A DNA stretch of 47,570 nucleotides from Gammaproteobacteria bacterium. GTDB taxonomy: Bacteria > Pseudomonadota > Gammaproteobacteria > Thiohalomonadales > Thiohalomonadaceae. The notes beneath the pieces are model-generated. The model made no database searches and was not told the origin of the DNA. It worked only from the letters and a program-made list of their open reading frames with translations. A program made the position numbers and the translations under genes. This document shows, piece after piece, positions 1-47,570 of the stretch (position 1 is the first letter of the stretch; the number at the start of each line of letters is the position of its first letter). The stretch is taken from the NCBI GenBank assembly GCA_003252455.1, contig QKED01000098.1, positions 1 through 47,570 on the forward strand. The letters run 5' to 3'.

Positions 1-336
1 GAGTACCGGCTTGTCGACCCCGTCCACATTGAGCTGTAGGGCCACCAGGTCCTCCACCGCGCTGATGCTGGAGAGGGCCGCGAGCTTGCCACGGGCATCC
101 AGGTCGGGGTTGTCCACCGTGTGGCGCAGCAGTTGCAGGGGACTCAGCCAACTATCCGCGAAGGTGAGATCGAGCTGCTCAGCGAGGTTGTCCGTGGTGC
201 GCAACAGCTCGTCGTTGACCGAGCTCTTGAGTTCGTTCTCGACCATGCGAATGAGCACCGCACCGGCCAGGGCGATGGGGATCAGGGCGAGCAGAGAGGC
301 GAAGAAGAGCAGCTTGGTACGGAGGTTGATGCGCAT
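1..336 (-). CDS. Membrane sensor protein, N-terminal part (runs off window)
   Basis: The first 112 codons of a minus-strand gene are present, with no stop before the window edge. The product starts MRINLRTKLLFFASLLALIP: a short basic N-terminus and one hydrophobic helix at about residues 8-30. A periplasmic-looking helical segment follows (ENELKSSVNDELLRTTDNLAEQLD). This is the usual beginning of Cache-type receptors such as sensor kinases, cyclases or diguanylate cyclases. The output domain lies outside the window, so the class cannot be decided. No clear Shine-Dalgarno sequence precedes the ATG at 336. It diverges from the PKD gene across a 225-bp gap. Which signal it senses is unknown. Confidence 0.6.
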   Translation of the reverse strand, partial: MRINLRTKLLFFASLLALIPIALAGAVLIRMVENELKSSVNDELLRTTDNLAEQLDLTFADSWLSPLQLLRHTVDNPDLDARGKLAALSSISAVEDLVALQLNVDGVDKPVL

Positions 337-561
337 AGCGGGGCTTTTTCTGGCTGCCAGGGGCATCGGCCCCTGTCGACGGTCGGACCGGCCGCTCACC
401 TCTGGCTGCCGAACTGGTCGGTGCGGGCCACATCAGGTGCGGGGGGGCCGGGGTGTGCGGGCAGTATGCTTGCCCCTTATCGGGTGAGCAAGTGTGATAT
501 GAATACAGTATTATTGAGGGCATTTTCTTACACATCAGATACAACCCACTGCGTCTAGCGG
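337..561. promoter_or_regulatory. Divergent intergenic region with AATAC-A-GTATT palindrome
   Basis: This gap separates the divergent sensor gene and PKD gene, so it must hold both promoters. It turns AT-rich after about position 495, unlike the surrounding coding DNA. Positions 502-512 form a perfect 11-base palindrome (AATACAGTATT). TATTAT at 509-514 could serve as a -10 element for the PKD operon, but no convincing -35 is visible. No gene is supported here. Confidence 0.35.
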
Positions 562-3500
562 ATGATGGGGGGCAAGGGCATGGTTGATTCGTTGCGTGGG
601 CTGCGCCGCTCGGGGCTGGTGGGACTCCTGCTGGGGGTCTGGTCGGTACTCGTCTCGGCGGCCATTCCGGACAATGCGTTGATGGTCACCTTCGGGCCGC
701 AGGCCTCCAGCGAGGAGGGTGACGACGACTTCATCCAGGTGCTGCTGGTGCGGGTGCCCAAGGGCACCAGCGGCAAGCTCTACCTGCGTCTCTACGACCC
801 GGAGGTGGGCGGCAACGTCGACGAGCGCTTTGGTGACTGGAACACCCGCACCCGCTTCGAACTCTATGGTGGTGAGGGGGCCATGAGCCCGGGTCTGGCC
901 GCCGCCAGCCCGAGTGCCGAGGCCCTTGCCAGCGGCAAGCTCATCGTCAGCCGCGAGTTCGGTGAAGACCCGCTGCTGGACCGCCAGTGGATCACCCTGG
1001 CCACGCTCGACCCGCAGCAGGGTGACGAGCAGCCTGACGCCTACCTGTTCAAGCTGGTGGTGCGGGGTGTCAGCGGCAATGACGGCAACGTCTTCGACCT
1101 CTTCCTCAGCAGCAGCGACAAGCGCAATCTGGCGGTCAACGGCGTGGAGCTATTCAGCTATACCCCCACGGTGCATGTGCCTAAGCTCGGGCGCCATTTC
1201 GCCGAGGGGCGCTTCTTCATCCCCCCTGGTGTGTCGCGCCTCGCGGTGCACAACTACGACCTGGAGAACGCCCTGGTCGCCTTCGAGACCCCGTTCCGTA
1301 CCCGTCCGCAGGTGACCGCCTCCGGCTCTGGTAAGTGGGTGGTCGACAACATTACCCTGCGCGACGACGAGGTAAACACCCACGCCGCGGTGACCCTGGC
1401 CACCTTCGCCACCACCCTCAACGACGTCACTTTCTACGTTACCGACGACCAGGAGCGGGTGCTGCCGATCCGCCTACCGTTCCCGCTGCATCAGGCCAAC
1501 ACCCGCCCCGTGCCGACGGTCGGCACCACCATCATGGGCGACTGCCGTGGTGTGGTCTTCGACGGCTCCGCGACGCAGGACGCCGAGGGCGACAACCTGC
1601 GGTTCGAGTGGCAGTTCGGCGATGGTGAGCGCGGCACCGGCAACCCCATCAGCCACACCTATGACGGCGCCGGTGACTATGCCGTCCGTGTGGTGGTGAC
1701 CGACAGCTCCGGGGTGGTCGGTAGCAAGGCCAGTCTCGACCTGGCGGTACGCGTCAATCTCCCCCCCGAGGCGGCCATCGACTCCGCCAGCGGCACCACC
1801 CCCAACACCCCGATCACCTTCAGCGCCGCCGCCTCGCGCGACCCGGACGGACAGATCATCGAATACCTGTGGGACTTCGGCGATGGCAGCAGTGCCAAGG
1901 GGGTCGGTGTCAGCCACGCCTACAGCCGCCCGGGCCTCTACCGTGTCAACCTGCGCGTGCGCGATGACTCGGGCAGCCCCTGCGCCCAGGCCACGGCCGA
2001 GAAGCGCATCTGGGTCAATGCGGCCCCGGTGGTCGATGCCGGTGTCGACCGCATCGGTGCGGTGGAGGAGCCGCTGGTCTTCGCCCCTGGCAAGGTCTAC
2101 GACTCCGACGGCGAGGTGGTCGACTATCTGTGGAGTTTCGGCGACGGCAGCGAGGGGCGCGGCGAGCGTATCAAACACGCCTATGCCGCCCCGGGCCGCT
2201 ATACCGTCACCCTCAGGGTGCGCGACGACTCCGAGGGCGACAACAACAGCGCCCAAGACACCCTGCAGGTGGTGATCAACGACCCGCCCGAGCCCCACGC
2301 CGGGGTCAACCGCGTGGTGGCGGTGGGCGAGACGGTGCCGTTCGACGCCAGCGCCTCGCTCGACCGTGACGGCAAGATCATCCACTACGCCTGGGACTAC
2401 GGTGACGGCCATAAGGGCGAGGGGCTGAGCAGCCGCCACGCCTATGCCAAGCCCGGGCGCTACGAGGTGACCCTCACGGTGCAGGACGACTCCAAGACCG
2501 AGAGCGACACCCAGCGCGACAACCTCATCGTGGTGGTCAACTTCCCGCCGTTGGCCAAGGCCGGGCCCGACCAGGAGGTCAACACCAGTGAGGTGCTGTT
2601 CGACGCCAGCGCCTCCAGCGACGAAGACGGCAGCCTGACGCGCTACTCCTGGCAGTTCGGTGACGGCGCCAGTGCCGAGGGGGTGCAGGTGCGCCACGTC
2701 TACGGCAACCCGGGGCACTACCCGGTCACCCTCGCGGTGACCGACGACTCCGGCACCTCCACGCGTACCACCACCGACAGCCTCAGCGTCTGGGTCAACG
2801 CCCCGCCCATCGCCGATGCCGGAAGCCCGCAATCTGCCGCCCCCGGCGAGACCCTGGCCTTCCTCGGTGGCGCCTCGGTCGACCCCGACGGCAAGATCGT
2901 CCGCTACGACTGGGACTTCGGCGACGGTAAACAGGCCCAGGGGGCCAGCGTCAGCCACGCCTTCGCCGCGCCGGGCCGCTACCAGGTGCGCCTGCAGGTG
3001 GCCGACAACTTCCCCGGTGGCAGCGCCCTGGCCAGCAGCACCACCGAGGTGGTGGTCAACGCCGCGCCGGTGGCCCTGGCCGGTCCCGACCTGCTCATCG
3101 CTCCGGGGCAGAGCGTGGAGCTGGACGCCCGCCGCTCCTATGACCCCGACGGGCGCCTGGTCGCCTACCGCTGGGTATTCAGCGACGGGCGCCCCGACGG
3201 CACCTCGGCACAGACGCGCCAGCGCTTCACCGAACCCGGTATCTACTACGCCACGCTGAGCGTGGTGGACGACTCCGGGCAGGCCAACGACAGCGCCGAA
3301 GACCGTCTGCGCATCCGCGTCAACCACCGTCCCACCGCCGATCTGGGCGAGCCGATCCGCAGCTGCGACAGCACCCATAGCTTCGATGGCGCGGCCTCCT
3401 TCGACGCGGATGGTGACCCCCTGAGTTACGCCTGGGACTTCGGCGACGGCAGCCCCAAGGTGCAGGGCGCCCGTGTGCGCCACACCTTCGTCAAGCCGGG

Positions 3501-5436
3501 CAGCTATCCGGTGATCCTCACCGTCGACGATGGTCAGGGGCTGGCCAACAGCCAGCACGCCGTGGCCCAGGAGGTGACCATCAACCACCCACCGGTGGCC
3601 GATGCCGGCCCCGGACGCACCGTGTGCGCGGGTGAGACCGTGCTGTTCGACGGCGGCGGCTCCTCCGACGCCGAGGGCGGGATGCTCAAGTACTTCTGGG
3701 ACTTCGGCGATGGCACCCGCGACATGGGCCTCAACCCGGCGAAGATCTACCGCACCGGCGGCGTCTTCTCCACCCTGCTCAGCGTGGTCGACGACTCCGG
3801 CATGGGCTGCGGCCGAAGCCAATCACAGGCGGTGGTTCGCGTGGTCGAATCGCCGGTGGCCGATGCCGGTCCCGACATCGAGGTGTGCGCCAACACCGAG
3901 GTGGGCTTCGACGGCAGCAACTCGCGCGACTTCGACGGCCTGGTCAACAGCTACAGTTGGCTCTTCGGTGACGGCAGCGAGGGGGGGGGACCCACCCCTA
4001 CCCACCTCTACACGAATGCCGGTCAGTATCGTGTCAAGCTGACCATCACCGGCGACCAGGTAGGTAAGTGCGATAACACCGACAGCGACGAACTACTGGT
4101 CACTGTGCGCGACGCCCCCATCGCCAGCTTCCTCGCCCCGGTGGCCGCGGCCCAGGGGGAGAAGGTCACCTTCGACGCCAGTGCCTCCAGTGCCATCACC
4201 GGCAAGCTGACCCACTGGGCCTGGGACTTCGGCGACGGCAAAGGGGCCGAGGGGGTCAAGGCGACCCACACCTTCGCCAAGCCGGGGCGCTACATGGTCG
4301 CCCTCAGCGTCAGCTCCGACGCCAAGAGCGAGTGCAACACCACCACCAGCCGTCGCGTCATCGTGATCAACGAACAGCCGGTGGTCGAGGCCGAGGTGCC
4401 GACCCTCGGCGCCGTGGGCCAACTGCTGCGCTTCGACGCCGCCGCCTCGAAGGACAACGATGGCGCCTTGGTCGCCTACCAGTGGGACTTCGGCGATGGC
4501 ACCCAGGGCTACGGGGTCGAGGTGCGCCACACCTACGCCAAGCCCGGTGCCTACCAGGTGACCCTGCACCTGCTCGACGACAGCGGCCAGGCCAACGGGA
4601 GTAACGAGGCACACTACCCGCTGAGCATCAACGCCACCCCGGTAGCCAGTTTCACCGCTCCCGCCAGCGCCTGTGTCGACAGTGAGGTGGGCTTCGACGC
4701 CAGCGCCTCCAGCGACGCCGAGGGTAAACTCAAGGGCTACAGCTGGTTGTTCGGTGACGGTGCGGTGGGTGAGGGGGTCAAGGTCGGCCACCGCTACGCC
4801 CATGCCGGGCGCTACCTCGTCACCCTGGAGGTGGACGACGGCAGCGCGGCACAGAATCACCTCGCCGAACAGGCCCTGCCGCTGCATGTCAACCAACCGC
4901 CAGTGGCCACCCTGGTGCCACCGTTGCGCAGCTGTCCTGGTGAGAAGGTGGAGTTCGATGCCTCCGCCAGCTACGACAGCGACGGGCGCATCGAGGCGTG
5001 GGAGTGGCGCTTCGGTGACGGCGAGGCCGGGAGCGGTGCCAAGGTGGGCCACGTCTATGCCAAGGCGGGTCGCTATCCGGTGAGTGTCAGTGTCCGTGAC
5101 GACTCCGGCGCCGCCTGCGCAGTGAGCGAGGCCCAGGGGGCGGTGTGGGTCAATGCCGTCCCGGTAGCCGTGGCCGGTGAAGACCTGCAGACCTTCGTCG
5201 GCGGTGTCCACGACCGGGTGCTGTTCGACGCCTCTAAGAGTAGCGACGAGGATGGCGACCCGCTCAACTACCGCTGGGAGTTCGGTGACGGTGCCAGTGC
5301 CAACGGCAAGGTGGTGAGCCATGCCTACGCCGCCCCCGGCGAGTACCGAGTGCGACTGCGCGTCAACGACGCCAGCGGCACACGCTGCGCCGATGCCACC
5401 GATGAGTTGATCGTACGTGCCGTGGCACGCCCGTAG
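562..5436 (+). CDS. Giant exported protein with 15 tandem PKD domains
   Basis: This 1624-residue protein has an N-terminal export signal (hydrophobic stretch at about residues 15-34 ending VLVSAA). A unique region follows to about residue 310. After that come 15 consecutive PKD repeats of roughly 80-90 residues. Each carries a W-x-F-G-D-G-like core, the first FGDG at residue 352 and the last near 1574; repeat 4 has DYGDG and repeat 7 has VFSDG. PKD domains are beta-sandwich modules of surface and secreted proteins, often acting as spacers or binding modules. No catalytic domain, C-terminal anchor or sorting motif is visible, and the chain ends soon after the last repeat. Some repeats contain single cysteines. 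It is followed 11 bp later by the LysM-FecR gene, so the two are probably co-transcribed. Function unknown; a surface or periplasmic scaffold is an inference. Confidence 0.9.
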   Translation: MMGGKGMVDSLRGLRRSGLVGLLLGVWSVLVSAAIPDNALMVTFGPQASSEEGDDDFIQVLLVRVPKGTSGKLYLRLYDPEVGGNVDERFGDWNTRTRFELYGGEGAMSPGLAAASPSAEALASGKLIVSREFGEDPLLDRQWITLATLDPQQGDEQPDAYLFKLVVRGVSGNDGNVFDLFLSSSDKRNLAVNGVELFSYTPTVHVPKLGRHFAEGRFFIPPGVSRLAVHNYDLENALVAFETPFRTRPQVTASGSGKWVVDNITLRDDEVNTHAAVTLATFATTLNDVTFYVTDDQERVLPIRLPFPLHQANTRPVPTVGTTIMGDCRGVVFDGSATQDAEGDNLRFEWQFGDGERGTGNPISHTYDGAGDYAVRVVVTDSSGVVGSKASLDLAVRVNLPPEAAIDSASGTTPNTPITFSAAASRDPDGQIIEYLWDFGDGSSAKGVGVSHAYSRPGLYRVNLRVRDDSGSPCAQATAEKRIWVNAAPVVDAGVDRIGAVEEPLVFAPGKVYDSDGEVVDYLWSFGDGSEGRGERIKHAYAAPGRYTVTLRVRDDSEGDNNSAQDTLQVVINDPPEPHAGVNRVVAVGETVPFDASASLDRDGKIIHYAWDYGDGHKGEGLSSRHAYAKPGRYEVTLTVQDDSKTESDTQRDNLIVVVNFPPLAKAGPDQEVNTSEVLFDASASSDEDGSLTRYSWQFGDGASAEGVQVRHVYGNPGHYPVTLAVTDDSGTSTRTTTDSLSVWVNAPPIADAGSPQSAAPGETLAFLGGASVDPDGKIVRYDWDFGDGKQAQGASVSHAFAAPGRYQVRLQVADNFPGGSALASSTTEVVVNAAPVALAGPDLLIAPGQSVELDARRSYDPDGRLVAYRWVFSDGRPDGTSAQTRQRFTEPGIYYATLSVVDDSGQANDSAEDRLRIRVNHRPTADLGEPIRSCDSTHSFDGAASFDADGDPLSYAWDFGDGSPKVQGARVRHTFVKPGSYPVILTVDDGQGLANSQHAVAQEVTINHPPVADAGPGRTVCAGETVLFDGGGSSDAEGGMLKYFWDFGDGTRDMGLNPAKIYRTGGVFSTLLSVVDDSGMGCGRSQSQAVVRVVESPVADAGPDIEVCANTEVGFDGSNSRDFDGLVNSYSWLFGDGSEGGGPTPTHLYTNAGQYRVKLTITGDQVGKCDNTDSDELLVTVRDAPIASFLAPVAAAQGEKVTFDASASSAITGKLTHWAWDFGDGKGAEGVKATHTFAKPGRYMVALSVSSDAKSECNTTTSRRVIVINEQPVVEAEVPTLGAVGQLLRFDAAASKDNDGALVAYQWDFGDGTQGYGVEVRHTYAKPGAYQVTLHLLDDSGQANGSNEAHYPLSINATPVASFTAPASACVDSEVGFDASASSDAEGKLKGYSWLFGDGAVGEGVKVGHRYAHAGRYLVTLEVDDGSAAQNHLAEQALPLHVNQPPVATLVPPLRSCPGEKVEFDASASYDSDGRIEAWEWRFGDGEAGSGAKVGHVYAKAGRYPVSVSVRDDSGAACAVSEAQGAVWVNAVPVAVAGEDLQTFVGGVHDRVLFDASKSSDEDGDPLNYRWEFGDGASANGKVVSHAYAAPGEYRVRLRVNDASGTRCADATDELIVRAVARP

Positions 5437-5447
5437 GAGGAGCCGAC

Positions 5448-7751
5448 ATGAACTTCAAACCGCTTGCCCTCACCCTGCTCCTGCTCGCTGGCCGCCCGGC
5501 CATGGCCGCCGCCGACTACACCACCCTGGTGGTGAAACCGGGTCAGGGGGTACGAGAGATCGCCCGGGACTACCTCGGTGACCCTGAACTGTGGAAAGAG
5601 ATCCTGGAGAACAACGGCCTCACCTCTCCGGTACAGATCCAGCCCGGCATGAGCCTGCACATCCCCTCGCGTCAGGTGGTCGAGGCCAACCGCACCATCG
5701 ATACCCTGCAGGAGAAGGTCAACGAGGCGATCCGCCTGAGTGCCCGTGTCTTCGCCGAGGGGGAGATCAGCCGTGCCGTGACCCTGCGCGACCAGGCCCT
5801 GGCCAAGCGCCGCGCGCGCGACTGGGAGAGTGCCCTGGGACTGGCGCGCGAGGCACTGGCCCTGGCCGAAGAGGCGATCAAGGTGTGTCGCGACAAGATC
5901 GACCAGAAGGCTGAAGCGCGCCTGGTCGACGTGGCCGGTTCGGTGCAGGTGCGCCCACCGAGTAACCCGCTGTGGAAGGGCATCACCCTCTTCTCCACCC
6001 TCACCGAGGGGGATCGCATCCGCACCCTCGCCAACTCCTCTGCCGAGGTACAGTTTCGCGACGAGTCGCGCCTGCGCCTGGACGAGAACTCCCAGGTGCT
6101 GATCCAGCGCATGCGCTCCAATCTGCTGGAGAATCGCGAGCAGGCCAGCGTCAGTGTGCTGGAGGGCGACGTCTTCGCCCTGCTCGGGGACAACCAAAAG
6201 CGCAACGCCTTCGACCTAGAGGTGCCGGGCGTCGACCTGAAGGGCTCCTCGCGCAACTTCTATGTCAACCGCGCCAAGGATGGCACCCGCTTCGCCAACT
6301 ACGAGGGCGAGCTGGAGGTCGACGGCGGTGAGGCGGGCAACGTCACCCTGCAGAGCAACGAGGGCGTGGCCCTCGGTCAAGATGGTCTCTCCGAGGTGAA
6401 AAAGCTGCTGCCGACCCCGCGCCTGCTCGCCCCGGCGGTGGGCAGCAACCTCTACCAGAGTGAGGTCACCTTCACCTGGGAGGTGGTCAAGGGGGCGACC
6501 AACTACTGGTTTGAGCTGAGCCCGGACCGGGCCTTTACCACCACCCTGGTGAGCGTCAAGCGCGTCACCTCCCCCAACTTTACTGCCACCGGACTGACCG
6601 AAGGGAGCTACTTCTGGCGCGTCTCGGCGGTGGACAAGGACGACTTCCCCGGTCCGCGCAGCGAGCCCTTCGAGGTCAAGCTGCTGCGCGATACCACCCC
6701 ACCTTATGTGTTGTTACGCACCCCGGAGGCGGGGGCCGTATTGTTGCAGCCCAAGGTGACCCTCGAAGGGGTGGTGGAGTTGGGCGGTGTGGTGCGCATC
6801 GAGGGGCAGCCGGTAAAGGTGAGTGAGGAGGGCGATTTTCGCCTGGAGTTGAGCCTCAAACCCGGCGACAACGCGATCAAGGTCGAGGCACAAGACCCGG
6901 CGGGCAACGTCACCGAGGTGGTACGCCAGGTGCGCTATCGTGTCCCCGAGGCGGTGACGATGACACTCTCCGCGGCGATCCCCCGTGACAGCGACAAGGC
7001 ACTGCTCACCCCCGGCGAGCGCCTGCTCCTCTCTGGGAGCGCCCAGGGCGGGGCCGAGGTGGTGGTCTTGCGTGGTGAACAGGCGGTGGCACGTACCCTC
7101 GCCGACGACAAGGGCGCCTTCGACCTGCTGGTGACCCTGCTCAAAGGTGAGGAGACGTTTACCGTACGCATCACGTCGGTGGCGGGGGAGACGCAGCGCT
7201 TCCCCGTCACCGTACGCCAGGACAGCATCGCGCCGAGCCTGCAACTGGAGGCGCTACCGGAGCGCACCGCCGAGGAGCAGTTGGTGCTGCGCGGCAGTGT
7301 CGACGAGAACGCCCAGCTCACCCTCAACGAGGGCCCGGTGACCGTGAACAAGGGCAAGTTCAGTCACACCCTTACGCTACGTCCGGGCATTAACCGCCTG
7401 GAGCTCCTGGCGCGTGACCGGGTGGGTAATACCAGCGTCACCCGTCGTACCCTGCTACTCGACCGTAGCGCCCCGCAGCTGTTGCGCAAACGGGTCGAGC
7501 GCAAGGTAGTGGAGGGTCGCAACCTGATCGAGATCGAGATCGGTGTGGGTGACGCCTCACCGCTGCGTGCCACGGCCCCCTTTACCCTCAAAGCGGGTGA
7601 CTTCAGTTACACCGGTATGCTCAAGTTGATCGCCGCACGCGGCGAGTATGTGGGTAGCGTCTATCTGCCGGTGGGTAATGGCGAACGTGCCGAGCTCATC
7701 GACGTTACTTTGACCGACCAACTGGGCAACGAGCGCAGCTATAACCCCTAG
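5448..7751 (+). CDS. LysM-FecR-Ig domain envelope protein
   Basis: This 767-residue exported protein has a signal peptide ending at about residue 20 (AMA-AADY). A LysM-like module at about residues 23-75 (GQGVREIARDYLGDPELW...IQPGMSLHIPS) would bind peptidoglycan. A helical region at 80-160 is followed by a FecR-type domain at about 165-290 (LVDVAGSVQVRP, ...EVQFRDESRLRLDENSQVL). Fibronectin/Ig-like domains fill the rest to the C-terminus (for example TFTWEVVKGATNYWFELSP). No TonB-plug partner or anti-sigma transmembrane helix is seen, so it is not a classical FecR signal transducer. Its Shine-Dalgarno (GGAGGAG) overlaps the stop of the PKD gene, which indicates translational coupling. Architecture suggests a cell-wall-bound scaffold or load-bearing protein partnered with the PKD protein. 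Confidence 0.88.
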   Translation: MNFKPLALTLLLLAGRPAMAAADYTTLVVKPGQGVREIARDYLGDPELWKEILENNGLTSPVQIQPGMSLHIPSRQVVEANRTIDTLQEKVNEAIRLSARVFAEGEISRAVTLRDQALAKRRARDWESALGLAREALALAEEAIKVCRDKIDQKAEARLVDVAGSVQVRPPSNPLWKGITLFSTLTEGDRIRTLANSSAEVQFRDESRLRLDENSQVLIQRMRSNLLENREQASVSVLEGDVFALLGDNQKRNAFDLEVPGVDLKGSSRNFYVNRAKDGTRFANYEGELEVDGGEAGNVTLQSNEGVALGQDGLSEVKKLLPTPRLLAPAVGSNLYQSEVTFTWEVVKGATNYWFELSPDRAFTTTLVSVKRVTSPNFTATGLTEGSYFWRVSAVDKDDFPGPRSEPFEVKLLRDTTPPYVLLRTPEAGAVLLQPKVTLEGVVELGGVVRIEGQPVKVSEEGDFRLELSLKPGDNAIKVEAQDPAGNVTEVVRQVRYRVPEAVTMTLSAAIPRDSDKALLTPGERLLLSGSAQGGAEVVVLRGEQAVARTLADDKGAFDLLVTLLKGEETFTVRITSVAGETQRFPVTVRQDSIAPSLQLEALPERTAEEQLVLRGSVDENAQLTLNEGPVTVNKGKFSHTLTLRPGINRLELLARDRVGNTSVTRRTLLLDRSAPQLLRKRVERKVVEGRNLIEIEIGVGDASPLRATAPFTLKAGDFSYTGMLKLIAARGEYVGSVYLPVGNGERAELIDVTLTDQLGNERSYNP

Positions 7752-7786
7752 GGGGTGTGCCCCGCCCGGCGCGCCATGGGGCAGAG

Positions 7787-7828
7787 AAACAAAAAGGGCG
7801 AGTGGTTTCCCACTCGCCCTTTTTGTTT
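7787..7828. terminator. Bidirectional intrinsic terminator
   Basis: A perfect inverted repeat with 18-19 paired bases (arms 7787-7804 and 7811-7828) closes on a four-base TTTC loop. The stem has a GC core flanked by an A-run on the left and a T-run on the right, so it can terminate transcription in both directions. It lies between the convergent LysM-FecR gene and fba. Confidence 0.92.
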
Positions 7829-7871
7829 GCTGTCCGACGGGTGCGAGGGCACCGGTCGGACATGTCGACGC

Positions 7872-8936
7872 TTAGTTGACCTTGGGGTCGAGTTCGCCGG
7901 TGGAGTAGCGCTTGGCCATGTTCTCCAGACTGACGACCTTGATCTTGGAGGCCATGCCTGCGGCACCGAAGGCCTCGTAGCGGGCCTTGCAGATGTCACG
8001 CATGGCGTCTTCGGCGGCCTTGTAGTACTTACGCGGGTCGAAGTTGGACTTGTTGTCGGAGAGGTGCTTGCGGATGGAGCCGGTGGAGGCCATACGCAGG
8101 TCGGTGTCGATGTTCACCTTACGCACACCGGACTTGATGCCCTCGACGATCTCATCGACCGGCACGCCATAGGTCTGGCCCATGTCGCCGCCGTAGTTGT
8201 TGATGATTTCGAGCCAATCCTGCGGCACAGAGGAGGAGCCGTGCATCACCAGGTGGACGGTGGGGATGCGCTCGTGGATCTCCTTGACGCGGTCGATACG
8301 CAGGATCTTGCCGGTGGGCTGCTGGGTAAACTTGTAGGCGCCGTGGGAGGTGCCGATGGCGATGGCCAGGGCGTCCAGGCCGGTCTTCTTGACGAAGTCG
8401 GCGGCCTCGTCGGGGTCGGTCAGCAGCTGGCTGTGGTCGAGCACGCCGTCGGCGCCGTGGCCGTCCTCTTCACCCATCATGCCGGTCTCCAGGGAGCCCA
8501 GGCAGCCGAGCTCGCCCTCGACGGAGACGCCACAGGCGTGGGCCATCTCGACCACCTTGCGGGTGACGTCGACGTTGTACTCGTAGCTGGAGGGGGTCTT
8601 GCCGTCTTCCATCAGCGAGCCGTCCATCATCACGGAGGAGAAGCCGGACTGGATGGCGTTGACGCACACGGCGGGGCTCGCACCATGGTCCTGATGCATG
8701 GCGATCGGGATGTGCGGGTAGGCCTCGATGGCGGCCAGGATCAGGTGACGCAGGAAGGGCTCGCCGGCGTACTTACGGGCACCGGCAGAACCCTGCAGGA
8801 TGACCGGGGAGTCGGTAGCGTCGGCGGCCTCGAGGATCGCCTTGACCTGCTCCATATTGTTAACGTTGAAGGCGGGCAGACCGTAGCTGTGCTCGGCAGC
8901 ATGGTCCAGCAGTTGACGCAGTGAAACGAGGGCCAT
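7872..8936 (-). CDS. fba: Fructose-bisphosphate aldolase class II, Calvin-type
   Basis: This class II, zinc-dependent aldolase (354 residues) condenses or splits fructose-1,6-bisphosphate with dihydroxyacetone phosphate and glyceraldehyde-3-phosphate. Related enzymes also act on sedoheptulose bisphosphate in the Calvin cycle. Family motifs are clear: [10 protein letters not shown] near the N-terminus, AMHQDHGAS with metal-ligand histidine, [10 protein letters not shown], and the late phosphate-binding block VHGSS / [11 protein letters not shown]. The length and the [18 protein letters not shown] insert match the Calvin-cycle subtype used by proteobacterial autotrophs. A strong AGGAGGT precedes the ATG. 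It is the last gene of the tkt-gap-pgk-pyk-fba operon and ends at the bidirectional terminator. Confidence 0.96.
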
Positions 8937-8981
8937 TACGACCTCCTTGCTTGCAGTGAATGGTTATTGGAATCGTGGTGG

Positions 8982-8999
8982 CGGCCCTCGTCGGGGCCG
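8982..8999 (-). other. GC-rich hairpin between pyk and fba
   Basis: Six-base-pair stem (CGGCCC / GGGCCG) in the pyk-fba gap, without a T-run in either direction. It is therefore more likely an mRNA stability or processing element than a terminator. Comparable hairpins occupy the other three gaps of this operon. Confidence 0.5.
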
Positions 9000-9039
9000 T
9001 CCGTCTTGTGTCGTTTGTTGGTGCGGGTGGGGAGGTGGT

Positions 9040-10473
9040 TCACACCAGCTCCCCGACTTTAACGATTTTCAGCGCGTTGGTGCCACCCATCTGGCCGATG
9101 AGGTCGCCCTTGGTGATGATCACCAGGTCGCCCTCGCGTACCGCGCCACGGCGCAGCAGCTCGTCGATCGCCTCGCGATTGATCTGCGCGTGGTCGACGG
9201 TGTCGGACTCGAAGCTGACCGGCTCCACGCCGCGATAGAGGGTCACCTTGCGCCGGGTGTGTACGTGCCGGGTCATGGCGTAGATGGGGATGCCAGAGCT
9301 GATACGCGACATCCACAACGGGGTAGAGCCCGACTCGGTGAGGGCGGCGATGGCCTTCACGTTGAGGTGGTTGGCGGTGTACATGGTGGCCATGGCGATC
9401 GCCTCGTCCATGCGCCCGAAGGTGCTGTGGATGCGGTGGTCCGAGGTCATCGCCAGGTGCTGACGCTCGGCCTCGCGGCAGACGCGGTCCATCGCCTCAA
9501 TGGCCTTGTGCGGGTACTTGCCGGCGGCGGTCTCGGCGGAGAGCATCACCGCGTCGGTGCCGTCGAGCACGGCGTTGGCCACGTCGAATACCTCGGCACG
9601 GGTCGGGATCGGGTTCTCGATCATCGACTCCATCATCTGCGTGGCGGTGATACAGACGCGATTGAGCTCACGGGCGCGCTTGATCAGCTTCTTCTGCGCC
9701 GGAGGCAGCGCAGCGTCGCCGATCTCCACACCCAGATCGCCACGGGCGATCATGATGGCGTTGGAGGCGAGGATGATCTCATCGATGCACTCCAGCGCCT
9801 CGCTACGCTCGATCTTAGCGACGATGTAGCTGTCACCCCCGGCCGCGGTGAGCAGGGCGCGGGCCTCGTTGATATCCTCGGCGCTGCGCGGGAAGGAGAC
9901 GGCCAGATAGTCGGCCTCCATCTTGGCGGCGGTGCGGATATCCTCGCGGTCCTTGTCCGTCAGGGCCGGGGCGGAGAGGCCGCCGCCCTGACGGTTGATG
10001 CCCTTGCGGTTGGAGAGCTCACCGCCGACCACCACACGGGTATGCACCTCTTGACCGACGACATTGTCGACCCAGAGGACGATACGCCCGTCGTCGAGTA
10101 GTAGGGTGTCACCGCGCTTGACGTCTTCCGGCAGTTGCTTGTAGCTGATGCCGACACGCTCCTTATCGCCATCCTCTTTGCCCAATTGGGCGTCGAGGAC
10201 GAAGGCCTGCCCCTCGTCGAGGATGACCTTGGTGGTCTTGAATTTTTCGATGCGGATCTTCGGCCCCTGTAGGTCGGCGAGGACGCCGACCTGACGGCCA
10301 TGGGCGCGGGCGCGGTTACGTACCCGCTCGGCGCGCTCCATGTGCTCCTCGGCGGTGCCGTGGGAGAAGTTGATACGCACCACATCGACCCCGGCCTCGA
10401 TGATCTTGTCGAGCATCTTGGGGTCGTCGGTCGCCGGCCCTAGGGTGGCGACAATCTTGGTTCTTCTCAGCAT
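9040..10473 (-). CDS. pyk: Pyruvate kinase
   Basis: 477-residue cytoplasmic enzyme that transfers phosphate from phosphoenolpyruvate to ADP, giving pyruvate and ATP. The N-terminus [16 protein letters not shown] and VVRINFSHG carry the substrate-binding arginine and asparagine. [11 protein letters not shown] contains the catalytic lysine signature, [12 protein letters not shown] the metal-binding Glu/Asp region, and [12 protein letters not shown] the following conserved loop. A full-length allosteric C-terminal domain is present, ending near [22 protein letters not shown]. It sits between pgk and fba in the carbon operon, where it drains 3-phosphoglycerate-derived carbon to pyruvate. Type I versus II cannot be fixed from sequence inspection. 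Confidence 0.96.
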
Positions 10474-10519
10474 GAGTTAGCCTTCGCCGCTAGGCGCGAG
10501 TGTGAGGAAGGGGGGGACA

Positions 10520-10541
10520 CGCCGGGCCTCTCTGCCCGGCG
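10520..10541 (-). other. GC-rich hairpin between pgk and pyk
   Basis: Perfect 8-bp stem CGCCGGGC / GCCCGGCG with a 6-base loop in the 87-bp pgk-pyk gap. No T-run follows on the minus strand, so it does not look like a full terminator. Confidence 0.6.
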
Positions 10542-10560
10542 CGGAGGCGTGGTCGCCCAC

Positions 10561-11760
10561 TCAGCCCTTGGCACGCTCCTCGAGCATGGCCACGGCGGGC
10601 AGCACCTTGCCTTCGAGGTACTCGAGGAAGGCGCCGCCGGCGGTGGAGATGTAGCTCACCTTGTCGTAGATGTCGTACTTCTGGATCGCGGCGATGGTGT
10701 CACCACCACCGGCCAGGGAGAAGCCCGCGGCGTTGGCGATGGCCATGGAGACGGTCTTGGTACCCTCGCCGAACTGGTCGAACTCGAACACGCCGACCGG
10801 GCCGTTCCAGACGATGGTCCCGGCTTTGGCGATGATCTCGGCCAGCTCCTTGGCGGAGTCGGGGCCGATGTCGTAGATCATGTCGTCGTCGGCGACATCG
10901 CCCGAGTCCTTCAGTACCGCTGGCGCATCGGGGTTGCCATCGCTGCCGAACGGAGACTCGTTGCTGACGACCACATCTACAGCGATCGGAATGGAGGCAC
11001 CACGTGCGGCCATCTTCTCCATCAGCGCCTGGGCGGTGGGGATCAGGTCGTGCTCGCAGAGGGACTTACCGACGTTCTTGCCGGTGGCGGCGAGGAAGGT
11101 GTTGGCGATGCCGCCGCCCACCACCAGCTGGTCGACCTTCTCGGAGAGGGCTTCGAGCACGGTCAGCTTGGTGGAGACCTTGGAGCCGCCGACGATGGCG
11201 ACCATCGGGCGGGCCGGGTTGGCCAGGGCCTTGGCCAGGGCGTCCAGCTCTTCGGCCAGCAGCAGACCGGCGCAGGCGACCGGGGCGAACATGCCGGCGC
11301 CGGTGGTGGAGGCCTCGGCGCGGTGTGCGGTACCGAAGGCGTCCATGACGAAGACGTCGCACAGGGCGGCGTACTTGCGCGCAGTCTCTTCGACGTTCTT
11401 CTTCTCGCCCTTGTTGATGCGGCAGTTCTCCAGCAGCACCAGCTCGCCGTCGGCGACCTCGAAGCCACCATCGACCCAGTCGCGGATCAGGCGCACTGCG
11501 CCACCCAGACGGGCGGCGATGTCATCGGCCACCGGCTGCAGGGAGACCTCGGGGGTCCACTCACCCTCGGTGGGGCGGCCCAGGTGCGAGGTGACCATGA
11601 CCTTGGCGCCGGCCTTCATGCAGTGCTCGATGGTCGGCATGGAGGCGGTGATGCGGGCGTCGGAGGTGACCTTGCCGTCCTTGACGGGGACGTTCAGGTC
11701 GGCGCGGATGAGCACGCGCTTGCCGGCGAGATCCAGGTCGGTCAGCTTGATGAAAGCCAT
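10561..11760 (-). CDS. pgk: Phosphoglycerate kinase
   Basis: 399-residue monomeric kinase interconverting 3-phosphoglycerate + ATP and 1,3-bisphosphoglycerate + ADP. Visible signatures are [13 protein letters not shown] at the N-terminus (substrate side), [23 protein letters not shown], the hinge [10 protein letters not shown], and the C-terminal nucleotide domain motif AGGGDTIAA with STAGGAFLE. Length is typical. The ATG is preceded by AGGAGA. It lies directly downstream of gap, its metabolic partner, in the same operon. Confidence 0.97.
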
Positions 11761-11853
11761 GGTTGATTTCTCCTGATAGTGCGGTAGTTATTTGTAGAAT
11801 GCTTGGGGCAACCGAGGGGCGGGTTGGCCGAAACACTCTGGTCAGGGAGGGGA

Positions 11854-11875
11854 GGGTGGGCCCGAGGGCCCACCC
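11854..11875 (-). other. GC-rich hairpin between gap and pgk
   Basis: Near-perfect palindrome GGGTGGGCC-CGAG-GGCCCACCC (9-bp stem, tetraloop) just after the gap stop codon. There is no T-run on the minus strand. As an RNA hairpin it could protect the 3' end of an upstream tkt-gap mRNA. Confidence 0.65.
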
Positions 11876-11888
11876 CAAGCCGAGTGGC

Positions 11889-12977
<1,089 letters not shown>

Positions 12978-14963
12978 TCAGAGCACCGACTCGACGGTCG
13001 CGACGACGTTGGCCACGGTGAAGCCGAACTGCTCGAAGAGCTGGCCGGCCGGGGCGGACTCGCCGAAGGACTTCATGCACACCACGGCGCCGTCGAGGCC
13101 GACGTACTTGTGCCAGCCGAGGTCGACACCGGCCTCGATGGCCACGCGCTTGACGCCGGGGGTGAGCACGGAGTCCTTGTAGGCCTTCTCCTGGGCGTCG
13201 AAACGGCAGGTGGAGGGCATGGAGACCACGCGCACCTTGCGCCCGGAGAGGGCGGCCGCGGCGTCCATTGCCAGACCCACCTCGGAGCCGGTAGCGATGA
13301 GGATGACGTCGGCGGTGCCGTCGCAATCCTGCAGCACGTAGCCGCCCTTGGCGATGGCCTTCACCTGCTCCTCGGTGCGCGGCATCGGCTTCAGATTCTG
13401 ACGCGAGAAGACCAGGGCGGTCGGGCCGTTGTCACGCAGCATCGCCTCCTTCCAGGAGACGGCGGACTCGATGGCATCGCAGCCGCGCCAGGTCTCGAAG
13501 TTGGGGATGGCGCGCATGGTGGCGAGCTGCTCCACCGGCTGGTGGGTGGGGCCGTCCTCGCCGAGGCCGATGGAGTCGTGGGTGTAGACGTAGATCGGGT
13601 TGATCTTCATCAGGGCGGACATGCGCAGGGCGTTGCGCATGAACTCCATGAACATGAAGAAGGTGGCGCTGTAGGCGCGGAAGCCACCGTGCAGCATCAT
13701 GCCGTTGACCATGTGCGCCATACCGAACTCACGTACACCCCAGGAGATGTAGTTGCCGTTGGCGTTGGCGGCGTTGACCTTGACGGTGCCGGACCAGTTG
13801 GTCAGGTTGGAGCCGGTCAGGTCGGCGGAGCCGCCGAACATCTCGGGCAGCACCGGCCCCATCGCCTCGATGGCGTTCTGGGAGGCCTTGCGCGAGGCGA
13901 TGTTGGGCATGTCGGCCTGGGTCTTGGCGATGTACTTGTCCATCTCCGCGACGAAGTTGGCGGGCAGCTCACCGGCCATGCGGCGCACGAACTCGGCGGC
14001 CTCGGTCGGGTACTCGGCCTTGTAGGCGTCGAAACGGCTCTGCCATTCGGACTCGGCGGCACTACCGGCGGCCTTGTGGTCCCAGCCGGCGTAGATCTCC
14101 TCGGGGATGACGAAGGGCTCGTGGCTCCAGCCGAGGTTCTCGCGGGTGAGGGCGATCTCGGCGTGACCGAGGGGCGCGCCGTGGCAGTCGTGGGTACCGC
14201 ACAGGTTCGGCGAGCCGAAGCCGATGGTGGTACGGCAGCAGATCAGGGTCGGCTTGTTGCTCTCGGCCTTGGCCAGGGTGATGGCGGCGTTGATGGCGTC
14301 GGCGTTGTGGCCGTCGACATCACGGATCACCTGCCAGCCGTAGGCCTCGAAGCGACCGGCGACGTCCTTCTCCATCCAGTCGGAGATGTGGCCGTCGATG
14401 GAGATGTCGTTGTCGTCCCAGAAGGCGATGAGCTTGCCGAGACCCAGGGTGCCGGCCATGGCGCAGGCCTCGTGGGAGAGGCCCTCCATGAGGCAGCCAT
14501 CGCCCATGAACACGTAGGTGTTGTGGTCGACGATGGTGTGGCCGGGCTTGTTGAATTGCGCGGCCAGGGTGCGCTCGGCGATGGCCATGCCCACGGCGTT
14601 GGTGATGCCCTGACCGAGGGGGCCGGTGGTGGTCTCGATGCCGGGGGCGTAGCCGTACTCGGGGTGACCGGCGGTCTTGGAGTGGAGCTGACGGAAGTTC
14701 TTGATGTCGTCCATGCTGAGTGCAAAACCGGTGAGGTGCAGCAGGGAGTAGATCAGCATGGAGCCGTGGCCGTTGGAGAGGACGAAACGGTCACGGTCGG
14801 CCCACTCGGCGTTGGTGGGGTTGAACTTCAGGTGGCTGTTCCACAGGACCTCGGCGATGTCGGCCATGCCCATGGGGGCCCCGGGGTGGCCGGAGTTGGC
14901 CTTCTGGACCGCATCCATGCTCAGGGCGCGGATGGCGTTGGCAAGCTCACGTCTGGTCGGCAT
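12978..14963 (-). CDS. tkt: Transketolase
   Basis: 661-residue thiamine-diphosphate enzyme moving two-carbon ketol units between sugar phosphates in the pentose phosphate and Calvin pathways. The N-terminal [20 protein letters not shown] is the family signature. GDGCLMEG...[11 protein letters not shown] is the ThDP/metal-binding block, and [23 protein letters not shown] is the pyrimidine-domain signature with the conserved Glu region. Full length compared with the family. It is the first gene of the carbon operon, read from the 639-bp region shared with metK, and has TAGGAGA before the ATG. Confidence 0.97.
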
Positions 14964-15602
14964 TGATTTCTCCTAGATTGCTAATGCGTTAAATACGTTT
15001 CGAATGAAAGATGTTGGGTACGCGGGGTCGCGGCTCATGGGCCGGCTGGTTCTCCCGCGGCCACCCGCACAGGGGCGGCGGTTGCCACGCGCTTGCACCT
15101 CTTCGGGCACTGGGGGCGTTATGCTGTCAGCAGCGTCCGGCTGCGAATGTAGTGTGCTGGTCGGTTGTGACATTCCGCCCATCGGGGTGTCGGGTTTCCC
15201 TCAAAGAGTCGAGGGGTAATGCGCGCGCATTGTTACCCAATTCCCCCAACGGGGCAACTGCCACCACCCTCCAGGCTCAGAATAATCGTTTTTATTCAGC
15301 GCCTTATGGTTATCATTAGACGACTTGGACGATGACTTGGGCAACACGTTAACGCATCGTCGGGGTAACACAAATATTCCTAATGGGGGGGCTGTTTTGT
15401 TACCTACGCGCCATGCGGGATATTTGCTGTGCCCTCACGCCCACCTCTATATAGGTGACTCAGCTCACCCCTGGTCGTTTACGCGGGGGTGCTTGGGTGT
15501 GTCTCGCGGCGCCGAGTTGGACTATAATCGGCCACTATTTTTTGGACACCCTCACGGGCCACGCAAAACGCTGCCGTTTCACAACCATCAGGAACACTAT
15601 TC
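14964..15602. promoter_or_regulatory. Divergent tkt/metK control region (639 bp, no gene)
   Basis: No credible gene is present; the open frames here have no ribosome site or family motifs. The stretch must carry the tkt operon promoter on the minus strand and the metK promoter on the plus strand. Visible structure includes TTAACGCAT on the plus strand at 15349-15357 and the same motif inverted at 14984-14992, close to tkt. GAATAA-N6-TTATTC forms an inverted repeat at 15280-15297. The AT-rich centre contrasts with the flanking genes. A LysR-type (CbbR-like) site is possible, but I cannot identify one with confidence. Confidence 0.5.
15523..15528 (+). promoter_or_regulatory. Consensus -10 element (TATAAT) upstream of metK
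   Basis: A perfect TATAAT hexamer lies 75 bp before the metK start codon in non-coding DNA. No good -35 hexamer occurs at 16-18 bp; TTGGGT at 15493-15498 is too far upstream. The promoter call therefore rests on the -10 alone. Confidence 0.5.
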
Positions 15603-16763
<1,161 letters not shown>

Positions 16764-16801
16764 ACCGACGTCTAGCGACGGCCTATGGGTCGTCGCATGC
16801 G

Positions 16802-16828
16802 GAGGGCGGCCAGGCCGCCCTCTTGATT
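16802..16828 (+). terminator. Intrinsic terminator after metK
   Basis: 9-bp stem GAGGGCGGC / GCCGCCCTC with a 3-base loop, followed by TTGATTTT. It lies 39 bp downstream of the metK stop and just before the SAH riboswitch, separating metK transcription from ahcY. Confidence 0.8.
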
Positions 16829-16854
16829 TTCAGACCTATTTTTCCCTCACCCCG

Positions 16855-16930
16855 CCCCGAGGAGCGTTGCAACGGCGACCTGCGTGTCGCCGCCAGGCTT
16901 GGGGAGTGGGGTCACACCGCAACGGCGCTC
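16855..16930 (+). promoter_or_regulatory. SAH riboswitch in the ahcY leader
   Basis: The conserved SAH riboswitch pattern is visible in the 5' leader of ahcY. P1 pairs GAGCGTTGC (16862-16870) with GCAAC...GCGCTC (16919-16930). P2 pairs CGGCGAC (16873-16879) with GTCGCCG (16886-16892). The conserved core CCAGGCTTGGGG follows P2 and can form the pseudoknot with the upstream CCCCGAGG. The family binds S-adenosylhomocysteine and switches ahcY on. The Shine-Dalgarno AGGAG at 16940-16944 follows shortly after P1, so translation or early transcription could be the controlled step. Confidence 0.93.
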
Positions 16931-16953
16931 ATTCGACACAGGAGCAACCTACC

Positions 16954-18372
<1,419 letters not shown>

Positions 18373-18389
18373 GGCGGCGTCCGCTGTCT

Positions 18390-18458
18390 GCCGAGGCCCT
18401 GTGCCTCGGCACTCCCGGTCGGCGGATGTGCCTTGCGTGCATCCGCCGATTTTCGTTT
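18390..18458 (+). other. Two consecutive hairpins between ahcY and metF
   Basis: The 105-bp gap holds an 8-bp stem GCCGAGGC / GCCTCGGC (18390-18410). A 10-bp stem TCGGCGGATG / CATCCGCCGA (18419-18428 / 18440-18449) follows, with TTTTCGTTTT after it. The second resembles an intrinsic terminator or attenuator and would lower metF transcription relative to ahcY. It ends about 20 bp before the metF start. Confidence 0.6.
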
Positions 18459-18477
18459 TCGACGGAGAATTTAGCCG

Positions 18478-19326
18478 ATGGAATCCCAACGACAGTACCC
18501 CGCCCAGTTCAGCTTCGAGTTCTTCCCGCCCAAGGGCGAGCAGGGCGAGGCGCGCCTGGCGGCGACCCGTGACGAGCTGGCCAAACTCAACCCGCGCTAC
18601 GTCTCGGTCACCTATGGCGCCGGCGGTAGCACCCAGGCGGGCACCCTCGATGCCGTGCGTGGCATGCTCGGAGCCGGGCTCGACTGTGCCCCGCACCTCT
18701 CCTGCATCGGTTCGAGCAAGGAGCAGCTGCGCGAGCTGCTCGACACCTACCGCGAGATGGGCGTCAAGCGCATCGTCGCCCTGCGTGGCGACCTCCCCTC
18801 GGGGATGCGTGACAGCGGCGACCTGCACTACGCCAACGAGCTGGTCGCCTTCATCCGTGCCGAGACCGGCGATCACTTCCACCTGGAGGTGGCCGCCTAT
18901 CCCGAGTTCCACCCGCAGGCGAAGAGCGCCCTGCACGACCTGGACAACTTCCAGCGCAAGGTGGAGGCGGGGGCCAGCGCGGCCATCACCCAGTACTTTT
19001 ACAACGCCGACGCCTACTTGCGCTTCGTCGACGAGTGTGAAAAGCGGGGTCTCGACCTGCCGATCATCCCCGGTATCATGCCGATCACCAACTACACCCA
19101 GTTGGCGCGCTTCTCCGGCATGTGTGGCGCGGAGATCCCGCGCTGGCTCGACCGGCGCCTGGCCGCCTACGGTGATGACCTGGAGTCGATCCGGACCCTC
19201 GGCCACACGGTGGTCGTGGAGCTGTGCCGCCGTCTGCTCGACGCCGGCGCCCCTGGCCTCCACTTCTATACCATGAACCAGTCCGGCCCGACCCTCGCCC
19301 TCTGGCGCGACTTGGGCCTCGACTAA
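18478..19326 (+). CDS. metF: 5,10-methylenetetrahydrofolate reductase
   Basis: 282-residue flavoprotein reducing 5,10-methylene-THF to 5-methyl-THF, the methyl donor for methionine synthesis. Signatures are FSFEFFPPKGEQG at the N-terminus, VSVTYGAGGST, HLSCIGSSKEQL, IVALRGDLP, and the FAD/folate region ITQYFYNADAYLRFVDEC followed by PIIPGIMPITN. Length matches bacterial MetF. It completes the metK-ahcY-metF set and would supply methyl groups for re-methylating the homocysteine made by AhcY. The methionine synthase itself is not in the window. Confidence 0.96.
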   Translation: MESQRQYPAQFSFEFFPPKGEQGEARLAATRDELAKLNPRYVSVTYGAGGSTQAGTLDAVRGMLGAGLDCAPHLSCIGSSKEQLRELLDTYREMGVKRIVALRGDLPSGMRDSGDLHYANELVAFIRAETGDHFHLEVAAYPEFHPQAKSALHDLDNFQRKVEAGASAAITQYFYNADAYLRFVDECEKRGLDLPIIPGIMPITNYTQLARFSGMCGAEIPRWLDRRLAAYGDDLESIRTLGHTVVVELCRRLLDAGAPGLHFYTMNQSGPTLALWRDLGLD

Positions 19327-19744
19327 AGCCCCGAGGGGCGTGTCGTCACAGGGAGGTCCGCACGCCCGCCCCATCTGCCGGGTCCTGACGCAATGATCCG
19401 CTGCCAGGCGAGCCGGTAGGGACCACCGCAGCCCGCACAGGACCCGGTGGCGGAGACTACCGCGAGTGCCTCGTACGTGACTTCACCCCCTCAGGGCGCG
19501 ACATGCTCTGGCGCGGTGAGTACGGCAGCGTGCGCATGCAGCGGCGGTGACCACGCCTTCGCTGGGCACCCTCGGGTGCAGTAGCGCATGCACCGACCTT
19601 GTACCTCTACCTCCATGGGCATTTTGCGGTCGCATCGACCAGGTCGGCGCCCGACGCCAGCGGTATGCTCGGCCGACGCACGGGGCCCTACGGTTAGCCC
19701 ATCGGGACCCCGGAGCGCCTGTTTGGCAGGCCCGATTGCGCGTG
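19327..19744. other. 418-bp non-coding gap with a possible gene remnant
   Basis: No complete gene is supported between metF and mutH. On the plus strand a frame is open from 19389 to the stop at 19548-19550. Its last 32 codons (from GDYRECLVRDF) have the codon usage and residue mix of real protein, but there is no start codon with a ribosome site and I recognise no family. A short hairpin GCCTG-N5-CAGGC lies at 19717-19731, downstream of mutH on the minus strand. The rest shows nothing I can name. Confidence 0.35.
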
Positions 19745-20431
19745 TTAGGCCGTGGGTAGGTCGAAGTGGCGGCGTAGGATCGCCCCGGTAAAGTGCGGCC
19801 TCAGATAAAATCCCCGTGGGTTGACCCACTCCAACTCCCCCTCGCTATTGACCGTACGGGTCAGCACCCGTGAATGGGCCGCCTTGGGGCGGATCTGCAG
19901 CACCTCGCCGAAGCGTGCGGTGATCGCCGCCAGCTCCCCGTGGCAGATGCGCTCGGTCAGCTCCTCCCAGTCGCGACGCAGCAGGGTCGCCTCTTCGGCG
20001 TCGGGGCTCCAGAGCAGTGGCGTGCCGATGCGCCGCTCGGCGAGAGGCAGGGCCGCCTCTGCCTCCACCGGCACCCAGAGCACACGCGCCAGTTTGCGCG
20101 CCAGCCAGCTCTCCTCCCAGGCCCCGCGCGTCACCGCCTCCAGCGGCGCGGTGCAGACGTAGGTCGACTCGCGTGGGCGCCCCTGGGCATCCACCGGCAG
20201 GCTCTTCAGCTCTATCCCCAACTGGGGGAAATCGGGTTCGGCCAGGGAGCCCGATTCGGCCCCGAGTGCCAGCTCCAGTAGCTGTCCTACCCACCCCTTA
20301 TGGCGGCGCAGGTCCGCGGGCACATCGAGGTCGAGCCACACGGCCAGATCACCTAGACGGTGACCAGCCAGCGCCTCGGCGCGGGCCAACAGCTCGGTGG
20401 CATCGTGCGGGGGAGGGGGGCGCTGGGGCAT
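19745..20431 (-). CDS. mutH: DNA mismatch repair endonuclease MutH
   Basis: 228-residue endonuclease that nicks the unmethylated strand at hemimethylated GATC sites after activation by MutS-MutL. The restriction-like active site D-x(6)-E-x-K is intact: D67, E74 and K76 in PDFPQLGIELKS. Further conserved blocks include GRPRESTYVCTAPLEAV, RVLWVPVE, GTPLLWSPDAEE, LQIRPKAAHS and PRGFYLRPHFT. The length equals that of E. coli MutH. The frame is open well upstream, but the ATG at 20431 gives the standard N-terminus. Its presence implies a Dam methylase elsewhere in the genome. It diverges from the nitroreductase gene by 72 bp. Confidence 0.95.
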   Translation of the reverse strand: MPQRPPPPHDATELLARAEALAGHRLGDLAVWLDLDVPADLRRHKGWVGQLLELALGAESGSLAEPDFPQLGIELKSLPVDAQGRPRESTYVCTAPLEAVTRGAWEESWLARKLARVLWVPVEAEAALPLAERRIGTPLLWSPDAEEATLLRRDWEELTERICHGELAAITARFGEVLQIRPKAAHSRVLTRTVNSEGELEWVNPRGFYLRPHFTGAILRRHFDLPTA

Positions 20432-20503
20432 GACCTTTGTATACTCTTGCTGGCGTCCCCAGATCGGGAGCGCAGGCATACTACCAGTTATTAAGGAGTG
20501 ACC

Positions 20504-21094
20504 ATGACCCAGCCCCTCGACGCCGCCGCCCTCGATACCCTGTTTCGCGAGGCGCGCAGCTTCAGCTACTGGCTCGACGAGCCGGTCAGCGATGCCGACC
20601 TCCATGCCCTCTACGCGTTGATGAAGATGGGCCCTACCGCGGCCAACAGCTGCCCGGCGCGTGTCGTCTTCGTGCGCAGCCCCGAGGGCAAGGCGCGCCT
20701 GCGCCCCTGTCTGGCCGAGGGGAATATCGACAAATCCATGTCCGCGCCGGTGGTGGCGGTGATCGGCTACGACACCGAGTTCTACGACCAACTGCCCAAG
20801 CTCTTCCCGCACACCGATGCCCGTGCGTGGTTCGCTGGTGACGCGGCCAAGGCCGAGGCGGTCGCCTCCATGAATACCAGCCTGCAGGGGGCCTATCTGA
20901 TCCTCGCTGCCCGCTCACTGGGGCTCGATTGTGGCCCGATGACCGGCTTCGACGCCGCCGCCATGAGCGAGACCTTCTTCCCCGGGGGCAAGGTCAAGGC
21001 GCTGCTCATCTGCGCCATCGGCCACGGTAATCGCGCCAAGCTGCACCCGCGCGGTCCGCGCCTCGACTTCGACGAGGCCTGCTCCCTCGCCTGA
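20504..21094 (+). CDS. rutE: RutE-like nitroreductase family protein
   Basis: 196-residue flavin-dependent oxidoreductase closely resembling malonic semialdehyde reductase Rut[53 protein letters not shown] and [12 protein letters not shown] all follow that family. RutE-type enzymes reduce malonic semialdehyde to 3-hydroxypropionate in pyrimidine breakdown, or other small aldehydes and quinones. No other rut genes are nearby, so a general reductase role is equally likely. Start chosen at the ATG 20504 with AAGGAG five bases upstream, rather than the GTG at 20498. Confidence 0.85.
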
Positions 21095-21338
21095 GCCCCA
21101 GGGTGGTCGAGGCCGTGCCCGCGACACCTCCCCTGGCCTGTCCGGCCTTGGCCGCGCGGGCTGGGGGATTCCGTTATGCCGCGTACTGGCGCAAGATAAC
21201 CGCAGCGGCGTCACCCCCTAATCCAGCATGCCCCTGGATGGGTTACGCCCGTCGGCACGCCGCTGCATGCGACGCCCGGGTGCCCCGCGCGCCAAGGGCA
21301 GACAGACAAAAACGATATTCGCGGAAGAGGAGAACCCC

Positions 21339-21977
21339 ATGCCCAAACTGTTCCTGCGCCTCGCCTTGGCGCTGATGCTGCTGTCTACGATGCTCTCGGC
21401 CCAGGCCGCCGACCCTGGGGTGATGCTGCAGCAGCGCGTCGACCGTCTCAATCAGTATCTGTTGCACAATCGCCCCCATCCAGAGCAGATCCGTCTCTAT
21501 CTGGAGCGGGAGGTGGTGCCCTTCTTCGCCGTCGATACCATGGCCGAGTGGGCCGCCGGTGCCCTGGGTCGGCACCTCGACGAGCAGCAGCGCAAACTCT
21601 TCACCGAGGACCTGATCCACCGCTTCATGCGCGCTATCGCCTATGGCCTGGCCGACTATCCGGTGAGCGACATCGAGTACCTACCCGCACGCGGCAATCC
21701 GGTGAGCGGTGAGATCCAGCTCGGTGTGCGCGTCATCAGTCAGACGCGCTCCCCGGTACAGCTCGACTTCCGCCTGTTGGACGGCGAGCAGGGTTGGCGT
21801 GTGGTGGATGTGAGTGCCAATGGCCTGAGTGCCATGAACTACTATCGCCAGTTCTACGCAGAGCAGGCCGAGCGTTTCGGCGTGCGGGGATTTATCGCGC
21901 GTCTGGAGATGGAGGGGCGTCGGCGTGAGGCGCCGCGTGGTGCGGCCATGGGCGCGCCGGTGGTGGCCAAACCCTGA
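21339..21977 (+). CDS. MlaC/Ttg2D-family periplasmic phospholipid-binding protein
   Basis: 212-residue exported protein with a signal peptide ending LSAQA-A at about residue 23. The MlaC fold pattern is visible: an N-terminal helical part, FAVDTMAEWAAGALGRHLDEQQRKLFTEDLIHRF, then beta-rich VRVISQTRSPVQLDFRL, WRVVDVSANGLSAMNYYRQFYAE. MlaC proteins shuttle phospholipids between outer membrane and the MlaFEDB inner-membrane transporter. The usual mlaFEDB partners are not adjacent, so this is an orphan copy that may serve another MCE-type or envelope system. GAGGAG precedes the ATG. The C-terminus is an Ala/Arg/Pro-rich tail. Confidence 0.8.
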   Translation: MPKLFLRLALALMLLSTMLSAQAADPGVMLQQRVDRLNQYLLHNRPHPEQIRLYLEREVVPFFAVDTMAEWAAGALGRHLDEQQRKLFTEDLIHRFMRAIAYGLADYPVSDIEYLPARGNPVSGEIQLGVRVISQTRSPVQLDFRLLDGEQGWRVVDVSANGLSAMNYYRQFYAEQAERFGVRGFIARLEMEGRRREAPRGAAMGAPVVAKP

Positions 21978-22018
21978 GCAGTCACTAGCAGGGTGGGGTG
22001 TAAGAGGGGGTTTTAGGT

Positions 22019-22111
22019 GGACCGGGCACGAAGACCCGGTCCGGGGACGCCCTCGACCTGCCACAGTCGAGGTATTGGGTCACCGCTGTCTGGCCCGGTG
22101 GCTGCAGCGGT
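22019..22111. other. Three consecutive stem-loops in a 93-bp stretch
   Basis: Three GC-rich inverted repeats follow one another. The first is GGACCGGG / CCCGGTCC (22019-22026 / 22035-22042). The second is CCTCGAC / GTCGAGG (22051-22057 / 22066-22072). The third is ACCGCTG / CAGCGGT (22082-22088 / 22105-22111), followed on the plus strand by TTGCTTTGTT. The third may terminate the MlaC-like gene. Together they could also form the 3' untranslated part of the convergent miniprotein transcript, or a small structured RNA. Confidence 0.5.
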
Positions 22112-22118
22112 TGCTTTG

Positions 22119-22235
22119 TTAGGATTGAAACTGTTGGCCGTCGCAACCGCGTCTCACACAGGCGCCGACCACGGCGGCTGCGGAGATGATGGCGTAGAGC
22201 ATGCCGACCAGCGTCAAGGCGTCGAATGAAGCCAT
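22119..22235 (-). CDS. 38-residue single-pass membrane miniprotein
   Basis: The short frame beginning MASFDALTLVGMLYAIISAA has a strong Shine-Dalgarno (GGAGGT five bases before the ATG). One hydrophobic helix spans about residues 7-27, followed by CVRRGCDGQQFQS. The two cysteines flank a basic RR pair. A longer frame exists upstream, but the ribosome site and composition favour the ATG at 22235. It resembles in size the small subunits of membrane complexes, but I recognise no family. An AT-rich leader with paired TACTGTA motifs lies upstream. Confidence 0.6.
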   Translation of the reverse strand: MASFDALTLVGMLYAIISAAAVVGACVRRGCDGQQFQS

Positions 22236-22269
22236 GTGCACCTCCGTGAGTGGATGGTTGCCTCGCTGA

Positions 22270-22307
22270 CTACTGTATGGTTTGAAGTATATTAGTACAT
22301 ACTGTAG
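22270..22307. promoter_or_regulatory. Paired TACTGTA inverted motif upstream of the miniprotein
   Basis: CTACTGTATG at 22270-22279 and CATACTGTAG at 22298-22307 form an imperfect inverted repeat, with one mismatch in the half-sites and 28 bp between centres. Between them, on the minus strand, TATACT (22291-22286) could be a -10. The arrangement would suit a dimeric repressor. It does not fit the LexA consensus. Confidence 0.35.
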
Positions 22308-22483
22308 TAGGAATTTTCGGACAGCGTTCACGCTATTGGGCGCCTATTGTTACTTTTTTCTGATATTTCCTCGGCTGATAATCATTCCGCCCCCATCTTG
22401 TCACCACAGGTGAGTCCGCCCAGGCGCCACGCGAGGCGCGCCGAGAACGGCCCCTGCCACAGCCCTGAGACCGGGAGAACTCC

Positions 22484-23563
22484 ATGCGCGAAACCCCCTC
22501 CAACCTGCCCATCGGCCAGCGCCTGCGCCGTGAGGCGCAGCGTGTGATCCGCCTCTATGCCCCCTCGACCCTGCGTGAGAAGGGGCTGTGGTGGTCGCTC
22601 GGTCTGCTTTGTGGCACCTATATCCTGGTGGTGACCCTGCTCTCGTTCATCTGGAGCCAGGAGCCCCCCCCCTTCAGTGTGGTCGAGGTGGCCGAGCGCG
22701 AGGCGCAGGCCAATGGAGGCCCGGTGGTCACTGGGTACGCCACCACAGCGACCACCATCGCCCTGGCCGAGACCCTGCTCGACAAGCCCGGCGGCTACCT
22801 CTCCAACGATCAGACCCCCCCCGGGGCTTGGCTCGACAATATCCCCAACTGGGAGTTCGGTGTGCTGGTACAGGTACGCGACATGGCCCGCTCCCTGCGC
22901 AACGACTTCAGCCGCTCGCAGACCCAATCCCTGGAGGAGTTGGACCTGGCCGAGGCGGAGCCCAATTTCAACTTCCCCAATGACTCTTGGATGCTGCCGC
23001 CCACCGAGGGGGAGTATCGCAAGGGCATCGCACAGCTGCGCCACTACCTGCAGCGGCTCAACGATAAGGATGAGAAAGATGCCCAGTTCTACGCCCGTGC
23101 CGACAACCTGGTGAGCTGGTTGGCGGTGGTGGAGAAGCGCCTCGGTAGCCTCTCGCAGCGCCTCTCCGCCAGCGTCGGGCAGATGCGTCTGAATACCGAC
23201 CTGGCCGGTGACAGTGCCGCCACCCAGGCCACCACAGGGCAGGCGCTACAGGAGGTGAAGACGCCCTGGATGGAGCTGGACGACGTCTTCTACGAGGCGC
23301 GGGGCCACACCTATGCACTCATCCACCTGTTGCGTGCCATCGAGCGTGACTTTGCCCAGGTACTGCAGAAGAAGAACGCCTTGGTCAGCCTGCGCCAGAT
23401 CATCCGTGAACTGGAGGCGACCCAGGAGACGGTATGGAGTCCGATAATCCTCAACGGTAGCGGCTTTGGCCTGGTGGCCAACCACTCGCTGGTGATGGCC
23501 TCCTACATCTCCAAGGCCAACGCCGCGATCATCGACCTGAAAAATCTCCTTACTCAGGGCTGA
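22484..23563 (+). CDS. DUF2333 family inner-membrane protein
   Basis: 359-residue protein with an N-terminal cytoplasmic stretch of about 33 residues and one transmembrane helix at about residues 34-58 (LWWSLGLLCGTYILVVTLLSF). A large periplasmic helical domain follows. The phrases GYLSNDQTPPGAWLDNIPNWEFGVLVQVRDMARSLRNDFSRSQSQ-like and FNFPNDSWMLPPTEGEYRKG fit the DUF2333 family found in gammaproteobacteria, whose function is not established. GGGAGA precedes the ATG. It is convergent with the hemerythrin gene, and the two stop codons lie 10 bp apart. Confidence 0.85.
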   Translation: MRETPSNLPIGQRLRREAQRVIRLYAPSTLREKGLWWSLGLLCGTYILVVTLLSFIWSQEPPPFSVVEVAEREAQANGGPVVTGYATTATTIALAETLLDKPGGYLSNDQTPPGAWLDNIPNWEFGVLVQVRDMARSLRNDFSRSQTQSLEELDLAEAEPNFNFPNDSWMLPPTEGEYRKGIAQLRHYLQRLNDKDEKDAQFYARADNLVSWLAVVEKRLGSLSQRLSASVGQMRLNTDLAGDSAATQATTGQALQEVKTPWMELDDVFYEARGHTYALIHLLRAIERDFAQVLQKKNALVSLRQIIRELEATQETVWSPIILNGSGFGLVANHSLVMASYISKANAAIIDLKNLLTQG

Positions 23564-23578
23564 GGGCCCCACCTCAGC
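23559..23578. other. Palindrome covering both stop codons of convergent genes
   Basis: GCTGAGG / CCTCAGC (23559-23565 / 23572-23578) is a 7-bp stem with a 6-base loop. The TGA of the DUF2333 gene lies in the left arm, and the TGA of the hemerythrin gene lies, in reverse, in the right arm. No T-run follows either side, so it is at most a weak bidirectional terminator. Confidence 0.5.
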
Positions 23579-24434
23579 GTTGATGCACGCTGAAGAGGCG
23601 GATGATGTCCAGGCGGATGCGACTGGAGTGCTCGCGCAACTCCTGGCGCAGCAGCGCCTGGGCCTCGCGCTTCTTTCCCCCTTGATGGAGCCGGACGATC
23701 TCACCGGCGCAGCGGTGAAACGCGCGGTGGTGGCTGTCCAGCTCAGCAAGCTCCGGGATCGCCGACATCTCCCCCTGGGTCTGCGCCTTGATCCAGTTAC
23801 CGAGCATGCACTGGTCGTGGGCCCCCACCTTCTCCGCGTTGAATGTCTCGCGGTTCTGCCCCTCCAATAGGGCGCCGAGCTGCTTGTTCCACTCGGCATG
23901 GGCGTCGATGGCGTGGCGCATGTCGATGCCGTCCAGATGCAGGCCGCTCTCCACCACCTCCTCCCCACGCTCGAAGATGGCGTTGATGTTGTGGAACAGG
24001 CTGCTGAAGCGCCCCATCAGCCCCTTGCGCTGGTGGCGACGCAGGTAGTCGGCGTACTGGTGGTCGATCACCTTGATGTGCGTGATCAGCCACTCGTTGA
24101 GGAACGACAGCAGGTCGAGGTCGATGCGCTTGCCGCGCCTCAGGTCGCGCCCGGCCGACTCGATCTTGTGCACAAACATACGGTGCTGCTGGATGTGTCC
24201 CTCCAGCTCCGGGTAATCCCCCATGCGCATCAGCGCCTCCTCGGCGATGAAGTGGCTGTGGGTGTAGTTGTGCAGCTGTTCGAGCAGCTGTCCGACCATC
24301 TCTTGGCTCTTGCCCTCCATCTCCGCGCGCCAGAGGTGGTTGATACACGCAAACAGTCCCTTGTGCTGATCGTCCACTTCCGGGAGGTCGATGCTGTACT
24401 CCGCGCTCCAGATCACCAGATTCATCTCGCTCAT
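23574..24434 (-). CDS. Bacteriohemerythrin fused to a CZB domain
   Basis: 286-residue soluble protein. Residues 1-135 form a hemerythrin domain with the complete di-iron ligand set H24, H61, E65, H80, H84, H119 and D124, so oxygen (or NO) binding at a diiron site is expected. Residues about 165-280 match the chemoreceptor zinc-binding (CZB) pattern, with HAEWNKQLGALLEG, CMLGNWIKA and HHRAFHRCAGEIV supplying His/Cys ligands. CZB domains usually sit on chemoreceptors or diguanylate cyclases and sense zinc or oxidants; here there is no methyl-accepting or cyclase module. Start chosen at the ATG 24434, 8 bases after GAGGAG; the GTG at 24443 is an alternative. Confidence 0.9.
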   Translation of the reverse strand: MSEMNLVIWSAEYSIDLPEVDDQHKGLFACINHLWRAEMEGKSQEMVGQLLEQLHNYTHSHFIAEEALMRMGDYPELEGHIQQHRMFVHKIESAGRDLRRGKRIDLDLLSFLNEWLITHIKVIDHQYADYLRRHQRKGLMGRFSSLFHNINAIFERGEEVVESGLHLDGIDMRHAIDAHAEWNKQLGALLEGQNRETFNAEKVGAHDQCMLGNWIKAQTQGEMSAIPELAELDSHHRAFHRCAGEIVRLHQGGKKREAQALLRQELREHSSRIRLDIIRLFSVHQR

Positions 24435-24627
24435 CACCCACACTCCTCTCCAGACCCGCTGTCGTTTAACCTACAAAATAACTCCACCATTGACAGATTG
24501 TGGCGAAAGGTTACGCCGCAATAGGAAAGAACGCATAGAGGGTGCCAACTCGGCGGGGCGGGGGCGAAACGGCGTGCGCGATCGCACAGGCCGTCTCACC
24601 TGGACGATAGGCGGTCGATGGGAGGCC

Positions 24628-24660
24628 GTGTCCACACCCTGTCGTGGGTGGTGTGGACAC
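24628..24660 (-). terminator. Hairpin after the DUF349 gene
   Basis: 10-bp perfect stem GTGTCCACAC / GTGTGGACAC (24628-24637 / 24651-24660) immediately downstream of the DUF349 stop. No T-run follows on the minus strand, so termination may be weak, or this may protect the mRNA 3' end. Confidence 0.5.
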
Positions 24661-24668
24661 AGCGGGGG

Positions 24669-27563
24669 TTAGACGTTGGGCGGTACCAGGGCGGTGAGGG
24701 CCTTGGCGAAGCGCTCGGCCAGGGACGCATCGGTCGGGGTGAGCGGGCTGGTGGTGTACCACTCGCGTTGCACCGCCTCGCACTCCTCGGTCGAGTCGAG
24801 CTGCCCCTGGGCCATGGCCTGGCTGAGGCGGTCGACCTGATAGGCCATACGTGCCTGTGCCGCCTCGGCGGGGGAGTCGACGCCGGCGAGGATCTCCATG
24901 CGCAGACAGAGCTGCTCGCGCAGGGCGCGCACCTGGGCCAGCTCCTCTGTGCTGTAACCCTGCCCCTCGATAGCGGCGGCGAGGCGCCGGAAGCGCGCCT
25001 CGGCAGCGGCCTGGTTGGCCTCGCCGCTGAGGGCCGGGAGCGCCGCGCGGGCGTCGGCCAGCGCGTCGAGGCTCAGCGCCTCACCGCCGAGCAGGCGCTG
25101 TTCGAGGCTGGCGGCAAGGGCGGCATGCGCCGCCAAATGGCCGAACTGCTCACGAGCGAAGGCACCGCGCAGTGCGTCGGCGCGCTCACTCAGGGCCTGC
25201 TCGGCGTCGCGTAGGGTCTGATTGGCCTCGCGACCGCTGCCCTTGGGTACCGGCCCCACCTCGTTGTAGGCATCGCGCAGCCGCCCCATCTCCTGTTCGG
25301 CCTGACGCAGGCCCGCGTAGTCGCACCCGAGTAGCCCCTTGGCCTCCTCGGCGAGCGCCTGCTTGCGCGCCAGGTTCTCCTCCAGCTCTCGCTGCTCGGC
25401 GTTGCGCTGTTCACGGCGACGGCCATAGACGCCATCGACCGCCTCCTTGAAGCGTTGCCAGAGCTCGTTCTCCTCCTTGCGCCGACCGGTCACCGTCGTG
25501 ACCCACTGCGACTGCAGCTCGCGCACCCGCTCGATGGCGGCCTGCACATCCTCCAGCTCCATCAGTTTTTCGACCTGCTCGATGAGCCCCTCGCGCAGGC
25601 GCCGGTTGCGCTTGCGTTCGCCATCGAGGCGATCACGGTAGCTCGCCAGATAGCCGTCGAAGCGCTGATCGAGTTGGCGGCGCGCCTTGCGCTCCACCGG
25701 CCCGAGTCCGTGCCACTGGTTGAGCAGGTCGCGCTCGGCGCGCACCGCCTGCTTCCAGTCGATCGCCTTCCAGTCGATCGCCTCCAGCTGGGCCTCCAGG
25801 CGGTCGAGGAACTCACCGCGTAGCACGGCATTCTGGCGACGCTGCTCGGCGAGCTGCGCCTCGTGCGCCTTGACCGGGATGTAGGCGCGGTGTCCCGCCT
25901 CCTGGAAGCGGTTCCAGAGGCGCTTGTCGGCGGCGTTGCCGCCCGCCTCTAGCGCCTTCCACTGTACCTGCAGTGCCTTCACTTGCTCGGCCAGCGCCTC
26001 GGCGGGGAGGTCGGAGCTGGCCAGCCCATCCATCTCGGCGATGAGCCTCTCGCGCTCGCGGTCGGCGGCCCACTTGCGCCAGTCGCGCAGTTGGCGCACC
26101 TCGGCGGAGAGCTCGCGGAAGCGCTCCTCCAGTGGCAGCAGACGCCCCTTGGGGGTCTCCATCTCGGTGAGGTCACGCAGGCGCGACTGCACCTTGTCGT
26201 GCAGCGGGGTGGCTTGGCTCGCGGCCCCCTCCTCGATGGCGGCGGCGAGTGCATCGAGCAGCGTGGGGAGTTCGGCGAGGCGCTGCTCCATCTGCCCCCC
26301 CTGTAGTTCGATGCGCGCGCTGAGTTCCGCCTCGGCGTTGGCGAAGGCCTGGGCGAGCGTCTCGTGCCCCTTGGGCAGGTCGAGCTTGCGCCACTGGCCG
26401 CGCAGCTTCTCCAACCGGCCACGACCGATCGGTCGCTCCTGGGCCAGTAGGGTCTGGGCCTCCTCCACCAGGTGCTCGGCCTGGTGACGATTGCGCCCCG
26501 CCTCCTGACGGGCGTCGAGGAGCTGGCGGACGGCCTGGGCGAGGGTGCGATAGCGCTGCTGGTAGTCGCGCTCCTCGGCCGCTGGTAGTTCGCCGGTGTT
26601 GCGCCAGAGGGTCTGGGCGTGCTCGAACTGGTGGTCGAAGGCCTGACCCTGCTCCGGGGTGGTGGCCTGTAACGGGCGCAGCTGGCTCTCCAGCTGTGTC
26701 AGCGCGCTGAGGGCCGCGTCGCGGGCCTCACGGATGGGGCTGTAGTGGCTCTCCGCCTCGGCCTGGGCCTGGCGCGCGGCGAGGTGGCCCTGGTAGGCGT
26801 CGAGAAAGCGGGCGTGCAGCTCGCGGTAGCGCTCGGCGAGGGCCAGATCGACCACTTCGAGACTCTCCTGCCACTGCTGCTCCAAGTGGTCGAGGGTCGC
26901 CTTGTCATGCTCCCAGGTGGCCTGCTTGCCGAGCTGGGCGAGGCGCTCGACCACCGATTCGGCCTGGGCGCGCAGCTGGCGCGGGCGCTCCTGGGACGCG
27001 TGGTGGGTGTCGAGGCGCTCCTTGGCGATACGGCTCACCTGTTTGTCACGCTTGCGCGCCTCGCGGAAGACCCGCTCCAGCACACTCGGCTCCTGCAGCC
27101 GCTCTACCGCCTTGCGCCGAATCGCCGCCACCCCGTCCCCCAGGGCGACATTGCCGAGTACCTGGGGGTCGTGACAGTGGTCGAGGGCCAGTTCGCGCAG
27201 CTCTACTTCACGGCCCTTCTCGGCCAGATACTCCATCAGCGCGCCATCCTGTGGGCGGCGCTTGGCCACCGCCAGCCGCTGCTCGAACCCCGCGTCGCCG
27301 CGCTCACCGGCCACCACGCTGCGCAGCTGTAGCTGGGCGTAGTCGCGCGTGCCGTTGTCGCTGTTGCGTTCGGCCAACTGCATCAGCAGGTCGAGGCGGT
27401 CGATCTTGCGGATCGCCAGACGGCGCAGGTTGGGCGAGGGGTCGTTCCAGGCGATCTCGGTGAGGACCTCCAGGTCGCGCGGGCCCAGGTCGTTGATCGC
27501 CTGAATCCGGACCTCAGGGTCTTTATGCTGCCATTTGGGGCGAAAGAGGCGGGAAAATACCAT
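24669..27563 (-). CDS. DUF349 repeat protein
   Basis: 964-residue, highly charged, almost wholly helical cytoplasmic protein. The N-terminus (PEVRIQAINDLGPRDLEVLTEIAWNDP) looks HEAT-like. Long Glu/Arg/Gln-rich coiled-coil segments follow, with recurring LW-x-RF-(K/Q)-EA units such as LWNRFQEAGHRAYIPVKAH and LWQRFKEAVDGVYGRRREQ, which are typical of DUF349 repeats. No enzymatic motif is seen. The family's role is not established. The ATG at 27563 follows a weak ribosome site. It stands alone between the hemerythrin gene and the proline-rich exported protein. Confidence 0.88.
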   Translation of the reverse strand: MVFSRLFRPKWQHKDPEVRIQAINDLGPRDLEVLTEIAWNDPSPNLRRLAIRKIDRLDLLMQLAERNSDNGTRDYAQLQLRSVVAGERGDAGFEQRLAVAKRRPQDGALMEYLAEKGREVELRELALDHCHDPQVLGNVALGDGVAAIRRKAVERLQEPSVLERVFREARKRDKQVSRIAKERLDTHHASQERPRQLRAQAESVVERLAQLGKQATWEHDKATLDHLEQQWQESLEVVDLALAERYRELHARFLDAYQGHLAARQAQAEAESHYSPIREARDAALSALTQLESQLRPLQATTPEQGQAFDHQFEHAQTLWRNTGELPAAEERDYQQRYRTLAQAVRQLLDARQEAGRNRHQAEHLVEEAQTLLAQERPIGRGRLEKLRGQWRKLDLPKGHETLAQAFANAEAELSARIELQGGQMEQRLAELPTLLDALAAAIEEGAASQATPLHDKVQSRLRDLTEMETPKGRLLPLEERFRELSAEVRQLRDWRKWAADRERERLIAEMDGLASSDLPAEALAEQVKALQVQWKALEAGGNAADKRLWNRFQEAGHRAYIPVKAHEAQLAEQRRQNAVLRGEFLDRLEAQLEAIDWKAIDWKQAVRAERDLLNQWHGLGPVERKARRQLDQRFDGYLASYRDRLDGERKRNRRLREGLIEQVEKLMELEDVQAAIERVRELQSQWVTTVTGRRKEENELWQRFKEAVDGVYGRRREQRNAEQRELEENLARKQALAEEAKGLLGCDYAGLRQAEQEMGRLRDAYNEVGPVPKGSGREANQTLRDAEQALSERADALRGAFAREQFGHLAAHAALAASLEQRLLGGEALSLDALADARAALPALSGEANQAAAEARFRRLAAAIEGQGYSTEELAQVRALREQLCLRMEILAGVDSPAEAAQARMAYQVDRLSQAMAQGQLDSTEECEAVQREWYTTSPLTPTDASLAERFAKALTALVPPNV

Positions 27564-27700
27564 GAAAGTGTCTCTATCTGGTCGGTAAAGCGAGACCGGA
27601 CGGTCTGCCGTAGGCTGGGGCGGGATACACGGTCGCTATGTTAGCAGTTGTATATGGCGCTGGCACGGGGCCACGGTATATGTCGAGGGGGAGGCGAGGT

Positions 27701-27736
27701 GCGTGGAGAGGGGCGTGGAGAGGGGCGTGGAGAGGG
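27701..27736. repeat. Three tandem copies of a 12-bp repeat
   Basis: GCGTGGAGAGGG occurs three times head to tail at 27701-27712, 27713-27724 and 27725-27736, directly downstream of a terminator hairpin on the minus strand. It is purine-rich and non-coding. Such arrays can vary in copy number between strains. Confidence 0.85.
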
Positions 27737-27737
27737 C

Positions 27738-27765
27738 AAAAAAAACGGCCCCACAGAGGGGGCCG
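27738..27765 (-). terminator. Intrinsic terminator after the proline-rich exported protein
   Basis: On the minus strand, a 7-bp GC stem CGGCCCC / GGGGCCG with a 6-base loop is followed by eight T residues. It lies 41 bp downstream of the stop codon of the small exported protein. Confidence 0.9.
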
Positions 27766-27806
27766 AAACGCTCACTAAAGTGCAGGGAGTGGTGAAAGTG
27801 GGGGTA

Positions 27807-28256
27807 TTAGAAGGGGCGCGGGGGGCGCTCGCCGTTCTCCGGACGAGGTGGACGTGCACCCCCTTCGGGGCGCTCCGGGCGCGGCATCCCCTCGCTCCCT
27901 TCAGGGCGTTCGGGGCGTGGCATCTCCTCGCTGCCCTCGGGACGTGCAGGGCGTGCACCGGGCTCGGGGCGCGCGCTCTCCATCACGGCGGCGATCTCGG
28001 GGTTGGCCTCGTTGAAGCTGGCAATGGCGGCCTCGGCGTTGGCGCGGGCCTCCTCACGGGTCAGCTCACCGGCTTGGATGGCGGCCATATCGGCCTCGCG
28101 CTGGGCATCCATCTCACTACGGAAGGCATCGAGTGTGGCGATCTGAGCCTCGGTGAGGCCCAGCTCGGTGAGGTCCACCGGGGCGGCGTGCAGTACCAGC
28201 GGGCTGGAGAGGGCGAGGATCAAGGTGGCACGGGTCAAGAGTCGTTGGCTGAACAT
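27807..28256 (-). CDS. Small exported protein with Pro/Arg/Glu-rich repeat tail
   Basis: 149 residues: a signal peptide ends near LVLHA-APV (residue 25), then a helical charged domain spans about residues 27-92 (LTELGLTEAQIATLDAFRSEMDAQREAD...). A low-complexity tail follows from about residue 93, built of PRPERPEG-like units. LTEAQIATLDAFRSEMDAQ loosely recalls LTxxQ-type periplasmic proteins such as Spy/CpxP, but the similarity is too short for a firm call. AAGGAGT precedes the ATG. Monocistronic, with its own terminator. Function unknown. Confidence 0.75.
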   Translation of the reverse strand: MFSQRLLTRATLILALSSPLVLHAAPVDLTELGLTEAQIATLDAFRSEMDAQREADMAAIQAGELTREEARANAEAAIASFNEANPEIAAVMESARPEPGARPARPEGSEEMPRPERPEGSEGMPRPERPEGGARPPRPENGERPPRPF

Positions 28257-28378
28257 GGGTTACTCCTTGGCGGTCGGGTGGGGACTGGCGCTGCATATGG
28301 AATCTGCGACTACCGTGTGAATCAGGCTAGGTGGGAAAAATGCACACGTAAACCGCGTCGTGTCGATTTTGTGATGGA

Positions 28379-28418
28379 GTGTGAAAAATACCCACGCTTC
28401 CTTGCGAAAATTTCACAC
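28379..28418. promoter_or_regulatory. GTGTGAAA / TTTCACAC inverted repeat upstream of DUF6502 gene
   Basis: Two perfect 8-bp inverted half-sites (28379-28386 and 28411-28418), separated by 24 bp, lie 20 bp before the ATG of the DUF6502 gene. The 181-bp gap is AT-richer than its surroundings and also serves the divergent small exported protein. Position and symmetry fit an operator. Confidence 0.4.
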
Positions 28419-28437
28419 GTCTGCTGAGATAGGGCTC

Positions 28438-29268
28438 ATGAACGACGAAACGCCGCACAATCTCCGCCCACTGATCGGTGCCCTGCGCACCCTTCTACGG
28501 CCCCTTATCCGTCTGCTCTTGGCGCGTGGGCTCACCTATCCCATGCTGCTTGAGGAGCTCAAACGCCTCTACGTCGAGGCGGCGGATGTCGCCTTGGCCG
28601 ACTCTGGTCGGGCCCGCAACATGAGCGCGGTGAGCCTTGCCAGCGGTATCCATCGCAAGGACGTGAAGCGCCTACTCGAAAGCGATCAGGTCGATGAACG
28701 GGCCCCCAAGGGGGCGACACTGGGGGCGCGCATGTTCGGCGTCTGGTTGGGTGATGCGCGCTACCAGGACGCCCAAGGGCGCCCGTTGAGTCTGCCGCGC
28801 AACGGCCCCGACCCCAGCTTCGAGGCGCTGGTCGCCTCGGTGAATCGCGACGTGCGCCCGCGTGCAGTGTTGGAGGAGTGGCTGCGCCTCGGTTTGGTGG
28901 AGCTGAACGAGGAGAATCGCGTGGTGTTGTGCGAGGAGGCCTTCGTGCCGAGTCAGGCCGAGGAGGAGATGCTCTATTACTTTGGTCGTAACGTGCGCGA
29001 CCACATCGCCGCCGGCTGTCACAACCTCATCGATACCAGCGCCGACCCGTTGTTCGAACGCGCACTCTTCTACGACCGCCTCACCCCGGAGTCGCAGGCC
29101 AAGCTGCGTGCCGCCTCGCGTGAACAGGGCATGGCCCTGCTGCGCTCACTCAACCAGTTGGCCCACCACCTGGCCCAGCAAGACGAGGGCAAGGAGGGGG
29201 CCAATCGGCGTATCACCCTGGGCCTCTACTACTACCAGGAGCGTAGTGATGGGGAGCCCCATGCGTGA
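28438..29268 (+). CDS. DUF6502 family protein, likely DNA-binding
   Basis: 276-residue soluble protein. The N-terminal 70 residues (LARGLTYPMLLEELKRLYVEAA...MSAVSLASGIHRKDVKRLLES) read like a winged-helix or helix-turn-helix region. The remainder is helical, with DPSFEALVASVNRDVRPRAVLEEWLRLGLVE, and ends LGLYYYQER. This matches the DUF6502 family, which in my knowledge recurs beside DUF5666 proteins. Start set at ATG 28438 (MNDETPHN); upstream frame is open but non-coding. Its stop lies past the start codon of the next gene, so the two are translationally coupled. Regulatory function is an inference. Confidence 0.75.
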   Translation: MNDETPHNLRPLIGALRTLLRPLIRLLLARGLTYPMLLEELKRLYVEAADVALADSGRARNMSAVSLASGIHRKDVKRLLESDQVDERAPKGATLGARMFGVWLGDARYQDAQGRPLSLPRNGPDPSFEALVASVNRDVRPRAVLEEWLRLGLVELNEENRVVLCEEAFVPSQAEEEMLYYFGRNVRDHIAAGCHNLIDTSADPLFERALFYDRLTPESQAKLRAASREQGMALLRSLNQLAHHLAQQDEGKEGANRRITLGLYYYQERSDGEPHA

Positions 29269-30475
29269 GGTGCGTCGCTCCGTGTCCGGCCGTTGCCCCC
29301 CGCTTGGCGTTGCATTGCTCCTCTGGTCCTTGCTACTACTCGTCGGTTGCAGCGCCCTGGAGACTCCGGATGGAGCGGCGTCCCTCGGTCAGGAGACGGG
29401 GGGACGCGGCCTCGGCGGCACCGGCATGCTGGCCAGTGACCTCGGTGGTCGTGGGCTCGGTGGTACGGGGTCCACGGCGACGCGTGAGGGTGGGGGCGGC
29501 CTCGGTGGCACCGGCATCGACCCTGGCGAGGGCGAGCGCGGCCTCGGCGGGACCGGCCATGACCCTGATGAGGGCGAGCGCGGCCTCGGTGGTACCGGGC
29601 GCATGGCCCAGGGGGTGATCGGGACCCTCACCGCCTTTGGCAGTGTCTGGGTCAACGACCTGCACATCCACTACGACGCGCAGACCGACTTCTCCGCCGA
29701 CGGGCTGGCGAGCGATGCCTCGGCCCTGGCACTCGGCCAGTGGCTGCTGATCGAGACCGAGGCGGGGGAGGACGGCGCCCTGCATGCGCGCAGCATCGAG
29801 ATGCGCCACATCCTGATCGGTCCGGTGCAGACGCTGGAGGCGGACGGGAGCGTGCGTCTGCTCGACCAGCGTCTGCGTCTGGCCGCTGAGGTGGCCGTGC
29901 CGGACCCCGGCCAGTGGTTGGCCGTGAGCGGTCTGCGCACCCCCAGCGGCGAGGTGTTGGTCGACCAACTGAGCCCGGTCGAGGCGGGTGCCGCGCTGGT
30001 GCGCGGCCGGCCAGAGCAGGATGCGACGGGAGAGTGGCGCCTCGGCGCGCTTGTCTTGGAGCTGGGGCAGGGGGTCGTGTTGCAGGCCGACACCGAACAG
30101 CGCCTGCGTGGCCAGTGGCGCGAGGGGCGGTTGTGGGTCGAGGAGGCGCAGGCCGACCGCCCCAACGGTCGCCTGCAGACGCAGGAGAACTGGTCGGTGG
30201 AGGTGCGTGTGTGGCACGACAGCGAGGGTGGCCCCCACCCTCTGCTGCCCATCGACCTGGATGTGCGTCTGCCCCGTTCATTCGACCGCGAACGGGTGAT
30301 CCTGGAACTACGCCGTGACACCTTGGCCCGACCAGAACGCGGTGAGCGCCCCGCCATCGCGCCGCCACCGCGACCGCTGCGCCCGGAGCGACCGGAGTTG
30401 CTGGAGCGCTTCTATCCGCCGGTGCTGTTACCAAGGCCGCTTCCGCCGCCCTTACGCCCGCCCATACGACCCTGA
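29249..30475 (+). CDS. DUF5666 lipoprotein with GLGGTG repeats
   Basis: 408-residue predicted lipoprotein. The signal peptide ends in LLLVGC, with the lipid-modified cysteine at residue 34. Five GLGGTG motifs spaced about 15 residues apart follow (RGLGGTG...). After that come repeated small beta domains of DUF5666 type (GVIGTLTAFGSVWVNDLHIHYD; LALGQWLLIETEAGEDGALHARSIEMRH). The C-terminal 50 residues are very Pro/Arg-rich. The ATG at 29249, seven bases after AGGAG, overlaps the upstream DUF6502 gene by 20 bp; ATG 29261 is a possible alternative. Probably anchored in the outer or inner membrane facing the periplasm. Role unknown. Confidence 0.8.
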   Translation: MGSPMREVRRSVSGRCPPLGVALLLWSLLLLVGCSALETPDGAASLGQETGGRGLGGTGMLASDLGGRGLGGTGSTATREGGGGLGGTGIDPGEGERGLGGTGHDPDEGERGLGGTGRMAQGVIGTLTAFGSVWVNDLHIHYDAQTDFSADGLASDASALALGQWLLIETEAGEDGALHARSIEMRHILIGPVQTLEADGSVRLLDQRLRLAAEVAVPDPGQWLAVSGLRTPSGEVLVDQLSPVEAGAALVRGRPEQDATGEWRLGALVLELGQGVVLQADTEQRLRGQWREGRLWVEEAQADRPNGRLQTQENWSVEVRVWHDSEGGPHPLLPIDLDVRLPRSFDRERVILELRRDTLARPERGERPAIAPPPRPLRPERPELLERFYPPVLLPRPLPPPLRPPIRP

Positions 30476-30506
30476 ATAGGGCCGCACGTTTAGCCAGGAG
30501 ATATCG

Positions 30507-31286
30507 ATGCACAGCAGGATTCGACACCTGAGGGGGGTGGCTGCCCTTACCGCCCTGGGCACCACCCTGAGTGGGGTGGCGCTGGCCGATGGCAGCCTCG
30601 CCGTCGGTTATGACCGCAGTGTGGGTGACTATGGCCAGAGCGATACGACCACCATCGATAGCGTGAGTCTGGCCCTCGGCTGGCGTATCGGACGTTGGAG
30701 CCTCAAGGGCACCACCACCGGCGTTACAATGTACGGCCCGGATACCTTGGTGCTGGCGGATGGTGCCACCAGTAGCGGCAGTGGCAGTGGCGTGATGGTG
30801 CGCCAGACCGGTCAGGGCGACTCCTACCTCAGCCTCAAGCGCGCCTTGCCCTTCGGCGAGCGGCTGGGCCTTTATCTCGACCTGGGGCTGAAGGTGAAGC
30901 TCCCTACCGGCGATGTGGACAAGGGTTTGAGCACCGGTGAGGTGGACTACACCGCCCAGCTCGACCTGAGCTGGGCGCGTGGTGAGTGGATGCCCATGTT
31001 CGGGGTCGGCTATCGCGTACCGGGACAGTCCGACAGCTACGCGCCGGAGCCGGTGTGGTTGGCGAGCCTGGGGTTGCACAAGCGTATGGGGGGGGGCGGA
31101 GCCGGGGTGATCTACGACTACCGTCAGGCCTACACCACATACTCCGAGGCGGTGAGTGAGGCGATGCTCTATCGCAGCCTCAAAGTGGGTGAGGCGCACC
31201 AGTGGACCCTCTATCTCTCCACCGGCTTCACCGATAACAGCATCGACGCCGGTGCGGGGTTACAGTACCGCTACGCCTGGCGCTAG
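30507..31286 (+). CDS. Outer-membrane beta-barrel protein
   Basis: 259-residue exported protein with a signal peptide ending GVALA-DGS (about residue 27). Alternating amphipathic strands follow (LAVGYDRSVGDYG, VSLALGWRIGRWSLKG, LGLYLDLGLKVKLPTGDV, TAQLDLSWARGEWMPMFGVGY). The chain ends in an aromatic C-terminal strand, AGLQYRYAWR. This pattern fits an outer-membrane barrel of roughly 10-12 strands. It follows the DUF5666 lipoprotein by 31 bp with an AGGAGA site, so the three genes DUF6502-DUF5666-barrel form one unit. Cargo or ligand unknown. Confidence 0.75.
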   Translation: MHSRIRHLRGVAALTALGTTLSGVALADGSLAVGYDRSVGDYGQSDTTTIDSVSLALGWRIGRWSLKGTTTGVTMYGPDTLVLADGATSSGSGSGVMVRQTGQGDSYLSLKRALPFGERLGLYLDLGLKVKLPTGDVDKGLSTGEVDYTAQLDLSWARGEWMPMFGVGYRVPGQSDSYAPEPVWLASLGLHKRMGGGGAGVIYDYRQAYTTYSEAVSEAMLYRSLKVGEAHQWTLYLSTGFTDNSIDAGAGLQYRYAWR

Positions 31287-31289
31287 CCC

Positions 31290-32675
31290 TCACCCACGGT
31301 AGAGGCGGCTGCGCAGCTCCTCGCGGGCCCCGGCCAGTAAGGAGTCGCGGTCGATGCCGTCGATGATGCCCTGGATCACCTGCTTGGGCCCCCCCTCGCC
31401 CCAGCTCTTGCCGTGCGCCAGGTAGTGTTCGGCAGCGTGTCCCACGACATAGGTCGAGTAGTAGGCCACCGCCCCCTGGGTGGTGGCGGTGAGGGCCACC
31501 GAGAGGCCGCCGCTGCCGAGTTTGAGCAGTGAGGAGAGGAGATTGATCGCCCAAGTGGTGCCCATCAGCAGGGCCAGTTGGGCGATGATGGTGCGCACCA
31601 GGCCGCCCGCCTCGCGCTGATTGAGCGGCAGCCCGTAGAGCCGTGAAAGGTGCGCCACCATGCCTACATCCAGGGCGGCGGCGGCCACCAGATCGGAGGC
31701 GGCGACCGGGTTGAGCGCCACCGCCACCCCCTTGGCCAGGCAGTAGCTACGCACCAGGCGCTCGGCCAGGCCACGCTTGGCCGCCACCACGCGGCGTCCC
31801 ACCTGGTCGCTCAGCTGTGCGGCGAAGAGGCTGGCGTTGAGGGCGGCCAGGGTCTTACCCTCGTGCTCCATCAGCGCCCAGATGCGCCCTCTGAGTGCCA
31901 TCACATCCACGGCCGGACGGCGCATCTCCTCTACTTCGTTCCCGTTCGCGTCGACGCGGATTACTACCCGCTCGGCGGGGTCGGCACTACAGGTGAGGAT
32001 ATTCTCCGCCCCTACCAGCCCGGCGAGCCGCTCCCGCAGGGTGCCGAGCAGCAGCACGCGTTGTGCCTGGGTGTAGCGGTCGGCCTTGTTCAACACCACC
32101 AACAGTGGTCGGGAGAGCGCGTGTAGGCGCCGTAGCGCCTGCATCTCGCTCTCGGTGATATCACCGTCGAGCACGAACAGCAGCAGGTCGGCCCGTGCCG
32201 CCACCTCGTGGGCGATGCGCTCGCGTGCCTCGCCGTCCACCTCGTTGATACCGGGTGTGTCGATGAGAAACAGCCCCCCCTCGGCGTAGCCCTGCCAGTC
32301 GGCCATGCGGCTCTCTTTGGTCTCGCCGTGCAGCGGGCTGGTGGCGAAGCAGGGGTGGCCTAGGAGTGCGTTGAGGGTGGCCGATTTGCCGACACTGACG
32401 CGGCCGAAGACGGCAATGTGCAGGTGGCCGTGCTCCAACTTATCGAGCATCGCCTCCACCTGACGATACTCCTCGGCCAGGCCGCTGCGCACCTCCTCGG
32501 GGACACGCGTATCCTGCACCAAGGCGCGCAGGCTCTCACGGGCCAGCACCAGGTGGTGCCCTTCGGCGTCGAGCGGTGCATCGCTCTGGGGCTCAGTCGG
32601 CGTCGCGTCCGCGTTCGCGCCAGGTGTCGAGTGCCAGGCGTGCCAACGATCGCGTACGTGTTTCCAGATCGTCAC
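31290..32675 (-). CDS. Era/DUF697-type GTPase, second of a pair
   Basis: 461-residue GTPase. The G domain carries P-loop GRVSVGKSA (residues 91-99), DTPG (139-142) and NKAD (196-199), followed by a Cys-containing region that may act as a sensor. The C-terminal half has hydrophobic helices (LMGTTWAINLLSSLLKLGSGG, VAYYSTYVVGHAAEHYLA) of the DUF697 type, which would attach it to membrane. It starts at GTG 32675 with GGAGA upstream. Its first 83 bp lie inside the end of the other GTPase gene. Convergent with the barrel gene, 3 bp between stops. Cellular role unknown. Confidence 0.85.
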   Translation of the reverse strand: MTIWKHVRDRWHAWHSTPGANADATPTEPQSDAPLDAEGHHLVLARESLRALVQDTRVPEEVRSGLAEEYRQVEAMLDKLEHGHLHIAVFGRVSVGKSATLNALLGHPCFATSPLHGETKESRMADWQGYAEGGLFLIDTPGINEVDGEARERIAHEVAARADLLLFVLDGDITESEMQALRRLHALSRPLLVVLNKADRYTQAQRVLLLGTLRERLAGLVGAENILTCSADPAERVVIRVDANGNEVEEMRRPAVDVMALRGRIWALMEHEGKTLAALNASLFAAQLSDQVGRRVVAAKRGLAERLVRSYCLAKGVAVALNPVAASDLVAAAALDVGMVAHLSRLYGLPLNQREAGGLVRTIIAQLALLMGTTWAINLLSSLLKLGSGGLSVALTATTQGAVAYYSTYVVGHAAEHYLAHGKSWGEGGPKQVIQGIIDGIDRDSLLAGAREELRSRLYRG

Positions 32676-34092
32676 TTAAGGTCTCCTTGAACAACCTGGT
32701 GGCGGGGCCGGGTACCAGCTCGCCACGCCCCTCCAGGGTGCGTGCCACGGCCTTGCCGAGGCTGTCGAAGATGAGCCCGTAGGCTACCGCATGGGCCAAT
32801 CCGCCGGTGAGGGTGCCGAGCCCGGGGAACGCCTTCAGTGCATTGCCGGCCACCGCGAGCAGCAGCGGTAGGCTCTTGCCCACCTGCCCCCGTGCCTCGT
32901 CGATGAGGCGGTCGCCATCGATGCGACGCAGTTCGACGCCGTGTAGCTGGCACAATTCGTCGAGCATCTTGTAGCCGAGGTAGCCCTGGATCAGTAGGTC
33001 GGTGCCGGGGCTGACGGCGGCCATGGCCCCGAGCATGGCGCGGCGCGTGTAGCGGCGCACCAATGACTCGCCCTGAGTCTGGCGGTGGCGCTGCTCGGCG
33101 GTGTCGATCTGGCGAGCGATGAGGGTGAAAACGCTGCTGTCACGCAGCTGGTCGAGGGCCGCGGCGTCGCTGTCGATGCGCCACTGGATGGCGCGTGCCA
33201 GCGCGTCGAGGCGCGGGGGACGCTGGCGTGTGAGCCACTCCTCGCGTCCATCCGGGTAGACCTTGAGTACCTCCTCCTCGCCGCCGCTGCTGAGGGTGAC
33301 CAGATCGACCCGGTCACTCCCCGATACGCGCTGCTCCAGCCGTTGGCGCAGGGCCTGCAGCTCTTCTGGACGGTAGAGGTCGACCTTGTTGAGTGCCAGG
33401 ATGATCGGTTTGTGCAGCGCCTGAAGTTGGCCGAGGGCGGTGTACTGCTCGCGTGTCAGGTCGCCGTCCACCAGGTAGACGACGATGTGTGCACGCAATG
33501 CCTCGTGGCGCGACGCCTCATCCAGCGTGCCGCCCGCCTCGTTGAGACCGGGCAGGTCGGTGAGGATCAGCGCGTCGCCCGCCGGGCTCTCCCAACGGTA
33601 GTGGCGTACCTCGCGGGTGGTGCCGCCGCGTGGGCCGACCACCACCTCGGCCTGCGGCAGGAGCGCCGCCACCAGTGAGCTCTTGCCGGTGGAGATCTCG
33701 CCGAACAGGGCGATATGCAGCGTGCCGGTCGCGCGCCGTGCGCGGTGGCGGTCGAACTCGGCCAGCGCCTCGTGCACCTCGATACCCGCCGCCTGGGCCT
33801 GAACGAGGCGCGCCTCCAGTTCCGCCTCGCTCGGTGTACTAGCGGGCGAGGCGACCTTGGGACGCGGGGGAGGGGGGGCGAGCAGATGCCAGACCAGGTA
33901 ACCGCCGAGGAGACCGATCGCGCCCAAGGCGGCGGCGAAGAGCCAGCGCACCGGGGCCGGATAGGCGCCCAACAGTGCCCAGGTGTGCAACACCCCCTCG
34001 GTGAGGTAAAGGAGAAAGGCGGTCGCCCCGAGTAGCCCCGTGATGAGCAGGGCGACGAGCAGGATGCGCAGCGGACGTGAGGGTCGATTCAC
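32593..34092 (-). CDS. Membrane-anchored Era/DUF697-type GTPase, first of a pair
   Basis: 499-residue GTPase with two N-terminal transmembrane helices (about residues 9-30 and 49-72). A proline-rich linker leads to a G domain with GEISTGKSS (131-139), DLPG (179-182) and NKVD (235-238). The C-terminal part (about 330-470) is DUF697-like, with GAMAAVSPGTDLLIQGYLGYKMLDELCQLHGV. It starts at GTG 34092; no strong ribosome site is visible. Its distal 83 bp also encode the start of the second GTPase in another frame. The two proteins are paralogous in layout but differ in membrane topology, suggesting a heteromeric pair. Confidence 0.85.
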   Translation of the reverse strand: MNRPSRPLRILLVALLITGLLGATAFLLYLTEGVLHTWALLGAYPAPVRWLFAAALGAIGLLGGYLVWHLLAPPPPRPKVASPASTPSEAELEARLVQAQAAGIEVHEALAEFDRHRARRATGTLHIALFGEISTGKSSLVAALLPQAEVVVGPRGGTTREVRHYRWESPAGDALILTDLPGLNEAGGTLDEASRHEALRAHIVVYLVDGDLTREQYTALGQLQALHKPIILALNKVDLYRPEELQALRQRLEQRVSGSDRVDLVTLSSGGEEEVLKVYPDGREEWLTRQRPPRLDALARAIQWRIDSDAAALDQLRDSSVFTLIARQIDTAEQRHRQTQGESLVRRYTRRAMLGAMAAVSPGTDLLIQGYLGYKMLDELCQLHGVELRRIDGDRLIDEARGQVGKSLPLLLAVAGNALKAFPGLGTLTGGLAHAVAYGLIFDSLGKAVARTLEGRGELVPGPATRLFKETLSDDLETRTRSLARLALDTWRERGRDAD

Positions 34093-34406
34093 CGATGGGG
34101 CCTAGAACTTTGGAGTGGTTCGCAGAATTTCACCGCATGGTCGGGGATGGGTGCGTGATCGGAGCGCTTCCTTTATGATTCGTCCAGTTGTCCGCAGACC
34201 CAGGTCGGTTGTTTGGCCCTGTTGGTACTAAGTAGATCGCCGGATCACCTGCACGCTGGGCGCGGTTATGATAACCAGCCAGTCGCTCTGCCGCTACGCC
34301 GAACCAGGCCCGACTCCAGTCAGAGCCACCGACGCCCGCGCATGGACGGACACACGCTTTCACCCCGACCACCCCGTGTGAAGAGCTTCTACTGAACGGA
34401 ACGCAC
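34093..34406. promoter_or_regulatory. Divergent region before the 7TMR gene (314 bp, no gene)
   Basis: The gap between the GTPase pair and the 7TMR hybrid shows no credible gene. It contains a perfect 13-base palindrome GGTTAT-G-ATAACC at 34264-34276. The embedded TATGAT (34267-34272) could be a -10 element for the 7TMR gene, with only a weak -35. If so, the palindrome would be an operator overlapping the promoter. Confidence 0.35.
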
Positions 34407-36725
34407 ATGCCGCTGACCACCCCGTCTCCCCTCCGCCCCTGGGCAATCGCGTTGCTCCTGCTGCTGGGGCCGTTCTCCGTGGCGTTGGCCGACACGCCGT
34501 GGGCCCGCGACGGGTTGCTCGATCTGAGCGAGCTGTCGTTCGACGACGAGACGGATATCCGTCTACGCGGCGATTGGGCGTTCTACTGGATGGCCCTACT
34601 CACCCCTCAGGCGCTACAGACCGGGGTGGGGGAGCGGCGCCTGCAGCTGGCCCCCTCGCGCTGGAACTATTACGCCTATAACGATAACGACCCGCGTGGT
34701 CATGCCCACGCCACCTTTCACCTCAAGCTGCTCTTGCCCGCCGCCGCACCGGCCATGACCCTGGTGATGCCGGAGCTCAACGGTGCCTATCGTCTCTGGA
34801 TCAATGGGGTGCAAGTGGCCGAGTTGGGCCGTGTGGGGACGGACAGCGCCAGCGAACAACCCTCGGCCAAGACCCTCGATCTACCGCTGCCGATCGGCAG
34901 TCGTGAGGTGGAGTTGTTGCTGCAGCTCTCCAACTACCACTTCTATAGCGGCGGACTCAATCGCCTACCGCGAATCGCCACTACCGACGCCATCGTCGCC
35001 GAACGTGCGCGCCATACCCTCTATCATCAAGTCACCCTGGGTCTCACCCTGCTACTGCTGGGCTATGCCCTCGCCAGGGGCATGGTCGGGGGCGAGGTGA
35101 CGCGGTATCGCCTGCTGGCGCTGATCAGTGCGGCAGTCGTGGCCAACGGTATCGCCGTGGCCCGTGTCCCTCTGTTTGGGCTGCCCGAGCTCCCCTTTCA
35201 GCTTCAGGAACGGGTGGAGTTCTCTACCCTGTTGTTGCTCCCTGGGCTGCTGCTCACCTACTTGTATCGCCTCCTGCCGCGTGACTACTGCCCCTTCATC
35301 GCTGGGCAGATGCTGCTCTTTGTCGTCACCCTGGTGCTGGTGGTACTGGTCACCCCGCTGTCGTTCCATACCCAGATCAGCAACGGCTTCCAGTTGGTGC
35401 TGCTGTTTACCTTTGCCTATGTAGTGGTGGTGGGGCTACGCGCCGCCTATCGTCGTCGACGCGGGGGGCTGGCCGTCGGTCTCAGCGGTGGCATTCTCGC
35501 CCTGGCCCTATTGGTACAGTTCCTCGACCCGATCCCGCAGCTCTCGGTCTACGCCCTGCTGCCACCGGCCCTGCTGCTGTTCTTCTTGAGCCACATCGCC
35601 CTGCCCAAGGGGGCGGCGGCGCTGGAGGAGGCCCCAGTGGTGGGCACGATTTCCGAGCCGGTCGTCCTTGTGCCGGCTGAGCCCACCGTGGCGCCTACAC
35701 CAGAGGTGACCAGTGTGACCGGTGGCGAGCCCCTTGGCACGATGTCGGGGCTGGATGGGTTGGGGGGCGATGGGGGGCGTGAGGCCGCACCCTCTACTCC
35801 ACTCGATATCGATACGCTCAGGGCCACTACGCTGGCCCAGGCGCAGCCCAACAAGGTGGATGCCGGCCACACCGGGCCTGTTGTCCCGGGTGAGTTCGCC
35901 TATCGCATCCTGCTCATCGACGAAGACCCGGTGAGCCGCATCCAGCTGGTGGACCGCCTGCGTGCCGAGGGGATGCAGGTGGAGTTGGCCAATACCGGTC
36001 GCGAGGCCTATGAGCGCCTGCTGCGTGGTGATGTGGACCTGCTCGTCAGCGACCTGCATGCCCATGGGATGAGTGCCATCGAGATCACCAAACGTCTACG
36101 TAACCAACAGATCCCTCTGGTCGCCGCGACCCCGGTGATCATCCTCAACGGGGATGTGAGCCTGGAGGTGAAGGGTGAGGTGGCCGATGCCTCTGCCGAC
36201 CAACTGCTGGCCAAGCCGGTGGACGAGTCGCGTCTGATCGATGAGGTGCGTCGGTTGCTGGCCCACTGTGAACCACGTGCCATCAGCTGCCCTGCCTCCC
36301 CCGTCGTGACGGACGACGCCGACATCGAGCGCTTCAATAAGCTGCGCCTGCTCGACGAGGGGCTGCTCACGGCGCGTCTGGCCGAGTTGGGTAAAGAGGA
36401 GATGAAGCACTTCTTTGCTATCTTCCGCCGTACCGGTGATGAGCGCATGGCGGCGATCCACGCCGCCCAACGCAGCGTCGACCATACGGCCATGGACGAG
36501 GAGGTGCACACCTTCAAGGGGGCGGCCGCCACCCTCGGGCTGAACGCGCTGGAGGCACTCTGCCAAGAGTTGGAGCGGCGCCTCAAGGCGCGCCACCTGG
36601 CCGATCTGGATGACTGGGTCGAGGCGCTCTCAGGACTCTACGACCGCACCCTGCTGGCCCTGGATACCTTTACCGCGGTGCATATCGACCCACCCAAGCG
36701 GTCGAGTCGACGCCGTAAGCCGTAA
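34407..36725 (+). CDS. 7TMR-DISM sensor fused to receiver and Hpt domains, no kinase
   Basis: 772 residues. After a signal peptide (ending VALA, residue 29) comes a 7TMR-DISM-type extracytoplasmic sensor (about 40-195, LRGDWAFYWMALLTP). Seven transmembrane helices follow (about 210-400), then a Pro/Glu/Gly-rich linker. A receiver domain (about 498-620) has acidic pocket DED and phospho-acceptor D549 in SDLHAHG. A C-terminal Hpt domain carries the phosphotransfer histidine H701 in EVHTFKGAAATLG. No DHp or ATPase domain lies between, so it cannot autophosphorylate and must take phosphate from a separate kinase. The convergent TorR-like regulator at 36743-37459 is a candidate partner. Confidence 0.88.
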   Translation: MPLTTPSPLRPWAIALLLLLGPFSVALADTPWARDGLLDLSELSFDDETDIRLRGDWAFYWMALLTPQALQTGVGERRLQLAPSRWNYYAYNDNDPRGHAHATFHLKLLLPAAAPAMTLVMPELNGAYRLWINGVQVAELGRVGTDSASEQPSAKTLDLPLPIGSREVELLLQLSNYHFYSGGLNRLPRIATTDAIVAERARHTLYHQVTLGLTLLLLGYALARGMVGGEVTRYRLLALISAAVVANGIAVARVPLFGLPELPFQLQERVEFSTLLLLPGLLLTYLYRLLPRDYCPFIAGQMLLFVVTLVLVVLVTPLSFHTQISNGFQLVLLFTFAYVVVVGLRAAYRRRRGGLAVGLSGGILALALLVQFLDPIPQLSVYALLPPALLLFFLSHIALPKGAAALEEAPVVGTISEPVVLVPAEPTVAPTPEVTSVTGGEPLGTMSGLDGLGGDGGREAAPSTPLDIDTLRATTLAQAQPNKVDAGHTGPVVPGEFAYRILLIDEDPVSRIQLVDRLRAEGMQVELANTGREAYERLLRGDVDLLVSDLHAHGMSAIEITKRLRNQQIPLVAATPVIILNGDVSLEVKGEVADASADQLLAKPVDESRLIDEVRRLLAHCEPRAISCPASPVVTDDADIERFNKLRLLDEGLLTARLAELGKEEMKHFFAIFRRTGDERMAAIHAAQRSVDHTAMDEEVHTFKGAAATLGLNALEALCQELERRLKARHLADLDDWVEALSGLYDRTLLALDTFTAVHIDPPKRSSRRRKP

Positions 36726-36742
36726 GCCGCGTCGGATAGGGG

Positions 36743-37459
36743 CTATTCGCCACGCGGCACGAACTGGTAGCCGATGCTGCGGATGGTCACCAGTAGTCTG
36801 GGCTTGGCCGGGTCATCTTCGAGCTTGCGCCTCAGTCGCCCGACCATCACGTCCACGGTGCGGTCGTTGGGATTCCAGCTGCGGTTACTTACTGCCTCCA
36901 GCAACTGGTTGCGGTTGAGGACGCGCCCCTTGTTGAGGACAAAGGTGTGTAGCATGTCGAACTCGGCGGTGGTGAGGCTCACCTCCTCGTTGTTCGGGTT
37001 GACCAGAGAACGCTTGAGGGTGTCGAGGCGCCAGCCGTCGAATTGGTGGATGCGCGTCGCCTGTGGCTCCTCGACACCACGCTGCAGTGAGCGGCGCAGG
37101 ACGGATTTGATCCGGGCCAGCAGCTCACGGTCGTTGAAGGGTTTGCAGATGTAATCGTCTGCGCCCATCTCTAGGCCGAGGATGCGGTCGATGTCGTCGT
37201 TGCGTGCGGTGACCAGGATGACCGGGATGTCCGAGGCGCGACGCAGGTCGCTCATCAGGGTCAGACCGTCGCTGTCGGGTAGGTTGATGTCGAGCAGGAT
37301 CAGCGCCATCTCCGGCGTGCGCTCCAGCTGTTGACGCATCTGCTCCCCGTTCGCGGCTACGTGTACACGGTAGCCCTCGCGCAGCAGATAGGCGCGTAAG
37401 GTCTCCCGTGTCACTTCATCGTCTTCGACGAGCAGCAGGTGTGATTTGTCCAAGGCCAA
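36743..37459 (-). CDS. OmpR/TorR-family response regulator
   Basis: 238 residues: a receiver domain with acidic pair VEDDE, phospho-acceptor D57 in LILLDINLPDSDG, conserved T (VILVTARND) and K (DDYICKPF), then a winged-helix DNA-binding domain (VSLTTAEFDMLHTFVLNKGRVLNRNQLLEAV...RTVDVMVGRLRRKLEDD). The receiver closely resembles TorR and ArcA. The start is uncertain: the only in-frame initiators are TTG at 37459 or 37453, and no strong ribosome site precedes them. No histidine kinase is adjacent. It converges on the 7TMR-REC-Hpt gene, 17 bp apart, suggesting one phosphorelay. Confidence 0.9.
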   Translation of the reverse strand: MALDKSHLLLVEDDEVTRETLRAYLLREGYRVHVAANGEQMRQQLERTPEMALILLDINLPDSDGLTLMSDLRRASDIPVILVTARNDDIDRILGLEMGADDYICKPFNDRELLARIKSVLRRSLQRGVEEPQATRIHQFDGWRLDTLKRSLVNPNNEEVSLTTAEFDMLHTFVLNKGRVLNRNQLLEAVSNRSWNPNDRTVDVMVGRLRRKLEDDPAKPRLLVTIRSIGYQFVPRGE

Positions 37460-37597
37460 TACCGTATCTACCGCTGTGTGTGGTGAAGGGTGCTGTCTGG
37501 AGTGACCTCGTCCGCGTGTTGCGCGGTGGCGTTATCCAGATCTCGTTATAGGTGAAATAGATACCTCTATTATCACACTTTAACTGGGGTTGTCGCA

Positions 37598-37611
37598 GTG
37601 CGAATTCGCAC
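37598..37611. promoter_or_regulatory. Perfect 14-bp palindrome GTGCGAATTCGCAC
   Basis: This perfect inverted repeat sits in the 294-bp gap between the divergent TorR-like regulator and the DUF523/DUF1722 gene, 140 bp from the former start. It is a plausible operator, possibly autoregulatory, but I match it to no known regulator. The rest of the gap is AT-rich (37540-37585) with no gene. Confidence 0.35.
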
Positions 37612-37753
37612 GCCTAGGTGCCAACCTCTTACAGCCCAAAGTGGAGAAGGCTGAAGAGGGGTGTTGAAAGTGCCATACACACCGCCCTATTCGATCGTCT
37701 GTGGCTATTTTACCGTGCAGCGGATACAAGGGGGCTAGAGGGTGGAGCAGAGC

Positions 37754-38716
37754 ATGAACCGTGGTGCGCCTATCCCGGTCGGTATCAGCAGTTGTCTGCT
37801 CGGGCAGGCGGTGCGCTACGACGGCGGACACAAGCGCGATGCCTATATCCTGGGGACCCTGTCGCGCTATTTCGAACTGCGCCCCTTCTGCCCGGAGGTG
37901 GCGGCCGGTCTCGGGATACCGAGGCCGACCATTCGCCTGGTGGCGGGGCGCGCCGACGCGACCCCGCGTGTGGTCGAGGTACAACGGGCAGAGCGTGAGC
38001 ACACCTCGGCGCTGCTCACGGCCAGCCGGGAGGAGGTCGCGCGTCGGCTCGGCAGTCTGGATGGCTACATCCTGAAGAAGGGCTCCCCCTCCTGTGGTAT
38101 GGAGCGGGTCAAGGTCTACGGCCCCAACGGCTATGCACTGGCCAAGTCGAGTGGGGTCTTCGCCGCCGAGCTGATGCGGGCCATGCCGCACCTGCCGGTG
38201 GAGGAGGAGGGGCGTCTCGGCGACCCGGTATTGCGGGAGAACTTCATCGAGCGGGTCTTCGTCCACCACCGCTGGCGGGTGCACACCGCGCCGGGCATCA
38301 CCCCTGCGCGTCTGGTTGAATTTCACTCCGATCACAAATACGCCATCATGGCGCACAATCAGGAGGCGTATCGTCGCCTCGGTCGGTGGGTGGCAAGGGC
38401 GGGGATCGAACCGATTGTGCCGCTGGCCGAGGCCTATTTCGCCGAGCTGATGCAGGCACTGCGTCGACCGGCCACCCCGAAGGGGCAGGCCAATTTGTTG
38501 CTGCATCTGATGGGTTACCTCAAGCGCGACCTGGACAGTGCCGATCGGCAGGAGCTGGTCGAGGTGATCGACGCGTACCGCTTGGGACAGCTCCCGCTCA
38601 TCGTGCCCATCACCTTGCTGCGCCACCACTTTCGCCGTCATCCGCACCCCTACATCGAGCGCCAGAGCTATCTCGACCCCTATCCGGCCGAATTGAAACT
38701 GCGCAACCTCATATAA
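37754..38716 (+). CDS. DUF523-DUF1722 protein (YbgA-like)
   Basis: 320 residues in two domains. An N-terminal DUF523 (about 8-150) has IPVGISSCLLGQAVRYDGGHKRD, LRPFCPEVAAGLGIPRP and ILKKGSPSCGMERVKVY, with conserved cysteines in SSCLLG, PFCPE and SPSCG that could bind metal or a cofactor. A C-terminal DUF1722 (about 180-300) has FHSDHKYAIMAHNQEAYRRLGR and LLLHLMGYLKRDL. Such two-domain proteins are common in gammaproteobacteria, sometimes near photolyase genes. Biochemical function is not established. Start set at ATG 37754, six bases after GGAG. Confidence 0.88.
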   Translation: MNRGAPIPVGISSCLLGQAVRYDGGHKRDAYILGTLSRYFELRPFCPEVAAGLGIPRPTIRLVAGRADATPRVVEVQRAEREHTSALLTASREEVARRLGSLDGYILKKGSPSCGMERVKVYGPNGYALAKSSGVFAAELMRAMPHLPVEEEGRLGDPVLRENFIERVFVHHRWRVHTAPGITPARLVEFHSDHKYAIMAHNQEAYRRLGRWVARAGIEPIVPLAEAYFAELMQALRRPATPKGQANLLLHLMGYLKRDLDSADRQELVEVIDAYRLGQLPLIVPITLLRHHFRRHPHPYIERQSYLDPYPAELKLRNLI

Positions 38717-38786
38717 CTGATGCCTAGACGTGGCAACTGACGGTAGAATCAATAAAGTTCCACTAGAGAACCGCTGGGAGTCCTCC

Positions 38787-39653
38787 ATGCAAACTAATAT
38801 CCTCATCGTCGACGACATGCCGCACAACCTCGAGGTGGTCTCGCGCCTCCTGGAGGTCGATGGGTTCACCACCTTCAAGGCGCGTGGCGGTCAAGAGGCC
38901 CTCGACCTGTTGGCGAAGGAGGAGATCGACCTGGTGCTACTCGACGTGCGCATGCCCGACATGGACGGTTTCGAGGTGTGTGAGCGGCTCAAGCAGCGTC
39001 CGGGCCTTGGCAACATCCCGGTCATCTTCCTTACCGGAATGGGCGACCGCGCCAGTGTCATCCGCGGCTTCGAGGTGGGTGGTTCCGACTATGTCACCAA
39101 GCCCTTCGATGTGGAGGAGTTGCGTGCCCGTGTCATCACCCATCTGAAGATCCGCCGCCTACAGCAGCGCCTGATGGAGCAGAACCAACGCCTCGCCGAG
39201 GCGCTACACGCCCGTTTCCGCATGGACCAGGAGCTGCGTCAGAACGGTGGCTTCATGGCCCTCTGCTCCGCCGGTCTCGCCGCCAAGCGTGCCGATCGCA
39301 GTGCCGATGAGGAGTGGCTGGTGGCGCTCCAGCACTGGCTGGGTGGCACGGCCGTCTCCGTGGTACTCGGAAGTGGTGAGGGGGCGGAGCTGGTGTTCCG
39401 CCGTGGCGGTGAGTGGTCGCCGACGACCCTGCCCTGGGCCGATATCGGTGAGCAGGGGCATATGGCCCTGCTGCGCAGCCCGGAGGGTGAGTGCCGTCTC
39501 TATCTGCCGCTGCCGTGCGAGGCAGAGCGTCTTACACTGGTGGTGGACATGGGTCAGGGTGAGTGCCGTATTGGCGAAGAGCTGAGTCACTCGCTGGAGC
39601 TGATGGCCGATATGGCCGCCGATGTGGTGGGGCGCATCCAGGCCCCCGAGTGA
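38787..39653 (+). CDS. Response regulator with unrecognised C-terminal domain
   Basis: 288 residues. Residues 1-120 form a receiver domain: acidic IVDDMP, phospho-acceptor D53 in LLDVRMPDMDG, T in VIFLTGMGD and K in YVTKPFD. A coiled-coil linker (about 122-150, IRRLQQRLMEQNQRLAEALHA) leads to a domain of about 135 residues with no DNA-binding, GGDEF, EAL or phosphatase motif (LVALQHWLGGTAVSVVLGSGEGAELVFRRGG...). It might be a GAF-like sensing fold, but that is a guess. Start at ATG 38787 with GGGAG upstream. It is not operonic with a kinase here. Confidence 0.85.
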   Translation: MQTNILIVDDMPHNLEVVSRLLEVDGFTTFKARGGQEALDLLAKEEIDLVLLDVRMPDMDGFEVCERLKQRPGLGNIPVIFLTGMGDRASVIRGFEVGGSDYVTKPFDVEELRARVITHLKIRRLQQRLMEQNQRLAEALHARFRMDQELRQNGGFMALCSAGLAAKRADRSADEEWLVALQHWLGGTAVSVVLGSGEGAELVFRRGGEWSPTTLPWADIGEQGHMALLRSPEGECRLYLPLPCEAERLTLVVDMGQGECRIGEELSHSLELMADMAADVVGRIQAPE

Positions 39654-39702
39654 GGCGCCTCTATCTCGCGGTCCCCGCGCCCCGTGGGGGCAATCCCGTC
39701 AC

Positions 39703-39966
39703 TTAGCGCCCCTCTCCCGCGCGCTCTCGCACCTCGCACTCCACCCCCTGCTCGGCGAGCCAGGCACACCAACGCGTCTGCTTGGTGCCGAGGTCGCAGG
39801 TCGGGGGGAGTGTGTCCAGATAGAGGCCATAGGCCTCGCGTAAGGCCAACTGCTGTGTGCCACTGAGTGTATGCCAGGGGAAGGGGCGCCCGATCTCGGG
39901 CAGGGGGAGGGGAGAGGGGGGAGACCGCCTCACCCTGCGGCGTAGGCGGTCGAACCAGCCGGTCAT
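39703..39966 (-). CDS. Small basic protein coupled to phoU
   Basis: An 87-residue frame starts at 39966, one base after the phoU stop (TGA-G-ATG), implying translational coupling. The N-terminus is very basic (MTGWFDRLRRRVRRSPPS). It continues with a compact segment WHTLSGTQQLALREAYGLYLDTL and ends with two Cys/Trp positions (TRWCAWLAEQGVECEV). It looks like a real coding frame rather than a shadow, but I know no family for it. As the last gene of the pst operon it may act in phosphate uptake or be a passenger. Confidence 0.6.
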   Translation of the reverse strand: MTGWFDRLRRRVRRSPPSPLPLPEIGRPFPWHTLSGTQQLALREAYGLYLDTLPPTCDLGTKQTRWCAWLAEQGVECEVRERAGEGR

Positions 39967-39967
39967 C

Positions 39968-40675
39968 TCAGGCGCGGTGCACGCTGGGTGGGATGTGGCG
40001 GATATCCTTGCCCTTGGCCAGAAAATAGACATGCTCGACGATATTGGTGGCGTGGTCGCCGATACGGTCGAGGGACTTGAGCACCAGCACCACCTTGATG
40101 GAGTTACCGACGTTGCGCGCATCCTCCATGATGAAGGTGGCGAGGCGGCGTACGCTCGATTGGAACTCGCTGTCCAGCTCCAGTTGATGTGCGCGCAGCT
40201 CGTCGGCGCTCTCCACGTCGAGGCTGTCGAGCATGCGCAGGGCGGCCTGCACCATCTCGCCACACATCCGCCCCATGCCGTGTACGTCGCGCATCATCTG
40301 CGTGCCGGGACCGGGACCGTCGTTCTCGTAGAGGGAGTAGGTGAGGTCGGCGATACGCACCACCTCGTCGCCCATCCGCTCCAGGTCGGTGATCACCTTG
40401 GAGAAGGACATCACGGTGCGCAGGTCACGCGCCACTGGGGTACGTCGGGCGATGACCGAGATCACCTCTTCGTCCGCCTTCACCTCCAGGTCGTTCAGGT
40501 CGCGGTCGCGGGCGATGACCTTGTCGGCCAGCTGTAGCTCCTTCTCCCTCAGGGCCTGTAGGGCCAGTTCGAACTGGTTCTGTACCAGTCCCCCCATCTG
40601 CAGTAGCAGGTTGTGCAGGTGGTGCAGTTCTCCATCGAATCGGCGCATGGTGTGACCCTCGATCTCGCGTGCCAT
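39968..40675 (-). CDS. phoU: Phosphate transport regulator PhoU
   Basis: 235-residue cytoplasmic helical-bundle protein of two PhoU repeats, which bind metal clusters through E/D-rich motifs (VKADEEVISVIARRTPVARDLR; and FIMEDARNVGNSIKVVLVLKSLDRIGDHATNIVE). It dampens PhoR/PhoB signalling when phosphate is plentiful and limits Pst activity. Length and C-terminus are standard. It lies 39 bp after pstB in the pst operon. Confidence 0.96.
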   Translation of the reverse strand: MAREIEGHTMRRFDGELHHLHNLLLQMGGLVQNQFELALQALREKELQLADKVIARDRDLNDLEVKADEEVISVIARRTPVARDLRTVMSFSKVITDLERMGDEVVRIADLTYSLYENDGPGPGTQMMRDVHGMGRMCGEMVQAALRMLDSLDVESADELRAHQLELDSEFQSSVRRLATFIMEDARNVGNSIKVVLVLKSLDRIGDHATNIVEHVYFLAKGKDIRHIPPSVHRA

Positions 40676-40714
40676 AGGTGGCTGACTCCGTTACTTGTTC
40701 TCTAATTCTGCGGG

Positions 40715-41596
40715 TTAGCCGAAGCGGCCGGTGATGTAGTCCTCAGTCAGGCGGTGACGCGGATTGGTGAAGATGTCATCCGTGTCGCCCACCTCGACCA
40801 AGGTGCCGAGATGGAAATAGGCGGTGCGCTGGGAGACGCGCGCGGCCTGTTGCATGGAGTGGGTGACGATGGCGATGGTGAAGTTCTCACGCAGCTCGTC
40901 GATCAGCTCCTCGATACGTGCGGTGGCGATGGGGTCGAGGGCCGAGCAGGGCTCGTCCATCAGGATCACCTCGGGGCCTACGGCGATGGTGCGGGCGATG
41001 CACAGGCGCTGCTGTTGACCACCGGAGAGGCCGGTACCGGGGGCGTGCAGGCGGTCCTTCACCTCGTCCCACAGGCCGGCGCGCTTGAGACTGCCGACCA
41101 CGATCTCCTCCAGCTCGTGCTTGTCGCTGGCCAGACCATGGATGCGCGGGCCGTAGGCGACGTTCTCGAAGATGCTCTTGGGGAAGGGGTTGGGCTTCTG
41201 AAACACCATGCCCACCTGGGCACGCAGCGGCACCACGTCAATTTTTTTGTCGTAGATGTTCATGCCGTCGATGGAGATGTCACCGGTGACGTGGCAGATC
41301 TCGATGGTGTCGTTCATGCGGTTGAGGCAACGCAAGAAGGTGGACTTGCCGCAGCCAGAGGGGCCGATGAGGGCCACCACCTCGTTGCGGCCGATATCCA
41401 GCGAGATGTTCTTGATGGCGTGCTTTTCACCGTAGTAGACGTTGACGTCGCGGCAGGTCATGCGCGCGCTCTCGGCATCGAGGAGGGCCTCGCCGACCGT
41501 CTTTTCGGGGGTGCCGGAGGTGAGGTCGTGCTTAACGTCGCGGCTCTCTTTTACGGCGAGATTGGGCTTTTCCATGGTCAGTTCCAGTGAAGTCAT
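40715..41596 (-). CDS. pstB: Phosphate ABC transporter ATP-binding protein
   Basis: 293 residues, the ATPase of the high-affinity phosphate importer. Walker A is GPSGCGKST, the ABC signature LSGGQQQRL, and Walker [14 protein letters not shown]; the switch histidine is in IVTHSMQQA. An N-terminal extension of about 45 residues precedes the ABC domain ([21 protein letters not shown]), longer than in E. coli PstB. GAGGTAT lies before the ATG. Third transporter gene after pstC and pstA. Confidence 0.97.
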
Positions 41597-41623
41597 TTGA
41601 TGGATACCTCGGCAGACGTTCGC

Positions 41624-42925
41624 TTACCAGCTACGCTCGAAGCGCTTCCGTAGAAGCACCGCGAGCGCGTTCATGACGACGAGGAAACCGAGCAGCACCA
41701 TGATGGCGGCAGAGGTGCGCTCGACGAAGGCGCGCTCGGGACTGTCGGCCCAGAGATAGATCTGGACCGGGAGTACGGTGGCCGGGTCGGTGACCCCGCC
41801 AGGGATGTCGACGATAAAGGCGACCATACCGAGCATCAGCAGCGGGGCGGTCTCACCCAGCGCCTGGGCCATGCCGATGATGGTGCCGGTGAGCATACCG
41901 GGCATCGCCAGCGGTAGCACATGGTGGAAGACCATCTGCATCTTCGAGGCGCCGATGCCGAGGGCCGCCTCACGGATCGACGGGGGCACCGACTTGAGCG
42001 CGGCGCGGGCGGCGATGATGATGGTCGGCAGCGTCATCAGGGTGAGCACCATGCCACCCACCAGCGGGGCGGAGCGCGGCATGCCGAAGAAGTTGATGAA
42101 GACGGCGAGGCCGAGCAGACCGAAGACGATGGAGGGGACCGCCGCCAGGTTGTTGATGTTCACCTCGATGAGGTCGGTCCAGCGGTTGGTGGGGGCGAAC
42201 TCCTCCAGGTAGACCGCCGCCGCCACGCCGATGGGGAAGGAGAGCGAGAGGGTCACCAGCAGGGTCAGCAGAGAGCCGGTGATGGCGCTGCGGATTCCGG
42301 CCAGCTCGGGCTCGCGCGAGTCACCGGCGGTGAGGAACACGGTGTTGAAGCGCAGCTCCATCCGGCCGGCGTCGAGGAAGTGGTCGATCCAGCCGATCTG
42401 CAGGTCGCTCATACGTCGCCCCGACTCCTCCACATTGCGGTCGATGTGGCCCTTGACCAGCATGTCTACATCGTCGTCGGCCAGCACCCAAAGGCGCTGG
42501 GTCGTACCCAGCAGGGCGGGGTTCTGCATCACCATCTGGCGCAACTCGAAGGCCGCACCGCTACTGACGATACCGTAGAGGGTACGCTTGTCGCGGCGAT
42601 TGCTCACCTCGGGGAACTCGGCCCGCAGGCTCGCCTTGACCAGGCCGGGGTAGTCGGCCCCGGAGATCTGCGCGGCATTGTTCGGGTCCTGGATCCCGAG
42701 CACCTCGGGGTCGAAGTGGATCTCCAGCTCCATGTAGGTCTGCTGGAAGGCGCTGTAACCCTTGGAGACGATGCTGAAGAGCAGGGTGGCGAGGAATACC
42801 ATGCCCAGGGTCACGGCAAGCATGCCGTAGACGCGGAAGCGGCGCTCGCGGGCGTAACGGCGTCCCATGCCAGCGGAGACCTTCTCCATGGTCGAGGGGG
42901 GGGTAGAGGCGGTCTGATTATTCAT
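41624..42925 (-). CDS. pstA: Phosphate ABC transporter permease PstA
   Basis: 433-residue inner-membrane permease. An N-terminal helix (about 30-55) is followed by an extended loop region of about 150 residues, then the core permease with six helices (about 200-425), including the cytoplasmic coupling loop (SIREAALGIGASKMQMVFHHVLPLAMPGMLTG). The long loop is the form found in many non-enteric proteobacteria. Start taken as ATG 42925, which overlaps the pstC stop by 8 bp (ATGAATAA); a GTG at 42934 is an alternative. It pairs with PstC to form the channel. Confidence 0.95.
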   Translation of the reverse strand: MNNQTASTPPSTMEKVSAGMGRRYARERRFRVYGMLAVTLGMVFLATLLFSIVSKGYSAFQQTYMELEIHFDPEVLGIQDPNNAAQISGADYPGLVKASLRAEFPEVSNRRDKRTLYGIVSSGAAFELRQMVMQNPALLGTTQRLWVLADDDVDMLVKGHIDRNVEESGRRMSDLQIGWIDHFLDAGRMELRFNTVFLTAGDSREPELAGIRSAITGSLLTLLVTLSLSFPIGVAAAVYLEEFAPTNRWTDLIEVNINNLAAVPSIVFGLLGLAVFINFFGMPRSAPLVGGMVLTLMTLPTIIIAARAALKSVPPSIREAALGIGASKMQMVFHHVLPLAMPGMLTGTIIGMAQALGETAPLLMLGMVAFIVDIPGGVTDPATVLPVQIYLWADSPERAFVERTSAAIMVLLGFLVVMNALAVLLRKRFERSW

Positions 42926-44303
42926 ACTGCTCACGATATTTGCGCACGACGTGCAGGGCGATGATGTTGAGCACCAGGGTGACGGTGAAGAGCATCAGAC
43001 CGAGGGCGAAGGCGGCCAGGGTCTTGGGGCTGTCGAACTCCTGGTCACCCACCAGCAGGGTGACGATCTGCACCGTCACCGTGGTCACGGTGTCTAGCGG
43101 GTTCATGGTCAGTTTGGCGGCGAGGCCGGCGGCCATCACCACGATCATGGTCTCACCGATGGCGCGCGAGACGGCCAGCAGCACGCCACCGACGATGCCG
43201 GGCAGGGCAGCGGGTATCACCACCAGGCGGATGGTCTCCGACTTGGTCGCACCGAGGCCGTAGGAGCCGTCACGCATCGTCTGGGGCACCGCCTTGATCA
43301 CGTCGTCGGAGAGCGAGGAGACGAAGGGGATGATCATGATGCCCATTACCAGGCCGGCGGCCAGGGCGCTCTCGGAACTGACGTCCAGACCGATCAGCGA
43401 GCCGCTGTCGCGGATCAGCGGGGCGACGGTGAGGGCGGCAAAGAAGCCGTAGACCACGGTCGGGATGCCAGCGAGCACCTCCAGCAGCGGCTTGGCGATG
43501 GCCCGCACCTTGGGGGCGGCATACTCGGAGAGGTAGATGGCCGACATCAGCCCGATGGGTACCGCCACCAGCATGGCGATGAGCGAGATGAGCAGGGTGC
43601 CGACGAACAGCGGGATGGCACCGAAGGCACCGGAGGAGCCCACCTGGTCGGCGCGGATGGCCATCTGCGGGCTCCACTCCAGGCCGAGGAGGAAATCGGT
43701 GAGGGGCACCGAGTGGAAGAAGCGGATCGACTCGAACAGCACCGAGAGGACGATGCCGATGGTGGTGAAGATGGCGATCAGCGAGCTGAGGATGAGAAAG
43801 CCCTTGATCGCGGTCTCGACATTGTTGCGCGCGCGCTGTTCGCGACGGATGGTGCGCCAGGCGAGAACGGCGGAGAGGCTGGCCAGGGCCAGACTGACCA
43901 CGGTCATGGCCATGGCGCTGATGGATTCGAGGTGCGCATAGTGGGCCGCCGCCTCGCGCAGGGCCGGGGTCGGTTCACCACCGCTGGCGACGCCGCCGGC
44001 GACGATGTTGCGGATATCGTTGAGCACCAGGTTGAGGCGCGTATCAGGCAGGTTACGCAGCTCATCGGGGAGGCCGGCAATGACCAATTGGGTCACCAGA
44101 TGCCCCTCGAAGGAGTTCCACAGCAGCAATACCACTAGGGCCGGTATCGCACACCAGATGGCCGTGAACAGGCCGTAGTAGCTGGGTAGGGAGTGGAGAA
44201 GACGGATATTTCGGTCCGCGACCACCAGAGAGCGGTTGCGGCCCAGGTAATAGCTGGCGATGGTGAGTGCAGCGAGCACGAACAGCAGGGTGGAGATCTG
44301 CAT
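42918..44303 (-). CDS. pstC: Phosphate ABC transporter permease PstC
   Basis: 461-residue inner-membrane permease with an extra N-terminal membrane region (about 1-60 and 125-200) before the conserved core. The core has GAIPLFVGTLLISLIAMLVAVPIGLMSAIYLSEYA and the ATPase-coupling loop QTMRDGSYGLGATKSETIRLVVIPAALPGIVGG. The final codons overlap pstA. It is separated from pstS by an attenuator-like terminator, so its expression is probably lower than that of pstS. Confidence 0.95.
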   Translation of the reverse strand: MQISTLLFVLAALTIASYYLGRNRSLVVADRNIRLLHSLPSYYGLFTAIWCAIPALVVLLLWNSFEGHLVTQLVIAGLPDELRNLPDTRLNLVLNDIRNIVAGGVASGGEPTPALREAAAHYAHLESISAMAMTVVSLALASLSAVLAWRTIRREQRARNNVETAIKGFLILSSLIAIFTTIGIVLSVLFESIRFFHSVPLTDFLLGLEWSPQMAIRADQVGSSGAFGAIPLFVGTLLISLIAMLVAVPIGLMSAIYLSEYAAPKVRAIAKPLLEVLAGIPTVVYGFFAALTVAPLIRDSGSLIGLDVSSESALAAGLVMGIMIIPFVSSLSDDVIKAVPQTMRDGSYGLGATKSETIRLVVIPAALPGIVGGVLLAVSRAIGETMIVVMAAGLAAKLTMNPLDTVTTVTVQIVTLLVGDQEFDSPKTLAAFALGLMLFTVTLVLNIIALHVVRKYREQYE

Positions 44304-44321
44304 AAGTCACCGAATGTGATG

Positions 44322-44358
44322 AAAAAAGAATGGTCGGCTGCAGGGGCAGCCGACCATT
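44322..44358 (-). terminator. Intrinsic terminator/attenuator between pstS and pstC
   Basis: On the minus strand, a perfect 13-bp stem AATGGTCGGCTGC / GCAGCCGACCATT with a 4-base loop is followed by CTTTTTTC. It lies after the pstS stop and about 20 bp before the pstC start. Partial read-through would explain an excess of binding protein over permease, a known feature of pst operons. Confidence 0.9.
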
Positions 44359-44374
44359 ATCGGACGCGGCAGGC

Positions 44375-45418
44375 TTACTTGGCGAGCGGCTTCAGTGCGG
44401 CCACGTCGGCAGCATACTGCTCACGCTCGGCCTTGGGCATGGGGATCAGGCCCTTGTCGGCCAGGTAGCCCTCGTCGCCCCAGGCCTTGTCGCTGGTGAA
44501 CTCGGCCAGGTACTCCTTCATGCCGGGGATGCCCGCGACGTGAGCGGCCTTGACATAGAAGAAGAGGGGACGGGAGACCGGGTACTCGCCGTTGGCGATG
44601 GTCTCGAACTCGGGGGCGATACCGTCGACCAGAGAGCCCTGTACCTTGTCGGCGTTCTGCTCCAGGAAGCTGTAACCGAAGACACCCAGGGCGTTGGGGT
44701 TGGCTTCGAGCTTCTGCACGATCAGGTTGTCGTTCTCGCCGGCCTCGATGTAGGCACCATCCTCACGCACGGTGTGGCAGACACCCTTGTAGGCCTTCTT
44801 GTCGGCGTGCTTCATCTCCTTGATCCAGTCGAAGGTCTTGCAACCCCCTTCCATGGCCAGCTCGGCGAAGGCGTCGCGGGTACCGGAGGTGGGCGGCGGG
44901 CCCAGCACTTCGATGGCGATCTTGGGCAGGTTGGCGTCGACGTCACTCCACATCTTGTAGGGGTTCTCGACCAGGGTCTGAGTACCATCGGGGTTCGGCA
45001 CCTTGGCGGCCAGGGCCAGGAACAGGTCGCGGCGGGTCAGCTGGAACTGGGGGGCGGCCTTGGAGTTGGCGATGGCGATGCCGTCATAGCCGATCTTCAC
45101 CTCGACGATCTCGGTGACGCCGTTGGCGGCGCACTGCTCGATCTCGCTGGCCTTGATGGCACGGGAGGCGTTGGTGATATCGGGGTGTTCGACGCCCACG
45201 CCGGCGCAGAAGAGCTTGAAGCCACCGCCGGAACCGGTGGATTCGATCTTCGGGGTCTTGTACTCGGTGGTCTTACCGAACTGCTCGGCCACCACGGTGG
45301 CGAACGGGTAGACGGTGGAGGAGCCCACGATGCTGATGTAGTCACGGCCAGCGGCCTGAGCGGTACCGGCGAGGAAGAGGCCAATAGCAGCCGCAACCGG
45401 GAGGGTCTTAGTGAACAT
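44375..45418 (-). CDS. pstS: Phosphate-binding periplasmic protein PstS
   Basis: 347-residue periplasmic phosphate-binding protein. Signal peptide MFTKTLPVAAAIGLFLAGTAQA is cleaved before AGRDY. The phosphate-contact regions are visible: ISIVGSSTVYPFATVVAEQF, SRAIKASE, and GPPPTSGTRDAF. Start taken at ATG 45418, with AGGAGA just upstream; the open frame extends further into non-coding DNA. It heads the pst operon behind two Pho-box-like sites. Confidence 0.97.
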   Translation of the reverse strand: MFTKTLPVAAAIGLFLAGTAQAAGRDYISIVGSSTVYPFATVVAEQFGKTTEYKTPKIESTGSGGGFKLFCAGVGVEHPDITNASRAIKASEIEQCAANGVTEIVEVKIGYDGIAIANSKAAPQFQLTRRDLFLALAAKVPNPDGTQTLVENPYKMWSDVDANLPKIAIEVLGPPPTSGTRDAFAELAMEGGCKTFDWIKEMKHADKKAYKGVCHTVREDGAYIEAGENDNLIVQKLEANPNALGVFGYSFLEQNADKVQGSLVDGIAPEFETIANGEYPVSRPLFFYVKAAHVAGIPGMKEYLAEFTSDKAWGDEGYLADKGLIPMPKAEREQYAADVAALKPLAK

Positions 45419-45542
45419 GTCGTCTCCTGAAGAGTGGTGGAGTTTCCGAATCACCAACCCAGACGGTGTGAGGGTTGGACGTAAGCCTAGGCTGACAGGC
45501 GCAAACATTACGCAGACAAAATGTTCTGAATATGAAGATTGG

Positions 45543-45560
45543 GTGACACTAATATGACAG
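45543..45560 (-). promoter_or_regulatory. Pho box upstream of pstS (site 1)
   Basis: Minus-strand CTGTCATATTAGTGTCAC matches the enterobacterial Pho-box consensus CTGTCATAWAWCTGTCAY at 16 of 18 positions by eye. It lies 125 bp before the pstS start. CATATT at 45534-45529, 8 bp downstream, could be the -10. PhoB activation under phosphate limitation is expected. Confidence 0.88.
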
Positions 45561-45605
45561 GCGTCCGAGGAGTTGAACGAGCGCACCTCAGCATGCCAAG
45601 GCCAT

Positions 45606-45623
45606 GTGACGCCTGTATGACAG
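45606..45623 (-). promoter_or_regulatory. Second Pho-box-like site upstream of pstS
   Basis: Minus-strand CTGTCATACAGGCGTCAC fits the consensus at about 14 of 18 positions. It starts 63 bp from site 1, close to six helical turns, so PhoB dimers could stack on the same face. Confidence 0.65.
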
Positions 45624-45927
45624 GTGGTGAGGGGAGCGCGAGGGCGGCTCGCTGGGCACTGAGTACCTTGGCCGATGCGGGGTTATGGTCTGACTAAGTG
45701 CGCTGGACATGTATCTAACTGGCTGTTTTAACGAGTTAAATTCATAGGTGTGTCGGCACTTCACGCTGGTGGGGCCGCCCCCTGTCTGTGCAGTAGTCGT
45801 ACCCCTCCGGGTTCGAGTCAGCCCCCTATCGGGCCCTCTACCCGTTCAACTGGCCGCTGGAATTTGGCCAAAACGTGTAGGAAAACAACTGTTACAAAAG
45901 TAGCGCATATCCCACTATATCAGTCGG

Positions 45928-45945
45928 CTTTCATGCCTTTGTCAT
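45928..45945 (+). promoter_or_regulatory. Pho-box-like site facing the beta-helix gene
   Basis: Plus-strand CTTTCATGCCTTTGTCAT keeps both TTTCAT/TGTCAT half-sites at 11-bp spacing (about 13 of 18 consensus positions). It lies 82 bp before the start of the beta-helix gene. CATAAT at 45965-45970 is a possible -10, though farther away than usual. Confidence 0.5.
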
Positions 45946-46027
45946 ACGGGATTAATCAGCAATCCATAATCCTCTCATAGAGTGACGGCCCCGATGCCCC
46001 GCATTCGCTACATCTGTGAGGTCCCGC

Positions 46028-47570
46028 ATGTCCGTCGCGAAACAAGACCAGGCGCTGCTCTGGTCGATGATCACCCACAACCGCCGTGTCACCGGTGAAT
46101 CCCTCAGCTTTCTGCGCATGGTCGACGACGACGCCTACCTCGCCAGTGCCCTGCTCAAGGCGCGCCAGACGGGCGACGCGGAGCTGGTGGCCATCTGCGA
46201 CCAGTTAGAGGCGTCGCGAAAGCAGTACCAGAGCGAGGCGAGTGATGGCCTGGCCGTGGCCCAGGGTGAGGGGAGCCACGCCGCCACGCTGCCGAACCAG
46301 GCGCAGGGCGACCCGCGTGAGCTGCACGGTTACCGTGAGCTGCTGCTCATGGCCCTCGGCGAGGGGGAGATCACCTATGCACGCCGTGTCGAACTCGACC
46401 ACTTCATCCGCCGTACGCGCATCCACTGGGAGGAGGCGCTGGAGCTGGAGGTCGCACTGCGTCAGGACATGGGGCTGCGCCCGGTGGATTGGAGCCGCGA
46501 ACTGCGTCTGAGCATCGACGCCTACAACGCCCTGCCCCAGGGGCTCACCGAGCGCGACCGCCTGCGCATGTTCGATACCTACATCAAGCGCGGACGTCTC
46601 TCCATGACCCACGCCGAGCAGATCCTCTCGCTCGCCGCCGCGCAGGCCCCGGCGCAGGTCGTCGCCGAACCGAAGCGTCGCCACCACTTGGGCATGACCC
46701 TGGGTACCGCCGCGCTCATCACCCTGAGCCTGATCATCGGTCTGCCCTGGCTCAGCCCGAGTCAGTTTCACGATGCGGTACGCGAGGTGACCGCCGACGC
46801 CGACACCACACCCAAGGTGGTGCACGTGAAGGACTCGATCATGGAAGATACGGTGTGGCACGCGGAGAACACCTACTACCTGGATAACATCGTCTTCGTG
46901 GAGGGGAGCGCCAAGCTCGCCATCGAGCCCGGTACCACCGTCTATGGCAGCAACGGCTCGGCCCTCATCATCACCCGTGACGCCACCCTCTATGCGCGCG
47001 GCACCAAGACCGCCCCCATCGTTTTCACCAGCGCCAAACCGGTCGGTTCGCGTGACCGTGGCGACTGGGGCGGCGTCGTCCTGCTCGGTAATGCACCGAT
47101 CAACCGCACCACCGGGCAGATCGAGGGCATCGACCGTCTCGATGTGCGTGGCAGTTTTGGCGGCAGCGATCGCTACTCCAATTGCGGCACACTCGAATAC
47201 GTACGCATCGAGTTCGCCGGCTTCGAGGTGTTTGCCGACAACGAGCTGAACGGCCTCACCTTCGGTGGTTGTGGCAGCACCACCATCGTGCGCAATGTGC
47301 AGGTGCACCGCTCACTGGACGACGGCATCGAGATCTTCGGTGGTGAAGTGAGCCTCACCCGTGTGGTGATCAGCGGGGCCAAGGACGACTCGTTGGATTG
47401 GGACATGGGCTGGCGCGGTCGCGTACAGTTCCTCATCGTGCAGCAGCACGAGGATGTGGGCGATAACGGTATCGAGGCGGACAACGACAAGAAGGAGCCG
47501 GATGTCGACCCGCGTTCTGCACCCACCATCTACAACGCCACCCTCATCGGCGCCCCCAAGAGTGAGCTGG
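46028..47570 (+). CDS. Membrane-anchored beta-helix protein (runs off window)
   Basis: 514 codons are visible, with no stop before the window edge. There is no signal peptide. A mainly helical cytoplasmic domain (about 1-220; two similar stretches with LLLMALGEGEITYARRVELDHF and RLRMFDTYIKRGRLSMTHAEQIL) is followed by one transmembrane helix at about 222-242. From about residue 270 an exported, repeat-rich region follows: NTYYLDNIVFVEGSAKLAIEPGT, GDWGGVVLLGNAPINR, LTFGGCGSTTIVRNVQVHRSLDDGIEIFGGEVSL. This reads as a right-handed beta-helix of the type seen in some surface proteins. GAGGT precedes the ATG. It diverges from pstS and has its own Pho-box-like site. Function unknown. Confidence 0.8.
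   Translation, partial: MSVAKQDQALLWSMITHNRRVTGESLSFLRMVDDDAYLASALLKARQTGDAELVAICDQLEASRKQYQSEASDGLAVAQGEGSHAATLPNQAQGDPRELHGYRELLLMALGEGEITYARRVELDHFIRRTRIHWEEALELEVALRQDMGLRPVDWSRELRLSIDAYNALPQGLTERDRLRMFDTYIKRGRLSMTHAEQILSLAAAQAPAQVVAEPKRRHHLGMTLGTAALITLSLIIGLPWLSPSQFHDAVREVTADADTTPKVVHVKDSIMEDTVWHAENTYYLDNIVFVEGSAKLAIEPGTTVYGSNGSALIITRDATLYARGTKTAPIVFTSAKPVGSRDRGDWGGVVLLGNAPINRTTGQIEGIDRLDVRGSFGGSDRYSNCGTLEYVRIEFAGFEVFADNELNGLTFGGCGSTTIVRNVQVHRSLDDGIEIFGGEVSLTRVVISGAKDDSLDWDMGWRGRVQFLIVQQHEDVGDNGIEADNDKKEPDVDPRSAPTIYNATLIGAPKSEL

Follow-up and report, generated by a model that had tools for sequence, protein, structure and literature searches.

The window, the whole 47,570-nucleotide stretch of gammaproteobacterial DNA that was analysed, carries a three-gene operon preceded by a set of repeated palindromes (Table 1). 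The first gene product is a member of PF20112 (DUF6502; 112.4 bits over residues 10-269, Pfam cut-off 27), and a search of the window's genome returned just one match, the window protein itself. The second product has a lipobox at Cys30 (by eye) and is a member of DUF5666 (PF18914; 31.4 bits over residues 118-180, cut-off 27); the ATG of its gene (29261) overlaps the DUF6502 TGA (29266-29268). The third gene starts 31 nt past the lipoprotein stop; the N-terminus of its product is signal-peptide-like by eye, and its score lies below the Pfam cut-off of PF13557 (Phenol_MetA_deg; 20.5 bits vs 22). This gene order and overlap agree with the preliminary description. The divergent gene that shares the upstream intergenic region falls below the cut-off of LTXXQ (PF07813; 17.9 bits vs 24.3). 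Divergent Pro/Arg-rich genes similar to it also occur in genomes G004 and G054 and at locus L167; as a general part of the module such a gene was rejected, being found in 1/80 loci under a strict filter. No mention of DUF6502 was found in the literature searched, where DUF5666 is seldom mentioned.

Table 1. Features of the operon and its upstream region (positions in the window)
Feature	Position	Strand	Remarks
Divergent Pro/Arg/Glu-rich gene, probably secreted	27807-28256	-	Sub-threshold LTXXQ; operator-bearing intergenic region in common
Predicted operator copy A	28331-28347	.	GTGGGAAAAATGCACAC; 12/14 vs GTGGGAA-N3-TTCCCAC
Predicted operator copy B	28379-28395	.	GTGTGAAAAATACCCAC; 12/14; left arm is the inverted repeat's left arm
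Predicted operator copy C	28402-28418	.	TTGCGAAAATTTCACAC; weakest, 11/14; right arm is the inverted repeat's right arm
DUF6502 gene	28438-29268	+	276 aa; PF20112
Predicted helix-turn-helix	28621-28680	+	DUF6502 residues 62-81
Lipoprotein gene (GLGGTG repeat / DUF5666)	29261-30475	+	404 aa; exported; homologues 3' of DUF6502
Five GLGGTG copies	29408-29599	+	Lipoprotein residues 50-113
DUF5666 domain	29612-29800	+	Lipoprotein residues 118-180; Pfam
Outer-membrane-barrel-like gene	30507-31286	+	259 aa; sub-threshold PF13557; homologues in DUF6502 loci

An exact inverted repeat, GTGTGAAA-N24-TTTCACAC, had been reported just upstream of the operon and is indeed present at 28379-28418; at up to two mismatches, the window has a single occurrence and 100 shuffles have none (0/100). 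It had also been proposed as the operator. The location stands, but the unit does not: the predicted unit is a 17-bp palindrome, GTGGGAA-N3-TTCCCAC, found in two or three copies (here three), rather than a single 40-bp repeat. The window's own copies are imperfect (12, 12, and 11 of 14 positions), its -10 is poor, and a promoter scan found no sigma-70-type site within 27900-31600. If transcription starts near 28438, predicted copy C would lie over the -35 region.

The palindrome is conserved well beyond this locus. A site matching at least 12 of 14 positions lies within 350 bp 5' of DUF6502 in 66/80 related loci and is missing from the other 14; some of these loci are closely related, with many from Nitrosomonas and 'Marinimicrobia' MAGs, and the counts are therefore not independent. 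Such sites were absent from 77 control stretches (0/77) and from 1600 shuffles (0/1600). In these 80 loci, gathered mainly by an HRK[DE] helix and referred to as subgroup 1, the N3 spacer is present in 55, and each other spacer from 0 to 8 appears at most once. A second subgroup, mostly of the T/S/N-RKE type and thus with a different recognition helix, comprises 34 loci (39 supplied, 5 removed as duplicate upstream regions). Here, identical arms are separated by N4 in 19/34 loci, with a shuffle rate of at most 0.6%; spacers of 2, 3, 5, and 6 occur in none, and 15 of the 34 loci are without an N4 site. When the five loci that had suggested the N4 pattern were removed, the N4 spacer was still found in 14/29. 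Spacing and recognition-helix subgroup thus co-vary. A GGTG ORF within 1.5 kb downstream is found in only 13/27 subgroup-2 loci.

In genome-wide searches, sites with at most one mismatch are present in 3/3 searched same-family genomes that carry the window's DUF6502 subgroup (three in G000, three in G004, and two in G008, all DUF6502 carriers) and in 0/15 same-family genomes where the search found no DUF6502, a threshold that would miss the window's operon sites and the 2-mismatch site 5' of DUF6502 in G008. Among 15 other DUF6502 genomes, picked for good sites, 22/27 such sites are at the operon, and one genome (G068) has none. A reversed-pattern control gave 21 matches vs the 27 real ones in these picked genomes and 26 vs 0 in the 15 same-family genomes without DUF6502; in the window's genome, at 2-3 mismatches, real matches are fewer than those of the control. 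Because the reversed control rivals or exceeds the real matches, only the placement of sites and the best sites count, and a genome-wide regulon at 2-3 mismatches was rejected as uninformative.

Placement does suggest a scope beyond the operon. In the window's genome, 22 sites have at most two mismatches, of which 3 are in the window, and the surroundings of 7 of the other 19 were inspected. A site is present upstream of 3/5 giant LEPR-XLL genes of this genome and not upstream of the other two; the operator-bearing genes pass NF012209 with 28.0, 20.2, and 22.3 bits (cut-off 17). LEPR-XLL is seldom mentioned in the literature searched. Paired sites also lie 5' of other genes for probably exported proteins in G004, G008, and G070. 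Of the additional sites in relatives, many lie inside genes (also at L200), as does site C17:7142 of the window's genome; in five relatives, where part of the 2-mismatch sites was inspected (12 stretches), most single sites were dropped as intragenic. The preliminary description placed the operator at the operon; beyond it, the site is also seen at some unlinked genes for exported proteins.

The company that DUF6502 keeps is likewise conserved. With ORFs from a home-made caller, a GGTG protein is encoded 3' of DUF6502 in 71/80 loci and a GGSG variant in 3 more (74/80, a choice that prefers GGTG-bearing ORFs and hence favours the motif); clustering without this preference places the partner in 72 loci. 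DUF5666 was detected in 47/48 partners scanned (E 0.01). The partner is present in G000, G004, and G008 (3/3) and in 0/15 same-family genomes without DUF6502. A related barrel occurs in 52/80 loci, as counted with a profile built from the barrels of the window, L031, and L181, the last of which is itself among the 80; 12/27 barrels match PF13557 at E 0.01. The three genes thus co-occur elsewhere, a point on which the preliminary description depended, except that the barrel is dispensable: the core is the regulator/GxGGTG pair, with the barrel a frequent addition. The partners resemble DUF5666 proteins, and the barrels PF13557-like outer-membrane proteins; what distinguishes the present system from other DUF5666 proteins is the tandem GxGGTG block before the domain and the tie to DUF6502. 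DUF6502 relatives were found in 51/185 genomes sampled from the window's class.

The DUF6502 protein had been described as a putative DNA-binding regulator. An AlphaFold2 model (pLDDT 90.6, pTM 0.80) agrees with this, predicting a helix-turn-helix in which S63, G70, H72, R73, K74, and R78 are invariant in 7/7 sequences (alignment A2); a fold that does not bind DNA is contradicted at the level of the predicted structure only. Residues 33-84 superpose on a TetR-type helix-turn-helix (2of7; Z 8.1, rmsd 1.9, 52 aligned). In this fold, in palindromic operators over the promoter, and in the position of the regulator as first gene of its own operon, the predicted system resembles the autoregulated repressors of the TetR/AcrR type. 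However, the TetR matches listed cover the helix-turn-helix alone, none extending beyond it, and what the operon encodes besides the regulator is not a pump but a barrel and an exported protein with repeats. Pfam gave no TetR match to the window protein at E 0.1, and no TetR family is among the 25 of 35 families listed for 91 DUF6502 proteins.

The operon, the conserved operator, its dependence on the presence of DUF6502 in one family, and the subgroup co-variation are the sequence-level basis for a model that we consider probable (about 0.7). We infer DNA binding, dimerization, repression, and an envelope function: a DUF6502 dimer would bind GTGGGAA-N3-TTCCCAC, commonly in 2-3 copies before its own gene, and would control its own synthesis along with that of the exported GxGGTG/DUF5666 protein translated with it and, in many cases, of an outer-membrane barrel. 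For this module, the surface or transport role put forward in the preliminary description is a candidate. In the window's genome, control by DUF6502 would probably extend to giant LEPR-XLL surface proteins and to a small number of further exported proteins. The simplest sign would be autorepression, lifted by some signal, since in the predicted promoter the proximal site commonly spans about -36 to -20. In 35/75 regions, a -10-like hexamer begins exactly 7 nt past this site. A leaderless DUF6502 start, suggested by 15/43 loci with a clear -10 in which an in-frame start follows that -10 by 4-10 nt, was not retained as a general rule.

A site over the -35 region is compatible with activation too. 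In that case, the distal and proximal copies would bring RNA polymerase to a promoter that lacks a good -35, a reading that is unlikely if still credible. The proximal arms are, by eye, poor -35 hexamers, and at least 57 of 73 neighbouring copies are 27-36 or 59-65 bp apart. However, the palindrome is centred near -28 and overlaps the -35/spacer, an arrangement that usually excludes polymerase, and the layout at L079, where TTGACG and TAAACT flank one copy and another follows directly downstream, is repressor-like. It is very improbable that some other regulator binds the palindrome and that DUF6502 is an operon passenger without DNA binding. In its favour, the link between site and gene is one of co-occurrence; against it stand the shift of spacing with the recognition helix, the absence of sites with at most one mismatch from the 15 same-family genomes without DUF6502, the predicted helix-turn-helix, and the lack of any other family common beside the operon (the next neighbour cluster is found in 12/80 loci only). 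Action of the repeats as RNA, in an attenuator or riboswitch, is scarcely credible: they are inverted repeats 5' of a coding region, but the palindromes are short, have no Rfam match, and in many loci lie 5' of the predicted -10, so that they are not expected in the transcript.

Another regulator that the predicted DUF6502 system recalls is HetR, the master regulator of heterocyst formation in cyanobacteria. HetR has a three-domain fold, forms an intertwined dimer, and is inhibited by an RGSGR-type peptide. It was the top Foldseek PDB match of both DUF6502 models (E 0.073; E 0.062 with TM 0.33), and HetR 4j00 gave a Z of 7.4 over 214 aligned residues; among the matches listed, only HetR entries align near the full length of DUF6502 (Z 6.3-7.4, rmsd 10.6-11.2 Å). 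This first rank of HetR for the predicted fold weakly suggests a likeness. The proteins are of similar length, and the C-terminal helix-strand-helix-strand order of DUF6502 resembles, by eye, the HetR hood. As described in two reports (PMC4649674, PMC4192349), HetR regulates its own expression and recognizes a GGG...CCC palindrome of 17 bp, properties that are predicted for DUF6502. However, HetR requires GGG-N5-CCC, whereas the predicted DUF6502 sites are GGG-N7-CCC (subgroup 1) or GGG-N8-CCC (subgroup 2), and the window's partner lipoprotein is without RGSGR. Furthermore, an hmmsearch of the A1 profile against the PDB gave no HetR at E 10, and Pfam at E 5 gave no HetR among the 25 of 35 families listed for the 91 DUF6502 proteins. 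With hhalign, the probability was 0.1, and HetR ranked 103rd (local) and 79th (global) of 116 sequences, 114 decoys among them, below reversed HetR both ways, in a weak test that had just two near-identical HetR sequences, one of them in the ranking. Searches of plasmids and viral contigs for HetR relatives on which to base a broader profile gave none. Kinship by sequence is consequently unsupported by all three methods, and HetR is retained as a structural lead only.

By analogy, it may be imagined, at long odds, that DUF6502 is a HetR relative or analogue outside cyanobacteria and that the partner, with its 1-14 tandem G[ILVM]GGTG copies, is a multi-copy precursor processed in the envelope. 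The glycine-rich peptide so released would feed back on DUF6502 as RGSGR-type peptides do on HetR, in a feedback loop with a peptide as signal. The repeat may, however, be purely structural. A genuine likeness to HetR would bear on the origin of HetR, whose flap and hood domains have been termed novel folds (PMC4649674).

Taken together, these results would turn DUF6502 from a family of unknown function into a predicted transcription factor whose predicted DNA site is shared across the family, with ties to a barrel, to an exported protein with repeats, and, in a single genome, to giant LEPR-XLL surface proteins.

The gene layout given in the preliminary description holds for the window: the gene for the predicted regulator DUF6502 (PF20112), the single match to this family in its own genome, is followed by genes for a GLGGTG/DUF5666 lipoprotein, with an ATG that overlaps the stop of DUF6502, and for a barrel-like protein (see table). 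On the minus strand at 31290-34092, two GTPase-like genes, the first with DUF697 and MMR_HSR1 and the second assigned by eye, converge on the operon and lie outside the conserved module. In a stretch of another genome (L032:1-700, G054), an apparent barrel-gene start, recognized by eye and giving only E 0.098 in tblastn, lies at the contig edge after the divergent Pro/Arg-rich gene.

Features of the DUF6502 operon in the window and LEPR-XLL genes of the same genome
Feature	Position	Remark
Pro/Arg/Glu-rich, probably secreted protein	28256-27807	divergent from the DUF6502 operon
Operator copy	28331	motif match, 12 of 14
Operator copy	28379	motif match, 12 of 14
Operator copy	28402	motif match, 11 of 14
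Exact repeat GTGTGAAA-N24-TTTCACAC	28379-28418	
DUF6502 gene	28438-29268	
GLGGTG/DUF5666 lipoprotein gene	29261-30475	
Barrel-like protein gene	30507-31286	
LEPR-XLL genes	C84:83289, C56:25815, C44:64927, C56:52235, C56:90028	three on one contig

It had been left to other genomes to tell whether these genes belong together, and they do co-occur. Among the best 80 of 553 confirmed DUF6502 relatives, all from named genomes, gene clustering with no preference for a motif recovered DUF6502 in 76 loci, the GxGGTG partner in 72 and the barrel in 47; the next family reached 12. Read by motif, an ORF with GGTG lies downstream of DUF6502 in 71 of the 80 and one with the variant GGSG in three further loci (L112, L154, L167), and six have neither (L130, L135, L165, L168, L181, L183). 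The chosen ORF starts no more than 5 nt after the DUF6502 stop, or overlaps it, in 55 of the 80. Barrel homologues, counted on either strand, are present in 52 of the 80 loci and in 49 of the 69 whose downstream sequence extends to 2.5 kb or more; at L181, DUF6502 occurs with the barrel but without a GGTG partner or an operator. The 74 partner proteins carry 311 copies of the motif, commonly 10-14 residues apart, with G at -2 in 95%, I/L/V/M at -1 in 97% and T in 93%. Of 48 partners scanned for DUF5666 (43 from the set of 74, plus the window's own and four more), 47 gave a match, and the last motif copy begins 6-14 residues ahead of the domain (25 listed of the 45 proteins with a placeable start). 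In one relative (L035:6533-6907, G008) the barrel gene is interrupted early and appears broken, with the DUF6502 and lipoprotein genes open. In subgroup 2, whose DUF6502 has another recognition segment, a GGTG ORF follows within 1.5 kb in 13 of 27 loci. Four subgroup-2 loci (L021, L022, L023, L024) have a further lipoprotein-like gene directly 5' of DUF6502, so that the regulator is flanked by two such genes; the upstream gene of L021, L023 and L024 resembles the window's DUF5666 protein.

The repeat GTGTGAAA-N24-TTTCACAC, proposed as the operator, is unique in the window (one occurrence at up to two mismatches versus none in 100 shuffles). Side-by-side reading of upstream regions from related DUF6502 loci retained its location and replaced its form: the unit is a shorter, 17-bp palindrome, GTGGGAA-N3-TTCCCAC, and the repeat consists of the outer arms of the copies at 28379 and 28402. 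In the 80 loci, which are separate from those used to derive the motif, a copy matching at least 12 of the 14 arm positions lies within 350 bp upstream in 66; none was found in 77 control stretches 1.1-1.5 kb upstream or in 1600 shuffles. Such locus counts are not independent, since the set includes several closely related Nitrosomonas and 'Marinimicrobia' MAGs. One to three copies at 11 of 14 or better occur in 75 of 82 upstream regions (the 80 loci, the window and L031), and at least 57 of 73 neighbouring copies show a spacing of 27-36 or 59-65 bp. Furthermore, in 35 of the 75 regions the proximal copy is followed at exactly 7 nt by the start of the best -10-like hexamer, so that this copy would fall at about -36 to -20. 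An in-frame DUF6502 start 4-10 nt after the -10 in 15 of the 43 loci with a clear -10 (e.g. L107, L153, L172) suggests that some DUF6502 transcripts are leaderless. The window's start at 28438 would agree with such a transcript.

Two lines of sequence evidence suggest that DUF6502 recognizes the palindrome: the co-variation of spacer and subgroup, and, in the window's family, the dependence of the site on the presence of DUF6502. The recognition segment is mostly of the TGLTRKEV type in subgroup 2 versus the GVHRKDV type in subgroup 1, and the arms are the same in both, spaced one base wider in subgroup 2. There, 19 of 34 loci (14 of 29 excluding the five that prompted the pattern) have TGGGAW-N4-WTCCCA with at least 11 of 12 positions matched, and none of the 34 has the arms at a spacer of 2, 3, 5 or 6; in subgroup 1, N3 occurs in 55 of the 80 loci, and no other spacer between 0 and 8 more than once. 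Within the window's family, leaving out G014 and G018, which carry the other subgroup, sites with at most one mismatch number three in the window's own genome, three in G004 and two in G008, a threshold that would miss the window's operon copies, since these have two or three mismatches. No such site was found in the 15 same-family genomes in which the search found no DUF6502, where the reversed-pattern control gave 26 matches. The partner protein is likewise present in those three genomes and in none of the 15.

In the window's genome as a whole there are six sites within one mismatch of GTGKGAANNNTTCMCAC, versus three for the reversed control: two in the window, two ahead of LEPR-XLL giants (C44:64675; C56:26031, common to the giant and a divergent gene), one ahead of an M8-like peptidase gene and one next to a gene for an SNF2/SWIM helicase. 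The LEPR-XLL cut-off is passed by five genes of this genome, whose open frames run from 5806 to 14112 codons. In three of them a site precedes the LEPR motif by 183-252 bp (13, 12 and 11 of 14, the last with two mismatches to the relaxed pattern), and two have none; the expectation within 300 bp upstream of the five, with 19 sites of at most two mismatches placed at random, is about 0.006, for a category picked after the fact. Of 15 further DUF6502 genomes, selected mostly because their sites are good, 14 contain sites with at most one mismatch; these occupy 27 places, 22 of them at the operon, versus 21 matches for the control. Paired sites also precede genes for proteins judged, by reading their sequences, to be a DUF2202-like lipoprotein (G004), an EF-hand secreted protein (G008) and a di-heme-like secreted protein (G070). 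In two related genomes (L201 and L202, around 4001), a perfect 17-bp site and a TTGGGAATATTTCCCA-type second site share an intergenic region on a different contig from DUF6502. In G008 (L089, around 3900-4700), a CRISPR-like direct repeat, about 36 bp long and separated by unique spacers, surrounds a chance site.

The AlphaFold2 model of DUF6502 (91 sequences; pLDDT 90.6, pTM 0.80) superposes at residues 33-84 on HTHs of the TetR type, at best with Z 8.1 and an rmsd of 1.9 over 52 residues. For both DUF6502 models the best whole-length PDB match is HetR, at E 0.06-0.07; the match is weak, about 214 residues of the deeper model aligning with an rmsd close to 11 A, which may reflect domain rotation or coincidence. 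According to PMC4649674 and PMC4192349, HetR binds GAGGGGTCTAACCCCTC, requires GGG-N5-CCC and is autoregulated, and the PatS peptide frees it from DNA; PMC12756182 treats PatX export. Kinship by sequence found no support in profile tests (HetR ranked 103 locally and 79 globally of 116, below reversed HetR), and consequently what DUF6502 would share with HetR is a plan rather than family membership. The literature searched, which covers only a minority of subscription papers and no bioRxiv preprints, mentions neither DUF6502 or PF20112 nor the term 'HetR-like', and among the matches listed for HetR, proteobacteria and homolog, none by title places HetR outside cyanobacteria. DUF5666 is mentioned in four of these papers, once or twice in each, for instance as a table row in PMC10714799.

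The most likely mechanism is that a DUF6502 dimer would bind the palindromes over the promoter and limit transcription of its own operon, whose products would presumably act in the envelope. A peptide derived from the GxGGTG protein is a most improbable candidate for the signal. DUF6502 would be released from the DNA by a cue, perhaps one derived from the envelope.
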